DNA from: Apteryx mantelli
Lineage: Eukaryota; Chordata; Aves; Apterygiformes; Apterygidae
NCBI RefSeq assembly: GCF_036417845.1
Contig: NC_089979.1
Location: 25,113,958-25,177,957, forward strand
Length of the DNA: 64,000 nt
Direction: 5' to 3'
Positions 1 to 64,000 of the stretch are shown piece after piece. The translations under genes and the position numbers were made by a program. The notes below the pieces were generated by a model. The model searched no databases, was not told where the DNA came from, and saw nothing but the letters and a program-made list of their open reading frames with translations. Within the stretch, counting starts at the first letter, position 1; each line of letters starts with the position of its first letter.

Positions 1-879
1 AATTTTACTGGGGAAGAACTGCAAAGGGGAAGAACTACAAAATTCCCTCCCCTCCACCCCCACACTGCAAAGAAGGAATTAAGGTTGAATGTCTAGCAAT
101 CTAGCTCACCCGTCAAAACAGTCTGGTACTCATTTTACAGATACTTTCAACATCTGTTAACTCTTTACTTAGGTTGGCACTTACCACCAAAAGATAGCAA
201 GGAACTTTGATAAGCCATCTTGTTCTCTGAGCTTTTTTTAAGGCCCACTGGTCACCTAAATTAGAAAATCTTCTCTGGAAGAGGAGACAAGGCATATTCT
301 GGTCTGACTTTTGCCCCATCTGCAGCAGGAGGGAAAACCTTGTGCACAGTTAGTTGCATTAAGTATACCAAACTGCAGCTCGTAGGGGCTCCTCCAGAAC
401 CTCATATTTCTGGCTACAGTTTTTCTCTCACCTTTTTATTCACATCCATTCCACCAAGACCCCACTGTGTTGCGTGATCTGTCTATAAACCTTCTCTTGG
501 CCCTGGCCAAGCTGCTCTTTCACAGTACCTGAAGGAGGAAGGGGATGGGAGATCAAGGTGAAATAGTTAAAATAGCTCCTCATCCTGTTGCACAGCTGGG
601 CAGAGCAATGTTCAACAGCTTCTTGGACACCTTCCAGCAATGGTGGGCACTGTTAGGCATACTCCGCTTGGTGTCCCACCTGCTACATTTTAAACCCCTT
701 GATCCTCTGCTCCTCTCTCCTTTTACATTTATTATTTCTTATAATATTTTTTTCCCCTGCTTTCTTTTTCTCTAATCCCTCCCTTCTCAAGGAGAGCTCT
801 TAGGTTTTGTTAGGGACAAGCTAATACCCATCTTTAAAGGGAAAGACCAACAGAAACAGGGTCCATAAGCAAATGCTTT
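1..879. other. Intergenic DNA, no gene seen
   Basis: AT-rich unique-looking sequence. The open frames on both strands are short, lack splice context and resemble no family I know. No repeat with recognisable ends is visible. Confidence 0.6.
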
Positions 880-1985
880 GGGAAAGTAAGAGCAGGGCAA
901 ACATATATGACACCTTCCCTCTAATACTGTCCCAGCTGGCAACAATTTTCAGTTCAGGGGATTTTCTCAGCCTGTTGTTGTTTGTGCATTTAGTAACGTC
1001 CAGTTGGTGTCTCTACCTTCCATATATTTGTCAAGTCTTCCCTTGCATATATACACATTTCTTGCATCTACAGCATCCCTTAGCAAGGAGTTCCACAGAT
1101 CTACTACTACTTGTCATGTGACTGATGTTGTGTGACTATTTTTTATTCTAAACCTGGCTCCAAATGGCTTCATTTCATGATCCTTACTTCTAGCACACAA
1201 AGAAGGAGTAAACAGCCAAACCACATCTACCTTTTCCCTGTGATGATTTTGCAGACCTTAAACATACCCCCTCTCTAAGTTATTCTCTTTTCATGTTGAA
1301 AAACTTCAGCTAAGTCAATTGTTGCTTGTATGGGAGTTGTCCATACTTTTGATTATTTTTCTTGCCCTTCTCTTATCCTTTCCAGTTCTTTTGTGTCCTT
1401 TCTTTTGACACAAAAAGATTAAAACTGTGCACAGCATTCAAGGTGTCGCTGAACAATACTGTGGTGCAATTGTTCCCTGTTTTTTCCCCTGTGGTCTTTT
1501 CTAATGTTTGATTTATGTTTTCCTAATTACTGCGAAGCACTGAGCTGACGTTTTCATGGAACTATCAGTCATAACACAAACATCTAGCTGTTCATGAAAA
1601 GTCAGCTCAGAGCTCTTGTATGAAGCTAGAATTGTTTTCTTTCCCAGGCAAGTCAGATTATATGTATGTTTGTTGAGTTTCATCTGGCATTATATTGCTC
1701 AGTTCCCTTTGGTTTTAAAGTCTTTCTGCAGCTATCCAACCTGCACTCATCCTTAATACCTTAAATAACTGTGTATCATCAGCAACCTTTGTCACCTTAC
1801 TCTTCACCCCCTTTTCCAAATCATTTGTGAACAAGTTGAGCAGGACAGAATCCAGCATGGACACCTTCACTGGTGACTTCTCTCACAAGAACTGACCATT
1901 CTCCCTTCTGTCCTCTCTGTCTACTGTGTTTTAGAAAATTATTTATCCACTTCATGACCTGTTCTTTTATCCAATGTGCATAAAG
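880..1985 (-). mobile_element. Old, degenerate CR1-family LINE fragment (antisense to + strand)
   Basis: The + strand reads as the reverse complement of the 3' half of an amniote CR1 LINE. Landmarks in order are a segment about losing a start near GGAGTTCCACAGATCTACTA (about 1089), a stretch near 1441 matching the usual 'attcaaggtgt' region, TGTGTATCATCAGCAACCTTTG (first part, about 1770), and the CCAAATCATTTGTGAACAAG block near 1816. These occur in the same order in old CR1 copies of turtles, crocodilians and birds. The reading frames are broken many times, so this is a dead copy. Its 3' end is at the left and its 5' side at the right. The identification rests on remembered consensus phrases, and the ends are approximate. 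Confidence 0.7.
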
Positions 1986-2482
1986 TAGAAAGGTGGTATA
2001 ACAGGGTAAAATGAAAAAAAAATACATTTCTTGAGGAAAAATGCATGAGGGAAAAGTAGAAAGGAAGAATTGCCAAGAAAGAAGGAAGCTGTTTAAAATG
2101 TCTGTGAAAGTTGCTGTTTGTCTTCTTCCACTTGACTACTTGAAGACACAAAATAAAAAAAATACCTTCCTTTGTCCAAACTGCTTGCATCAAATTCAAC
2201 TCAATTGAGAATAAAATGTTGCTGTTTTCAGGATGTGGGGAGAAATTGAGTACCACAAAGGACATATTCCTTTTTTTTAAGATGGGCTTCATCTACCCTT
2301 ACTTTAAAAGAGGAGAAAATTGCAGAAAATAAACAAATAGACCAGAAAAAAATATATTAAAGGAACAAGTACTTCTCAAGAGATTGTTCCAATATTACAG
2401 TCATCTTCTCCCAAGAGGCAGGAAGAATCATTCATTTCCAAGACTGACACTGGCTCAGAGTGAGCAGCCAATACACAATAAA

Positions 2483-2617
2483 ATGGGAAAAGACAAGTGT
2501 GTCTTTTCCACAGAAGCTGACATCAAGGACAATGTTTCTAAATCAGAGTCCATGAAGCCTGAAATTCAAGCAGCAATTAAAGTTGTTAAAGATGTAGTAG
2601 AAGAACCAGCAGACTGA
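2483..2617 (+). other. 44-codon open frame of unknown status
   Basis: An ATG-initiated frame of 44 codons ends in TGA. Its composition is protein-like: rich in K, E, D and V, with few C or W. The C-terminal part is charged and looks helical (AAIKVVKDVVEEPAD). No splice sites, CpG island or recognised domain support it. It could be a fragment of a processed pseudogene, an exon of an unannotated transcript, or chance. I do not recognise the sequence. Confidence 0.12.
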
Positions 2618-4041
2618 AGACACAATATTGCACTACTGAAATTAATGGGTTTTTTGCTCTGGGATTGTAGAAAAGCTCTTATTGACTTCTAGTTACTGCT
2701 GTAGAAGCAAATTTGAATGAACCCGAGACAGTCAGAATATAACAAATGTGAGTGTGACCAATTCAAACAGCTTTGGAATAGTGAGACAAAAAAAGGGGGG
2801 GCGGGGCAAAAAGGAAATGTTTGTGATGTCTCTGGGATGTCAAGTTAGACACTTTGGCAGAGAGGTAATGAACCCCCCTGAATGATAGGTTTTGTCTATA
2901 CAGACAAACTTACGGTGACTATGCATCTATAGTTTCATGGGTGTGTAAGTATAATTGCCTTTCCTTCTTTTCTGAATGAGACGTAAAGGATAGTTTCGGC
3001 TGAGGTTTTTCTCAGATGCTTCAAGCTGGTCTGTCAAGGCTGCTGGAGTTCTGGTTATTTGGAACCTGTACCTGCTCTTCATGTCTCCTCACTGGGATAA
3101 GGAGCTGTTGATGTCTCTGATGTTGAGAGCTCTGGATCATACTGGAAGTCAAAGACTAAGTAAGCACAACTAAGCGTAGGAAAATAAATTCATACTCTTG
3201 TGACTCATTATAAATCTATACTCAAGTGACTCTCCCACCCAAACCTGGTGTACACACCAACTGATTAAATACCAGTGTAATCTCTGTTAGCAACTGATGT
3301 ACACCAGCTACTTCAAGTAAGCATTTCTGAGTCATTGTTATCTCATGCGATCAATGTGGAGGTGAGACAGAAAATACTAAAATAAATAGTCTATTGCTCA
3401 GAATCTCCACAGCCTGAAGGTAAAAAACCAAAGTTATATAAACTCAATAAAAAATGTGTAGAGAGACTTGCACTCATGCATATGTCTATACAGAGTAACT
3501 ACTTACCAAGCTTGCTGTCTTCTCTACATTAATAATGCCTTGTGTATGCTGTCTATACTTGTAAAATGCCAGAAACTTTGTAGTATGAGTATATAACCAA
3601 TGATTTATATAATATTTAATGTGAGTGTATTACTTGTGCCAAACAAAGGGAACAGTTCAGATGGGGCAATGGGCTTCTGGACAGAACAAATGAGATATTT
3701 TTTGTGTCAGTCTTAAGGAGGATCAATCAGCATCATTAAAAAAATTCATATACCACCAGGATAAGTAAAAGTGAAAGAAGAGAAAAAATCACCGTAGGTT
3801 TCTACAGTGGGTCTGGAGAACATTATCAGGGATATTTATACTTGAATCCCAAAACCTGACTCCTAAAAGTATGAATGGAGAACTCAAAGAAAACATGATT
3901 CAGAACTTGGAGGGGCTTCATAGAAAAGCATGACACCATCCTGGTGGACAGGACCCCAGATAAGGCTTACACTTCAAATCAAGAGTAACTTTAAGGGTAA
4001 GCAGATGTTGCTGTGAACACTGAATACCTGCACATGACAAC

Positions 4042-4101
4042 AGGCCAAAATCTTAGGATTCTAGGTTAGAGAGGCCAAAATCTTAGAATTCTAGGTAAGA
4101 G
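4042..4101. repeat. 30-bp tandem duplication (2 copies)
   Basis: The unit beginning AGGCCAAAATCTTAGGATTC at 4042 is repeated immediately at 4072. The two copies differ at only a few positions. This looks like a small local duplication, with no sign of a mobile element. Confidence 0.85.
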
Positions 4102-7100
4102 AGGCTAAGCAAACAGAACAGTATTTGGTATGTTCCAAAGGTACTGCTTTTGGTATCTGTGATCTTTGTTTCCAATCTTATGTCTAAAGTCTGATCTTAG
4201 GTCTAGCTATCACAGTTTATCTTTGCTTTACTATTGAACTTGTCTAGTGCTGAAAAGATAGATGAAAAAGGAGGATATTATATGCACTGTCTCCATGGAG
4301 GCAGTGGACCCTAAGAAGTGTGTACAGGCAGCCTCAGTAACCTGTACCCTGAGAAATGCTTAGGAAAGAGGTGGAACTAAGCAAGTTTCTGTCAGGCTGC
4401 ATTGCCAAGTGCTGTTTTGGGAAGGCAGAAGCTAGTGATCATTATACAAGGCAGAGACACTGATGGATACTCCATGATTTAAGGGTATCTCTAATCCCAG
4501 ACTACCACAAGACCTGAAAGTTATCCTGAAATCAACAAAACTGGGAATCCCTCTGGTATCTTTGATTGCAGAACCTGCAAGGTAATCATGAGAAGTCTCT
4601 CAGAGGTTCTTCTGGAAAGGAATATGGAGAAAAACTGAAAGAAACTGGTGTTGAGACAAGAAAAATATTTTTTTTACATCATAGAAACATAATCCAAAGC
4701 ATGCTGTGAAAGAAATTCTCTCTGGCTAGCAGACAGCTAAATATTAGTTTCTTTATTTAGAACATTTATTAGAATAGTATTATTATTATAGACTAAGTAG
4801 TAAAGCTGACATTTGAAAAGTTTGAATTGAAAGAAGCAACAAATCCCCCATTTGCTTTCTTTTAAAATCAGAGATAAATCTGATAGAATCTGAAGGTATC
4901 AAAGAAGTTCTTAGCAGTAGGAAATCTTTTCTTATTTAGCTACAAAGAGGCATATCTTATAACAGAATTTTGGGTATGCTAGGCATGCACATGTTAATGA
5001 ACAGATATGCAAACTCAGAACTTGTAATTTAATCTTGCTGATTTGGTATAGTTCAAAGAAAAAAAAAGTTTTCTTTCATAAGCATTACTTTGTATTTGCA
5101 CAGAATAAACAGGTGTGATATTGACATGACAAACTAGAAAGCAGGTGCTTTAATTAAAGCAACCATAGGAAGGATCATTTGCAACATTTCCTCAACAACC
5201 ACAATTAATTGATCTCAGATTCTCAGTGTTAATGGAGCTCATTTAGGAGGAATCAGAACATTTGAAGAAAACTGCATGTAAGTTGTTTTCTATGTTCTGC
5301 CTGTAGGGCTATCACAGAATATTCATTCTGCCTTCAACCTTGCCTGAGTCAGCATTAGAAAGTCCCCTGCATTGTAGCTATAGAGTTAATTGGTTTCATT
5401 CACATTCAGTAGTTAGTTATTGTACAAAGATCTGAACATTCAAAAGGCCTCACTGTGGCAGTTAGGCAGTGTGGAGGCTTTATGGAGGCTCCCTTCACAC
5501 AGGTGAAATTAAGATGTGGGTCTGTGGAGGAATATTCCACTACACTAGGGATACAGTCCACAAACCACCATGATGTTCACACCCTTTGCAATCTGGAAGA
5601 CTACTCCATGGTGGTCCTGCACTGGTCTGTCAGAGCTCTGTCCAGAGATTCTGGCGAAAGGACCAGAGGACACTCTAGTTATAAGAACTGCAGCTTACCA
5701 CTCCAAGCATGGCTATGGGTGATGTGGGGGGATGGACTTCTGTCTACCAGGAAATAGGCAAGCAAGAGAGCTATTCTGGAAAGACTGCTGAACTTGAGAC
5801 ACATATAAAATGACAATCAAAAAGAAAAAATGATCAGTATTCTTACACCTTGTTTCAGAGAGTGAGAAAGTTTCCCCAGCTGCATTTTTCCTCAAGTATT
5901 CACTGGTTTTGCTGGTCCCAGTCCAAATGGTAGTAAACAGGAATCCATGCCACAAAACCATCATCACAAATACAACTTCAATGAAAAATCTCATCATGGT
6001 CAATCTTTGAATTACCACAAAGGCTGAAACAATAACACATTCTGAACATTGCACTTCTATTAAATAACTAATTCTGACAATACTTTTTGTGGGGAAGGAG
6101 TCAGGACAGGGAAAGAGAAATGATTATGGAAGAGAGCCTGTAAACTTCTTTCAAGAGCACAAAGCTAACTACTATGAGAATTAAGATTATGAGGTCTGAT
6201 TTCCGAATGGGAATGGTTGACTTTGGGATGCTGTAGTGGTTCAGCCAGGAGCTCTCCTCCCAGCCCATCTCTTAGGGGTTCTCATCTGTGCTGCAGTGGA
6301 AGTTCAGTTCTTCTTGGTGAAGCAGCAGCAGAACTCTAGTTGTTTACAGTATGACATGCTAAGATAAACTGGCAATAAAATTTGATTTTCCTTAATGTGC
6401 CAGGTTAGCACTGGTATCAATGCAGTAACTACTACATGGGCTGGAGATTCATCCAGGGAGTGAGGTGAGACAGTTAGCTGGAGGCAGCACCATCACAGCT
6501 GCCCCAAAGGAAACTATTCTGGCTTGAGAATCAAACCCTCTGAGTCAGGATTTTATTCCCACATCCACAAATTAAAACTCCCATTTAAACTCTCCTTTTA
6601 TCATGGGATAAGAGAACATTATTCAATCTCCTCCCGCTTCCTGCAACTATAGTATTTAGAATTTTATTTGGAAACATTCTAGACTATTCCATGACTCACC
6701 TGACATTATCACTCATCGGGTGGGAAGGAATATAAAGGAAAGCTACCTTCTGCCTTCTTATGGTTCTTTATAGGTTGAGGGGCAGCATAGCTCGGGATGG
6801 CTGATGAAGTTACCCTTGCTACCTTCATGAGCTCATCCTCAGGTGTTCAGGCATCCACGTGACTTGGAGTGGGAGGCCAGTTGGGAACAGGAACCTCATC
6901 ATGGACACGACAAGCTATGCTGTCCTGTTTTGTGAATTAAAGTAATCATATAGCATGCTGTAGCAATTTAGGGTCTGATTTTTCAAATATGGTTGTCACC
7001 TGCACTTCCCCTGGATTTCAGCTGTCCATAGGGCTGATTAAATATTCTTCCCATAGGAAAGTGAATTTCAACTAAGTTAAAATGTTGGGAGATGGAAGGG

Positions 7101-10100
7101 TTTTTTTTCAAAAAAAATCATAATTTTTGTTGGAAAAGCAGTAACATTCAGCTGTAAGCCTCTTTTTCCAGGCTTTTTGATTTTTTGACAAAATCTCAAA
7201 ACTTTCTGTGGGGGAAGTTCTACGCATTTTATAATGAGATTTGATTATCCAATGGCTGCCTTTTCCAGAAATGTAGTACATTCTTTAAATCCTTTTGTCC
7301 CATAAGTATTTCTGTTGCACTTTACATTATCTTCTGCTTGACTGCCTTTTAATATAGGAGTTCTCAGCACTGTGATACTCTTCTCAGTGTTCTCATTCCA
7401 GTGTTGAGATCTGTGCCAGAAACCTCCATAACAAGAACCTTTTATTTAGCTCAAACACTTGCCACCCCTTGAATCCATTTTCTGCTTGTTGCAATGCACT
7501 GTTGTCTCTTTCAGCCTTACCCCTCTGCAAGGGTCTCCCTCCTATCAGAGCTGTGCATCCTGGATCACTTTGCCCTCCCAAATCACATGGTGCCATTTCT
7601 CTCATGTCTTTCCTCTATAAATATTTATTGAATATCACCAGCATGTGAAGTGACATATGAACTAGAAACAAGCACACTCCCAGTTTAAGGCTGTAATCTT
7701 ATAGACATTTCTGTAATAATCTTTTCATAATAATTTCACATCTTGAATTGAATGGGGCTACTCATGTGTGTAAAGTTGCTCGCCTGTATAACTGTTTACA
7801 AGATTTTGGCCTAAATAAAGGAAATAATTATTTAGATTGCTTGTAACAGAACTGTAACATGAACATCTGCTTAACCCAACTCACTGAATTTCTTTTTTCT
7901 TCCTTGTTTCTTCCCTTCCCATCTGCTACCATCTCATTATGTCTGCTCTGAAATCATGGCTTTCTCTCTACACACATTGGCTTACGATTTCCGTGGAAAT
8001 TCTCACATGAGTTATTCCTGTGTGTTTGCAGGATAGGGGGTTAGGTTGTATACATTTTTGCTAGGTTGAAGGCATCTTTCCTTTTTTGTCTTCTAATATG
8101 CTTGAGAAGTCTCTGAACACTGTAAAAATACTGACAAAGAGACAAAACCTGGACACAGACAGTACAAGGTCCCCATATTTTCAAAACAAATATGCATAAC
8201 GTCTGTATACTGTAGAGAAAAATGCACTAAGAATACCTATAAGCAGTACCTTTCTAATGAATATGTTTCTTGATTCTCTATGACTCACTGAGATTTCTGT
8301 CCCTACACTGCTGCCCAGGAAGATACAGTGAAATATTATTTATTTCAAATTAATACTGGAGATAATGAATAAAACAGGGCATTCAGCTGATCTGTGGGAT
8401 ACACTAGGGAGCACTTATGATCAAGCTGTACCTTATGTACCAGACTAGTTTAGCCTTCAGTTGCTTTATATGCTTCTTCTACATATCTGATAGTATTAGA
8501 AAATACTTCTTTGTTTAACGATTGTGCATTAAATGACGAGGTCCAGCTGGAAGATTTCAAGCAACATATATTACTAACAGAATCTAGTGGATAGTCAACC
8601 ACATGGAGGGAGGAAAACAAAGGGTGTTGTGTTCATGCATGCATGTGTATGTGTGTGTATTTCTGTCCATCACTGCACCCCCAAATAGACTTCAGACCAA
8701 CAAATAAATAATAGGACCCAAAAGGTAAAACCCTGAATAAAATATCTTCAAGTGTACCTTTTTTTTCCAAATGCATGAAGAATGTAGACTGAGCACAGCC
8801 TCACTAAAAGAAGAGCTCAAAACAAGATTTTCCTATTTTTAAGAGGGCAAATGATGACAATCTGTGAGAAAAGTTTTTTTTAAAGCATCCTTGACACAGC
8901 TGTCCTCGTCACAGTATTTCTTTTATCCAGAACTTCCCTGCATGTAAAGCAAAACATCTACTTATACATGTTTCATCACTGATGACACCTATAACTATTG
9001 CCAATTACTCTTTTCCAGTTCATAACTGTTTGCCATTTATTTTAAAGGTGGAAACCTTAGAAAAGACAAAAATGACTGATCTTTTGAGCAAGCTCCAAAT
9101 GTCACATTGTGAACGATGTTGTTTTATCATCAGCATATGGCATCTGTCTGGGCTCCTTAAAGAAGTCTCTAGTTGGAAAAGAAATGTTCTCTAAGCAGAA
9201 TCTTTGTGTCTCTAGCTGTTAGGCAGCCTTGACTGAAACACCATTCTGAACATTATTTACCTTCAACTTAATTTGATCCTCAGGAATTTACACATAGTTT
9301 AAAGTTTCAGAATAAATTCCTCAACTAACGCCTCATTAAATTTACTTGAAGGGTTCTTTTATGATTAAAACAAGCTGGTTCCCAGAAGACTGTATCTGCA
9401 TAAATGTACACATTAGTCTTTAAGACTACCCGCATCCTGGTACTGTGGTTGCCTGTGCTTTTAATGAAGAGTGAACTCCACAGTATATTTGCTGTGCCAG
9501 GAATCAAGATATTTCCAGTATGCTGCCAGATAAGGAATTTGTTTGAGCCTTTATTAGGGCCATCTTATTTTGTATTCTACATTTTTTTCATAGAGATCTA
9601 CCCTCAAAAAAGTTATATGTATAGCTGATAATGAAACGGGCAGAAGAGTAGCAGAAGTGTGCAGTGATGGATGCTATGGCAACTGGAACAGGACTGAAAA
9701 ATGCTTTCACACAAAGTATTTAAGTCAGAAAAAATATAACAAGGGAAAGCTAATTAGCAATTTAAGCAGACACCTTTGACTCCAGAAGCGAGGGGCTCTG
9801 AAATGTTAGCAGCTGATATTGTTATAGTTTATTTGAAAGTGCTTTTAATTTGCTGTGGGTTGTTTCTCTGTTTTTCAAGGAATACAAATCTAAATTCACA
9901 CTAGCTTTTTGCCAGTTTCTTCCAGGGTAAATCCAGGCTTCTGCAGCAGAAAGTCTGCCCAGAAAAGAGGTCATGGCAATGGAAAGAAACAACTGGCCAG
10001 CTATGGCCACATGATTAATTGCTGAGCCAGCTAATGAATAAAGGTGGCAGTGCTTTTAGGAAAGAGCCATGGACAGGAAAGCCAAGAAAATAATGATTTT

Positions 10101-10904
10101 AATGTATTCATCTAGCAAATGCAACCCAAAGATTTTCTAATTTAAAAGTACATCTCTAGGCTTGGAAAATCCAGTTTAGTGTAGCAACACATCTCATTCA
10201 CCTTTCATGTCCTCCCAGAGTGCAAGTAGCCAGGTTAAATTCGGCTAGTCCTTCTTATATGACTTGGCCCCATGGGGTTTTTTGAGAAACTATTTGCTTG
10301 CTTCTGGAGACCAGCAGATTCTGTCACTTGTATAGACACATATATCTTTATGTCTTTGGATTCCTTCAGGTCTTGGTTTTCAAGATGTGTTTGGCAGCTA
10401 TCCACAGCTGATGCCCAGTTCAGCCTCTTTGCAAATAAAGCTCTTTTTTTCATCTCCTCTAAAGAATGTGGTCATATACGAGTTGCTATTAATATCATCA
10501 TTGTTTTCTCACACTTCTGTGAGAAAAACAGAGATGTTCACCTCTGGTGTGAAGATCCAGTGACGAAAGACAGGGAAAATGGTAAACAGTACTGTTTTTA
10601 CAGAAGCCTATCTCCTAGGCCATATATGTCATGTCTACTACAGGCACACTGTGATGTTGACATGTGTATCTGCAACAAAGTCTAACATACTTGATGTGGC
10701 ACATAGAAAGCTCTACTTTGCATGTGCAGTGCCGCCAGCCCCCCAGGTCGTATGCAGTGCCATCAGACTCATTATAACAGAAGAAAGAATCACTGTACAC
10801 AAACCCAATGAGTTTACTCAGGAAATCAGACTGCAGAACTGCTCATACAGGTGCTGTGTCCAGATTTTCTAGCCCCCTTAAGATAACACTCTTGATAGGT
10901 AGTC

Positions 10905-11055
10905 TTCAGTGGCTTGGTTGCACTACTGGAGCATTACACCAGCAGGGCTACCTTTCTGTGATCACAGAAGGTGATGTAGACTCAATTCTCATTGCAGATG
11001 AGATAGATAGCTTCCAAGGCTGCTTAGAAATTGGCAGGATGCCAATGCTGCTTCA
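10905..11055 (+). repeat. Interspersed repeat segment of unknown class, copy A
   Basis: This segment, including CACCAGCAGGGCTAC near 10937, TGTGATCACAGAAGGTG, TCAATTCTCATTGCAG and AGCTTCCAAGGCTGC near 11009, is matched in reverse complement at 40343-40470. Similarity is roughly 75 to 80 percent by eye. Two diverged copies 29 kb apart in opposite orientation imply an interspersed repeat family. In one frame both copies read VITEG followed by DSILIA, which may be a trace of a coding origin. I do not recognise the family. Confidence 0.6.
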
Positions 11056-14000
11056 GCATTTGAGAAGCTGAAGGTCAGTTACAGATGTAAATTATCCGAA
11101 ACCAAAGGGCTAGTCAGAGAGACATCTGAGCAAATTATAGCCCCATTGATCTTATGTAATGAGGGACTGGGATGCTCCTGATAAGGGGAAAAACTCAGAA
11201 AAGACGAGAAATGCTGCTGCCAGTCCTAAGCTCTTTCCCAGAATGTGCCAGGATGCAGGGTGCAATGCCACGGGAATGCAAGGAGCCAGCCAGCATTCAG
11301 TGCTGTCCCTGAGACAGTAAGTCCTCCTGGAATATGCAGTGAGGAGAAATATGGGGCAAAGCCACCCAGGTGGCTTGGTGCAAGCCAGCAGGGTCCAGCA
11401 CAGCTCACTGTGACTACTGCCAAGCCTGAGTTAGCTTCAGTGCCTGTAGTACACTCACCACCACTTAGGACTGTGGGCATGTGAGATACGTGCTGCCAAC
11501 CAAACTACCCCTACATTGTTGCATGGCAAGGAGCCAGCCCATGTACCTCTGTGCCCCTGGCATGTGTTATCTGCAGATTAGACAATTCACTGAAAAGGGA
11601 GAGATGATTGTTGAAGTAACACTGTCCTCTTAAGTAGCCTGCATCTACAGTGGAATAGGAGGAATCGATTCCCAAATCCTGGAATGTCTTTGTACCTTTG
11701 CTATGAGACTCTAAGACTGCTTTTATTACTCCTGGATTACAGTAAACTGGTTCTCAGTGGTGCTTCAGTTTTATAATAATCACATCCCATAACATGCAGC
11801 AGTACAACATAGATCAGATCAGCCTTACACAGAGGGTTTGCTGTGCTAGCTAAAATATTTGCTTGTTCACATTAAAGTCATAAGGAACAGTACCACAACA
11901 ACAACAAATCACAAGAGTGTTTTTGCAGAGTCCACATAACTGCATCAAATTTGGCCTAATATAAAAGCCCATGGAATAGAGACAGGCTTCTATATAGATC
12001 ACAAGCCACTATAAATTAAATGTTGACCTTTGCTTCCACAACTTCAGAGGCTATTTTCTTCAAAGTAGCCTCAGCAGCTACTTTTTCTAAAGAAAATAAA
12101 TGTTTTAGTTCTGCTTTTAGGGGCTGCACACTGCAGAGGTGGTAACAGCTAGTTCAGGTGACACTGAATGAAGCTGAAGAATTAAAATGCCTTCTCTGGT
12201 GAGAAAATGTAGGTGACAAATGAAAACACATTTCTTGATCATGTTTTGGACAAAAAGTACATGAGAGTTTGGTAAATTGATCCTGGTTTATTAAAAAACA
12301 AGTTTATTCTTAGGGGCAAATGTCTTTAAAACAGCCTCTTATTTTGGGTCTGCAATGACTCAGAAGCATGTAATGAAGGCCAGCCACAGACCCTTCGCTT
12401 TCCTCTTGCCTCATTGCTGTTTTACTACCGTAGCTGAACAGAGCAAGTCTGCCTCACACTGCTGTGGGAATGCTAGTTGATGGTTGTGGCTCACTTGGGT
12501 ACAGACCTAAAGATTGATTTCTTTTGCTGTTCAGGCTGGAGTGGAAGACCCTGAGCATATTGCACTGGCACTCACAAGAGCAGGGGAGCATATATGGCAC
12601 TGACAGACCACCAGGCAGTTACAAGTTTCCAGTGAGGGAAGACAAGGGCCTGAATGTAGCCAGAAGCACATGTGTGACATCAGACCCAGGATGACAGCCA
12701 TCAACAGTGATGGCTAGGGAGAGCATTAGGCAAAGACAGCTTGCTGAGAAAGAGGCACCCCCCCTTTTTCATCCTTCTCCCCCACTCACTGTGGTTAGTG
12801 GTGACCAAAAGATGCTGCCCTGGAGTAGCTGTGGACCTATTACCATGCTCCAGCATTTAAGGGGACTGAAAAGATCAGTTGCTCCCAAGAGTAGCAAGGC
12901 CAGTAACACCACAGTAGTGCAGTTTTTTAACCAGGTCACCATTTCCTTCCCCATGAAAACATTTATTAACATTTAGGACAGCAAATTGTCTCTCATAAGC
13001 CATGGTGACAGTTAATGCCCCCACATCCTGTGGATGATGTCTCTTGTTTGATAGTAACTATTAATGAATCCATTTGTCACACCATAAGATTGCACTGAAA
13101 AGAGTGGCAAATGGCCAAGAAACTTTTCCAGAGCTGTAACATAAGATATTCAGCAGTTCCAGTAAGAACCTTCTACCCTCATCTAACTGATGTATGAAAC
13201 GATTGAAAAAATATACAACTCAAAAAAAACCCAGAATATGAGGCTGCAAATTTGTTTGGTTTTGTTTTTATCAGTTCTCTATACTAACCTCACTTCTTTT
13301 TTCTTTCTTTTTTTTTTCTACATAGAAAGTCAAAGGGCACACAAGTGTGTGCCTGAGACAACTATCAGGGAAAGACAAAATATTTGCCTCCAGTCTTGCT
13401 GAAACTGAACCTGAAGTTTGGTTTGTGCTGTTTTTACGACCATCAGCTCAGAAAAAGCTGTCCAAAAATTCTACTGATTGTATTTCTGTACTCTTGGGTT
13501 TATGTCTACCCTGACCTGTGGAGTGTGATGCAGATATGCCAGTGCCAGTGACCTAGCTCTGGACCTAGAGGCAGGATAGCTGTGTTAACGAATCAGCACA
13601 AGTGTACTGCCACACTGACATGACTCTCCTGTTTTCAGCATCCAAGTAAGTATCTCTTTATGACTACGTGCTATGCTATGTAGATTTAACAGTTTGCTCA
13701 GTGTTAGCCTGGGAATCTCTAACAGAGTCTTATGGACATATTATCCCTCTTTTTAAGCAACTGCTCCTTATTTTATCTATCTGTCTTAAAATATCAAGCA
13801 GAAAGAAGAAATGCAGAGGTCTGTTGAAAGACTTCTACTATTTATTTAAGATTTCTGCTGGGTGTCCATCCACTGAGGTAGAGTAGATTTGGCACAAGAA
13901 GATTCCAAAGACTGTCTCAATTCCACAGTTGCAAGGAATTTGCTGGGTGTAATCTATTTGTTGCTGGGTTTTATCTGTTCTAAGATTATTGATTTTGTTA

Positions 14001-14369
14001 CTTTTTTTCCAAGATGATTTAAAGCTAAAGTTTCTCTGACATAGTTGGGAGAGGTTTATGTATTCAATAACACAGTCCTCCACTCCTTATTCAGGTCAGA
14101 TTGCTAGTAAGAATTGTGGGAGTCTTGCATGTGCACTGACTGTTGGATTGGACCTGCTACTAATGCATTATAAAAGGGTCTATTCTGCAGAGTGTTTACT
14201 GGCTGCTATGTACTGCTCTGCAGCCAACAGAAAAAGAGAAAAACACAAGATCAAGCTCCATTACTGGTGGAACCCCAGTAGATTTATGTAAAATGAAGTT
14301 GGCTCATAGGATGTTATAAAGTCCATTAAATGAATGGCTGTTATTTTCTGTAAAAATACTTTAGCAATG
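11056..14369. other. Intergenic DNA, no gene seen
   Basis: Mixed unique sequence. A locally GC-richer stretch at 11220-11490 is open in both orientations but has no domain or splice context, so it is not called as a gene. Confidence 0.5.
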
Positions 14370-15069
14370 TGTGACGGTGTGCTCCTTCCCCCCCATGATG
14401 TGCCCTCTCCCCCTCAACCTGACCTCCCTGAAAACAGCACATAGGCAGGGGCTAATTGAGCATGCGCCAACTAGGGTCCATCTAGTATGCAAATATGACT
14501 AGGAGTCAATTCTTCTCCCCCCCCCCCCCCATAAATAGGGGGCAGCCCAGAGCCCATGGAGATCTCCTGCACAGCAGCGGGCTGCACTGCAGCACCTCCT
14601 CTTGAGCAGGGACGCCTCTCAAGGTTACTCCTTGAGGTTGAGAGATTGCTTACCCACGATAGATCCTCGGTAAGTGATTAACAGCATGATGAAACTTTGC
14701 AAAACTTCGTGAAACTTTGCTAAATTATATCTCTGATTGATTGTGCACATAATCCCTTAGACGTAAACTGTTGACCAAGTCTGGGACTAAGATTGGATCC
14801 AGCCGCAACCAGGCTTCTCTGAGGAGGAGTTTGGAAAGGAAGGGGGTCCTTTCTGAACCTTGTGACTCAACGGGAGGGTCTCCTTTGCACTTGCATCTGA
14901 CCCTGTCCTCCACGCAGTAAATAACCGAGAGAACCTTGCCAATTGAACCTTGTTAAATCATTGTCTTATCTATGATTGAATTTTGTTAAATCACTATCTG
15001 ACCTCAATAAAACATATTGCTGCTTCTCTCTTACGAGTGAAGTGCATTACTCCCCACTCATCTGCAACA
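14370..15069 (+). mobile_element. Solo LTR of an endogenous retrovirus, family A copy 1
   Basis: The 700-bp element begins TGTGACGG and ends GCAACA, so it has TG...CA ends. It is flanked by a 4-bp direct repeat AATG (14366-14369 and 15070-15073). A run of 14 C residues (14517-14530) precedes a TATA-like ATAAATA at 14531, and a polyadenylation signal AATAAA lies at 15006. No gag, pol or env sequence adjoins it, so it is a solo LTR left by recombination between the two LTRs of a provirus. A near-identical copy lies in inverted orientation at 36093-36783. The family name is unknown to me. Confidence 0.88.
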
Positions 15070-18000
15070 AATGACAATAGAGTTTGTTAGTTAAGTGCTA
15101 CTACTGATATCCAAAGAGGTGTAAACACTGCAATTTCTTTAGACTCTACAGTATTGGGGGCTCTTAACTTCTTTTGAAAATCTTCCATTGATCAAATCAG
15201 TCTACTTAATGCACAATGTAATTAGCAGCTCAGTGTTTGGTTTCCAGATCTTAATATCTTTAAATTACATCTGTCACTTCATTCAGATACTAATGTATTT
15301 TCTTGATGGGGGAGGTAATAACTTTCCAGGACAAAAAAAAAGTCCTGTTATTAAATTTTAATAGTGGTGAATGTCTGGGATGAAAATACTGTTGATACCA
15401 ATATAATACCACAATGGCCCCTAGAATGTCAGCTCTCCATGCTCCTGTGCTTCAGGAACTGTCTGTGTTGGTCTTTTTTTGTCATTAATTTGTCAAAAAT
15501 GCCTTTACTTCTAGGCTTAATAAAGTTGCTTAAGAAAAAATCTTTCTCAGAGGAATAGTTAATTTGATCTTTTATCTTAAGCCAATGTTTTTCATTTAGT
15601 TTTCTAAGCAAATAAAAGGTCAATTAACACATATAAAATAATGGAACAGTCTCCATGTGTCTTCCTTGAAATCTCTAAGGTATCATTGAATGTGATTACC
15701 TAGGAACATTGCTAATTTCATTTGCAGCTCTCTATTACACTATTTGAAATTTTCCTTAAGATACATCTTCAGCTCCCATGTTTGGGATATAGTATTCTAT
15801 TTTAACACCAGGGTATAAAACTAAAACATTGCCACACAAAGTACAGTCATAATTAAGTTCTACCTACATACTGGTCTATGCACAGATGCCTTTCTCGTTT
15901 TTCCCAGTCAATATAAAAATGGGATATTATTCCAGTTTTATTATCAATCAGAATTCCAACACCAGATGCCTTAATAAATGGTATTTGTTAATTAAAAACA
16001 AATATTACCCCTGAAAGTTCAAACTAGTTCTGTTCTGCTCTTTCTCTCCAACACACCTCAGTCACCAGGTATTAAAAATGAAATTTCCCTAAAAAAAGTA
16101 CGAATGTGCTCCCTTAGTGATGTCCACACCTGCTATAGAGAGCCACCTCTTTGCCACTTATATTACAGTTGATTTAAATCTTGATTGCCAAAGGTGGGCA
16201 GGAAAAGAACCTACCTACAAAGGAAAAGTACTTCCTGTGCTTACTCTTTCCTATATATTCTGTAAATAACTTCTCCATTTCCATTTTGGGGGGGACTGGC
16301 TTTGGTCTAACCAGTTCTTTATTACTGAACAGTCTCTCCAAAGTTTTTTAGTTTTATTTCTGTGCGCTGTTCCTTCTTTGTCAAATTAAGTCTCTGACAT
16401 CACTGGGCTTCGCATCCAAATAATGATCTTTTTGAAAACAGAGCTCTGGAATTTACATTTGGATTGTGTATAGCTAACTGGAAGACTTCAACTGTTGCAG
16501 AAATAGTTTATGTATACAATAAGCAAATGCTGTAAATGAGGAACTGGAATCAAATCAATATTGTAAAAGGAATTTGAGAAGGTTCATCAGGCTGTCTGTC
16601 AGCAGTCTCACTCTCTCTAATTCTTTCATTAAAACCAGCTTTTAGTCTTTTATTATATGAGATCATTTAAGTTGAAACACAACCCGCATTCATCCTGTGG
16701 CCAGAGACTCTCCAGAAGCAGTAGAAATAGTATTTTAGAATGGGAAGAACTGAAAAACAGTAAGGTAGCATGGAGAAATCCACAATTTCCTTTTGAATCC
16801 TACAGCCATGTCACATGAAGGCATTTTCTATAGGTATGAGCTCTGACTATGCTGTAAATCAGTACACAACTGCCCTTCGAGTAGGAGAGGCATGGATTAT
16901 TCTTGGATATTTCCCCCACCAAAGTTCTTCACTCTTTCCTCTTGAGAGAAGATGGATTTCATCCTTAGCTGATGACTTGTACTTTATTTATTAATTCTCT
17001 GCCATCTGGGAATATAAAACCTTTCACACTGGCTTTTGAGTAGCTTTTCAGCGCTTTACATCTCTGAGCATTTAAGGACTAATCACAACCTCAATGTACA
17101 GTTTTGTGTGCTGGATTATCTGTGACAGTATGAGAGGAAGAACTTCTTTCCTGGCAGGCTGCATAACCAGGGATGGAGCACTCGGTTGGCCAGTGTTTAT
17201 TCCCTGACAAGAAGGTGAAGAAGAGATTTCTTGCAGCTTTGGCATCTAATAGTTCTGCCATTCCCCATCCCTGCAGCAACTACACTCTGGGTATGGACTA
17301 AAAGGAAACACCCGTCCAGCACACATCCCAAGACTGGCCAGAGAGTCAAACACTGTGTGGGTTTCTAACAGTATCACCTCTCCAAATAGGTATTGCGATG
17401 TGGTTTCAACTGCTTTCTGGGTGGTGGCATTGGGCTAATTGTGATGAATACTGACTGGCAAACTTCAAATGCCCAACAGAAATAGGTAATGAATTTTAAA
17501 ACAGTTGTGTGCTGGTTGGGACCAGCCTCTCTAGGAGGCTTTGGGCAGCCGCAGAAATAAAGAGAACATGCAGAGATGGGCCTGAAACATTCTGGATGTA
17601 GTTGGTGACAAATCAGGTACTGTTACACCCACTTTAGACCAAGTACATCCTTGTTTGCTTCTGACCTTCTACCCCAGTTCCTGTGGAGACGGCAATCCTG
17701 CTGCTGACACCTTCCACAAGCTGGTGGCAGCTGGGGTCAGGAGGTGGTGGGAAAAGGGAAAGGGAAAGGAAGGCTTTGGAGTTGGGGACATAAACCAGGA
17801 ACTAGAAGTCAGGAAGTTCAGAAGACTAGAGTGTTGCCTCATTTAGTCCAACACAGAGAGAAGCAAGAGAAGGAAGAACTGGAAAACTCAGGGTAAAATT
17901 TGGAAAGACTGTTCACTCTTCTTGAAACTAATTTGAGCAGGAGAACATGATCCCTAAAAGTGAAGAAAGTGGCATGGTAGTGTGGGACTGGTATAATATA

Positions 18001-21000
18001 TGTTAGTTCCAAGTTATCTTGGAAACTGCTTTTTCCCAGGAAGAAGAACACTGTACAGCCATGCCCCCTGCCTCCCTTCTCAGATGGGTTGAGCACAGTC
18101 TTAGCACAGCTGACAATCTAGCCCTTAATCTTGTTTCTCTGGCTTTCATCCATTTATCATCCCTTCCCTTGTTGACTTTTACTTCTGGCAACATTTGTTT
18201 CCATTTCATTTTAAGGTCAGTATGAATTGTCTTGGGCAAAAATGACTTAATGATGAAATTAATGAAATGAAAGAATGTTAAAGTAATACTATAAACACAT
18301 CTTTTGGCAACCAGTTCAACAAAAGAGGTTTTGGATCAGATTATTCTATAATTTTTTTTTTTGTAAATATACCTAAGCCATTCCTCATCATAAACTTTAA
18401 GATAGCACAGGCACACAACAGTCCCTCATAGGTCGCAGATTCATCTTTCAAAAAACACAGCAAGGTTTTTTTGCATGATACTCTCCAGTCTAAAGACTGT
18501 GATATAACTGATTGCTTTAATATACTTTTCTAACAAAATGTTCCATGGAACATTGTGCCCTGAGATACCATCTGAAAGTTGTTGTTTGGGAGAGGTGTAG
18601 GAGGACCAGGAGACCACACTCAAGATTGTACTGCATCTGACAAAATGGGGTCCCAAAGTCATAATAAAAATGATTCTTTGAGATAGGAAGTTCTGTTTAT
18701 TCTTTGAAGCTGACAGTAAGAGAAGAAAAACAATATTTGATATCTAACCAATTGGAACAGGTGGGGTATTTTAAGCTCCCATCAGAGGAAGCAAGTATGT
18801 GAATCATCCTGCAAGATAACAGCATGAGGCATGAAACAGAAAAGAAAAAAAGTCCATGGGAAGAAGAAAATAACATCCCTATAAAAAGTGATTCCTTAGG
18901 AATAGATGAGTTTCCTAGCCAGAGGCACAGCAAATCAAATCACAGGCCACAGGAAGTGACTAGTCAGCCCACAGGAGTACATGGAGGAAATGAAGGCAAA
19001 AAAGACTGGGGGCACATCTCTTGAAGCAAAAAAGCATTGCAACACTTCAGTCAAGGCTGAGTAAGATCTGGGTCTAGAAGGGATTCATGAATACACAAGG
19101 TATCTAACGATTTTCCAGTGCTTTACACATTGAGCTGAATCTTATGTCTGCATTAAAATGTGTAAAACAGTGCTGCTGTTTTGCATAGATGACTACCTGA
19201 GGAGCAAAACACTAGCCAGTCAGGTATTTCATCTTGATATTTACAGAAGAGGAACAGAAAATGATTTTCTACTAATGTCATGACACAACTTTTCTTCCAC
19301 AGAGAAAGACTAAATGCATTCTGTCAATTAGTGTCTATCCTTCTCATAATAAGCAATGAAAGACTATTTTAACTAAGCACAGTAGTAAATCAAAGAGTGT
19401 GTATGCATAGTAAAATCACTTCTTTTTCTTTTTCCAGTTACAAAAAGACCATCTGACTCTAATGATAATCAACCATTCCACATGATCCCCATTAGCTCAG
19501 TCAGTGGAACACCTGAATAATAGCCAAAGGAACTTGGATGCAGTCCTTACTCTGTCTTTTCTTTATTTTTTTTCTTCTAAACATCTGTTTTCCCATGTTG
19601 ACATATGAGCTCATAACTTTCAGAACAAAGAAAAAGCAGCCTTCGTTTAACAGCATGTTTATGTAGGTAGCTCTGGGCTTTCTGATACTTCTAGATATCA
19701 CTTCTACCCTTAAGCCTGTTGTCCAAATTCACCGCCGTTTTGTAAGGAATGAGAAAGAGACACTGAACACTTCTCATGTGGGGTATTACTTTCAAAATAT
19801 AACAAGAAGTTATGCCATAATTTAATGAGAGATATTGGTTAAATGCAGTTTCACAAGAACAACATGATCATGATTACTTCACAAATAGCAATGCTATGAC
19901 CACTATCACAAATCACTTCTATTTAGCTGCACAACACCATAGCATTTTCAAAACAAACAGAACACATGTGCCCTGTTCTGAAGCTCTTATATTTTAGGGT
20001 CACAGTGCACTGTAAAAATGCACTTTACATAGATGAGGGGTACCTCTTGCAATACCCAAAGCTAAGTATGTGTGTGTAGATCTTACAGCACCATGGCCTC
20101 GGCATCCACTTAGTCACTTAAAAATAGAGTCATCCTATTGTACTTAAGATCACATGATTCTATGGGATGTCTTCCATGTGTAAAGCTACTAGAAACGTAA
20201 GTGTCTGCTTGCAGACTCAAGATGTGAATTTAGAAACAAGATGAAAGATAAAAATGGAGTACAAAGTGGGATTGCTTTGCACTGTAACATGGTTTGTGTT
20301 TGTCCTGATGGTGTTAAATTCTCTTTGTTTACATTAAGAATTCTATATACAAGAATATAGTTCCTCCCTCGTACATATTTCCTAAGTTTAAATAAAAGTG
20401 GATTTAATGTTAAGCACTGAAAAATTTTAAATGGTGTAATAGTTTACAGTATTCAAGTTTTTCCTGCGCTAAACACAATGACTGTTTTCTTTAGAAAGGT
20501 AGTTGATATGGTTACATAAAAACAAATATCTTCATTTTATAACTTTATTCTTCTCAATTGCATAAGAAGTTGGAGTACTGGGATCAAGAAGTAACAGGTA
20601 GTGAGGGACAAGAAAATGTTAAAGGACACAGGAGTTGTGGGAGAATCTTGGAAATGAATGAAAGAATAAACGTTGTCAGTAGGTTAAGAAGGTGAAGCAG
20701 TAATAATATGGATGTATAGATTTGTGGCCATCCAGGCAATCTGATTAGTAGAGAAATGCTGAGTGCTGAACACAGATCTCTGTAGTTTCCCAGAAATGAA
20801 AACAGAGCTGTGGGTGTCAGGAGTGCAGTGTTTGGCTCTGAAGGTGCAATAAGGCCGCTGGCAGAGATTGCATGAGCACACCAGTTCCAGAGAGCTGGGA
20901 TGTTAGAAAGCTCTGCCAGACACTGGTCGCACAGAAGTGGAGAGGACCCTGGGGGATTAGAGTGACTCTGTACTCTTTGGAAGAAGTCTAAGGAGGGGAG

Positions 21001-22853
21001 AAGCAAATGTGGTTTCAGCTGACTTCAGGTTCATTCAGTCCCTTTTGCTGTGATACTTCAGTCACCAATTCTTTTACCTTGTCTCAGCTCATTTCAGGGA
21101 GTAATGTCCATCGTGGCCTTCTGGAAATGCCCATTCCCATCATGTTTATTGTTTGAAGGTGAAAGATCTAGTCATAATTACTAGTGATTCAGCCACAAAA
21201 GATAAACATGGCTTCAAGTATTAGCCACTACCACTCCATCAGCTACAGGAACCATCCCCGGAGCTTTTTTCCCACCAAGGAACAGAGTTCAAGTGCTAGT
21301 TTGACCTAACTCTCATCCTGTAACAAGCACAGATAAAAAAAGCAATGGATTCTTAAATCAGCTCTATGTACAGCAGATGCAAGAGAAAGCAGTTGGTATC
21401 TATTTTTGTCAAGGTGCGTTGCATCTGAGGTACAAATTGAGTTTTGCTTATACTGTATACAATGGGGGGAGGTATTCATGCTGTCCAGTTTGAGGGGGAG
21501 ACTGGTGAGGACAGGAAGTTAAGATTCCTGTATATAGGAAAAATGGGCTCTCGGTGACAGAATGTGCTTAGCACCTTTAGCCAGCAATTCCTCCTGCACA
21601 GGAAGCCCTGGAGTGTCCTTGATCCACACCAAAAATACTTATAAGCATGTTAGCACAGATTTTGGGTGTGAAGCTGCCTAGCTTTCCTGCAGATTTTGCT
21701 AGTTCTTGCTTCTAGTCTTTCTCCTATCCTCTATTTCTGTTATTCAGGAAATAAAAGAAAATGTCTAAGTTCTGAGACACAGAGGGGCATAGAGATGGGT
21801 AGAGTTCATAGTTCTCCCCCAGATAATTTAGCAGGGTCAGGAAGAGTTTCCCAGCAACAGTATTAAGAAGTACTCTGCTTTTGTCTGCTATGACAGCAGC
21901 GTGGAGCTTTGCTGGTTCAAGCGAAGATGAAAGCCACCTTTATGAAGGTTCAGGACAAAAACTGACATTTGGGCTCACTACACAAGCATAGCAACACTAT
22001 GATAAGCTGAGTTGCATCATCAGCTGAGTTATGCTGCTATTCTACTTGTGCTTCAGGATCTTTCTGAGGGCATCTCTCTTTTCACTAGGTAAGGAGCTGA
22101 AATGGTTCATTTAAAAGACTGGACATGTTGTAAGTTCTTGCACAGAGAAAGCAACTGCTCACTGGGGGTATATGTAGATCCAGACACTTAAGAGGTCTTG
22201 AGTCATGTAATACACAGATATACAAACTTATCTATATGGTTGTAGCAAGCACTGCATAGAAACAGCTAGATTGCTGTCCTTCTCTAAGAGACTTAAAATC
22301 TAAATTGGGAGAAGACCGAATGGAAGGGGAAAAAGGAAAGACATTAAATAATAAGAGCAAATATTTATTCAGTTTCTTGCAAAACATGGTACCTGCAAGC
22401 TGCTAAATTCATACAGATTCAAGCAAGATTAAACATCAATAAAAAAATTTTGTAACAGTATGGGCCACAAAAACCTGGGAAAGATTGCTTGGGGAGATTG
22501 TTTAATGCAGTTCCATGGTTCTATAAATTTGTATCATCCCCATCTGTCCCACAGAGATGCTCCCTGAGAGTTTAAAGGGGAAGAGTAGTTTCTAGGGAAT
22601 CAATTTAGAAAAGACATCCCACCCTTAAGGGGCACATGACAAATGGGCAACAATGACAGAGTGGATGGCTGAAGGAACAGCAGTGCTAATGGGAGACTCA
22701 GAGTTATGAAGTGCCTTCACAAAAACTTACATGCAGTGAAACTGAACGAGAACAAGTTTTACAAATCTGTTTTCCCGCTCTGCATTTATATTCAGGACCG
22801 ATTAAAGCATCTATTTCAATTATAGCAGTTGCAGTACAAATTAATTCACCTAG
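15070..22853. other. Intergenic DNA, no gene seen
   Basis: Nearly 8 kb of AT-rich sequence. The longest open frame (minus strand, 20584-21006) has no recognised domain and no splice or promoter context. I see no repeat with clear ends. Confidence 0.5.
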
Positions 22854-23627
22854 TGTCACACTGTCACGCTATGAAGGTTCAATAGCAACGACTGAGACAG
22901 TAATATAATAATAATAAAAAAAGATGTTTATTTCTTCACACAAGTTCTTGGATTAGTAACATCCATTAAAATAATGCGATTACTAATTTCGAAAGTATAA
23001 CACAAAACCATCAGTTACTAATTTAGAAAGGATAACCTGAAACCGTCGATTACTGCACTATTAATTGGAAGGACTGCTTATCCCTGCTTGAAAGCTAGCT
23101 TGTTCACTCTCCTAGTGAGAGGGCTCTCAACCTCGAGGAGTTACCTTAACCCAGCGTCCCAGGAAAAGGGGAGGGGGGGGATACTCACGGTCCAGCCGGA
23201 GAGGATGGTCAGGTCACGTTCCCGTCCCTGCTCAAACTCTCCTAGCTGCCAAGCCTCTTTTAATACGGCTGGGGCTCTGGGCAAACACTGCTTTTGCCGA
23301 CTTTTTGCGAGTTTCACAATCGCAGGACTGTTTGTTTGCCTGCTTGGGGGGACCCTGCTAGCGAGGCAAGACCACAACACCTCCGTGTTGCTTCTCCCCT
23401 CCCCGGGGGTCCGTGCAGATTCCAGGTGGCAGACCTCTTCAGTCTCGTTAATGCTGCCATTCCGCAGCCTTGCGCGTGTCAATCCTTGCGCATATCGGTT
23501 GGTAGACGACTTTAGTCCTGTTAAGTCCTCTGTTCAACAGCTTTGCGCACATCAGCTCTTGTGCTATCAGTTCTTTTGCATATCAATTGACAAACTTCAG
23601 TCCTGTTAACTCTTCACTCGCCCCTCA
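22854..23627 (-). mobile_element. Solo LTR of an endogenous retrovirus, minus strand, distantly related to family A
   Basis: The 774-bp block begins TGTCACAC and ends CCCCTCA on the + strand, which is TGAGGGG...GTGTGACA read on the minus strand. It is flanked by a perfect 5-bp duplication CCTAG (22849-22853 and 23628-23632). The reverse complement carries AATAAA (+ strand TTTATT near 22928) close to its 3' end. The + strand segment CTCTCAACCTCGAGGAG near 23123 matches the family A LTR CTCTCAACCTCAAGGAG near 36508 and continues in the same order, so the two LTR families are related. The right part (its U3) contains about 2.4 diverged tandem units. No internal proviral sequence is present. Confidence 0.85.
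23437..23627 (-). repeat. Diverged tandem repeats in the LTR U3
   Basis: Three successive starts of the form CTTCAGTCCTGTTAA occur at 23437, 23510 and 23595. They give units of about 73 bp and 85 bp, then a truncated third. Both full units contain TTGCGC and CATATC in the same order. Tandem units in U3 are typical of retroviral enhancer regions. The role here is inferred. Confidence 0.65.
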
Positions 23628-24209
23628 CCTAGTTTGGTTCTAACTGTTCTACTTTGATGTAAAAGAAAACCATAATGAATGAAAACTATGTTCTTTAAAC
23701 AACCTCTTGTATTGTGAAGCCAGAGTGCCTCACAGTTATACTCACACCTCTGTTAAGTAGGAAAATGCTGTTATCCTCAATACATGTGAGAAACTGAGAT
23801 ACTGATACAGTAGACCTAGAACTTTAAAGTTTTTAGGTAGATATGTCCCGTGGGAGCTCCCAATGAAAGGGAATGTAGGTATCTGAGGATCTGAATGCCT
23901 CATAGCTTGGCTGAAAAAATTGAGTCTGCCTCTTAGCACCCTCAGATATTCTGAAAAGAGTGGCATCCTTCCTGCTAGCATTCAACTGGATTTAAAATGT
24001 ATTGTTCATACAATGTGTTAAGTCATGAGTGGGTTCAGACTGTAAGTCCTCCAGCCTTCCTTGCTTCTGTGTACACTACCTGGGAAATAATGTACATTAA
24101 CTTCTAGCAATATGGAGATGTAGAAACTTTGTGCATGTGAGGACCCATGCCTAAGTCTCTAGGACACAAGCAAATTCCAAGTTATTTCTATATATCTAAC
24201 AGTATAAAC
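23628..24209. other. Short spacer between two solo LTRs
   Basis: Unique-looking AT-rich sequence separating two unrelated solo LTRs. It contains the CCTAG duplication of the left element and the ATAAAC duplication (24204-24209) of the right one. No gene is seen. Confidence 0.6.
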
Positions 24210-24690
24210 TGATGGAGGAATGGTTAGGGGAATGGTTAAGCGAGAGAGGGCATGCTTTGATTGGGGTGAGCAATCCCCTCTTCAGGGTAGAGGAAGGAAT
24301 CTAGGCCAAGGCAAGCGAGCCTGCTGAAAGCGGCCTTATCTAGGCCAAGGCAAGCGAGCCGGCTGAAAGCGGCCGTATAGCAGCCTTGAGCACTACAAAA
24401 GAAGGTATTCACGAAACTGGTAAACAAGTCTCGGAACTAGGTTCCATATATGAAAGCGGACCCCTCCTCGTCCTCGTGGACACCTCGTGGACAGCAACCT
24501 TGCACCAATCATGTATCTGCTTTATGCGCATGGACAGAAGCTGTAGGCCAATCATGTAACTATTGCTGACACCTGCTTGTTGCTTGTCTATATATACTCT
24601 GTAAAAGTTAGAATAAAGGAGAACGATCATACTCATATTGAGACTCCGTCGTTACTCCGGGCCCGCCTCCCACTCCGGCGTCCTCCGACA
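24210..24690 (+). mobile_element. Solo LTR of an alpharetrovirus-like endogenous retrovirus
   Basis: The 481-bp element begins TGATGGAGG and ends CTCCGACA. It is flanked by a perfect 6-bp duplication ATAAAC (24204-24209 and 24691-24696). Two CCAAT motifs (near 24504 and 24548) precede TATATATA at 24589. AATAAA at 24612 follows only about 16 bp later, then a short R/U5 of about 70 bp. A polyadenylation signal just behind the TATA box, a very short R and a 6-bp duplication together match the avian sarcoma-leukosis type of LTR (established knowledge). Assignment to that lineage is inferred. No internal proviral genes remain. It is unrelated to the other LTRs in the window. Confidence 0.9.
24299..24376 (+). 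repeat. 39-bp tandem duplication within LTR U3
   Basis: The unit beginning ATCTAGGCCAAGGCAAGCGA is present twice, at 24299-24337 and 24338-24376, with two visible differences. It lies in the U3 upstream of the CCAAT and TATA motifs, where duplicated enhancers are common in retroviruses. Confidence 0.9.
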
Positions 24691-24696
24691 ATAAAC

Positions 24697-27600
24697 AAAT
24701 GACATAAAGTAATGTTGATTAAATTGCCACAGAGTGGAACTGCAAGCAATGCTAAATCAGATGTAAATCTCAATAGTTTCTCTTACTGACTGCTATTTTC
24801 CTGCTTTATTGCTTCTAAAATGCCTTGGTTTGTATAGATGAATAGAGGTGTAGTGATACATCTGTTACCTGCACCACTATTTATGTCACATCTGGCTTAC
24901 ACATTTTGACTCAAAGGATGAAAAAAATTATCTCTTAAGGTTGAGATCCTAAGGAGAAGATTGTTGTTTCACTTGATGCATAAAAACATTTTTGTTTCAG
25001 ACCCCCAGTGCCTATTGCAATGAACAGGGAAGAAAGAAAGACAAGCAGAAGTGTTTAGTCACTCAGGCTTTGTCTTTTTCCCCACTTTCATCTTTCTCTC
25101 CTTCCAGATACATGAAAAGAGAATATGATAATTAGATCTTAACAAAACACACTAAAAATCAAAGAAATCTCCTGATCCTTATCAGAGCAATAATACAGCA
25201 GCACAGTATTTTTAGAAGAATGAATGATAATATTTTGCAGATAAGGATATATGCTCCTAAGATACTTATATATGATAAATCATCATATGTTCCCAGTTCT
25301 TGGTAGAAATTTTATTATGCATGTATCATGTAAGAAGACCCACAGTACATTCACTGCCACTGAAATCCCCCATCTGACTACAAGTAATTGCACAGATAGT
25401 TTAGAAAGACTTTTCTTCTTACTCATCTTTGAAGACTAACAGTCCAAAGTTACACACTGATGTAGGTGCTAATAAACACTTCATGCCATATTTCACATCG
25501 CCATGAGAGCTAGACTTTGCAAAGTGTTACATTTTCTCCTGGACATACTTATCCCTGTTAGTTACCAAGCAGCAGACCAGAGGACTTGCTAATGAACAAT
25601 TTCAATGCTTAGTTTTTGGCATACACCTTGTAGTAAATTCCCGTCTTTCAGAAACAAATTCTGCAACGCTTATTCAGATTAAACTGCCTTCAAAATAAGT
25701 AGTTGGTGCGTCACTCAAGTTGATGCTGGATAACCAGGGAAAAACTGGGCTTATAATCTCTTTGTGAGGCCTTATGGTGTACGGAATAGCTTGAACATTA
25801 AGTGTGGGTAAAATTTCTACCACATAGATATTCTGTAGTAATATCAATAAGGTGTCATCTGGCATTACCTAGTTTTGCGAAGCAACTTGCTATCAGAATA
25901 AAGAACTTTACTTCAAGACCTGTTTATTTCTAGGTGTTCATGGGTCATTTTATTTTATATTCACAGAAACATACTAAACAGTAGTGTAACAACATTTCCC
26001 ATTAAGTGTGGAGATGCTGCCTGGGAATGATTCTTGTGAGATCACGACCTGATCATTCTCTACAGAGTGTTTCACTGGATCAGAAATAGTAATGAAGAAA
26101 ACTTAAAATAAAATCCTGGAAAGAAATGGCCTCTAGAATACCATATAACCAAAAAAAACAAAAAACAAAAAACAAACCAGCCAGCAAAGAAAAAACCTCC
26201 CAACTCCCAAGCAAAAAAAATGTCACGAAACTCATGTTGTTTCTTTTATATGCCATATTTAGGTTACCAATCAAGATTAGTTTTAGTCTTCTCAGCTGAA
26301 TGGCTCATGAATGAATGCCTAGACATCACAACATCTCCCACAGGACCTTCGGAGCTTTGATTCAGAAAATGTCAAAAAAATTAGTATGAAAAGCAAATTT
26401 GATATAATCCCTACAGCTCAGACCTGGAAAATAATTCACAGTCTGCAAGAGAGCTCACAGGATTGTGAGTGTTTGTAAATATTAAGTCCTACTATTTCCT
26501 TTGCCTTGTCTTTCCCCAGTTGGAGCATTTTTCTTATGCAATAGACAAATCTACTGTCTTAACGACAGAATAAAGCATATAGCAGTGAAATCAGATCTCT
26601 CTTCAAGCCAGTATATTTTACACTTCTTACACCATGACATGAACTTCTACCTTTATTTTACCTCCACTGACTTCTGTGCACTTCCATATAAAGGATAGAG
26701 GGAACTAAAGAGTTCAGTTTAGGAAGAATGGCAGTAAAAACAGAGTAGATTTCAAGACTTACTGCAAAGTACATCAGGACTTCTGCTATATAGGACATAG
26801 GACATCTGCTATATATTGGCCAGGCTTGTATGAGTTGTTCCTGTTAAAAAAAGCTCAGTTGACTTCTGGTCTGAAAGAATTCAGACTCATTAATTCACAT
26901 TATCAGTAGCAATTCAGGTGATTCAGTAACAGGAAATGTAAGTACTCGAATGCCATAAACACATTCCCAAATGAGAAAATTTCTCCTTGCTTTTAATCAG
27001 CTAGATCACTTATCATTACTTCACTTAAATATTTTTCCAAAAAGGCTTTAATAAAAGCTGAAACAGAATTCTGTATCTAACTAAATATGTATGGAATAAG
27101 GCAAACTTTAATCATGCTACTTATGATTTTTTTGAAACACATAGATCTTGAAGATCTGTTATTCAGGTTTTAGTTCCTGCTTTTATTGATGTTACATGTC
27201 CCACAGCTGACTTACTGAATTGAGTGACAGGATTATATTGGATAAGCAGTATCTGCCACCTGCTGGAAGTTTATTTTCTAGCACTGATGAGGCTGGCGTT
27301 ATTTGGTCAGATGACCAGACATACAGGAAGACTGAACTAACAGGATTCTGGAAGACTTTAGAAACAGAAACTTAGCCTGTGACATAGTAGAGATCTTTGC
27401 TACTTACTAGGGGAGAAATGAAGCACAGAAGAGAAAAGATTTACACAGAAAGCCAGTGGAAGAGGACTAGGGCCTTGGTCTGAGTCATAGTCCACTGTTC
27501 TGTGCAGTATCCCACCCTGCTCTCATTTTTAGCGTGTAAACCCACTAAAAATAGGTGTTTATATTCATAGCATTTTGACAGAGCAATCTTATCCACCATG

Positions 27601-28599
27601 CAGCTATATGCCAGAAAAAATGTTAACACCATACAATAATATTGCACATTTCAACAGAAAAGGGCCTGAGTTCTCCTCTCCTTATTTTACATGAGAAGTA
27701 AAGCATTTAAGTTAAAGGAGTTACCTTGGCGCTAATCCATTTTAAAACGGGAATCAAACCCAGTGTTCCTGTAATCATATTATGAATACAGGTGGCTAAT
27801 ATTAAACACATATATGTTGCATATAGATAGACTTCCTCATTATATTTTTTTGCGAACTTGAAAGAAGAGTACTATTTGGCTGTGCTTCATAACACCTTTG
27901 AAAGTATTCCAGTTAGGCTTCAAATTCATATTTCCATGATGTGAAGGAATGGAGAGAATTGCTATAATCACCTCTGAGCTAAAAGAAATTGCATATTGCC
28001 TTTGTTTCTGTTTGGTGAGAAGTAATATGCTACACAATTTGCTTAACACATTAGTGTGCTGTAGCTGGACTGGTAGCATTAACTATTATGACAATTATCA
28101 ACACTTCCTAACCCACAGGCCTGTTATCAGTTGCACATAATTTTGCCACACATGAATTGTTCAGTCTGGAATTTTCCATGCTGAGTGTTTGCCTCGGGAC
28201 AATCTTCTTGAAAACTTAAATCAAAAGCTTTCAGCTGTTTCTGAAAACACAACTAAGAAAAAAATACATTGTTTTGACCATGTAAAAGAATTCTGGCACT
28301 CTTTTCTTTGAATAGCTTTAATGCACTCATCCTTTGGTACAGGGACTTCCTGTCTGCAAGCTGGGTGGCCTACGTATCAAAGATGAACTTCTTGCTATCC
28401 TCATGAAATTTCACCAAAATTTGGCCACGTTATAAAACTTGGAGTCTGTGCATACCAGATGTTTTCAGCAGAGACTCTCAGTTCTGGAATTAAACTCTCC
28501 AAGATTCCATCTAGCAGGGCCGGCTGCAGCCTCAGGCTGCACAGGACTTTCCCCGCATTTCTGGCTCTGAGCTGTTGTTGTTGCTGGATAAAGTCTAGG
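24697..28599. other. Intergenic DNA, no gene seen
   Basis: AT-rich sequence with a short A/C low-complexity patch near 26150-26220. No gene or repeat with clear ends is supported. Confidence 0.5.
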
Positions 28600-29270
28600 C
28601 ATGTGATCTGAGGGCAAGGACATACTTTCGACAGTCACAACACCAGGTCTTGGTGGTATGGGATAAAGAAAAGGGAGCTGCTTGGGACAAGAATTCTGTG
28701 GTGAGTGTGGGTGGTATGGTATGGAGACTGCAGTATGGGAAAGGAAAGCTGGAACTGGCTGCCAGAGTGTTGAGTTGATAGTGGGATGGGAATATTTGAG
28801 AGGCAAGGAAAGGCCAAGGTGGGTAGTTTAGGTTCTAGTTTGAGAGGGAATTGAGATGAAAACCTAGGGAAGTCTAAGACTAAACAAATAGGTCTGTAGG
28901 AAGGAGGTGTGAAAGGGACATGGATTTACAGACTGATCAGATATGGTGGAAATGGTGGGAAATGTCTAGGAAAAGGCACCAGAACTGAGCTGAGACTGGA
29001 TGAAGAATTTAAAGTGGAGGACTGGAAGTCATCATGAATGGGGAAGCTGAGGAAGAAAGACTAGATGAGGAGATAGGAGAGAAGAAACTGGGTGGGTAAG
29101 GTGAGTGTGGAAAAGTGAGCTGAAGAATGTGGCTTGTCAAGGAGATGTCTGGCAAAGCAGCTGGTCAAGGAAATGGGGTAGGAGCACAGCTGGGATTTAG
29201 TTGGATCTGAGATTAGTACTGGCAGGAGAAATCTGTCAGACTGAGTATTCCCAGACACCACTTATTTCAA
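28600..29270. repeat. Purine-rich (G/A) strand-asymmetric tract
   Basis: The + strand is strongly enriched in G and A for about 670 bp, with recurring words such as GGGA, GGAA and GAAG and few C. The complement therefore yields long open pyrimidine-rich frames that look like protein but have no family. It is not a simple microsatellite. It may be a decayed repeat or a tract of old purine-rich minisatellite. Confidence 0.45.
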
Positions 29271-29579
29271 GACTCCTTGGGCAATAGATGATGTATGTCA
29301 TGGTGGACTATGTATGACCCATGAGCTGTAGGCTGGGCATTCCCAGATCAAATGATTATATACCAACCATCTTTTCCACATAGACCCCTTCCTCCCCCTT
29401 CATTCACTGAACAGCATGGATATGCTCTGGCAATGCATTTACTAGTGTAGTAAAGGAAACTGTCATTTGCTGCCCAAGATAGGTTGTGAGTGGAGATGGC
29501 TGAAATATTTCGTTACACTAAATGTACCATTTGCCTAAGGCAATATGTTTCGACTTCTTTTTAGCACTTCCTTCAGACA

Positions 29580-29582
<3 letters not shown>

Positions 29583-29613
<31 letters not shown>
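29583..29613. repeat. (TG)n microsatellite
   Basis: About 15 uninterrupted TG dinucleotides. Confidence 0.95.
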
Positions 29614-29616
<3 letters not shown>

Positions 29617-31989
29617 CGCGTCTATCTCTCTTAGACTATTGTTTCTTCACAGAATGGGAGGGCAGGTGTCAAGTGGGAAACACAGTGACCCAACACCGTA
29701 ACACATTTTAAAGTTGCGTCTTTCATTCATGCAGCTTTAAAAATGAACTTCAAGTATTTTCACGCTTCTTCTGGTATAAAGAGAACTGAAAAGCATAAGC
29801 GTATGTTCAGGGTGTCAGTGCATTGGGAACCACAGGCTGGAGAAGCCAAGACACCTGGGCAGGGCTGTGGGCAGCTGGCAGCAAGCACCAACGGTTGGCT
29901 GGAAAGGGATTGCTGTATTTCTTACACTGGGTCATGTGAAGATCCCACTGCATCCCTGGGCCTACACTAATTTTGTTGAGAGACCAAATCTTGAGGAATT
30001 CCCCACCAGTTTGCTCATAACTTTGCAGAACATTACATTGGTCTCAGGGGCACTCTACTGATGGACAGTTAGTAACCTTTTATGTTTGGATTGTCACAAT
30101 CATGGCTAAAATAGGAATTATTTTGTGACTTCTGCAATAAACAGGCTACCATCTTTTCATGAAATTGAGGAGCAGGGGAGTGCTAAGACAAAAGGAAGCT
30201 TTCTCCCTACCTACAGAAGACAGTAGTGAAAATGCCAACTTCCATGAGAGCACAAGAAAATATAAAATACATACCAGACTAGAAGAAACAATGTCAGGTG
30301 TGTAACATTATAGATGAGTAGATTTAGAATATATACTGACTCCCTGACCCCTGAAAAATTGCACAGAAATTTTGTAACATCCTGTAAAAACATGCATTTT
30401 ACTAACTAGCAAAAAAAAAAACCAAGTATTTAAAATATTTCATGTTTATCTGGGGTATAAATTTAAGAGTGCCTTTCTAAAGATTCCACAACTGATCTTT
30501 AGTTTCTTTGAGACTGGGTTTAGAACAAAAATGAAAGAACAACCCATGTTATTCACTGATAGACAACGAAGTCTTTTAAACTAAGTGGGTGATGTGTATG
30601 CTTAAAGGCTTCCATTGCTCTCTGGTGGCAAAGGTTCCCAGGCACCAAACATTTCCTGAGTGGTCAAAAACAGGGTTTTTTCAACCTCCTCTAAATTCTA
30701 AGCTATTTTCTTTCATCTTTTTCAGTCCATCCCTGCCTGTTCCTGTCTTGGGTTCATGTGAGTGCAAAAAGAGTTCTGTGGTATTGTTGCCTAGTGCCCC
30801 AAAAAAGCAATGCTGTGCAATTGCTGCTCTGTCTTATGTGTTGCAGCTAATTAGTGTCAGGCAGAACAAAATCAGAAAGAAAAAAAATGACATATTCAAA
30901 ATATTCTTCATTTTTATTTTAGGATCACAAAATGGTTTCACTTTTCTGAGCTGGTGTCAGGAAGACATAATCCAAACAATGTAAATATACTTAAAATGCG
31001 GGGTGATGTATTTTTATTGCTCATGCACAAAATTTATCCCTCCTCCTCTTAGCTGGCAACTTTAAAGCAGAGCTAAAAAAAATCTTTTGAGACTCTCTTG
31101 GAACTTGCTCCTGCCTCTCTGTAACCCAGTTTCTGGATGTCTGAGCTTCAATTCACAGGCACATGCCAATACAAAGCCCCATATTGAGCTCAGTGGGACC
31201 ATTTGTGACACTTTTCTTCTTGACATGATTTCATGGTTTTGGCAAGTCTTTAAGACCCTCCGTTAGGAAATACTTCAATTCCTTGGTCTCTGGTAGTTCT
31301 TTTTGTTTAAAACTTCTCCCACTTGTTATCATAAATTCAAATTTCCAAAGCTGCCAAAGTGCCAAAGCTAGGAGAGAGGCACAAAAGGGGCAGGCATATG
31401 GCAAACATTTCTGAAAGAGGACCCTGAATACCTGGGTGAGAGGACTGGCTGCACAGGATTCCAGTTTCTGCATATTGTGTCTGTGACCAAGGATTACAAG
31501 TTCAATAAATATTTTCAAACCAAGTAGAGGGGATAGGAGGTATCCTCCTATTACAAGATTTATGATGAAGAATATAAGGTCTCAGGGACAGGGACTATCT
31601 TTTTGTTCTGTTTGTACACTACAGATCTCAGTTGGTTCCTAGTCCACGATGGAGACTCGCTGTACGATAGAAATTATAAGCAGGCTAAGAAGTTGAGCTA
31701 TCTAAGGAACATTTAAGCAGTTAAATCCCAGCCCAATTTTTGTTGCTTTGGCATTTCTGCACCTGCATGGAGCATTCAGCAACATCTGCTGAATGTGGTT
31801 CCAGATGTGTATGCCTAATGTGAATGTGTATGTCTAAAGATAAGCTGAAGGGAAGAAAATACATGTTTCCAAAACAGTCAGTATTGCTAATACTGAGTAA
31901 AAGCAAAAGCATTATCTGCATGCTCCTTAGAAAGCAGAAAGCAGTGTGAAGTCTCCCTATTCTTTTTGGTGGCTTTTAGTTGAGAGGAC
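29614..31989. other. Intergenic DNA, no gene seen
   Basis: Unique-looking AT-rich sequence with no supported gene or element. Confidence 0.5.
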
Positions 31990-32203
31990 TAGTCACACCA
32001 GACAGTTGTGCTGCTATTCAGAGGGACCTCAACAGGCTTGAGGAATGGACAGAGAGGAACCTTATAAAATTCAACAAAGGGAAGTGCCAAGTCCTGCCCC
32101 TGGGGAGGAATAACCCCATGCACCAGTACAGGCTGAGGACCAACCAGCTGGAGAGTAGCTTTGCAGAGAAGGACCTAGGGGTCCTGGTGGACAAACTGAA
32201 AGG
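31990..32203 (+). mobile_element. CR1 LINE fragment (C-terminal end of the reverse-transcriptase ORF)
   Basis: The + strand encodes a short in-frame piece typical of the end of CR1 ORF2: [20 protein letters not shown], then FNKGKCQVL, then [11 protein letters not shown]. This signature is shared by avian CR1 copies, and a second copy with the same order is found at 60780-60960. The fragment lacks the catalytic domain and the 3' tail, so it is an internal remnant. Confidence 0.9.
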
Positions 32204-34468
32204 TTTTTTAAGTCATCACAGACAATTTCCTGGTATTGTAAGTCTCTGACTACCCTTCATTCTCCTAATCTTCCCTTCTCCAGCACTGCAGCATCTTCTC
32301 TTTCCAGAGAATTAACTACTCCAGTTTTCACCTTGTTTAGAAGAAGACAGTTCCAAAAGCTCTTTCGATTTCTGCTATAATTCTTTTAGGCCTGGATAGT
32401 TATCAACTTACTTATACAATTGCATCATGTTGAAAATGTGCCAGGTGCTCCTTAGCCTGGAAGGATGTGAGATTTCCAGGCCAAAAGCAGAGTACACCAA
32501 GTCAAATTTTCTTTCTTTATCTCAGGATGTTGTTCTTCTCTAAAACCTGTAGCAGTTGGAGCCTTTTTCATGTTTTTCCCAGCCAAACTGATCTATTCAG
32601 GTATTTAGATCATTACAACAGTAACTAAAAGCAATATTGCAGAGGTGTCCAAAGGCACATCATGAACAGGACTCCAGTGTACTGAATGCCACAAACAAAT
32701 GATAATGACAGATGGAAAAAGGCATTGTTTTGCCCTGAAGAGTTTGCACTGTAACACAGACAGGATAAAAGCAAGATGCAATATACACATAGAGTAACTG
32801 GAGTAAAGGCTAGCAAACATTTTTTTAACTACATATTTTAGTCTGTTTCTTTTTCAGTTATCCTATCTATTGTACTGGGATATGTTTAATGAAAAAAAAT
32901 TAGAGAATGAGTTATAGGAATATGGAATTAGGAAAAGGCAAGACTGGAGGGATAACACTGAAATGAAAAATGTGGAAGAATCCAGGAGAATAGGAAGGGA
33001 TAGAAGGAAGGTAGGTCAGAGGGCAGATAAATGATGTTGCAGAAAAGGTAGTACAAGGAATAGGGCCAACAAATAGGGAAAAACACCTAGTGTCCATTGT
33101 GGAGCACATAGTACGTCATTTGTGCCCTGTTGAACCAGCTACTGGCCTTTTTAAAAATCTCCTCTCTTCATTGCTGTGTGAGTGCTACTGCAAGAAATGC
33201 AGTATTTCAGAAGGTTTTAACCGAAATAATATTGGGGAAAAAACGGTTGCCATGAATAAAAATACTTTAAATGATTATCCAGACATCAGCATTAGAAATT
33301 CTATGTAACTGTTAGAGGCGCTTTGGCATCTGCATAATTGTATCACCTTGGATTTTAATAGGGGTCCATGGTCTTGTAAATATTTTTTAAGAATCTGTTA
33401 TTTCTTTCTTCACACACATGCACTGCTGATATCCTGAGAGTATTTTCTTATTACTGTTTACTAGAATTCCCCAAAGAATATCCCACACATCATGAGAGGA
33501 TTTCAGCATATGATTATAATACAGGAAATAGAATATCTATTTTAGACATGGTAAAAATGGAGCAGCAATTGTCAAACAGTCTCCATAAATGACATGTAAT
33601 AAAAGTAAGTATCATAAAAGCTAGTCTTTAGATTAAGAGACTGAATATTTGGTTTAATTTCAAAGGGACTTTAAAAACAAAATGGAAAAAAGAACAGAAG
33701 AAGACATGCAAAATTTTCTTTAAGTCAAAGACCAAAGGCCGCTAAGATATACTGACAGCACAAAGACTGCACAACTGCAGGTAAAAAGCTCCAATGTTGT
33801 TCAGAAACTTGCTGTGCAGTCTGCAGCATTTGTATCTTGCCCCTTGATTGATGCTCATGGATATGCCTTGAAAAATTTGTGGAATTAACCATCTGTGACT
33901 TTTTAGGTTCTACTTTTTTGAATTAACTGCTTACGTCTGTTCACCTTTTGGAAGCTATAAAATGCTTCTTAAAGTTGGACAAACAGAAGAATCAATTAAT
34001 GATGAATTTGGTAAAAATGGAGCTAAAGGAGGATTGAAAGTATTTGTGAATTTAAGTCAAACTGCTGGCCAGCAGTTTTAGCTAGAAGATTGGCAGAAAA
34101 TTCATACAGGTTGAAACATTTCAGCTTCTTTGCAATAACATATTTTTGTTCAGAAATGCCAAAACTTTAAAATACAAAGTTTTGTTACAAAGATCATTAT
34201 CATTTAAAAAACCACCCCATGTTAAAATAAGACAAAAATAAGCAAAAGAGGTAACTGGAAATGAAGCAAAAAAATTAGTGTTTCACATGTATGATTGGCC
34301 AAAACTGTGTTTCTGCCTTTTCTAAATAGAATTTTTCCCATTGTTCCCGTTGTTTTGGTTTAGCTCTCAAACTGAAGTATCTACTTATGTCTCAGCTTTC
34401 TTTTTATTTATAATACTAATTTTCAGGCTCTGTAACTCCTATTTTCTCAGCATAATTTAATACTTAGA
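32204..34468. other. Intergenic DNA, no gene seen
   Basis: AT-rich sequence. A purine-rich patch at about 32900-33080 resembles the longer tract at 28600-29270. Nothing else is supported. Confidence 0.45.
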
Positions 34469-34880
34469 AGGCTGGAGCATATGATATACAAGGAGAGGCT
34501 GAAGGGAGATGGTTTTGGTTAGCCTGCAGAAGAAAAAGCTAAGGGGGATTTAACTGCCATCTTTAGCTAACTAAAGGAAAGTTATAGAGGAAACAGAGAT
34601 AGACTCTTCTCAGATGTATACAGCAAAAAGACAAAAGACAATGGTTGCAAGCTGCAACAAGAGAAATAAATTCAGGTTGGCTATAAGGTTAATATTTTTC
34701 ACATTAAGGGGGGCCACAGACAGAAAGAGGTTGCCATGACAACCTGAAAAATCTCCATCCTTGGAGATTTTCAAACACTGACTGGACAAGGCCCTGAGCA
34801 GCCTGATCAAACTTTGCTTTCAGCAGAGGTGGAAGTAGATGACCTCCAGAGGTCCATTCCAACCTAACTTACTTCATAAA
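34469..34880 (+). mobile_element. CR1 LINE 3' end
   Basis: Contains the characteristic order of a CR1 3' region: CTGGAGCATATGATATACAAGG near the left, then AGGTTGCCATGACAACCTG, then CCATCCTTGGAGATTTTCAA, then GGCCCTGAGCAGCCTGATC, then GACCTCCAGAGGTCCATTCC. The same blocks appear in the copy ending at 61586. It is noncoding and diverged. Confidence 0.85.
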
Positions 34881-36092
34881 TCTAAATGTGAATGTTTTGT
34901 ATAGTAGTACTCTGATGCAGATCAAAACCATACATGGACGGATTAAGTAACAACTATATGACTGATTAGAAGCCTTGGTCTGGCAGTTAATGTGTAGAAC
35001 TTCATAGGAATACAGGTGCTCTCTTTCATGCTCTACTTTAGACTTTTAGAGTGAGCTTGGCTAATGTCGAAGAGGAAATTTTCAAAAGTGAACGCTCCTT
35101 TCAATGCTCATGTTGGACATTTTAGGTAGGCCTGTGCAGATAGATAAAAGAGGAGAGAGAGTAAATTTGAATGTTCTGCTCTGAGAGCTCACAGTCCTTA
35201 ACCTTTAGCTTGCATCCCGGGTTTGTTTTGGACCACTCAAACTAACTGTCCAAACAAAATCCAGGCAGAGTGCAGAGTGCTCAGGATAGCTTAGTGCAAG
35301 CACTGTTGCCAAAAGGATAATAAGGACAAGGTTTGGCTCCCTCTGACCTACACAGTCTTCCAACACTATTTGCATAGCCTTTGCACCCTCAAACATCTTC
35401 ACAGATACTTACAATGCACAGCAGAACATACCACACATCCCTCAATTTCATTCTGTAAAAACCTCACTCTGGTAGGCTGCAACACAACCTTCACATTGCT
35501 TCAAGCAGTTTGAACCCAAAATCCCCCACAAAAAATAGCAGTTATGGCGCAGAGTCCTAGGGACATCCCATGGTGCCCACAAAACCCAGAATCCTGCTCA
35601 GTATGGACACGGCCCATCAGGTATAGGAGAGCCCTCAGCAGCATGGGTGAGGGTCAGTGTGCGCCACTTCAAGGCCAGGAACTGAAGCAATCCCCGGAAC
35701 TCCCTTATTTAGCAGTATAGACATAACCTTTGTTGTGATCTTTCAGGGAGTCTGGCTTCAGTGAGTTTTAAATGAAGCCTAGGGTTTTTGTAAGGCCTCT
35801 GCATAGGAATGATTTCAATCTGAAGTAGATTTTAAAATTGTGTAGATTTTTTTTCCTATTTGATTTTCTAAAAAATCTAGTTAGTTGGTGAATTCTTACA
35901 TTAAGATTAACATTCAAATCTAAGAATGCCAAATCAAGTACTCAAAAGTCAGGAAATGATAGATTTAGCATTGACAGTGCAGATTTAATTCACATATGCT
36001 GTATTTATTACTCATAGTTTCATGACTTACTGATTTTTTTTTTTCCTCTCATGGGACTAAAAGGCTTTTCATCTACTAGAAAAGGGACTGAG
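34881..36092. other. Intergenic DNA, no gene seen
   Basis: Unique-looking sequence. A moderately GC-richer patch at 35460-35700 has no recognised identity. Confidence 0.45.
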
Positions 36093-36783
36093 TGTCACGG
36101 ATGAGTGATGCACTTCACTCGTAAGAGGGAAGCAGCACTATGTTTGTCGCGGTAAGATAGCGACTTAACAAAATTCAATCTTAAATAAGAATGATTTAAC
36201 AAGGTTCAATTGGCAAGGTTCTCTCGGTTATTTACTGCGTGGAGGACAGGGTCAGATGCAAGTGCAAAGGAGACCCTCCCGTTGAGTCACAAGGTTCAGA
36301 AAGGACCCCCTTCCTTTCCAAACTCCTCCTCAGAGAAGCCTGGTTGCGGCTGGATCCAATCTTAGTCCCAGACTTGGTCAACAGTTTACGTCTAAGGGAT
36401 TATGTGCACAATCAATCAGAGATATAATTTAGCAAAGTTTCACGAAGTTTTGCAAAGTTTCATCATGCTGTTAATCACTTACCGAGGATCTATCGTGGGT
36501 AAGCAATCTCTCAACCTCAAGGAGTAACCTTGAGAGGCGTCCCTGCTCAAGAGGAGGTGCTGCAGTGCAGCCCGCTGCCGTGCAGGAGATCTCCATGGGC
36601 TCTGGGCTGCCCCCTATTTATGGGGGGGGGGGGGGGAGAAGAATTGACTCCTAGTCATATTTGCATACTAGATGGACCCTAGTTGGCGCATGCTCAATTA
36701 GCCCCTGCCTATGTGCTGTTTTCAGGGAGGTCAGGTTGAGGGGGAGAGGGCACATCATGGGGGGGAAGGAGCACATGGTCACA
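36093..36783 (-). mobile_element. Solo LTR of an endogenous retrovirus, family A copy 2 (inverted)
   Basis: The 691-bp element is the reverse complement of the LTR at 14370-15069. It is flanked by a perfect 5-bp duplication CTGAG (36088-36092 and 36784-36788). It keeps the homopolymer run (15 G at 36622-36636) beside the reversed TATA-like element TATTTAT (36615-36621). Most of the length looks identical to copy 1, but the last 80 or so bases of the element (36093-36200) differ. The polyadenylation signal present in copy 1 is replaced here (+ strand TTGTCG near 36144 instead of TTTATT). Different flanks and different duplications show two independent insertions rather than one duplicated segment. 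Confidence 0.9.
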
Positions 36784-36788
36784 CTGAG

Positions 36789-38037
36789 AAACAGAATAGG
36801 TCTTCCCTCTCGTAGTCGTCACAGCCAAGGGTGCTCAGGCTTCACAGCACCCTGCTACATGAACCATCAGGAGAACAGAACTAGGCTTCCAATGGGAGCC
36901 CTGGGTGCAGGTCATCAAAAGCTCACTGAAATAGAGACATTTTCCTCAGTGACTTCTGTTTCCTTGAACCAGAGTCTTCTGATAACATTTGGTACTGTTG
37001 GAATATTCGCACTGATCTCTAGGTGAAAATTGCAGAAACTAGCCCAAGACTATAGCATAATTATTTAGGGCAGAACATAGAGGAACAACCGAAAGAGCTC
37101 GAATATGTCTACACTGATGTCCCTGCTGCCTTTTACTAGCTAGCTCAGGTATTGACAGCAACGTACACTGCAGTGCAAGAGGCTAAATACACAAAAGAGC
37201 CTGCACACTTTGATTCTGTAATTATATTCTTATCAAATAAACCACATGTTTTTGAGCTAACTTGGCTCCATTTGTATGAACAGCAACCACCTCTTGATTA
37301 AAATGCTATATTAGGAAAACTGTCTTGAATATAAAATGTAGCTGTGAAAACTCCCAAAGATAAATGGTAGAAGACCTATTACAGGGGATATTTAATGTAC
37401 ACTTGAAAAAATACAGAAAACAATTTTGTATAACCAGAGATACGAGTTAATAGGCCTAAAATTCTGTGTTTGCCATCTGTTAATTCAAAGGTCTTTTTTC
37501 CAGCTGTGTAGTGAGTCTTTGCATATTTATTTTTCTAAGTCCTTAGGGCTGACAGAATTCTGAATGTGAAGAGTCTGCCAAAGTGTTCTTCACCTCCCAA
37601 GATACTCATGGGCTATATCAGTCATAATGACAATTTAGCTTTCATGACTAAATACTATTGATGTCAAAGATTTAACGAGAACAGACTTATCCTTTGAAAA
37701 GGGAATAAATTTTATGATTTTTGTCATAACATTTCTATATTTGCATAATATGGTTATATACAATAATGTGAGTTATAATGAAAAATAATGTAAAATTAAT
37801 AAACACTTTGAAGAATACAGTATTTCTTAACAGTGAATTTTTGATTCAGGATTCTGTGCCAAGTCAAAAAAATGAACATGTCAATAAGGAAAATAAATAT
37901 GGTAAATTTCCGAGGTCAAAGCTGGACATGGGTGATTTATCTTCAGGAATCCTTCCTGAAGCACTGCATCAGAAAAAATGGAATTGTTTCAAGATTTGGT
38001 GAAATCCTTCACTACTCTCTCTGAGGAAAGGAGGTCA
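36789..38037. other. Intergenic DNA, no gene seen
   Basis: AT-rich unique-looking sequence between the solo LTR and the satellite array. No gene is supported. Confidence 0.5.
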
Positions 38038-40342
38038 CTGAGTGTTAGCCCAAGTCCCCTAGCTGTAGCCCAGATGAACATGTTCTCAGGTGACAATTTG
38101 TTTTGCACCTGACACCTTCCCTTGGCAGCCCCTTTTGAGCTCCTCCAAAAATACAGCTCCCCACTTTCTCTGTGTCTCAACCCTTACCCTAACCCTATAT
38201 GTATGCAATGTCTGAGAGTTAGCTAAAGACCACCAAGCATTGCCCAGATGAACATGTTCTCTGGGGACAATTTTTTCTGCAACCCACAATACTTTAGCAG
38301 CACCTTTTGAGCCTGTCTCCAAATGGAGCTCTAAGCTTTGATTCTCTCCTGACCCTAAACCTAACTCTAACCATAAAACTGTGTGTTGGCAGAGTCTTAG
38401 CCCAAGACACCCCAGCCATGGCCCAGATTCATATGTCCTCAGTGGATAATTCTGTTTGCACTGCCCTTTTCCCTTTGAAAGCCCCTATACCACCCCATTC
38501 CAAATAAAGCTCCCCACTTTCTTTCTTTTCCAACTCTAACCTTAACCCTTACACAAACCTAAAATATTGGCTGAGATTTAGCCCAAGACCCCAGTTATGG
38601 CTGGGCCCAGATGAAAAAGATCTCAGAGAAGAATGCTTTCTGCATGCCACTCTTTTCTTGGACAGCCCTTTTCCAGTCCCACTTCAAATGCAGTTCTACT
38701 CTGTCTTTCTCCCAATCCTTACCCTAATACTAACTCTAGACCTAGGCATTGGCTGAGATTTAGCCCAAAACGCCTCAGCCATGGCCCAGATGTGTTCTCA
38801 GAAGAGAATACTTTTTCCAGTTCACCTCCTCCCTTGGCAGCCCCTTTCTAGCCCCACTCCAAATGGAGGTCCCAGCTTTCTCTTTTCCAACACCAACTCT
38901 AACTCTAACCCTAAACCTATGCAACAGCTGAAACTTAGCACGAGACCACAAAGCCTTATCCAGATGAACATGTTCTCAGGGGATAATTTTTTCTGCACCC
39001 CAGTCCTTCCTCTTTAGCAATCCCTTTCAAAACCCACTCCAACTGCAGCTTTAAGATTTGTCTCTCTACCAATCCTAACCCTAAGCCTAACCCTAAACCC
39101 ATGCATTGGATGAGACAGCCCAAAATATCCTAGCCATGGCCCAGACAAATATGTCCTCACAGAAGAATCCTTTTTCCAGCTCACCCCTCCCTTGGCAGCT
39201 CCTTTAGAGCCCCACTCCAAATGGAGATTTCCACTTTCTTTCCTAACCCTAACTCTTACACAAACCCTAGGCATTGGCTAAGCCTTAGCTCAAGATGCCC
39301 AGCCATAGCCTAGATAAAAGAGATCTCAGGGGAGAATTCTTTTTGCCCCTCACTCCTCCCTTTGACAGCCCTTTTCCACACCAACTCTCTCTCCCAACCT
39401 TAAACTTAACCCTAACTGTAAACTAGGCATTGGCTGAGACTTAGCCCAAAACATCCTTGCCCTGTCCCAGATAAGAAGAATGTTATGAAAGGATTCTTCT
39501 GGAACCTCGCTCTTCCTTTAGGAGTCCAGCTCCAGATCCACTCCGAATGGAGCGCCACTTCTTCTTTCTCTCCCAATCCTAACCCTAACCCTAATCCTAA
39601 CCCTAGCCCAGTGTTTCAGCTGGGGGTCAGACCCCCACCATGGCCCAGATGAAAAAGATCTGAGGATAATTCTGTTTCCACTTCACACTTCCCGTATGCA
39701 GCCCCTTTCGAGACCCACTGCAACCAAAGCTCCACTCTCTCTCACCCAACCCAAACCTTAACCCTAACCCTAAACATCGGATGAGACTTAGCCCAGGATG
39801 CCAAGCCATAGCCCAGCCATAGCCCAGATGTCCTCAGGGGAGAACTCTTTTTCCAGCACACCCCTTCCCTTGGCAGCCCCTTTCCAAACTCACTCTAAAT
39901 GGAGCTCCCTGCTTTCTACCTCTCCCAACTCAAAACTTACGCATCAGCTGAGACACTGCAAAACATCCCAGGGTTGGCCCAGGTGAACATGATCTCAGGG
40001 AGTAATTCTTCTGGCACCCCTCTCTTACCTTTGACAGCTCCTTTTCAGACCCACTACAACCGGAGCTCCAATCTTTGTCTCTCGCTCAACCCTAACCCTA
40101 ACTCTAAACCAAGATATCAGCTGAGGTTTTGCACAAGACCACCATAGCCCATATGAACATATCCTTGGGGGGGAATTTTTCTGCACCACTTTCCTTCCTT
40201 TGACAGCCCCTTTCCACCCTCACTCTAAGTAGAGCTCTATGCTTTTTCTCTCTCCCAACCCTAGTCCTAAACCTATACATTGGCCAAGACATAGTCCAAA
40301 ACGTGGCCCAGATGAATATATCCTCAAGGGAGAATTATTTTT

Positions 40343-40470
40343 GCAGCTTGATCTTGCAAATTGCTGAGTAGCCTTGGAAGCTATCCCTTGGGCTGCAATG
40401 AGAATTGAATCTGCACCACCTTCTGTGATCACAAACAGGTAGCGCTGGTGGAGGGTATCTCCCTTGCCAT
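40343..40470 (-). repeat. Foreign segment interrupting the satellite, copy B of the unknown repeat
   Basis: Between TTTTTGCAG of one monomer and TCTGCTGAGGCTCAGCC of the next there are about 128 bp unrelated to the satellite. Their reverse complement matches 10905-11055, with shared blocks TGTGATCACAGAAGGTG, TCAATTCTCATTGCAG and AGCTTCCAAGGC. About 100 bp of the expected monomer, including its CCCTAA block, is missing at this site, so the event was a replacement rather than a clean insertion. Confidence 0.65.
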
Positions 40471-41346
40471 CTGCTGAGGCTCAGCCAAAGATGCCCAGCC
40501 AGTGCCCAGATGAAAAAGGTCTCAGAGGAGAATTCTTTCTGCAGACCACCCCTTCCTTTAGCATCCTCTTCCCAAACCCACTCCAAATGGAGCTCTAGCT
40601 TTTACCTCTCTCAACCCTAATCCCAGCCCTCAATGTACATGTTGGCTGAGCCTTAGCCCGAAATTACTTTTCTATAGCCCAGATGAGCATGTCCTCAGGG
40701 GAGAACTCTTTTTGCCACCTGCCCCTTCCTTTTGCAGCTCCTTTCCAATCCCAGTCCAAATGGAGCTCTAGACTTTGTATCTTCTCCCAACCTGAGACTT
40801 AGCCCAAGACCCCCACCATTGTTGAGATGAAAAACTTCTGAGAGAGTAATTCTTTTTGCAGCCCCTTTTTTGCCCCACTCCAAAGAGAGATCCACACTTT
40901 GTCTGTTCCCTGTCCCTAGGCCCTACTGTAGCCACAACTCTAATACCCAACATCAACTAAGACATAGCCCAAGACCAACTGCCATAGCCAAGATTATCAA
41001 GTTTTTGAAGGAGAATTACTTTTGCAGCCTACCCCTTCCTTCGACAACCCATTTCCAGGTTGACTTCAAATTGAGTTCTAGTTTCTGTCCCTTTAAAACT
41101 CTAATTTAATCCAAATGCTAAGGATGGATTGAGCCTAAACCCAAGACCCTGAGCTACCACCCAGATGAAAAAGATCTTAGGAGAAATGATTTTTGCAGCC
41201 TTCCCCTTATTCTGGCTGCTCCTTTGCTGCCCAACACCAGCTGCAGCTCTAGGTTTTCTCCCTCTCCCAACCCCGTATCTAACATTAATGCTAACTCTAA
41301 CCCGAGCCACCAGCTCAGCCTCTCCCAAAACCCCCAGCCATGGCCA

Positions 41347-41392
41347 CCTGGAGAAAATATCTCCAGGCCTTCCTGGAGAAAAGATCTCCAGG
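41347..41392. repeat. Duplicated 21-bp palindrome inside the satellite
   Basis: CCTGGAGAAAATATCTCCAGG (first 20 bases counted from 41347) and a near-identical palindrome at 41372 lie 25 bp apart. Each can fold on itself through CCTGGAGA and TCTCCAGG. The second contains AGATCT. They sit where other monomers have the single CAGATGAAAAAGATCTCAGG-type box, so this monomer has an internal duplication. Confidence 0.8.
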
Positions 41393-41640
41393 AAGAATTC
41401 TTTTTGTGCCCTATCCCTCTTTGGCCACCCTTTGTAGCTCCACTCCAAGTGGACTTCTAGGTGTGATGTCTCTCATGATTCCAGCTATAACCTTAACTCT
41501 AACCCCAATCCTCAGCCTTGGCTAGAATAAACCAAGACACCCAGCCATGACCCAGATGAATAATTTCCCAGGGCAGAATGTTGTATGCTGTATGATCCCC
41601 CCTTCCTTTGGTGGCCATTTTCTAACACTGCCAAGGATGG

Positions 41641-43089
41641 TGATTTTTGGACACGAGATTTTTTGTTGTTGTTACCTATCTCAGGATAAATAGCGAGTAG
41701 GAGATCTGAAGATTAATATTAAACTTATATTATTATAAAAATTTGAGTGAAATGGAATATTTGCTTTATTTGATGGGAATAGTTAGAGTAGTGTGTGTGT
41801 TCCTGCCATTTTTAACGAGATACCGAAACACAAACTTTCTTTGAACTATTTCAATGTTATAAATGGTACATCTATTTATTTTTGTACCATGCAAGTTCAG
41901 AATAAAAACATTTTTATTAATTCCAGAGTAATCTGTTTCACCAGCCTAAGAAAACTGAAATAGGCCATTTTCAAGTGAGGATCAGCTATCTTTGTTACTA
42001 AATCTGTTTCCTATGATTATACTGCTATTCATGATGATACCACTCGGTGGTGCCACGGGGCTGCATTTAACTAAGGTGGTTCTTAAATTTGATCACTTTT
42101 ATTTTGGAATTCAGCCCTCATCAGGTTCTTGCAGCGTTATTTGGCCTATATAACTTTAAAATGAACAATAGCTATTGTTCTATAGCTTTTATTTTAAAAC
42201 CATCCATTGTGGCTGAGCAATGCTTTCAGGTTTCATAGGCATATTTTCTTCAAGGAGTGTATTTTGAACCAAAACTACATGATTCTTGTTGTGCCACCTC
42301 TCTATATATAGTGTAACAGCTTAACCAAGGAAACTGCTCATAGAATAAGAATTTATTCAGCCTGTTACGATGGCTGAATAGAGCAACAACCAATGCAATG
42401 GTAGTAAATATCTTCCAATAAGAAGAATACTAACTTGACTAGTATATTTAGAAAAAAATTGAACTACGGCATACGAATTTTATTGTGACATTTTTTAAAT
42501 GTTTTGTGTGCAAAAGAAGATTGAGGCCTCTGAAGCCTGAAAGAATGCATCATCTACCTGCAAGTTGCAGTAACCCATTATATTCACCAGCAGCCAGGTT
42601 TGGTTGCTTTCTGTTCAGGAGACTGTGCTGCTGGGATTCCCATTCTTACATGTCTATTTGCACATACTGTGTGGGAAGGCTAATGCTCTGGACCCGGGTG
42701 CTCCCACTCAGGTGGTGACACAATAGTCAGCACTGCACAAGTCCTGCTGCAGGCTTGAGAGCCAAGAGAAGGATTTTCCCCTTTTCAAGCCCTGAGAAGG
42801 AACAGCCCCATTGCAGCTGGCCTGAGAGATGTGGATGGGCCAAGAAGTGCTATCTGGCCTCCAGCAATTAACATCCACACCCGAGCCGAGCCATCTCTTT
42901 GGGGCTATTACGAATTAAAATAAAGATGATTAATGGCTGTTGGTTAGAAAACACTCCCACGTTATTTGTAAGCCTGGAAACCTCACGCAGCCAGCAACAG
43001 TACAAGTGGACAGCTTCACGGCTTTCCTTCAACCGCTGCCTCAACCCAGCAGGAACACGATCAGTGGCGGTTTACTCCGTGAAGCGGAC
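41641..43089. other. Distal upstream region of MTDH, no gene seen
   Basis: Returns to AT-rich unique-looking sequence after the satellite. GC content rises after about 42700 towards the CpG island. No coding region is supported. Confidence 0.5.
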
Positions 43090-43852
43090 TGTTGTGTAGC
43101 AAGGCTCAAGCGCGCACTCAAACGACGTTTATTTCCGCTGCGCCGTGCCCCAATCCGCACGCACTCCCAGAGCGGCGTGGTGGAAGCTCACGCAAGGGAA
43201 GGAGCCAGCGAGGACCATCCACGCTAACAGCAAGGAAGCTGGAAAAGGGGCCGCTACGAGCGTGCCTGCCCCGGGCACGGCCGCCCTGCCGCCCCGGCCG
43301 CACGGCCACGGCCGCCGCAGGCACCGGGCGGCCCGCCCCTGGCCTGCCCTCCCGCCCAGCCGCCCGGCCGCGGGGCCTCCCGCCCCAGCCGCCTCAGGGC
43401 GCTGCTGGCCCGGCCATCGCCCGCCCCCGCCCTTCCCTCGCCGCCGCCCTCCCCGCGTTGCCCGCTGCCACGTCGAGGTTGCTCGCCGCGCCTCCCCCTC
43501 TGCAGCCCTCGGCTCCGCCCAGGCGGGCGCGGAGGGAGCGCGGCCGGCTCCGCCCGGGGCGGGGCTCCGCGCGGCCGCCGAGGGGGCGGCGGGGGCGGCG
43601 CGCGCCCTGCCCCAGCGCCCGCCCAACGGCTGCCCGCCCTTGAGGCGTCACCCCGCGCCCGCGTGCAGCGGCGGCGGCGCGCTGCGGCAGCGGCGGGGCG
43701 GTGACGTTGCGCGCGGGCCGGAGGGAGGGGAGGAAGAGGAGAGGACCCGGGCGCCTCCGGGCCGAACGAGCGGCGCCCCCCGCAGAGGCTCCGTCCCCCG
43801 CGGCGGCTCCGGCGCGGCTCGGCGACGCGAGCGCGGCTCTCGCGGGGCCGCG

Positions 43853-43867
43853 ATGCGCTCGGCCTGA
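43853..43867 (+). promoter_or_regulatory. Possible upstream ORF (Met-Arg-Ser-Ala-stop)
   Basis: An ATG in context CCGCGATGCG opens a four-codon frame ending at TGA, 53 bases before the main ATG. If transcription starts upstream of it, it would be a minimal uORF in the MTDH leader. Its -3 base is C, so it is a weak start, whereas the main start has G at -3 and G at +4. Confidence 0.35.
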
Positions 43868-43920
43868 GCGCTCCCTCGCCGCCGCGCCCGGTTCCGGCCC
43901 CTTCGGGGTAGGGGGCAGCG

Positions 43921-44328
43921 ATGGCTGCGGCGAGCTGGCAGGAGGCGGCGGCCCAGCAGGCCGAGGAGGCGGCGGCCCGGGTGCGGGACGTCTTGTCCGG
44001 CGGCCTGGGCCTGCTGCGCACCGAGCTGGGCCTGGAGCTGGGCCTCGACCCGCAGGGCCTCCCGACCTGGCTCGCCCTGGTCGGCCCGGCCGCGTTGGGG
44101 CTGCTGCTGCTGGGACTGCTGTTGGCCGCGGCCTGCGGAGGCGGCTTCCGCAAGAAGCGGGCTCGGAGCGCGGCGGAGCGGAAGGGCGAGGAGGCGGCCG
44201 GCCCGGGCCTGACAGGCGGCGGGGGCCCGAGCAAGGCGGCTGCGGGCGCGGGGACTGGGCAGCTGCTGCTGAAGGGCGAAGAGCAGAAGAAGCGCAACAA
44301 GAAGAAGCTGGTGGAGAAAGCGGCGCGG
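43921..44328 (+). CDS. MTDH: MTDH exon 1 (codons 1-136)
   Basis: Encodes the N-terminal region: an alanine/glutamate-rich amphipathic start, an LRTELGLELGL segment, a membrane-spanning helix at about residues 50-71 (WLALVGPAALG then LLLLGLLLAAA), and basic clusters RKKRAR (77-82) and KKRNKKK (123-129) that act as nuclear or nucleolar signals in the family. The stretch at residues 83-115 is a low-complexity Gly/Ala/Glu linker unlike the mammalian sequence. The exon ends GCGCGG|gtgagg, giving 408 bases and phase 0. Very high GC makes it prone to gaps in assemblies. Confidence 0.95.
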
Positions 44329-47300
44329 GTGAGGGGGGCTACGCCGCCGCGGAGGGACGGGGCTGAGGCCCGGACCCCGGGTGGGCGCGGGGGGCCGGAG
44401 GGACTGGGTGACGAAAGGCTCCTTGGCGGGGCACGATGGGGACGATAGAGGCGGCGGCTGTTTTTCCCCTGGCAGCGGCGAGTCCCCTGCGGGAAGGGGG
44501 AGAAGAGGCAGGAGAGAAGTGGGAGGGCGTCTGGGCGAGCAGCCCAACGCTGCTAGTTCTCCCCAGGCCTTTTCTCCGGGGCCCCGTGCTCGGTAAAACG
44601 CCTACCTGTTAAATAGGCCCCGAAGAGAAAGGGGCAGGACCTCCGCGGAGTCTGGAGGCAGCAGCCCCCCCCCGAGAGCGGACGCACAATTTACCTGAGT
44701 GACATTCCCCTGTGTGTGCTGAGGGGGAGGGGGCCGGGCTCTGTTGTGGAGCTGACTTATGTCGTCTGGGTTACTCAGTTGCTTTAAAAGCCTAAAAGAG
44801 TGGCAGACACAGAATTATTTGTTAATCTGGGGAACGAGGAAAGTACTCTTTTTTTTTAAAGAAGTTTTTCAGTGGAACTATGAAGTATTTGAAAGCAGTA
44901 TTTATTATTAGTCAAAATCTTACTCGGTTAGGAACTGGTGTTGGAGACCTTAGTATGGTTTAGGTTTTCAAGCCAAGAGTTGCGGTCCAGGCAGGTATAG
45001 ACTAGTGGAAGCGACATTGTGAGACCCATAAATGCTGTAATGATACAAACTTCAGGAAGGATTTTTGCTGCATCTTTTCAGCAGACCATCTAAGATCAAT
45101 CTTTTGATGAGTGTGCCTCAGCAGGAATTTGTCTGATTTAGTAGTTACAGTAAGGATCATCTTCTTTAAAATCTGTGTCTTAGTATCTCCTTAAAAACAG
45201 ATCATTCCTGTCCCCCCTCCCCCCCTTTTTTTTTAATCTTAGTATATGGTATGGGAGCCCTATGTGCTTGCTAATATGCTTGTACTTCATGAGGAAATTA
45301 ATAGAATGCAGAAATTATTGACTAGTCCCTTTAAAGTTTTCACTTATCAGAGTTTTGGGGCTGAAGGGATTGTTTCTATAGCTTTTCTTTTGTTAGTATG
45401 AATGTAATCCTATTTATGTCCAAATGGATTATAGGAATGAAAGTGCAGCAGATGTCCCCTGGCGTATCATAACTGTAGTTTAAATGTGTGTATCTTGCAA
45501 TATAAAATCTGAGTTGTTTACCTGACAACCTGCAAAAGGAGAGAAAGTGGGTTGTACCTTTGATTCTTTTGTAATGCTGAGACCTGAGATAAGTTTGTAT
45601 TTTGGTATGTGTAATTTTTTAATGAGAAATTAAGGCTAGAATATCTTTTCAAAAAAAGAAGGTCTGCACACACTACCAAACAGTCCTTGGTGACCAGTGA
45701 ACTACTGAAGTTGATTCTGCAAGTTGCAAGAAACTAAAAGTTGAGCACCAAGAAGAAGCAGCATTCTGATTCAGAATTTTTCAAGTATAGATAGGTCTCC
45801 ATTTTAGAGAAGACATGAAGATGCAGTGTTTTTTGCCGTCTTGAAAGGCAGATCCTCCAAAATCTAACAGATTTGTTAGTCTTTGTCCTAAAGGAAGCAT
45901 AATCCCAGAAATAATTTAGTTCCCCCCCCCTTTTTTTTTTTTTTTTAACTCCAGTGTAAAAACAGCATAAACTCTTGCAAGTCATCACTGAAGACATTAA
46001 AAACTGTCTCAACAGAAGATAGGATGAAGAGATGCTACTAGTTTGACAATGATCTGAAGTGCAGGGCTTCGTAAAGGAAACTTTGTATTAATTGTATGTA
46101 AACATATTTAACTAACCAACATTGTATTTGGTGAATTTAAATACTTGTACTGTTTGAAGACTAATTTACTCAGGCACAGAATTATGAAAGTTAAGGCCAT
46201 GTAAGACCAAGTATTTTCATAGTCAAAGCTGAGTAAAACAGTTTTCAGCTGTCAACCTGTCATTCAGTATTTTGAGGGGGTTTTAAGTCATTTTCATACT
46301 ACTGTGCATTCATTATGTCCATGCAGAGTTTAAAAAAAAAAAGTGTTTTCCAAAAAGAAAATGCACAAACTAAATCATTAATTATAGAGCAAATAAGTTT
46401 ATATCAGTGGTAAAGCTAAATGGGCCTGCCTCATGCTCATAATCCAGATAACTTAATTGGAACCTCTATTAGCATGCTCCCCCTAAATGTTTTCTGACTT
46501 TGTTTCACCTGAAAAACATTCGAAATAGCATTGAAAACTTAAAGATGCAACAAAAACTCTTCCTGTAGGTTGTGTAGTGGTTTTCAGCTTATATCTTTGT
46601 ACATCTCTGATGCTAATAATGAGGACTTTGAAGGGAAAAGAGTAAGCCCATTACCAGTAGATTTACTACAGGGTTTGCTATGCCAGGGTCTGTATTTCCA
46701 TTGCCAGCATTTCAGAAAGCTTAAAACAACTGGTTTACGTGGATTAAAAAGCACACTGCAGATGCCTAATTAAAAGTTATATGATTATTTCAATATAGAA
46801 TTACTGAGCTCATTATATGACAGGTGGTGCATAACTGATCAGTGAGGATCAGAAATATTCTTGACTGTACCCTTTCTGAGGAAGCCTGTTGATTTGTTTC
46901 TTGCAGTTGGCTTTATTCAGTTGCTTTATTCAGTGTGCAACCTACCTAATACTTTTATTAAAATAAGTTTAGTTGAGTAGCAGTATGTTGACTAGATATG
47001 CTAACAACTGTTGGGCTCTGTTTATTTACTTCCTATAGGCAGACTGAGGTAAAATGAAGCTGAAATAGTTCAGTGTTCATAAACACAGTAGTTTACAGAG
47101 CCGGTTCTGGTTTTCTCCAACTGCTTGCAGCAAGGTGGTGTCATGGGATCCTTACTTTTGATCTCTCTATAGTATCTTTTTGACCTCTCTTTAGTATCTC
47201 TGTTTAGGTACATGTGTGATAAACTTCAAACTACTTTCTCTCTTTTCTTAAATCCTGGCAGAGGAAAAGCTTTTTGTCTCCTGTCCTATCTCAGAGTCCT

Positions 47301-50300
47301 TTGACCCCTGTTAAGATTTTTTTTTTTTTTTTTTTTTTGCTCCCAAGCAACATCTTTGATTTTGATTCCTCTCCCTTGTGAAAAATTCCTGTGCCTGCCT
47401 CTGCTGCTTTTTAGTTTCACCTTTTTCTATTGAAAGTTTATTCTTACCAGACTTCTGGACAATCTGCAAAGCACTGTAGAAACATAAGAGTAACCATTTT
47501 CTCTCCTCTGCTCCAGCTTTCAGAAAGTCATTCATACTGTCTATTTGTAAATGCAGAAAATGCGTGACAATGCACTTCGTATCATTTCAAGTATACCTTA
47601 ACAGTAAAGGCTAGCCATTGAAACTTAGTTTTAGGAAAAGCGTTGGCATTCATGTGGAAAATCTTACTGCTTCACATGCTTGAATGTATTTTTTCAGACG
47701 ACAGTTTTCTTTGTATTCTTATTATGCTTAAAAATAGACTTTATAAAGACTTTTTCAAATTTTTAACTATTTTCATAGGTACCTGTGTATATGTTAAGTG
47801 TCAGATTGCTAGAGAAGTAGGACTGTAGGTTTGTCCAGTGCTCAAAGAGAGCACTAGTTTCTTACTCAAGAAAATATTGCAGAAAATAGTAGTGATAAAC
47901 AATAAACAGATTCTTTCATTAGCCCAAAACATTCCAAGTATGTCCATCTTTGTAATGTGTAACTAAGGGCTGTGACTAGTCTAGCTTTTCAAGAAGCAGA
48001 TGATAGCAATTTCATTACCGTTTCTTGGAGAATACTGTAAAACTGAAGTATCCATAGCACTCTATCTTAACACTTTCAAAAATGAATGAGAGTGGAAAAA
48101 AATTTAAATAAACCTTTAAAATCAGCAGACAGATTGGAAACATTCAGAAATGAGTATTATTATTAACAGGATTATTTTTTTTCACCATGTCCCATCTTCA
48201 CTATATCTTTAAGGATTGAGAGGAAAGATGGAATATAATAACAACATTGTGGTATTTGACTGAATTAATTTTGTTGGTGGAATGTTAATGTTGCTGTGAA
48301 GTTTTAAACTGCAATCTTTTTTTGGTTGTAGTTGTCTTTAAAAAAAAAAATTGTAGAACAGGTTTGTTTTTTTTCCCTTCCCCTTTCCCATGTCTGTTAC
48401 CATCTTTGGTATATGCAAAAATGTCCACAGAAATTTTGCTTAAAATTCTATGATTCATCTGTGGGCAGAAATTAAATGTGGAAACCTTCTACTGAAGAGG
48501 TAAATATTACAAATATTCAGGGAAAAATGTATGAAAGTACTAGTTTTGAAATTTGTTTTTAATGGTCATTGTCAACATGATCAGATGATTAGACAGTGAT
48601 TTAAGCAGTCATGTGGATGAATCAACCTGAGGGTTCTTAATGGACATGAATTAGTCTAGAACAAGACTTCTGAGAAACAGATTGTTTTGAGAGGGGTAAA
48701 GAAACTGGTTTTCAAACTTAAGATATTTCTAGTTTGTACAGTAATCCAGGATCATTTCACAACAGCCAAACTCTATGTATGTAATACCAGTGAAGTAAAA
48801 CAAGACACAGAATTAAAGAAAAAAGTTGGTTACAGACATTTTTTAGCGTAAGTCCAAAAACTGATTCATCAAATCATTTTTCTAAATATCCTACTAAATA
48901 GCTTAGAAATAATATTTCATTATATCTCGAACTTGAGATCTTAAACATCATGGGTACTAAAATGAATTAAAAGATATCACCCACAAATAATACAGCCGTG
49001 TGGAACCTGGAGAAAATAGAGATTCAAGAAATGCTTCTGGAAACAAGTTATTTTGAAGACTGTACATCAGATCTTTGGTATCCCTGTAGAATCTATTACT
49101 GAGAGGAACTTTACACAGAGTTTTGAGATGCAGGTCTATAAAATATACTCCATTCTCAGAATACCAAGAGAGTTGTAGTGTATCTTAGATGTAAAATATA
49201 TAGTTTAAAACTCTATGCTCATTGCAGGAGAAGAGGGATTAGGTGATCTGATCTTTCAATTTCTATTAATAGTTGCGAAATAAGAAGTTGGCATGCTAAC
49301 TAACTACACTAAGCAATACTATGTTCTGCACTGGTGAAATATGTCAAGGGTGCTTTGTAAGCATAATATACCATAGCAAGACTTAATACCCTGTACCAGT
49401 TAAACTGGGATTCAGATTTAGTCTTTAAAAGAGTAGCTCTCACTAAGTTGTAATATGACCTTTGTTTTATTTTAAAGCAATCAAATTGGTGTGATGCAGA
49501 ATTAAGGTCGTTTTTTTAAATAAACAACTAAAAATAATATGTGTATTGGTTTAAATTTTATTTAAACATGAAAAATCATCTTTGCACAGAAAATGTATTT
49601 GTCTCAGACATTAAAGCAGTTACATAGACTAGTTCTTTATGCTTAACATCCTAAATTTAAGACTGAAAATTAAATATCTGAATCATTATGAATGTGGTAT
49701 AACCAGAAACTTGTTTGCACCCGGTGTCAGTTACTGCCTTTGGCAATTGCTTTTGGCTCAGTGAGATTAATGTCTTACAGTAGTATAATATTTAGCATAT
49801 TTTCATTTGTTCTGGAGTTAAGCACAATAACAAAAAGCTTAGACTGAAGTTAGCATTAAACATGACTTTAAAAAAACCCTGTAATTATGGTTTTGTCCTG
49901 TATAGGTATTATATAAGCTAAGGCATGCACCTTTGCTATCAAAGGTGAAGATGAAGACTAATTTAATGATTGTCTGGAGTTTTAACTTTATCACAGAAAC
50001 ATATGGTAATTTTCTTCCCATTATTATTATGTGAGGCGAAAGTAGTGGACAAATGTAATGAGTATATGCAAGTCCGTCCATCTGAAAAGAACAGAAGAAT
50101 GTCCTTTATTCATGCTTCATGTTCAATTTCTAATTTCTATTCAACTGTGAAATTTAACTTGTGAAGGAAGTGAGCTGTGTGTGATTTGCACAGGTGCTTG
50201 GAGAATAAAGTGCAGAGACTTTTTTAAGCTAGAAATTATTTTAAAAAATCAGTCCGTTGCCAAACTGCTGCAAAGTGTTAAATGCGTTCTGTTAATTAGA

Positions 50301-53300
50301 TAACTTATGGCACATACAGCTGGTAGCTTTCAGAAATTTGTTTTGATAAGTAATTCCTGTGTTGGATAGGCTTGGTAAGAGATGAGTAGACTTCTGTGTT
50401 CTTTTTCTCATTCATACATTTGGTTAATATAGAATTGCAGTGAGTATTTTGACTGCCTGTCCAAAATTTTGTCTGATTTACTTAGTAATCTTGTGAGCAT
50501 TTTTCAGTCAATGAATAGTTGCATTTCAGTAATCATGTAATTTGAACTTTGCTTCATCTGCTTTCTCCACGTTTTTTATTATTCACATTTATTGTTTATA
50601 CAGCCTAATGGACAGTCTATCCTTGACGTATCTGAAGATGAAATAATGCAGACTGTTCGTAGAGAAAACATAAAGCAGCCTTTGGATGCAGAAAAGAAGA
50701 ATGAGAAGGTCAGTTATGGATTTGAAATTACAATGTCAAAGTTTAATGTGTGTTATTTCTGTATCTGAAAACCCTACCTGTGATTTGAAATTGTCTTTCT
50801 TCTTCCGTGAAGAGACATCTTTCTTATTGTGAAGAGTACTAACCTAATTTGGTGTTGGAAAGAGCTAAAGTAGTATTTTTCTTTAACTTCTGAGATCATG
50901 CGTTATCATGGAATATTTGAATGAAGCAAAACAAAAAACTCTGCTAAAGGCGGAAATTTCTGTTCACATTAAGTCTACAGAAATAAAGTTTGTGTTTCAT
51001 CTTTGCTTGCTTCTGTGGAGATGCTACATAATGATAGTATTGTTAAGGGGCTTGTAAATGATCTAACAGTTGAGGGACTGCTATTCAAAGAATAAGACCA
51101 TGTTCTCGCATATTTCTTTTGTCAGATCTAGCCATTAGTGATTAGAGTTCCTAACTTCTGATGACAAACAGGAGCTTTGAAGTCTTCTGTCAGCTTTTTG
51201 TTATGCAAATTAAACAGCTAAATTTAAAGCTTTTTAAAGCTGGGTCTATAGCTTTATCTAAAATGTAACCGTATTAATGGCAATGTGATATTTTTGCACT
51301 GTAAGTTCTGATTTCTTCTAGCCTTATCATAAATGCTGTCACTTCTAGTCAACATAGATATATTTATGATAGGCTTGTGATCAAAACTGATTTTTGTCTT
51401 GGTTCTTTTGCTAACATTATGCATGAAATTTTCCTACTGGCCTGGATTTCTGAAAATACATAATACATCTTCTGGTTTGTGCTATAGTGAAGACTGGGCT
51501 GCCAGTTATGTTCTGGTAAAGATTGCTGCGTTGTTTTTATCCTGTTAGCTGTGATAAAACTTTTTGCCTTTCGAGAGCCTTTAAATATGTGTGTTTTTTC
51601 TTTTTGACAAAGTAAATTAATTAAAACCGTTTGGTGTATTTGAGGGTTAATTAGTAGAATTGATTAATTCTCTTCACAGAATGCATTTGCTATAAGTAAA
51701 CTGAGGAGTATTGGAAAAAGAAACAATTCGCCTTACACAGTGAGACACCAATAGCTTGTTATTTTTGTAGCTCACTCGAACTTCAGTTAACTTACTTGAC
51801 TACCCTTTAGTTATTTTTGCAGTTAGTATGTTGGCTAACAGACAACATATCCTGTTAGCTGGCTATAGGGCTATAGAAGTTTTTCGAGACATTGGCAAAT
51901 AAAAAGACTTTTCTGTGAAATGGCTTTGCCTTAAACTTTCATCCTGCACTCTACTCTGTTCTCCATGAAACACATACCAGATTAACTTTGTGCTTTGTCA
52001 AGGACAGAATAAAATGTGATCCTGAAGAGTATCTGATTTTTTTTCTTCTCAACTTTCACTGTATCTTAAGCAGATTTCCAAGTAGGTAGGGTGTTAAAAT
52101 GCTAAACTCTAGCCTTGGCTTAAGATTGCAAACGTAGTAATTTGAATTTTGAAATGCTAAGTTGAAGCTGCAGCTCCAGGAAATCAGTACCGCTACATGG
52201 GTATGGATGCTCATTCGACAGATTGTATGTTCACCTCACTTTGGGGAAGCGTGGACAGAGCATGTTTGCTTCAATTAAGAACAGCCCCAAGGACTTTCTT
52301 TAAGCTTTGTGCAGGTAACGTTATAGGCATTAACTATTTGATTAAGCCACTCATAGCATCCATTGCATTTGTAACATGAGCCTCCTAAAGTTCTAAGGGG
52401 TCCTGTATAGGTGTTTGTTCTTTGTATTGCTTGGGAGCATAAGTTGATGGGTGGGATTAAGTAGTGTTTGTGTGTGTATGGAGATACATGTAGTGTGTGT
52501 GTGTGTGTATATATATATATGTATATAAAAAATAGCTATGATCTGAAGGATATGATTTTTTTTTTCACTTAAATATACATTTGCAATGAAAGTAGTGCTC
52601 ACTTTGTGTTTCTGCATTTCTTCACTGCTTCAGGGTTGTAAATGTCATGTGTTTTTCAGAACATAAAACTTAGAATAAACGAATCTTCTTGCTCTACTTA
52701 GAGGGGAAAAAGAAATTTGGGTAATGTCAGGATTGTGGCTGTTCATATGATATATGATCTCATCATGTCTCTTGACATTTTGAATGGGGTCTTCCCTTTT
52801 TTGCATTTTTGTATCTTGAGCAGTGCAGGGTGTGTTTGGGGGGGGGATTTTTCTGTTTGTTTGTCTGTTTGTTTTGTTTCTTAATATATCGGACTGCTTC
52901 TAAGAAGTGGTTCTCTGGATGAAATTGCAGGATCTTAAAACTTCATTGTGAATTCTGTTTGCAGATACACAAAACTGAATTATCTTGAATACTAGAAATA
53001 AACAGATTGTTAAAGATGAGGAAGAAAGACTTACTTATATTGTTTATTCCTGCGTGGAGGCCCATGCATCTGATAGATTTTAAAATTCTGGCTGGACTGC
53101 CGATTCCTCGTGTGTTTTGGCTGGTAGCAGAGCCAACACTGGCATCTTTTTAAGCTGGTTTGAATGAATGGGGCTGTTGCAAAGTGATAGGCTAGTTTAC
53201 TTGCTCACCTTTAATGTCTTTGCTGCTTCAATCAGTTGTGTTACAGAGATAGTGACTGTTACAGCACTAAGTTGGGCTGGCAGGTGATGAATAAATTAGT

Positions 53301-56300
53301 TAAGTACCAAGTTCCAGTAACTCAGGTTAGGAAAGCAAATTTATTTTCAATATTTGTATTGTTACAAAGATATTAAGAGACAGGTAACCAGTGCTTCCCC
53401 TTAATTCATTTGAGTAGATAACCATCTTTCTTTAAAAACTTCTGTTTTTCTCATTCAGTTTTATCTGGTAGTTCTTACACCTGTCTTTGCTAGGTTTAAG
53501 TCTTTCAATATTGTATTTTCTTTCTAAGGAGGTAATCAAGTCAATTTGCCATCACATTAGCTTGTCAAAAGATTAAACCCAAAGGCATTCTGTGATATAT
53601 GTCATCTCAATTCCTTGGATCATTTTTTGTACAACTTTTTCTCAACCTCATCTTTTTAACATGGTATATTACTACCTGTTGCACCAAAACATCTTGCAGA
53701 GGTAAATTCATCTCTTCCTATTCATTTATCTCTGCTTGAATAGCCAAGCAGCAGTAGCTGGTGATAACTTGAAAAAACTGTGAATTTACACTGTAAACTC
53801 TCATCACTGTTCTGTTTCAAAGTAGTTTTCCATGCTGGGATCCTCTTCCCCCTTCTCCCCCCAACTTTTTTCTTTTAAAGGCATCACTGGCATTCTTTGT
53901 TCCTCAAAGTATAACTTTATACTTCCTTCTGTACAAAAAAGATTTTGCCTGAGTGGAGTCTGTCTGCCAACCAGTTCATATTCCTCTGTGATTGTGGTGC
54001 CATCAGTATAGCTTCCTCCACCAATCTTTGTGCTTTGTAGCATAAGCACTCGTTTCCCTCACCCGCCATTTGCATACTGCGTAATTCTTCCATGTTACTT
54101 CAGTAGTCCTAATTTATATTTAGGAATCAGTATTGTTTAATATCCCTTTCATTTTAAAGTGACTGTCTGTACAGAGGGTTAATCAGGGAATTCTGTTTTA
54201 AATTTGCTTCTGTTTTTTGGAAATTCTGAATTAGTATGCAATCAGTAAGTAATTATTAAGATAACGTTTTATTTTTATTCTAGTCAAAGAAAAAAAAGAA
54301 ATCAAAGGGAGATGCTAAAACGGTTCAGGATGTGTCACGTCTAGATGGAAAGGAAGTTGATGAAGGTACTGAACGCAAACACACACAAATGCAATCAGAC
54401 ATATTTTGGCTTAAATATTATTTAAGAGTTACTTGTTTGTATGTTTCATAAAGAAACACGGGAAACTCATTTTGTCGTAACTCCACAGTTGCATGTTATA
54501 CCTGGAAATCTTACTTTTGAAACAAGAACTTTCCACTTCAACTGTTTTATTACAGTTAAACCTACAAAACCTGAGATAAGTCATGAATAATAGGGCCCTC
54601 ATGCTGTTCATGTTTTTCTCAGTGAAGCAAAGTATTGTTGCATTGCATCCAGAAAAACTTAATCTTCAATGAATTGCTCATGTTTTCATACTAATGTTGA
54701 AGTTGACTACCATGTCTGTAATTTTTAAATAAATTTAACATAGATTCAGACTTCAGTTTGATCTGAAACAAACTCTTTCCTTTCTACTGTCTAACTTATT
54801 TGGTGATGTTTTTATTTGGGGGGATATTTTAGGAACCTGGGAAACTAAAATCAGTAACAGAGAAAAGCGACAGCAACGTAAGCGAGACAAGGTATTGACT
54901 GACACTGGCTCAGGAGAGCTGAATCTCCAAGGAATGGAAAATGCAGTTACTGTATCCATTGAACAACTGATGCCTACACCATCACTTCCGGTCGGTCTCA
55001 GAAAAAATAAAGGTATGGTAGAGAGAGGTGTGGATGAATACTAGAAAGATAATGTCTTTTGATTGTATAAAGTATTGACTCTGTTTGGATGTATCCTAGA
55101 TATGTAGGGAAGGTGTACTCTTGAGAAATCATTTCAAGTCATTTAAAGATACTTTGCATTGTGTAAAACTTCCCCCCACCCACCCCCATGCCCTCCTCCA
55201 TTTTCTTTTTGAGCTGCGCTTTCAGGTAAAGCTCTGCGGAGAACACTCTGAAGTAAGTGGCTGCAGCACTGGCCTCCAACACTAGTGCTCTCTCCATTGA
55301 GACATGATATATTGGTAGCTGGACTTGCACAGGCATGTGCCCCTACTCCTTCATTTGTGCTTCTGCTGACTCTGCCTTTTATGTTTCTGGAGACTTCAAA
55401 GGCTTCAAAGGCACCCTCAGCACTGTTGCAGGCAGCACCAGCTCCCTGTTTTCTGAATGCTTGCTTGCAGGAAGGTTATGCACATGAGTTCTCTATTCAT
55501 TCAGGTCATTCACTGGTCTAACTGCTTAACAAGTAGATTTTTGCTTCAGCATCTGATTTATTAGCACCTATGCTAAACCTATTCATAATAATCAGGCACA
55601 TTTGACTGAGATTTAGTAACCAATTATTATAGTTAAGGAGTAACTAAGGAGTTGCAAACTTTAGCTTTTATGGCTGCTACTGTTCCAGAAAAGTCATGGG
55701 TTGGGTTGGTTTAAACCACATGTAGGCACAGCAACTCTTATTTGGCTGCGATTGAGAAGTAGTTTAAGAAGCTAAAAGAGTCTAAAGACACAGCCAAGCA
55801 GTTTAGATTTTTTTATGTACTTTTAATGTATTGATATACTTGGTACTTTAAGTAGAAGAAACTTCAGTGTTCTAGCAAAGTGGCAAAAAGACTGAGCCTA
55901 ACTGCTATCTTGTACCTTGTAACAATATATTGAGAGTTGCAAGCCTTAGCTCACTGGTGTTTTTTATTAGCACTGACATCTTTACTGAGTGTGTGGCTCT
56001 TGTCCTTGAGGACTAAATCCAGTCATTTTTTTTGTGTTTTTTTTCTCTGCCTTTTTACATACAAACAGCTTCAAGAAATGCATAACTGCAGCTGTTTATA
56101 TATTCTGTGGTTATCCAGGATTTCTGTAACCTCTCTAGGCAGAGTCCATAACACATCGTGTGTTCTTATAGCTCACCATGTACCAGATTAATTTGAAAAG
56201 AGTTCAGCTGTGTCTAGTGTTTTCATGGTAAGGTGAAAGTTAGAAATAGCTGTATATTTCTGAAAGACTTAGAGTTCTCCTTTGCTTGAAAATAGCAGCT

Positions 56301-59300
56301 TCTGCTTTGGGTTTCTGCCTGCCAGTCCTGGGAAACTAGCTAGAATTTGAAATCCACATTTGCTCAATTCCTAGGCCCTAAGTCAGCTTTGAACTCAGTC
56401 TGTCTATAAAATAAGCACAAATAATAAAAATCAGAACATTTAATTTTATTCTAAAGTTTCCTAGTAATGCCTTAATTTACTTTTAAGATATTGTTGCACT
56501 TTCCCCCCCCTTTTTTCCCCTTCGTGTGTCAGTAATAAATACTCTTTTATATTATTTTTACAACTGTTGCTGTCTGCAAAACTTACTCTGTCTTCTCCCA
56601 TCTCTTGATCAGGTGACACACTTCTGAATGTACAAGTTAGCAACTCTAAAACTGCAAAGGGAGAGTCAGCAATTCCACAAGGTAGAAGACTTTCATTACT
56701 AGGCATCTTAATTAACTAGAAGTGTTGTACAAAAGTGAAAACACAAATCATCAGCGTAGGATGTGGTACAGTTACTGATCTGGAACTTTATTATGCAGCT
56801 GGTTCTTTTGGCTATGCAAATGTTATACTTCTAAATTGCAATTGCTTCTTGATAAGTTGAAAACAGTTTCTGTTACATGTATAGATATGTATAAAATATA
56901 GAAAAGAATGATACGATATCTCTAATTTTCAAACAGATTACGTGTTATACCAATTGTTACTCATACAGCAAAGAAGCTTATTCTCAAGCTCCAGTTAAGA
57001 ATCATCATGCTAGCCTTATGAACTTGCTCACTTTTTATGTTAACTAATTGTTTGCCAAAAGAAAACCTTAGTGTAAATAACTACATTAGAGTTCAAAAAT
57101 ATCAGTCTTGGTTATAATGAAATCTGTGCTTGCTGCAGATTGTGTACACATGGGTTATTCAGTTCTTCACATGCTCCTTTGAGAGGCATACTGTAGGTAT
57201 ATTCGTTTTAAGAAGAATATTATATATGTCATACACAAAATTGTTAAATATTTGGCCACTTTTCGACTGCGAGTGTTGAATCTTAGCATTTTTTATGAGA
57301 TACTGATCCAACTGTGTTTAAAGTGAATTAATTTGTCAGAATGAAATCAGGATAGTTCTTTCTTATTCATAGCTATATGTTAAGCCAACGTTAGTGGTGT
57401 TGCTTTAACCAAAAGTAGTCTGTGTAATTAAGCAAGTCGACAATTGAGTTATTAAGAGCACCCAGATCCAGAAAGTGAATCGCTATCTGCTAGTTTTTCA
57501 GAGCTTTGCTTCACATGAAAACCTTTTGAACTATAGCACAGAAGGAAGGAGCTGTACTCTTCTCAGGGATGCGTAATGAGAGGACAGGAGGCACTGCTCG
57601 AGTTGAGCAAGGGACATTCTGATTGGCCAGTGGGAAGAGAACTCTTCACTGTGTTGTCCAGAGATACTGTAGACTCTCCAGCCGTAATGATTTCCAAAAG
57701 TTGACTAATGTGGTATAATTTTGAAGTTAGCCCTGCTTTGAGCAGGTGACTTCTAGAGGTCCCTTCCAACCTTAAGTTTCCTGTGATCCTGTGAAATGTT
57801 GCTGGTTATAGAGACAGTAAATGTTAGTGATGAGAGACTAGTATGATAAACAGAATAATCAAGCTCTTGCTTCAGGACTTTAGCTGTCTTCTTGGAAGGT
57901 CACAGAAGAATTTTTTTTTCACCAAGGTACGGCTTGGTTTCTGTATGTTTGCTATTTTTGTTGTTGCCTGCCCCTAAGGCATCATGGTATCCGTAGAGGA
58001 CACTGAGTGGCACAAACAATACAAGTGCTCTGAAGTTGTATAGAGAAAGGATAGTGTTTTTATGTATAGAAATGATGACTTTATGGGTGTCTGAGTTTGG
58101 AAATAGGATTTGTCTACTCAAACTATTTAGGTATATCACACCTAATCATTTCCCTGGCAATAAGGCTGCCTTGGATGCAGCAGATTCATGTTGTCTGATA
58201 TTTTAATTCTCAAATTCATATATTTAGTCTGACTGTCATTTTTTATCATAGCTGTCATAGCTTTTGTTGGCATATGATGTTGACTGAATTATGCATCAGT
58301 TCTTGGTTGACTCTAAGTGTTATACTCGCAGTATGCAATTATTTCTTAATCAGTTTAAATCAGCAGTTTCTCTGTTGAGAATTGTTTGCGATATGTAGAT
58401 CAGGCTGGGTGTACCAGGTGACCTTCACATTTTGCAAGGACATAAAAAGATTTCATAATGATCCTTATACTGTGTTACTCAGTGTACTACTGAATTCTCT
58501 CAAAGAATTCATTAAACTTGCTATGACTGGTAATTCCTCAGTAGGACAGACTGTTGTAGATAAAAACTTGCGGTCTTTTGCATTAGTGTAACATAGAATA
58601 CATTGCTTATAACTTAAAGTTTAAGAGAGCTTTACCATGTTTTTTTCCTTTAAATTTAATGGCCTCTATACTTGAGTGTAATAGCTATGCTCCTTGAAAA
58701 GTCCCTATAGTGTTTGGGAAGCATTTTCTACTCCTTGATCTTTTTTGTTTCAGTTCCTGCTTGGAGAACTTCTGTATGCCACCATAGTTACAAAGCAGAA
58801 AAATTGTCCCGTTCAGTGCATGGGGCTTCCCACAAACCATTAAGTTGCTTATTCCCTGTTGGATAAGAGAAATGACCTGGCAGCATTGGCAGTCTGTCTC
58901 CCCCACACTTTTTTTTTGTTATTATGATCTAGAGGCACTGGTGGCCACAAGATACTAGCCCTATAAGGAAGAGGACATAGAGTAGAGCATAATTTGGTGT
59001 TGTTGTATCCTCACTCATCAAGTTAGTAGACAGATGGTGATTATCATCTGAACTGGAAAATCATCTGAGAGCAGCAGCTCTCTTCTATATTGCACTTGTA
59101 TAGCAAAGCTGCTATTGATTTGTACTTGCTTTTTTTTATTGTTAAGTATATGTGCATGTATGTAATATTTCAATTCTTCGTCTGGTTCTTGTTTTACATA
59201 ATGCTTTCATAATGCTTTTATGTAAGTTTCTCCAGGATTGAATGAAAGCCATACTGTAAATGGAGGAAGCTGGAATGAGAAGCCTGTAAAAATCTCCTCA

Positions 59301-62279
59301 CAGATTGGTGTAGGGGAGGAGAAATGGACATCTGTGTCCTCAGCTACAGCTGGGAAGAGGAAGACAGAGACATCAGCCTGGGGCCAGGATACTGGAGATG
59401 CTAATGGCAATGGAAAAGACTGGGGCGTAACCCTGGTGGGCAGGCCCTGGAAAGAACGTTCTTTGTTCACTCCTATTGGTAAGCTATTCTGAGAGAATTT
59501 TGCTTCATTTAAGAAGTATAATTTTGTAAAAATGCTTAGTAGTGAATCTCTTGAATAGCTTTATGCTTATATGTTTTTAAAAAAAAAAAAAGGAGAAAAA
59601 TCTTTGAATGGTCTAGTGAAACGCGATTCAAGCATTTTCTGTTTGTTGTAAGTTCTGACGTAATGGTTTATTTTCTGCGCCTCTGATTTAGCTGGTTTTT
59701 TGCAGTGTATCTGAAGAAAAATCTTTCTGTGGAGGAAAGTGATATAAAAATCTTGATTTCTAAAATTCTGATAGTAAATGTTAAATAACTTTGAAATGTA
59801 ACTTTTTTTATGTGAATGTATTCTTAGAACATGGGTCGTAAATCAGTTCTGTTGATCCAATACAAGATCTACTGTATCTCTGTTATTTCTGACGGATGTT
59901 TGCTTAGGCTCCATGGATGAAGATTGTTCAGCTCTCATGACAGTCTCTTGAAGTGTTTCACCGTTTTTCCCATTACAAATTGTTTTTCTTTAGTCTTTTC
60001 CAGTATAGTTTTTAGACTATTGCCACTTGTACTGTCCAGAATAAACAGGGAGAGGAGACTGCTTTTTGTCTTTGCAGCAACCTTCTTATTAGCAAATACT
60101 ACATTATGGGCCCAGTCTCTAGTCTAAGTGGTCCTAGTTTCCTCTAGTGTGGTGGGTTTTTTGTTTGTTTGTTTTTTAGTCAGCAGTGTTGCTTTAATAT
60201 AGATATCTTCCATTTGTCCCACATATCTTGAAATGTGGTGCCTGAGACTGGACCTGGTATTCCATCAGAAGCATTACTATTGCTGGGTAGAGCAAAGGTT
60301 TGTTTCATATTCCTGTTAACCTTATTCTGCATTAATGCAGTATTTTTTTAGTGACTGTGAACAGCTTGAGGTTGTTACGTTACCAAGGGTAAATCATGCT
60401 TGACCAGGCTGATTGCCTTCTGGTAAAATGCCTGGATTTGGTGATGAGGGGGAAGCCATGGCTGTTGTTTACCTCAACTATAGTATGATTTTCAACACTG
60501 TCTCTCACAATATTTTTGTGTCCAAACTAGGGTGTTATGATCTGGATGGCTGAAAAACTAGATGGGTAAAAATCTGGTCAGGGCCAGAAGGTAGTGGTAG
60601 ATGTATCATACTTTGTGGAGGCTCCTAACAAGGGGAGTATCATAGGTGTCTGTACTTAAACCTGTCCTGTTTATCATCTTTATCAATGACCTGGAGGTGG
60701 TGACAGTGTCACTCACATCAGATATGCAGATTACATCAAACTGAGGGGGGAGACCAGTTGATACACACGAGATCAGGGCTGCCATCCAGAGGGACCTAAA
60801 GAGGCCAGGGGAATGGGCCAACAGGCACTTTAGGAAATTCAACAAGGACAAAAGTGCGAAGCCCTGCAGCCAGGAAGGAAGAACCCCGCACCTGGGGACT
60901 GGCTGGCTGGGGAGCAGCCCTTTGGGAAAGGGTCCTGGTGGACAGCAAGCTGAATGTGAGCCACCACGTGGCCTGGCAGCAAAGGACACCAGCAGTGGTC
61001 TGGGCTGTCGTAATGGGAATCAGTAGATGGGAGGCAGCGATTATCCCCCTCTGCTCCACACTCTTTAGGCTGCATCTGGAGCACTGCATCCAGTCTAGGG
61101 CCTCCCATTACAGGTAAGGCATTGATCAGCTGGAGCAAGTTCAGCAAAGGGCAACCACGATGGTTGGGACTGGAGCACTTGTCCAGGAAGGAGATGCTGA
61201 GAGAATGGGGCTTGTTTAGCCTGGAGCAGGGAAGGCTTCAGTGGGGCCAAACAGTAGCCTGCCAGTACCTGTGAGGTACTGCTCTACCCAGAAGACAGAA
61301 CCAGGCTCTTCACGGTGGTGCATAGCGGGAGGATGAGAGACAATGGACACAAGTTGAAACAAGAGATTCAGTCTGGAGAAGGGAGAAACTTATTCCCCGT
61401 GGGGACTGTCAGGCATTGTAACAGGTTGCCCAGAGAGGTTTGTGCTGTCTCCATCCTTGGAGGTTTTCAAGACGCAGCTTGATAAAACTCTGTGCAACCT
61501 GGTCTGTCTTCAGAGCTTACCTTGCTTTGAGCAGGAGGTTGTACTAGAGAGCTCCTGAGGTCCCTTCCAGGCTGATTTATTCTGTTTGCAGTTCACTGTA
61601 ACCCCAGTAGTTTTTGTTTAGAGCAGCATTCTAACCAGCTGTTTCTTTGGACACATTTGTGCCACTGATTATTTCTGCTTATTTTTTTTCTACCTTCTAT
61701 TTAACATTCAAGTATATCTTATTTTTTAATCAGTATCTCCTATTTGTCATAAACTATTCTGAAGTCAGTTCTGTTCTTTGACGTATTTACAATTTGCTCC
61801 AAGCCAAGCGCCCTCTACAGAGTTAATAAATATGCTTTTTAATAACGTAGATAACAATAATGGGGAAAAATGTAACAGTATGGGACTCAAAATACAGTCT
61901 TCTCCTTTGGAAAAAGTTTATATATAGAAATGGCTATAGAGGGAGAAATACCTTAGCTGAAAAATTGTTTCAAATTGAACATTCATACATGCGTATCTCT
62001 GTCAGCACTGATTGTCACTTAGTAAGTGAAATAATGCCATCAGTTATGTGAAATGTTAATATGGCTGGAGCTGCTTCTGCTTTTCTGACCCCACTCATCA
62101 TTAAATAGCTAACTTTATTTTCAACAATGCCAGCAGTGGGAAGTTAGCTCTTCTTTTTTTCCTTTTCTTTTTTTGTCTTTCTTCCCCCACAGCTGCTTGG
62201 AATGTGGATGCAAGGATTAATACCTCTGAGCAGAATTCTACGTCTTTCTCTTCATTTGGATTAACTCCTGGAGTGTCTG
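43921..62279 (+). CDS. MTDH: Metadherin (MTDH/AEG-1/LYRIC), 5' part, seven exons, C-terminus outside window
   Basis: Join 43921-44328, 50604-50708, 54284-54365, 54833-55012, 56613-56681, 59236-59478, 62193-62279. This gives 1174 coding bases in one open frame of about 391 codons. Human MTDH is 582 residues, so roughly the last third is beyond the window. MTDH is a lysine-rich, largely disordered single-pass membrane protein of the ER, nuclear envelope and tight junctions. It partners with SND1 and takes part in NF-kB and RNA-related regulation (family knowledge). Visible matches to the mammalian protein are the start MAAASWQ, QQAEEAAAR, LRTELGLELGL, a hydrophobic segment at residues 50-71, EEQKKRNKKKL, DGKEVDEG, EKRQQRKRDKVLTD, GEEKW and AGKRKTE. 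The SND1-binding tryptophan motif of the family should be encoded downstream. All introns are GT-AG. The ATG has a good Kozak context. Confidence 0.96.
44329..50603 (+). other. MTDH: MTDH intron 1
   Basis: 6275 bp between the donor gtgagg and the acceptor tttatacag. The first 360 bp belong to the CpG island. The rest is AT-rich, with several A and T homopolymers, the longest a run of 22 T at 47317-47338. No mobile element with clear ends and no further exon are seen. Confidence 0.85.
47317..47338. repeat. Poly-T tract
   Basis: Twenty-two consecutive T residues in intron 1. It could be the tail of an antisense retroposon, but no retroposon body is recognisable to its right. Confidence 0.9.
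50604..50708 (+). CDS. MTDH: MTDH exon 2 (codons 137-171)
   Basis: Acceptor tttatacag and donor gtcagt flank 105 bases in phase 0. The product starts PNGQSILDVSEDE, aligning with the PKPNGRTVEVAEGE part of mammalian MTDH, and ends AEKKNEK. Acidic then basic composition. The middle is poorly conserved. Confidence 0.9.
50709..54283 (+). other. MTDH: MTDH intron 2
   Basis: 3575 bp of AT-rich sequence. Apart from a (GT)n(AT)n microsatellite at 52493-52528 and a short G run near 52840 I see nothing structured. Confidence 0.8.
52493..52528. repeat. (GT)n(AT)n compound microsatellite
   Basis: Eight GT units followed by an AT-rich run, with another imperfect GT run just upstream at about 52465. Confidence 0.9.
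54284..54365 (+). CDS. MTDH: MTDH exon 3 (codons 172-198 plus first base of 199)
   Basis: 82 bases between ttattctag and gtactg. Encodes SKKKKKSKGDAK followed by TVQDVSRLDGKEVDEG, an almost direct match to the lysine-rich region and the DGKEVDEG block of mammalian MTDH. The exon begins in phase 0 and ends after the first base of a Gly codon. Confidence 0.95.
54366..54832 (+). other. MTDH: MTDH intron 3
   Basis: Short intron of 467 bp with donor gtactg and acceptor gatattttag. It contains no other feature. Confidence 0.85.
54833..55012 (+). CDS. MTDH: MTDH exon 4 (codons 199-259)
   Basis: 180 bases, phase 1 at both ends. Encodes TWETKISNREKRQQRKRDK and VLTDTGSGELNLQGMEN, then VTVSIEQLMPTPSLPVG and LRKNKG. 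The basic EKRQQRKRDKVLTD stretch is the best conserved part of the family and a known nuclear-localisation region. Acceptor gatattttag, donor gtatgg. Confidence 0.96.
55013..56612 (+). other. MTDH: MTDH intron 4
   Basis: 1600 bp. Contains a C/T-rich patch near 56505-56520 close to the acceptor. No mobile element is recognised. Confidence 0.8.
56613..56681 (+). CDS. MTDH: MTDH exon 5 (codons 259-282)
   Basis: 69 bases, phase 1 at both ends, acceptor cttgatcag and donor gtagaa. Encodes DTLLNVQVSNSKTAKGES, which matches DSHLNVQVSNFKSGKGDS of mammalian MTDH. It could be skipped without a frameshift. Confidence 0.92.
56682..59235 (+). other. MTDH: MTDH intron 5
   Basis: 2554 bp. It holds a short CR1 3' end at 57715-57795 and otherwise unique sequence. 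Confidence 0.8.
57715..57795 (+). mobile_element. CR1 LINE 3' end (short)
   Basis: Contains GTTAGCCCTGCTTTGAGCAG, then AGGTCCCTTCCAACCTTAA, then a remnant of the terminal TGTGATCCTGTG octamer-like repeats. This is the typical avian CR1 3' terminus, inserted in the sense orientation of MTDH. Confidence 0.85.
59236..59478 (+). CDS. MTDH: MTDH exon 6 (codons 282-363)
   Basis: 243 bases, phase 1 at both ends, acceptor tttctccag and donor gtaagc. Encodes LNESHTVNGGSWNEKPVKI, then GEEKWTSVSSATAGKRKTE, then AWGQDTGDANGNGKDWG, all clear matches to mammalian MTDH. The last part reads VTLVGRPWKERSLFTPIG. As I recall the mammalian protein, it has a shorter segment here (RSWSDRSIFSGIG), so this copy carries about five or six more residues. 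Confidence 0.95.
60200..60377 (-). mobile_element. Older antisense CR1-like fragment, left part
   Basis: The + strand block CTTGAAATGTGGTGCCTGAG, then ACTGGACCTGGTATTCCATC, then TAACCTTATTCTGCATTAAT, reads like the reverse complement of an old CR1 ORF2. It continues on the other side of the younger CR1, at 61590-61690. Both ends are approximate. Confidence 0.5.
60378..61586 (+). mobile_element. CR1 LINE, 5'-truncated, about 1.2 kb, sense to MTDH
   Basis: Begins with AAATCATGCTTGACCAGGCT and reads through the C-terminal half of a CR1 reverse transcriptase frame. Landmarks are a block of type 'FDTVSHNI' (GATTTTCAACACTGTCTCTC, 60488), FINDLE near 60680, AAIQRDLKR near 60780, then the 3' region with GCATCTGGAGCACTGCATCC, AGCAAAGGGCAACCACGATG, CCATCCTTGGAGGTTTTCAA and GAGGTCCCTTCCAGGCTGAT. 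Stops and frame breaks show that it is dead. It is the longest CR1 in the window and looks younger than the copy at 880-1985. Confidence 0.92.
61590..61690 (-). mobile_element. Older antisense CR1-like fragment, right part
   Basis: The + strand TTCACTGTAACCCCAGTAG followed by CATTCTAACCAGCTG and GTGCCACTGATTATTTCTGC resembles the next portion, in order, of the antisense CR1 copy seen at 60200-60377. The match is recalled, not computed. Confidence 0.4.
62193..62279 (+). CDS. MTDH: MTDH exon 7 (codons 363-391 plus first base of 392)
   Basis: 87 bases, phase 1 at both ends, acceptor tcttcccccacag and donor gtatgt. Encodes AAWNVDARINTSEQNSTSF followed by SSFGLTPGVSG. The frame continues that of exon 6. 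I cannot say from memory whether this exon is constitutive in mammals. The expected next conserved blocks of the family (SDYQWDV, DWNAPAEEWGNW) are not found before the window ends. Confidence 0.85.
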
Positions 62280-64000
62280 GTATGTACACCCTCCCAAAGA
62301 CTTTCCCCTCGCTTCTCCCCCGCCAGGAGGAATAGAATTTGCCAAGTGTTATTAATTTGCATCTTTCCCATTGCTCTTCAAGAATAGTCTAGCTGTAAAC
62401 AAATTGAAGACAGGTTTTATGAGAGTTTGGAAAGGGTTTTTTGGTTTTGGGTTTTTTTTTGTAGTTACATTCAAATTATGTAATAAAGTCATTGTTTTAA
62501 ATTCATAATCAGGAGCTAAATCAGAAGGTGATACTTCCTATTCTTTTTCATATCCTTCCTGTTTGTGTGTTCAGTCTAAATGATGGGCATAAGGAAATGC
62601 TCAGTCATTGCTTTGTCTCAAGTTGGAGATCTGAAGTTTGCTTTCTAGGAAAGTTTATTTACTCTGAACTTCTGTTTTTTCATCAAGAAACTGAAGCACT
62701 ACTTTCTAAATATGTTCCTTAGGCAGGATTTGAACTCCTGAGTCTTTGCTCTTTAGAATGGGTGAGAAATCTGAACTCTGTACTTTTTTGTTTCGAAGGG
62801 TGAAATTGCTGTAAAGTACAGAACGGGGTTCCTAACAACTTTTGCATGTTAAAACTACTGACATCCTAAGTGTTATAGCAATCTATTAGTAAAGGAATAG
62901 TATGTCAAGTTTTCTGCTCTTGCTTGTATACTGCCATGGTCTAGCAACCTTGGCATGGCCATCTTCTTTTTGGAAGTAGCTGGCAAAGTGCTTATGCACT
63001 TAAGGCTATGTTTACTTGTTGTTATTGCAGTCTGTAGTCTGTTAACTGAAACTAGAGCTCAGTGTCCTACAGCTCACATTAGTGCTTCAGTTTCTACATG
63101 TACATTGTGCCAGTATAGCAAAGATGTTATATACGCCAAGGTATAATTATCAGACTTTTCAAGGAACTGACAGCTGTTCACTTGAAGACTGACAGAAAGC
63201 TTGTTTTAAAGAACAGGAAGAAAAAAAAGAAGTCTTAACTATAGAAAGGGTTTTAATATGGAAAGTTACGTTTACTAGGGGAGCCATTTAAATTCAAGTT
63301 CAATCTCTGGGCTAACACTTAAAAAAAAAATTTAGTAAATAAAGTGGGATGACTTGTTTGGGATTCATCTTCAATATTACCACTGCAACCTTAATTTAGA
63401 GAGAAGCACAAAGACAACGAAGTATATTCATCATCTTTGCACATTAGCCAACAATGTTGTGATGCAAAGGGGCCATTTTGCACAGATGTTTATAAAGTAG
63501 AGAGAACCAAATAACTATATTCATATTTAAACTTTGTTTCAGAAATAAGTCTCATCTTAAAGTTACATGTTAATTTCTTTCACTATGGTCTCACACTTAA
63601 GTTCTTCTGGTTTTGTCCTTTTTCCCAAAATTGTTTTTGTTTCATGACTCCTTATTTTTCAGATGGTCTTAAAATAATGATATTAGGTGTTTAGTACTTC
63701 CTATTATCATGACTGGTATTGGCCTTATTGTTGCTTGTTATGCATCATGCTGCTTTTATGTTCCTGAAGTGTTTTACTTGAGAATTGGATGTTTCCTTAG
63801 TAATGAATAATTTAATGCAGTGTAATTTATCAGATTTCTTCCTAGCACTCTGGATCATTGGGTTTTGGTTTTTTGTTTGGTTGGGTTTTTTAGCTACTCT
63901 CTGTAAGAATTCTTACTGATACAGGGTAAATAATTTTACCACCCATAAAAATTCGTTGGGCTTTCCAGTTTAAGGAGACTGCTGTAAGTCATATAGAATG
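62280..64000 (+). other. MTDH: MTDH intron 7, beginning (incomplete)
   Basis: At least 1721 bp of AT-rich intron running to the window end. Searched for the next conserved exon and found none. No clear mobile element. A G/T-rich patch lies at 63860-63890. Confidence 0.7.

Follow-up and report, generated by a model that had tools for sequence, protein, structure and literature searches.

The window, the whole 64,000-nucleotide stretch of the Apteryx mantelli genome analysed here, contains a relic satellite array of ~175-bp monomers at 38037..41640 on the + strand. The gene that lies 2.3 kb beyond the array is MTDH, whose coding start (43921..44328, + strand) was recognised by a frame from 43921 that matches Pfam LYRIC with an E value of 3e-40. 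An iterated profile placed 20 complete or almost complete monomers (149-202 bp) and two partial copies of 36 and 75 bp between 38037 and 41626, all of them on the + strand, and the array spans about 3.6 kb. The 9-mers that recur in the array have spacings that peak at 160-189 bp and at multiples of this. An earlier sequence-only reading of this DNA had given about 21 monomers of ~175 bp and the coordinates of the array, and had placed its end 2.3 kb before the MTDH start; the observation is confirmed, and the coordinates are correct. Tandem Repeats Finder, which the same reading had proposed as a check, reported only short pieces within the array. With the settings used it missed the ~175-bp period, since the monomer copies are too diverged; k-mer spacing and profiles were used for period detection in its place.

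To avoid circularity, a second profile was built that excluded the window sequence and used nine consensuses from elsewhere in the genome. It gave 20 matches in the window (E values from 5.5e-6 to 6.9e-20), all on the + strand and within 38120-41581, and no match when the array was shuffled 20 times with dinucleotides preserved. The reversed sequence of the entire window gave one match (E 7e-4) at 39571-39629, which is the best-kept hexamer run of the array in reversed form. Rfam models had no match to 38038-41640 at E values up to 1.

Most monomers carry a telomere-like CCCTAA block, called where the best 18-base match to (CCCTAA)3 exceeded the best of 40 shuffles of the same monomer. The block reached 15-17 of 18 positions, above the monomer's own shuffles, in 15 of the 20 monomers: 1 (38070..38247), 2 (38244..38426), 3 (38423..38601, degenerate), 4 (38607..38789), 5 (38793..38958), 6 (38960..39144), 7 (39141..39313), 8 (39312..39470), 9 (39467..39648), 10 (39645..39816), 12 (39979..40151), 13 (40149..40311), 15 (40506..40682), 19 (41161..41345, degenerate) and 20 (41379..41555, degenerate). 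Monomer 9 has the best-kept block, at 39575-39609, the only hexamer run of the array that Tandem Repeats Finder reported. The five without a block start at 39827, 40308, 40679, 40825 and 40991. In monomers 11 (39827..39982), 16 (40679..40827, truncated), 17 (40825..40992) and 18 (40991..41164) the best match did not exceed the shuffles, and in monomer 14 (40308..40509), which is broken by another dispersed repeat, no block was found. The foreign stretch in monomer 14 (40343..40451) shares 81% identity with the opposite strand of window 10939-11051. A partial monomer at 41552..41626 forms the right end of the array. The block had been attributed to nearly every monomer, a phrase that should be amended to three quarters since it is present in 15 of 20.

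The constant orientation and place of the block were upheld. Its start lies at model position 103-119 in all 15 block-bearing monomers, the opposite strand of the 20 window monomers never matched (CCCTAA)3 at more than 11 positions, and the exact hexamers of the array are 15 CCCTAA and no TTAGGG. Throughout the genome, a box of the family followed 35-65 bases on by ACCCTAACCCTAA (CCCTAA repeats) occurs 2,592 times with overlapping hits counted, and the backwards control of this pattern 0 times; the same box followed at that distance by TTAGGGTTAGGGT (TTAGGG repeats) also occurs 0 times. In every pattern hit the block points the same way with respect to the box next to it.

The array belongs to a dispersed family. 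It has 173 matches in its own genome, itself included; the family counts approximately 109 loci among the matches listed, the window included. Consensus matches were found on contigs C1, C2, C3, C4, C5, C6, C10, C12, C16 and C44, and a 22-base box occurs 2,543 times in the genome with at most one mismatch (0 times for the backwards pattern). The consensuses of ten arrays can be aligned box for box, and all have the block, in degenerate form in some; the conserved boxes sit at fixed places from locus to locus of the Apteryx mantelli genome, and old arrays, like young ones, carry common boxes in common order at many loci. Several short loci hold only 1-3 monomers, and one locus appears to resemble avian CR1.

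Younger arrays lie on C6 from 19.52 Mb and on C3 at 68.73-68.83 Mb and near 24.85 Mb, and those of C6 and C3 show the boxes and the block of the window array in unchanged order. Monomer lengths in the three larger young arrays are 182, 186 and 185-187 bp, and the number of hexamers varies in the younger arrays. A 28-mer of the C6 type has 1,779 occurrences when as many as 3 mismatches are allowed, and a 24-mer of the type found on C3 near 24.8 Mb occurs 162 times, with 0 occurrences of either control. In extent the younger arrays range from about 25 kb to at least about 250 kb. On C3 a higher-order repeat of 4.6 kb is present, in which stretches 4,610 bp apart (L035 and L036) are 99.9% identical over 3,289 bp; the next pair (L034 and L035) is 98-100% identical over its first 2.2 kb and then falls out of register. 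The extent of these arrays and the higher-order repeat lend plausibility, though not proof, to a centromeric or pericentromeric role for the younger arrays. Two of the larger arrays share C3, a contig that can have its centromere in no more than one of the two.

Divergence among monomers separates these arrays from the one beside MTDH. Distances were taken from 148 of 173 aligned monomers (those with at least 115 bases), reduced to 128 when the three largest young arrays were thinned to 8 monomers each. The mean distance within an array was 0.02-0.15 for the five young arrays. Of the 13 others, three short ones gave 0.20-0.30 and the remaining 10, among them the window array, 0.34-0.39, which about equals the distance between arrays. 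Adjacent monomers of the window array differ by 0.355, and so do all pairs. The array is a frozen relic, diverged and homogenised no longer. Maintenance of the block by unequal exchange, which had been suggested for this array, is not seen in it, as adjacent monomers are no closer than all pairs, and would fit only the younger arrays elsewhere. The nearest neighbour of a window monomer is another window monomer in 16 of 20 cases, which points to some local growth after seeding.

The window array is not a plain interstitial telomere, and the sequence-only reading was right to set it apart from one. Interstitial telomeric sequences (short ITS and het-ITS) also place TTAGGG/CCCTAA hexamers inside chromosomes (PMC6410037), but there the hexamer is itself the repeated unit, whereas the kiwi unit is a monomer of ~174-187 bp, present at many loci, with the hexamers as one short, fixed box. 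At the window array the period is ~175 bp and the block a minor part of it. Marsupial satellites, and by suggestion those of the frog Boana faber, resemble the kiwi family in having telomere repeats as a native part, in their case of a centromeric satellite, but the available text of that source describes no monomer with one fixed block (PMC9693754). Chicken CNM centromeres also have higher-order repeats; their unit, however, is 41 bp, and the description has telomere repeats forming tracts inside the arrays and not belonging to each unit (PMC9974502). Emu DnoSat05, compared by description only, differs in being located at telomeres. In the portions of the open-access literature available to us, no bird satellite with a telomere block in its monomer was found, and the letters of the monomer were not found in that literature either. 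To that extent the literature agrees with the statement that no named avian satellite has such a structure, but a widespread avian centromeric repeat of ~190 bp with conserved motifs is known.

We consider the array to be, in all probability, a decaying and now isolated outpost of a satellite family that has a CCCTAA block among the fixed boxes of its monomer. Pieces of the active satellite would have been copied to many sites in an old wave, seen mostly on large chromosomes; the seeded pieces would then have grown slightly in place, until exchange ceased and they were left to drift. Unequal exchange or rolling-circle copying may keep the monomers alike in the younger arrays (C6 at 19.5 Mb, C3 at 68.7 and 24.8 Mb). 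The window array most likely does nothing now. The satellite itself is perhaps centromeric, with a design similar to that of the ~190-bp avian centromeric repeats.

Whether the family is in fact that known ~190-bp repeat, with the telomere-like block as one of its conserved motifs, is a question on which we lean slightly towards a negative answer. The repeat of Madsen et al. 1994 is reported from lapwing, flamingo, crane and falcon, with conserved motifs said to be common to several species, and VchSat01-179, 179 bp long, lies at all centromeres of V. chilensis (PMC10887557). The kiwi family shares with it a tandem arrangement, GC near 50% and monomer length, young-array monomers of 182-187 bp standing beside 187 bp in Vanellus spinosus (PMC10887557) and the window at ~175 bp; conserved boxes of its own recur at fixed places between loci of the one genome. 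The comparison is one of length and description, and the description, so far as available, does not mention a telomere-like block (PMC10887557). VchSat01-179 was moreover undetected by FISH in two other shorebirds and is perhaps species-specific (PMC10887557). The 190-bp APL-HaeIII / RBMII repeat of duck, compared by description only, is likewise a centromeric satellite of avian lineage with a similar length, but the main text of a paper on it has no word beginning with 'telomer' (PMC6435179).

Any role for the block in the satellite is inferred. It may be a functional site for proteins of the TRF1/TRF2 type, or a G-quadruplex or i-motif, selected in active arrays as a bird counterpart of the CENP-B box, and this we hold to be rather unlikely. 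A review names some interstitial telomeric sites as targets of TRF1 and TRF2 (PMC6410037), and (TTAGGG)n is often present in chicken centromere cores (PMC9974502). When the ten array consensuses were aligned freely, the best 20-base stretch covered the block start (0.885 against a mean of 0.744), but another 20-bp box was about equally conserved (0.88), and the conservation of the block is inflated because hexamer repeats re-align easily. A higher value for the block, 0.994, was rejected as a measure because its alignment had been fitted to a window-derived model. Four C-runs were present in 16 of 18 C6 monomers examined, but in only 3/12, 3/8, 2/11 and 3/7 monomers of the four other young stretches examined, and in none of the window. 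Identity to the array consensus in the window is 0.795 for the block and 0.766 for the rest, the blocks there having decayed almost to the same degree as the remaining sequence, and the block was kept slightly better than the rest, by 0.03-0.10, in four of five old arrays, the fifth being worse by 0.04. The better-kept block in the four may be an effect of aligning hexamers, or may reflect weak protection.

That the monomers are carried by a transposon or retroposon, the array being an inserted element with internal tandem repeats, is very unlikely in our judgement. The short loci of 1-3 monomers would suit such an origin, as would copies in both directions, which recur at 6 of 17 loci. On either side of L076, a piece of two monomers, stands a direct repeat of 12 bp, a length reached by only 2 of 950 controls; this repeat was noticed by eye and picked out of 19 loci, and is not claimed as proof of insertion. 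Against this, no word common to both flanks of the 19 short loci was longer than 8 bases, a length found at 2 loci and equalled or exceeded by 59 of 950 control pairs; this test used wide edges, so the L076 repeat escaped it. Copy ends also fall at several positions of the monomer, and a check of the window array edges for a target-site duplication found only an 8- and a 9-base word in common. An apparent clustering of the 3' ends of one subfamily at two places, just behind the block and around mid-monomer, is not claimed, the numbers being small and the idea post hoc. The sequence-only reading had also suggested an ancient subtelomeric repeat as the origin, which an inversion or a fusion would have left in the chromosome interior, and to this we give hardly any credence. 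The constant orientation of the block speaks for it, but loci run through chromosome interiors rather than next to chromosome ends, with none less than 8 Mb from a contig end among those listed on the eight contigs C1-C6, C9 and C10. The younger arrays are internal as well, and the window array itself lies 25 Mb inside the 173-Mb contig C2.

Satellite units with a telomere piece unite two chromosome landmarks that are usually kept apart, and some interstitial telomere hybridisation signals could be explained without chromosome fusions. The old copies scattered over the genome are fossils that can be dated. Should the MTDH array have the age that its divergence implies, it would be expected at the corresponding site in chicken and other birds, and a direct test of how old an avian satellite is and how it spread would become possible. 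In the most far-reaching case, which we think distinctly unlikely, the family would be an ancient bird satellite superfamily with a functional telomere box bound by telomere-repeat-binding proteins at active centromeric arrays, and arrays of the MTDH type would be its fossils, predating most bird orders and present at the corresponding site even in distant birds. If the block does bind telomere proteins at centromeres, it would represent a novel type of DNA signal for centromeres.

The satellite upstream of MTDH (LYRIC domain) runs in a single direction from 38038 to 41626, where an iterated profile search recovered 20 full or nearly full and two partial monomers. Because this first profile, seeded with one monomer and then iterated, was trained on the window array itself, a second was built without window sequence, its only input being nine consensuses from elsewhere in the genome. 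It found 20 matches in the window, all on the forward strand within 38120-41581, and none when the array was shuffled 20 times. The reversed window contained a single match (E 7e-4, 39571-39629), which is the array's best-kept hexamer run in reverse. The tandem array described in the sequence-only reading is real. Its period of ~175 bp was not reported by Tandem Repeats Finder but appears in the 9-mers common to the array, whose spacings cluster at 160-189 bp and multiples. Monomer 14 is interrupted by a stretch of ~110 bp (40343-40451) that is 81% identical to 10939-11051 on the opposite strand; it is a dispersed repeat.

Fifteen of the 20 window monomers carry the telomere-like block: their best 18-base match to (CCCTAA)3 scores 15-17 of 18, exceeds 40 shuffles of each monomer and starts at model position 103-119. 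The block is absent from the other five, and reverse-strand matches reach at most 11 of 18. The single orientation and place first proposed for the block thus hold, but its presence in nearly every monomer does not. None of the 20 contains four close C-runs of at least three, so the window array has no classical quadruplex pattern.

Rather than standing alone, the array belongs to a dispersed family. Searched against its own genome (1.504 Gb, 408 contigs), in which the window is C2:25113958-25177957, it gave 173 matches, itself included, and among the matches listed the other places are 64-89% identical. The search with a monomer consensus, proposed as a check, added matches on contigs C1-C6, C10, C12, C16 and C44. 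A 22-base box of the monomer occurs 2,543 times genome-wide with at most one mismatch (backwards control 0), and a box with ACCCTAACCCTAA 35-65 bases behind it was counted 2,592 times, overlapping matches more than once (control 0). With TTAGGGTTAGGGT behind it, this latter box occurs nowhere in the genome; where both boxes survive, their order and orientation are thus constant. When the coordinates of the matches listed, some of them in contig order, are clustered, approximately 109 loci result, window included, some of which rest on one box. Among these, none on C1-C6, C9 or C10 lies less than 8 Mb from a contig end. At C41:635510-635740 only the hexamer part of the query matched, with four matches spaced 24 bp apart; this is a telomere-like repeat, and satellite boxes were not seen in the matches.

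Consensuses of nine other arrays were obtained with Tandem Repeats Finder, seven with 3.1-13.6 copies and two with about two. Together with that of the window they align box by box, with the block, degenerate in some, at the same place. Mismatches to a 17-base test box number at most one in six consensuses and two to five in the other four. In a free alignment of the ten, conservation over 20 bases is highest in TCTCCCAACCCTAACCCTAA (0.885) and CCCTTTGCAGCCCCACTCCA (0.88), against a mean of 0.744 for all columns. The longest hexamer run holds 0-5 exact CCCTAA, with a mode of 3 in three of five stretches examined.

Among known bird satellites, VchSat01-179 of the southern lapwing is described at all centromeres and as matching a 187-bp repeat of Vanellus spinosus with 88% identity over 77%; it was not detected by FISH in two other shorebirds, and Madsen et al. 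1994 are cited there for motifs common to flamingo, crane and falcon (PMC10887557). The main text on a duck 190-bp repeat contains no word beginning with 'telomer' (PMC6435179), and a review describes telomere repeats as a native satellite component in marsupials (PMC9693754). Full-text searches of open-access papers (main text) yielded no paper with the monomer letters and, among the papers listed, no bird satellite monomer with a built-in telomere block.

Some loci in the genome are short, with one to three monomers, and six of 17 loci around one subfamily carry monomers in both directions (L074, C2:153208900-153212100; L079, C2:22530300-22532300; L082, L083, L087, L088). Target-site duplications at 19 short loci were not above control. 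We therefore infer, tentatively, that the monomers were copied by recombination or extrachromosomal circles rather than by a transposon. Satellite copies likewise run in both directions at L031 (C1:175.93 Mb), and at some two-direction loci they stand head to head. The two-monomer piece L076 (C2:125.944 Mb) is flanked by a 12-bp direct repeat (L076:707-718 and 1093-1104), found by eye, that resembles a target-site duplication.

Monomers were compared without the block columns; of 173 rows, the 148 with 115 bases or more were kept, and thinning the three largest young arrays to 8 each left 128 monomers from 18 arrays. Of the 13 arrays outside the young group, ten, window included, have within-array distances of 0.34-0.39, about as between arrays; the short arrays C3:33, C5:77 and C4:70 (contig and Mb) have 0.20-0.30. 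Adjacent window monomers differ by 0.355, as do all 190 pairs, so neighbouring monomers have long since ceased to exchange sequence. Of the 128 monomers, 79 have their nearest neighbour in their own locus (mean 8.7 and maximum 18 after shuffling), with 16/20 in the window, 0/10 at C1:64 and 1/9 at C3:28; signs that arrays grew locally after seeding are thus confined to some loci. At assumed rates of 1.5-2.5e-9 substitutions per site and year, the window's mean Jukes-Cantor distance of 0.487 corresponds to ~97-162 million years, an upper-side estimate because the monomers may have differed at array formation.

Younger members occur in the same genome. From 19.52 Mb on C6 the unit is 186 bp and the mean distance 0.02 (8 monomers). 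A 28-mer of this type occurs 1,779 times genome-wide with at most three mismatches (control 0); every one of the 100 listed places is on C6 at 19.5219-19.5404 Mb. Further satellite matches reach 19.771 Mb, a span with room for ~1,340 units, which implies either a longer array than seen or further units elsewhere. L023 and L024 (C6:19.654 and 19.628 Mb), 26.3 kb apart, share 99.7% identity over 3,229 bp, which points to a recent large duplication within this array. At C3:68.73-68.83 Mb (unit 185-187 bp, distance 0.10), two stretches at a spacing of 4,610 bp share 99.9% identity over 3,289 bp, the next pair, equally spaced, keeps 98-100% identity for 2.2 kb before losing register, and a fourth stretch in a different register is 87-90% identical; this fits a 4.6-kb higher-order repeat. 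The array at C3:24.85 Mb has a 182-bp unit and a distance of 0.09, and its 24-mer occurs 162 times, five of them outside that array among the places listed. Smaller arrays lie at C1:90.9 and C1:175.9 (0.14-0.15). At L059 (C1:90.88 Mb) the satellite stops near a stretch that resembles an avian CR1 retrotransposon.

Identity to the array consensus in block and rest is 0.795 and 0.766 in the window, 0.797 and 0.770 at C1:112.4, 0.782 and 0.751 at C1:64.1, 0.706 and 0.746 at C3:28.1, and 0.829 and 0.727 at C3:94.9. The block of old arrays has thus decayed nearly as far as the rest of the monomer; it may be weakly protected there, though hexamers also re-align easily. The young arrays may have a centromeric role, and the block may have a function. 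Well kept in young satellite only, the block is a box that the monomers have inherited, and the window array is a dead representative of its dispersed family.
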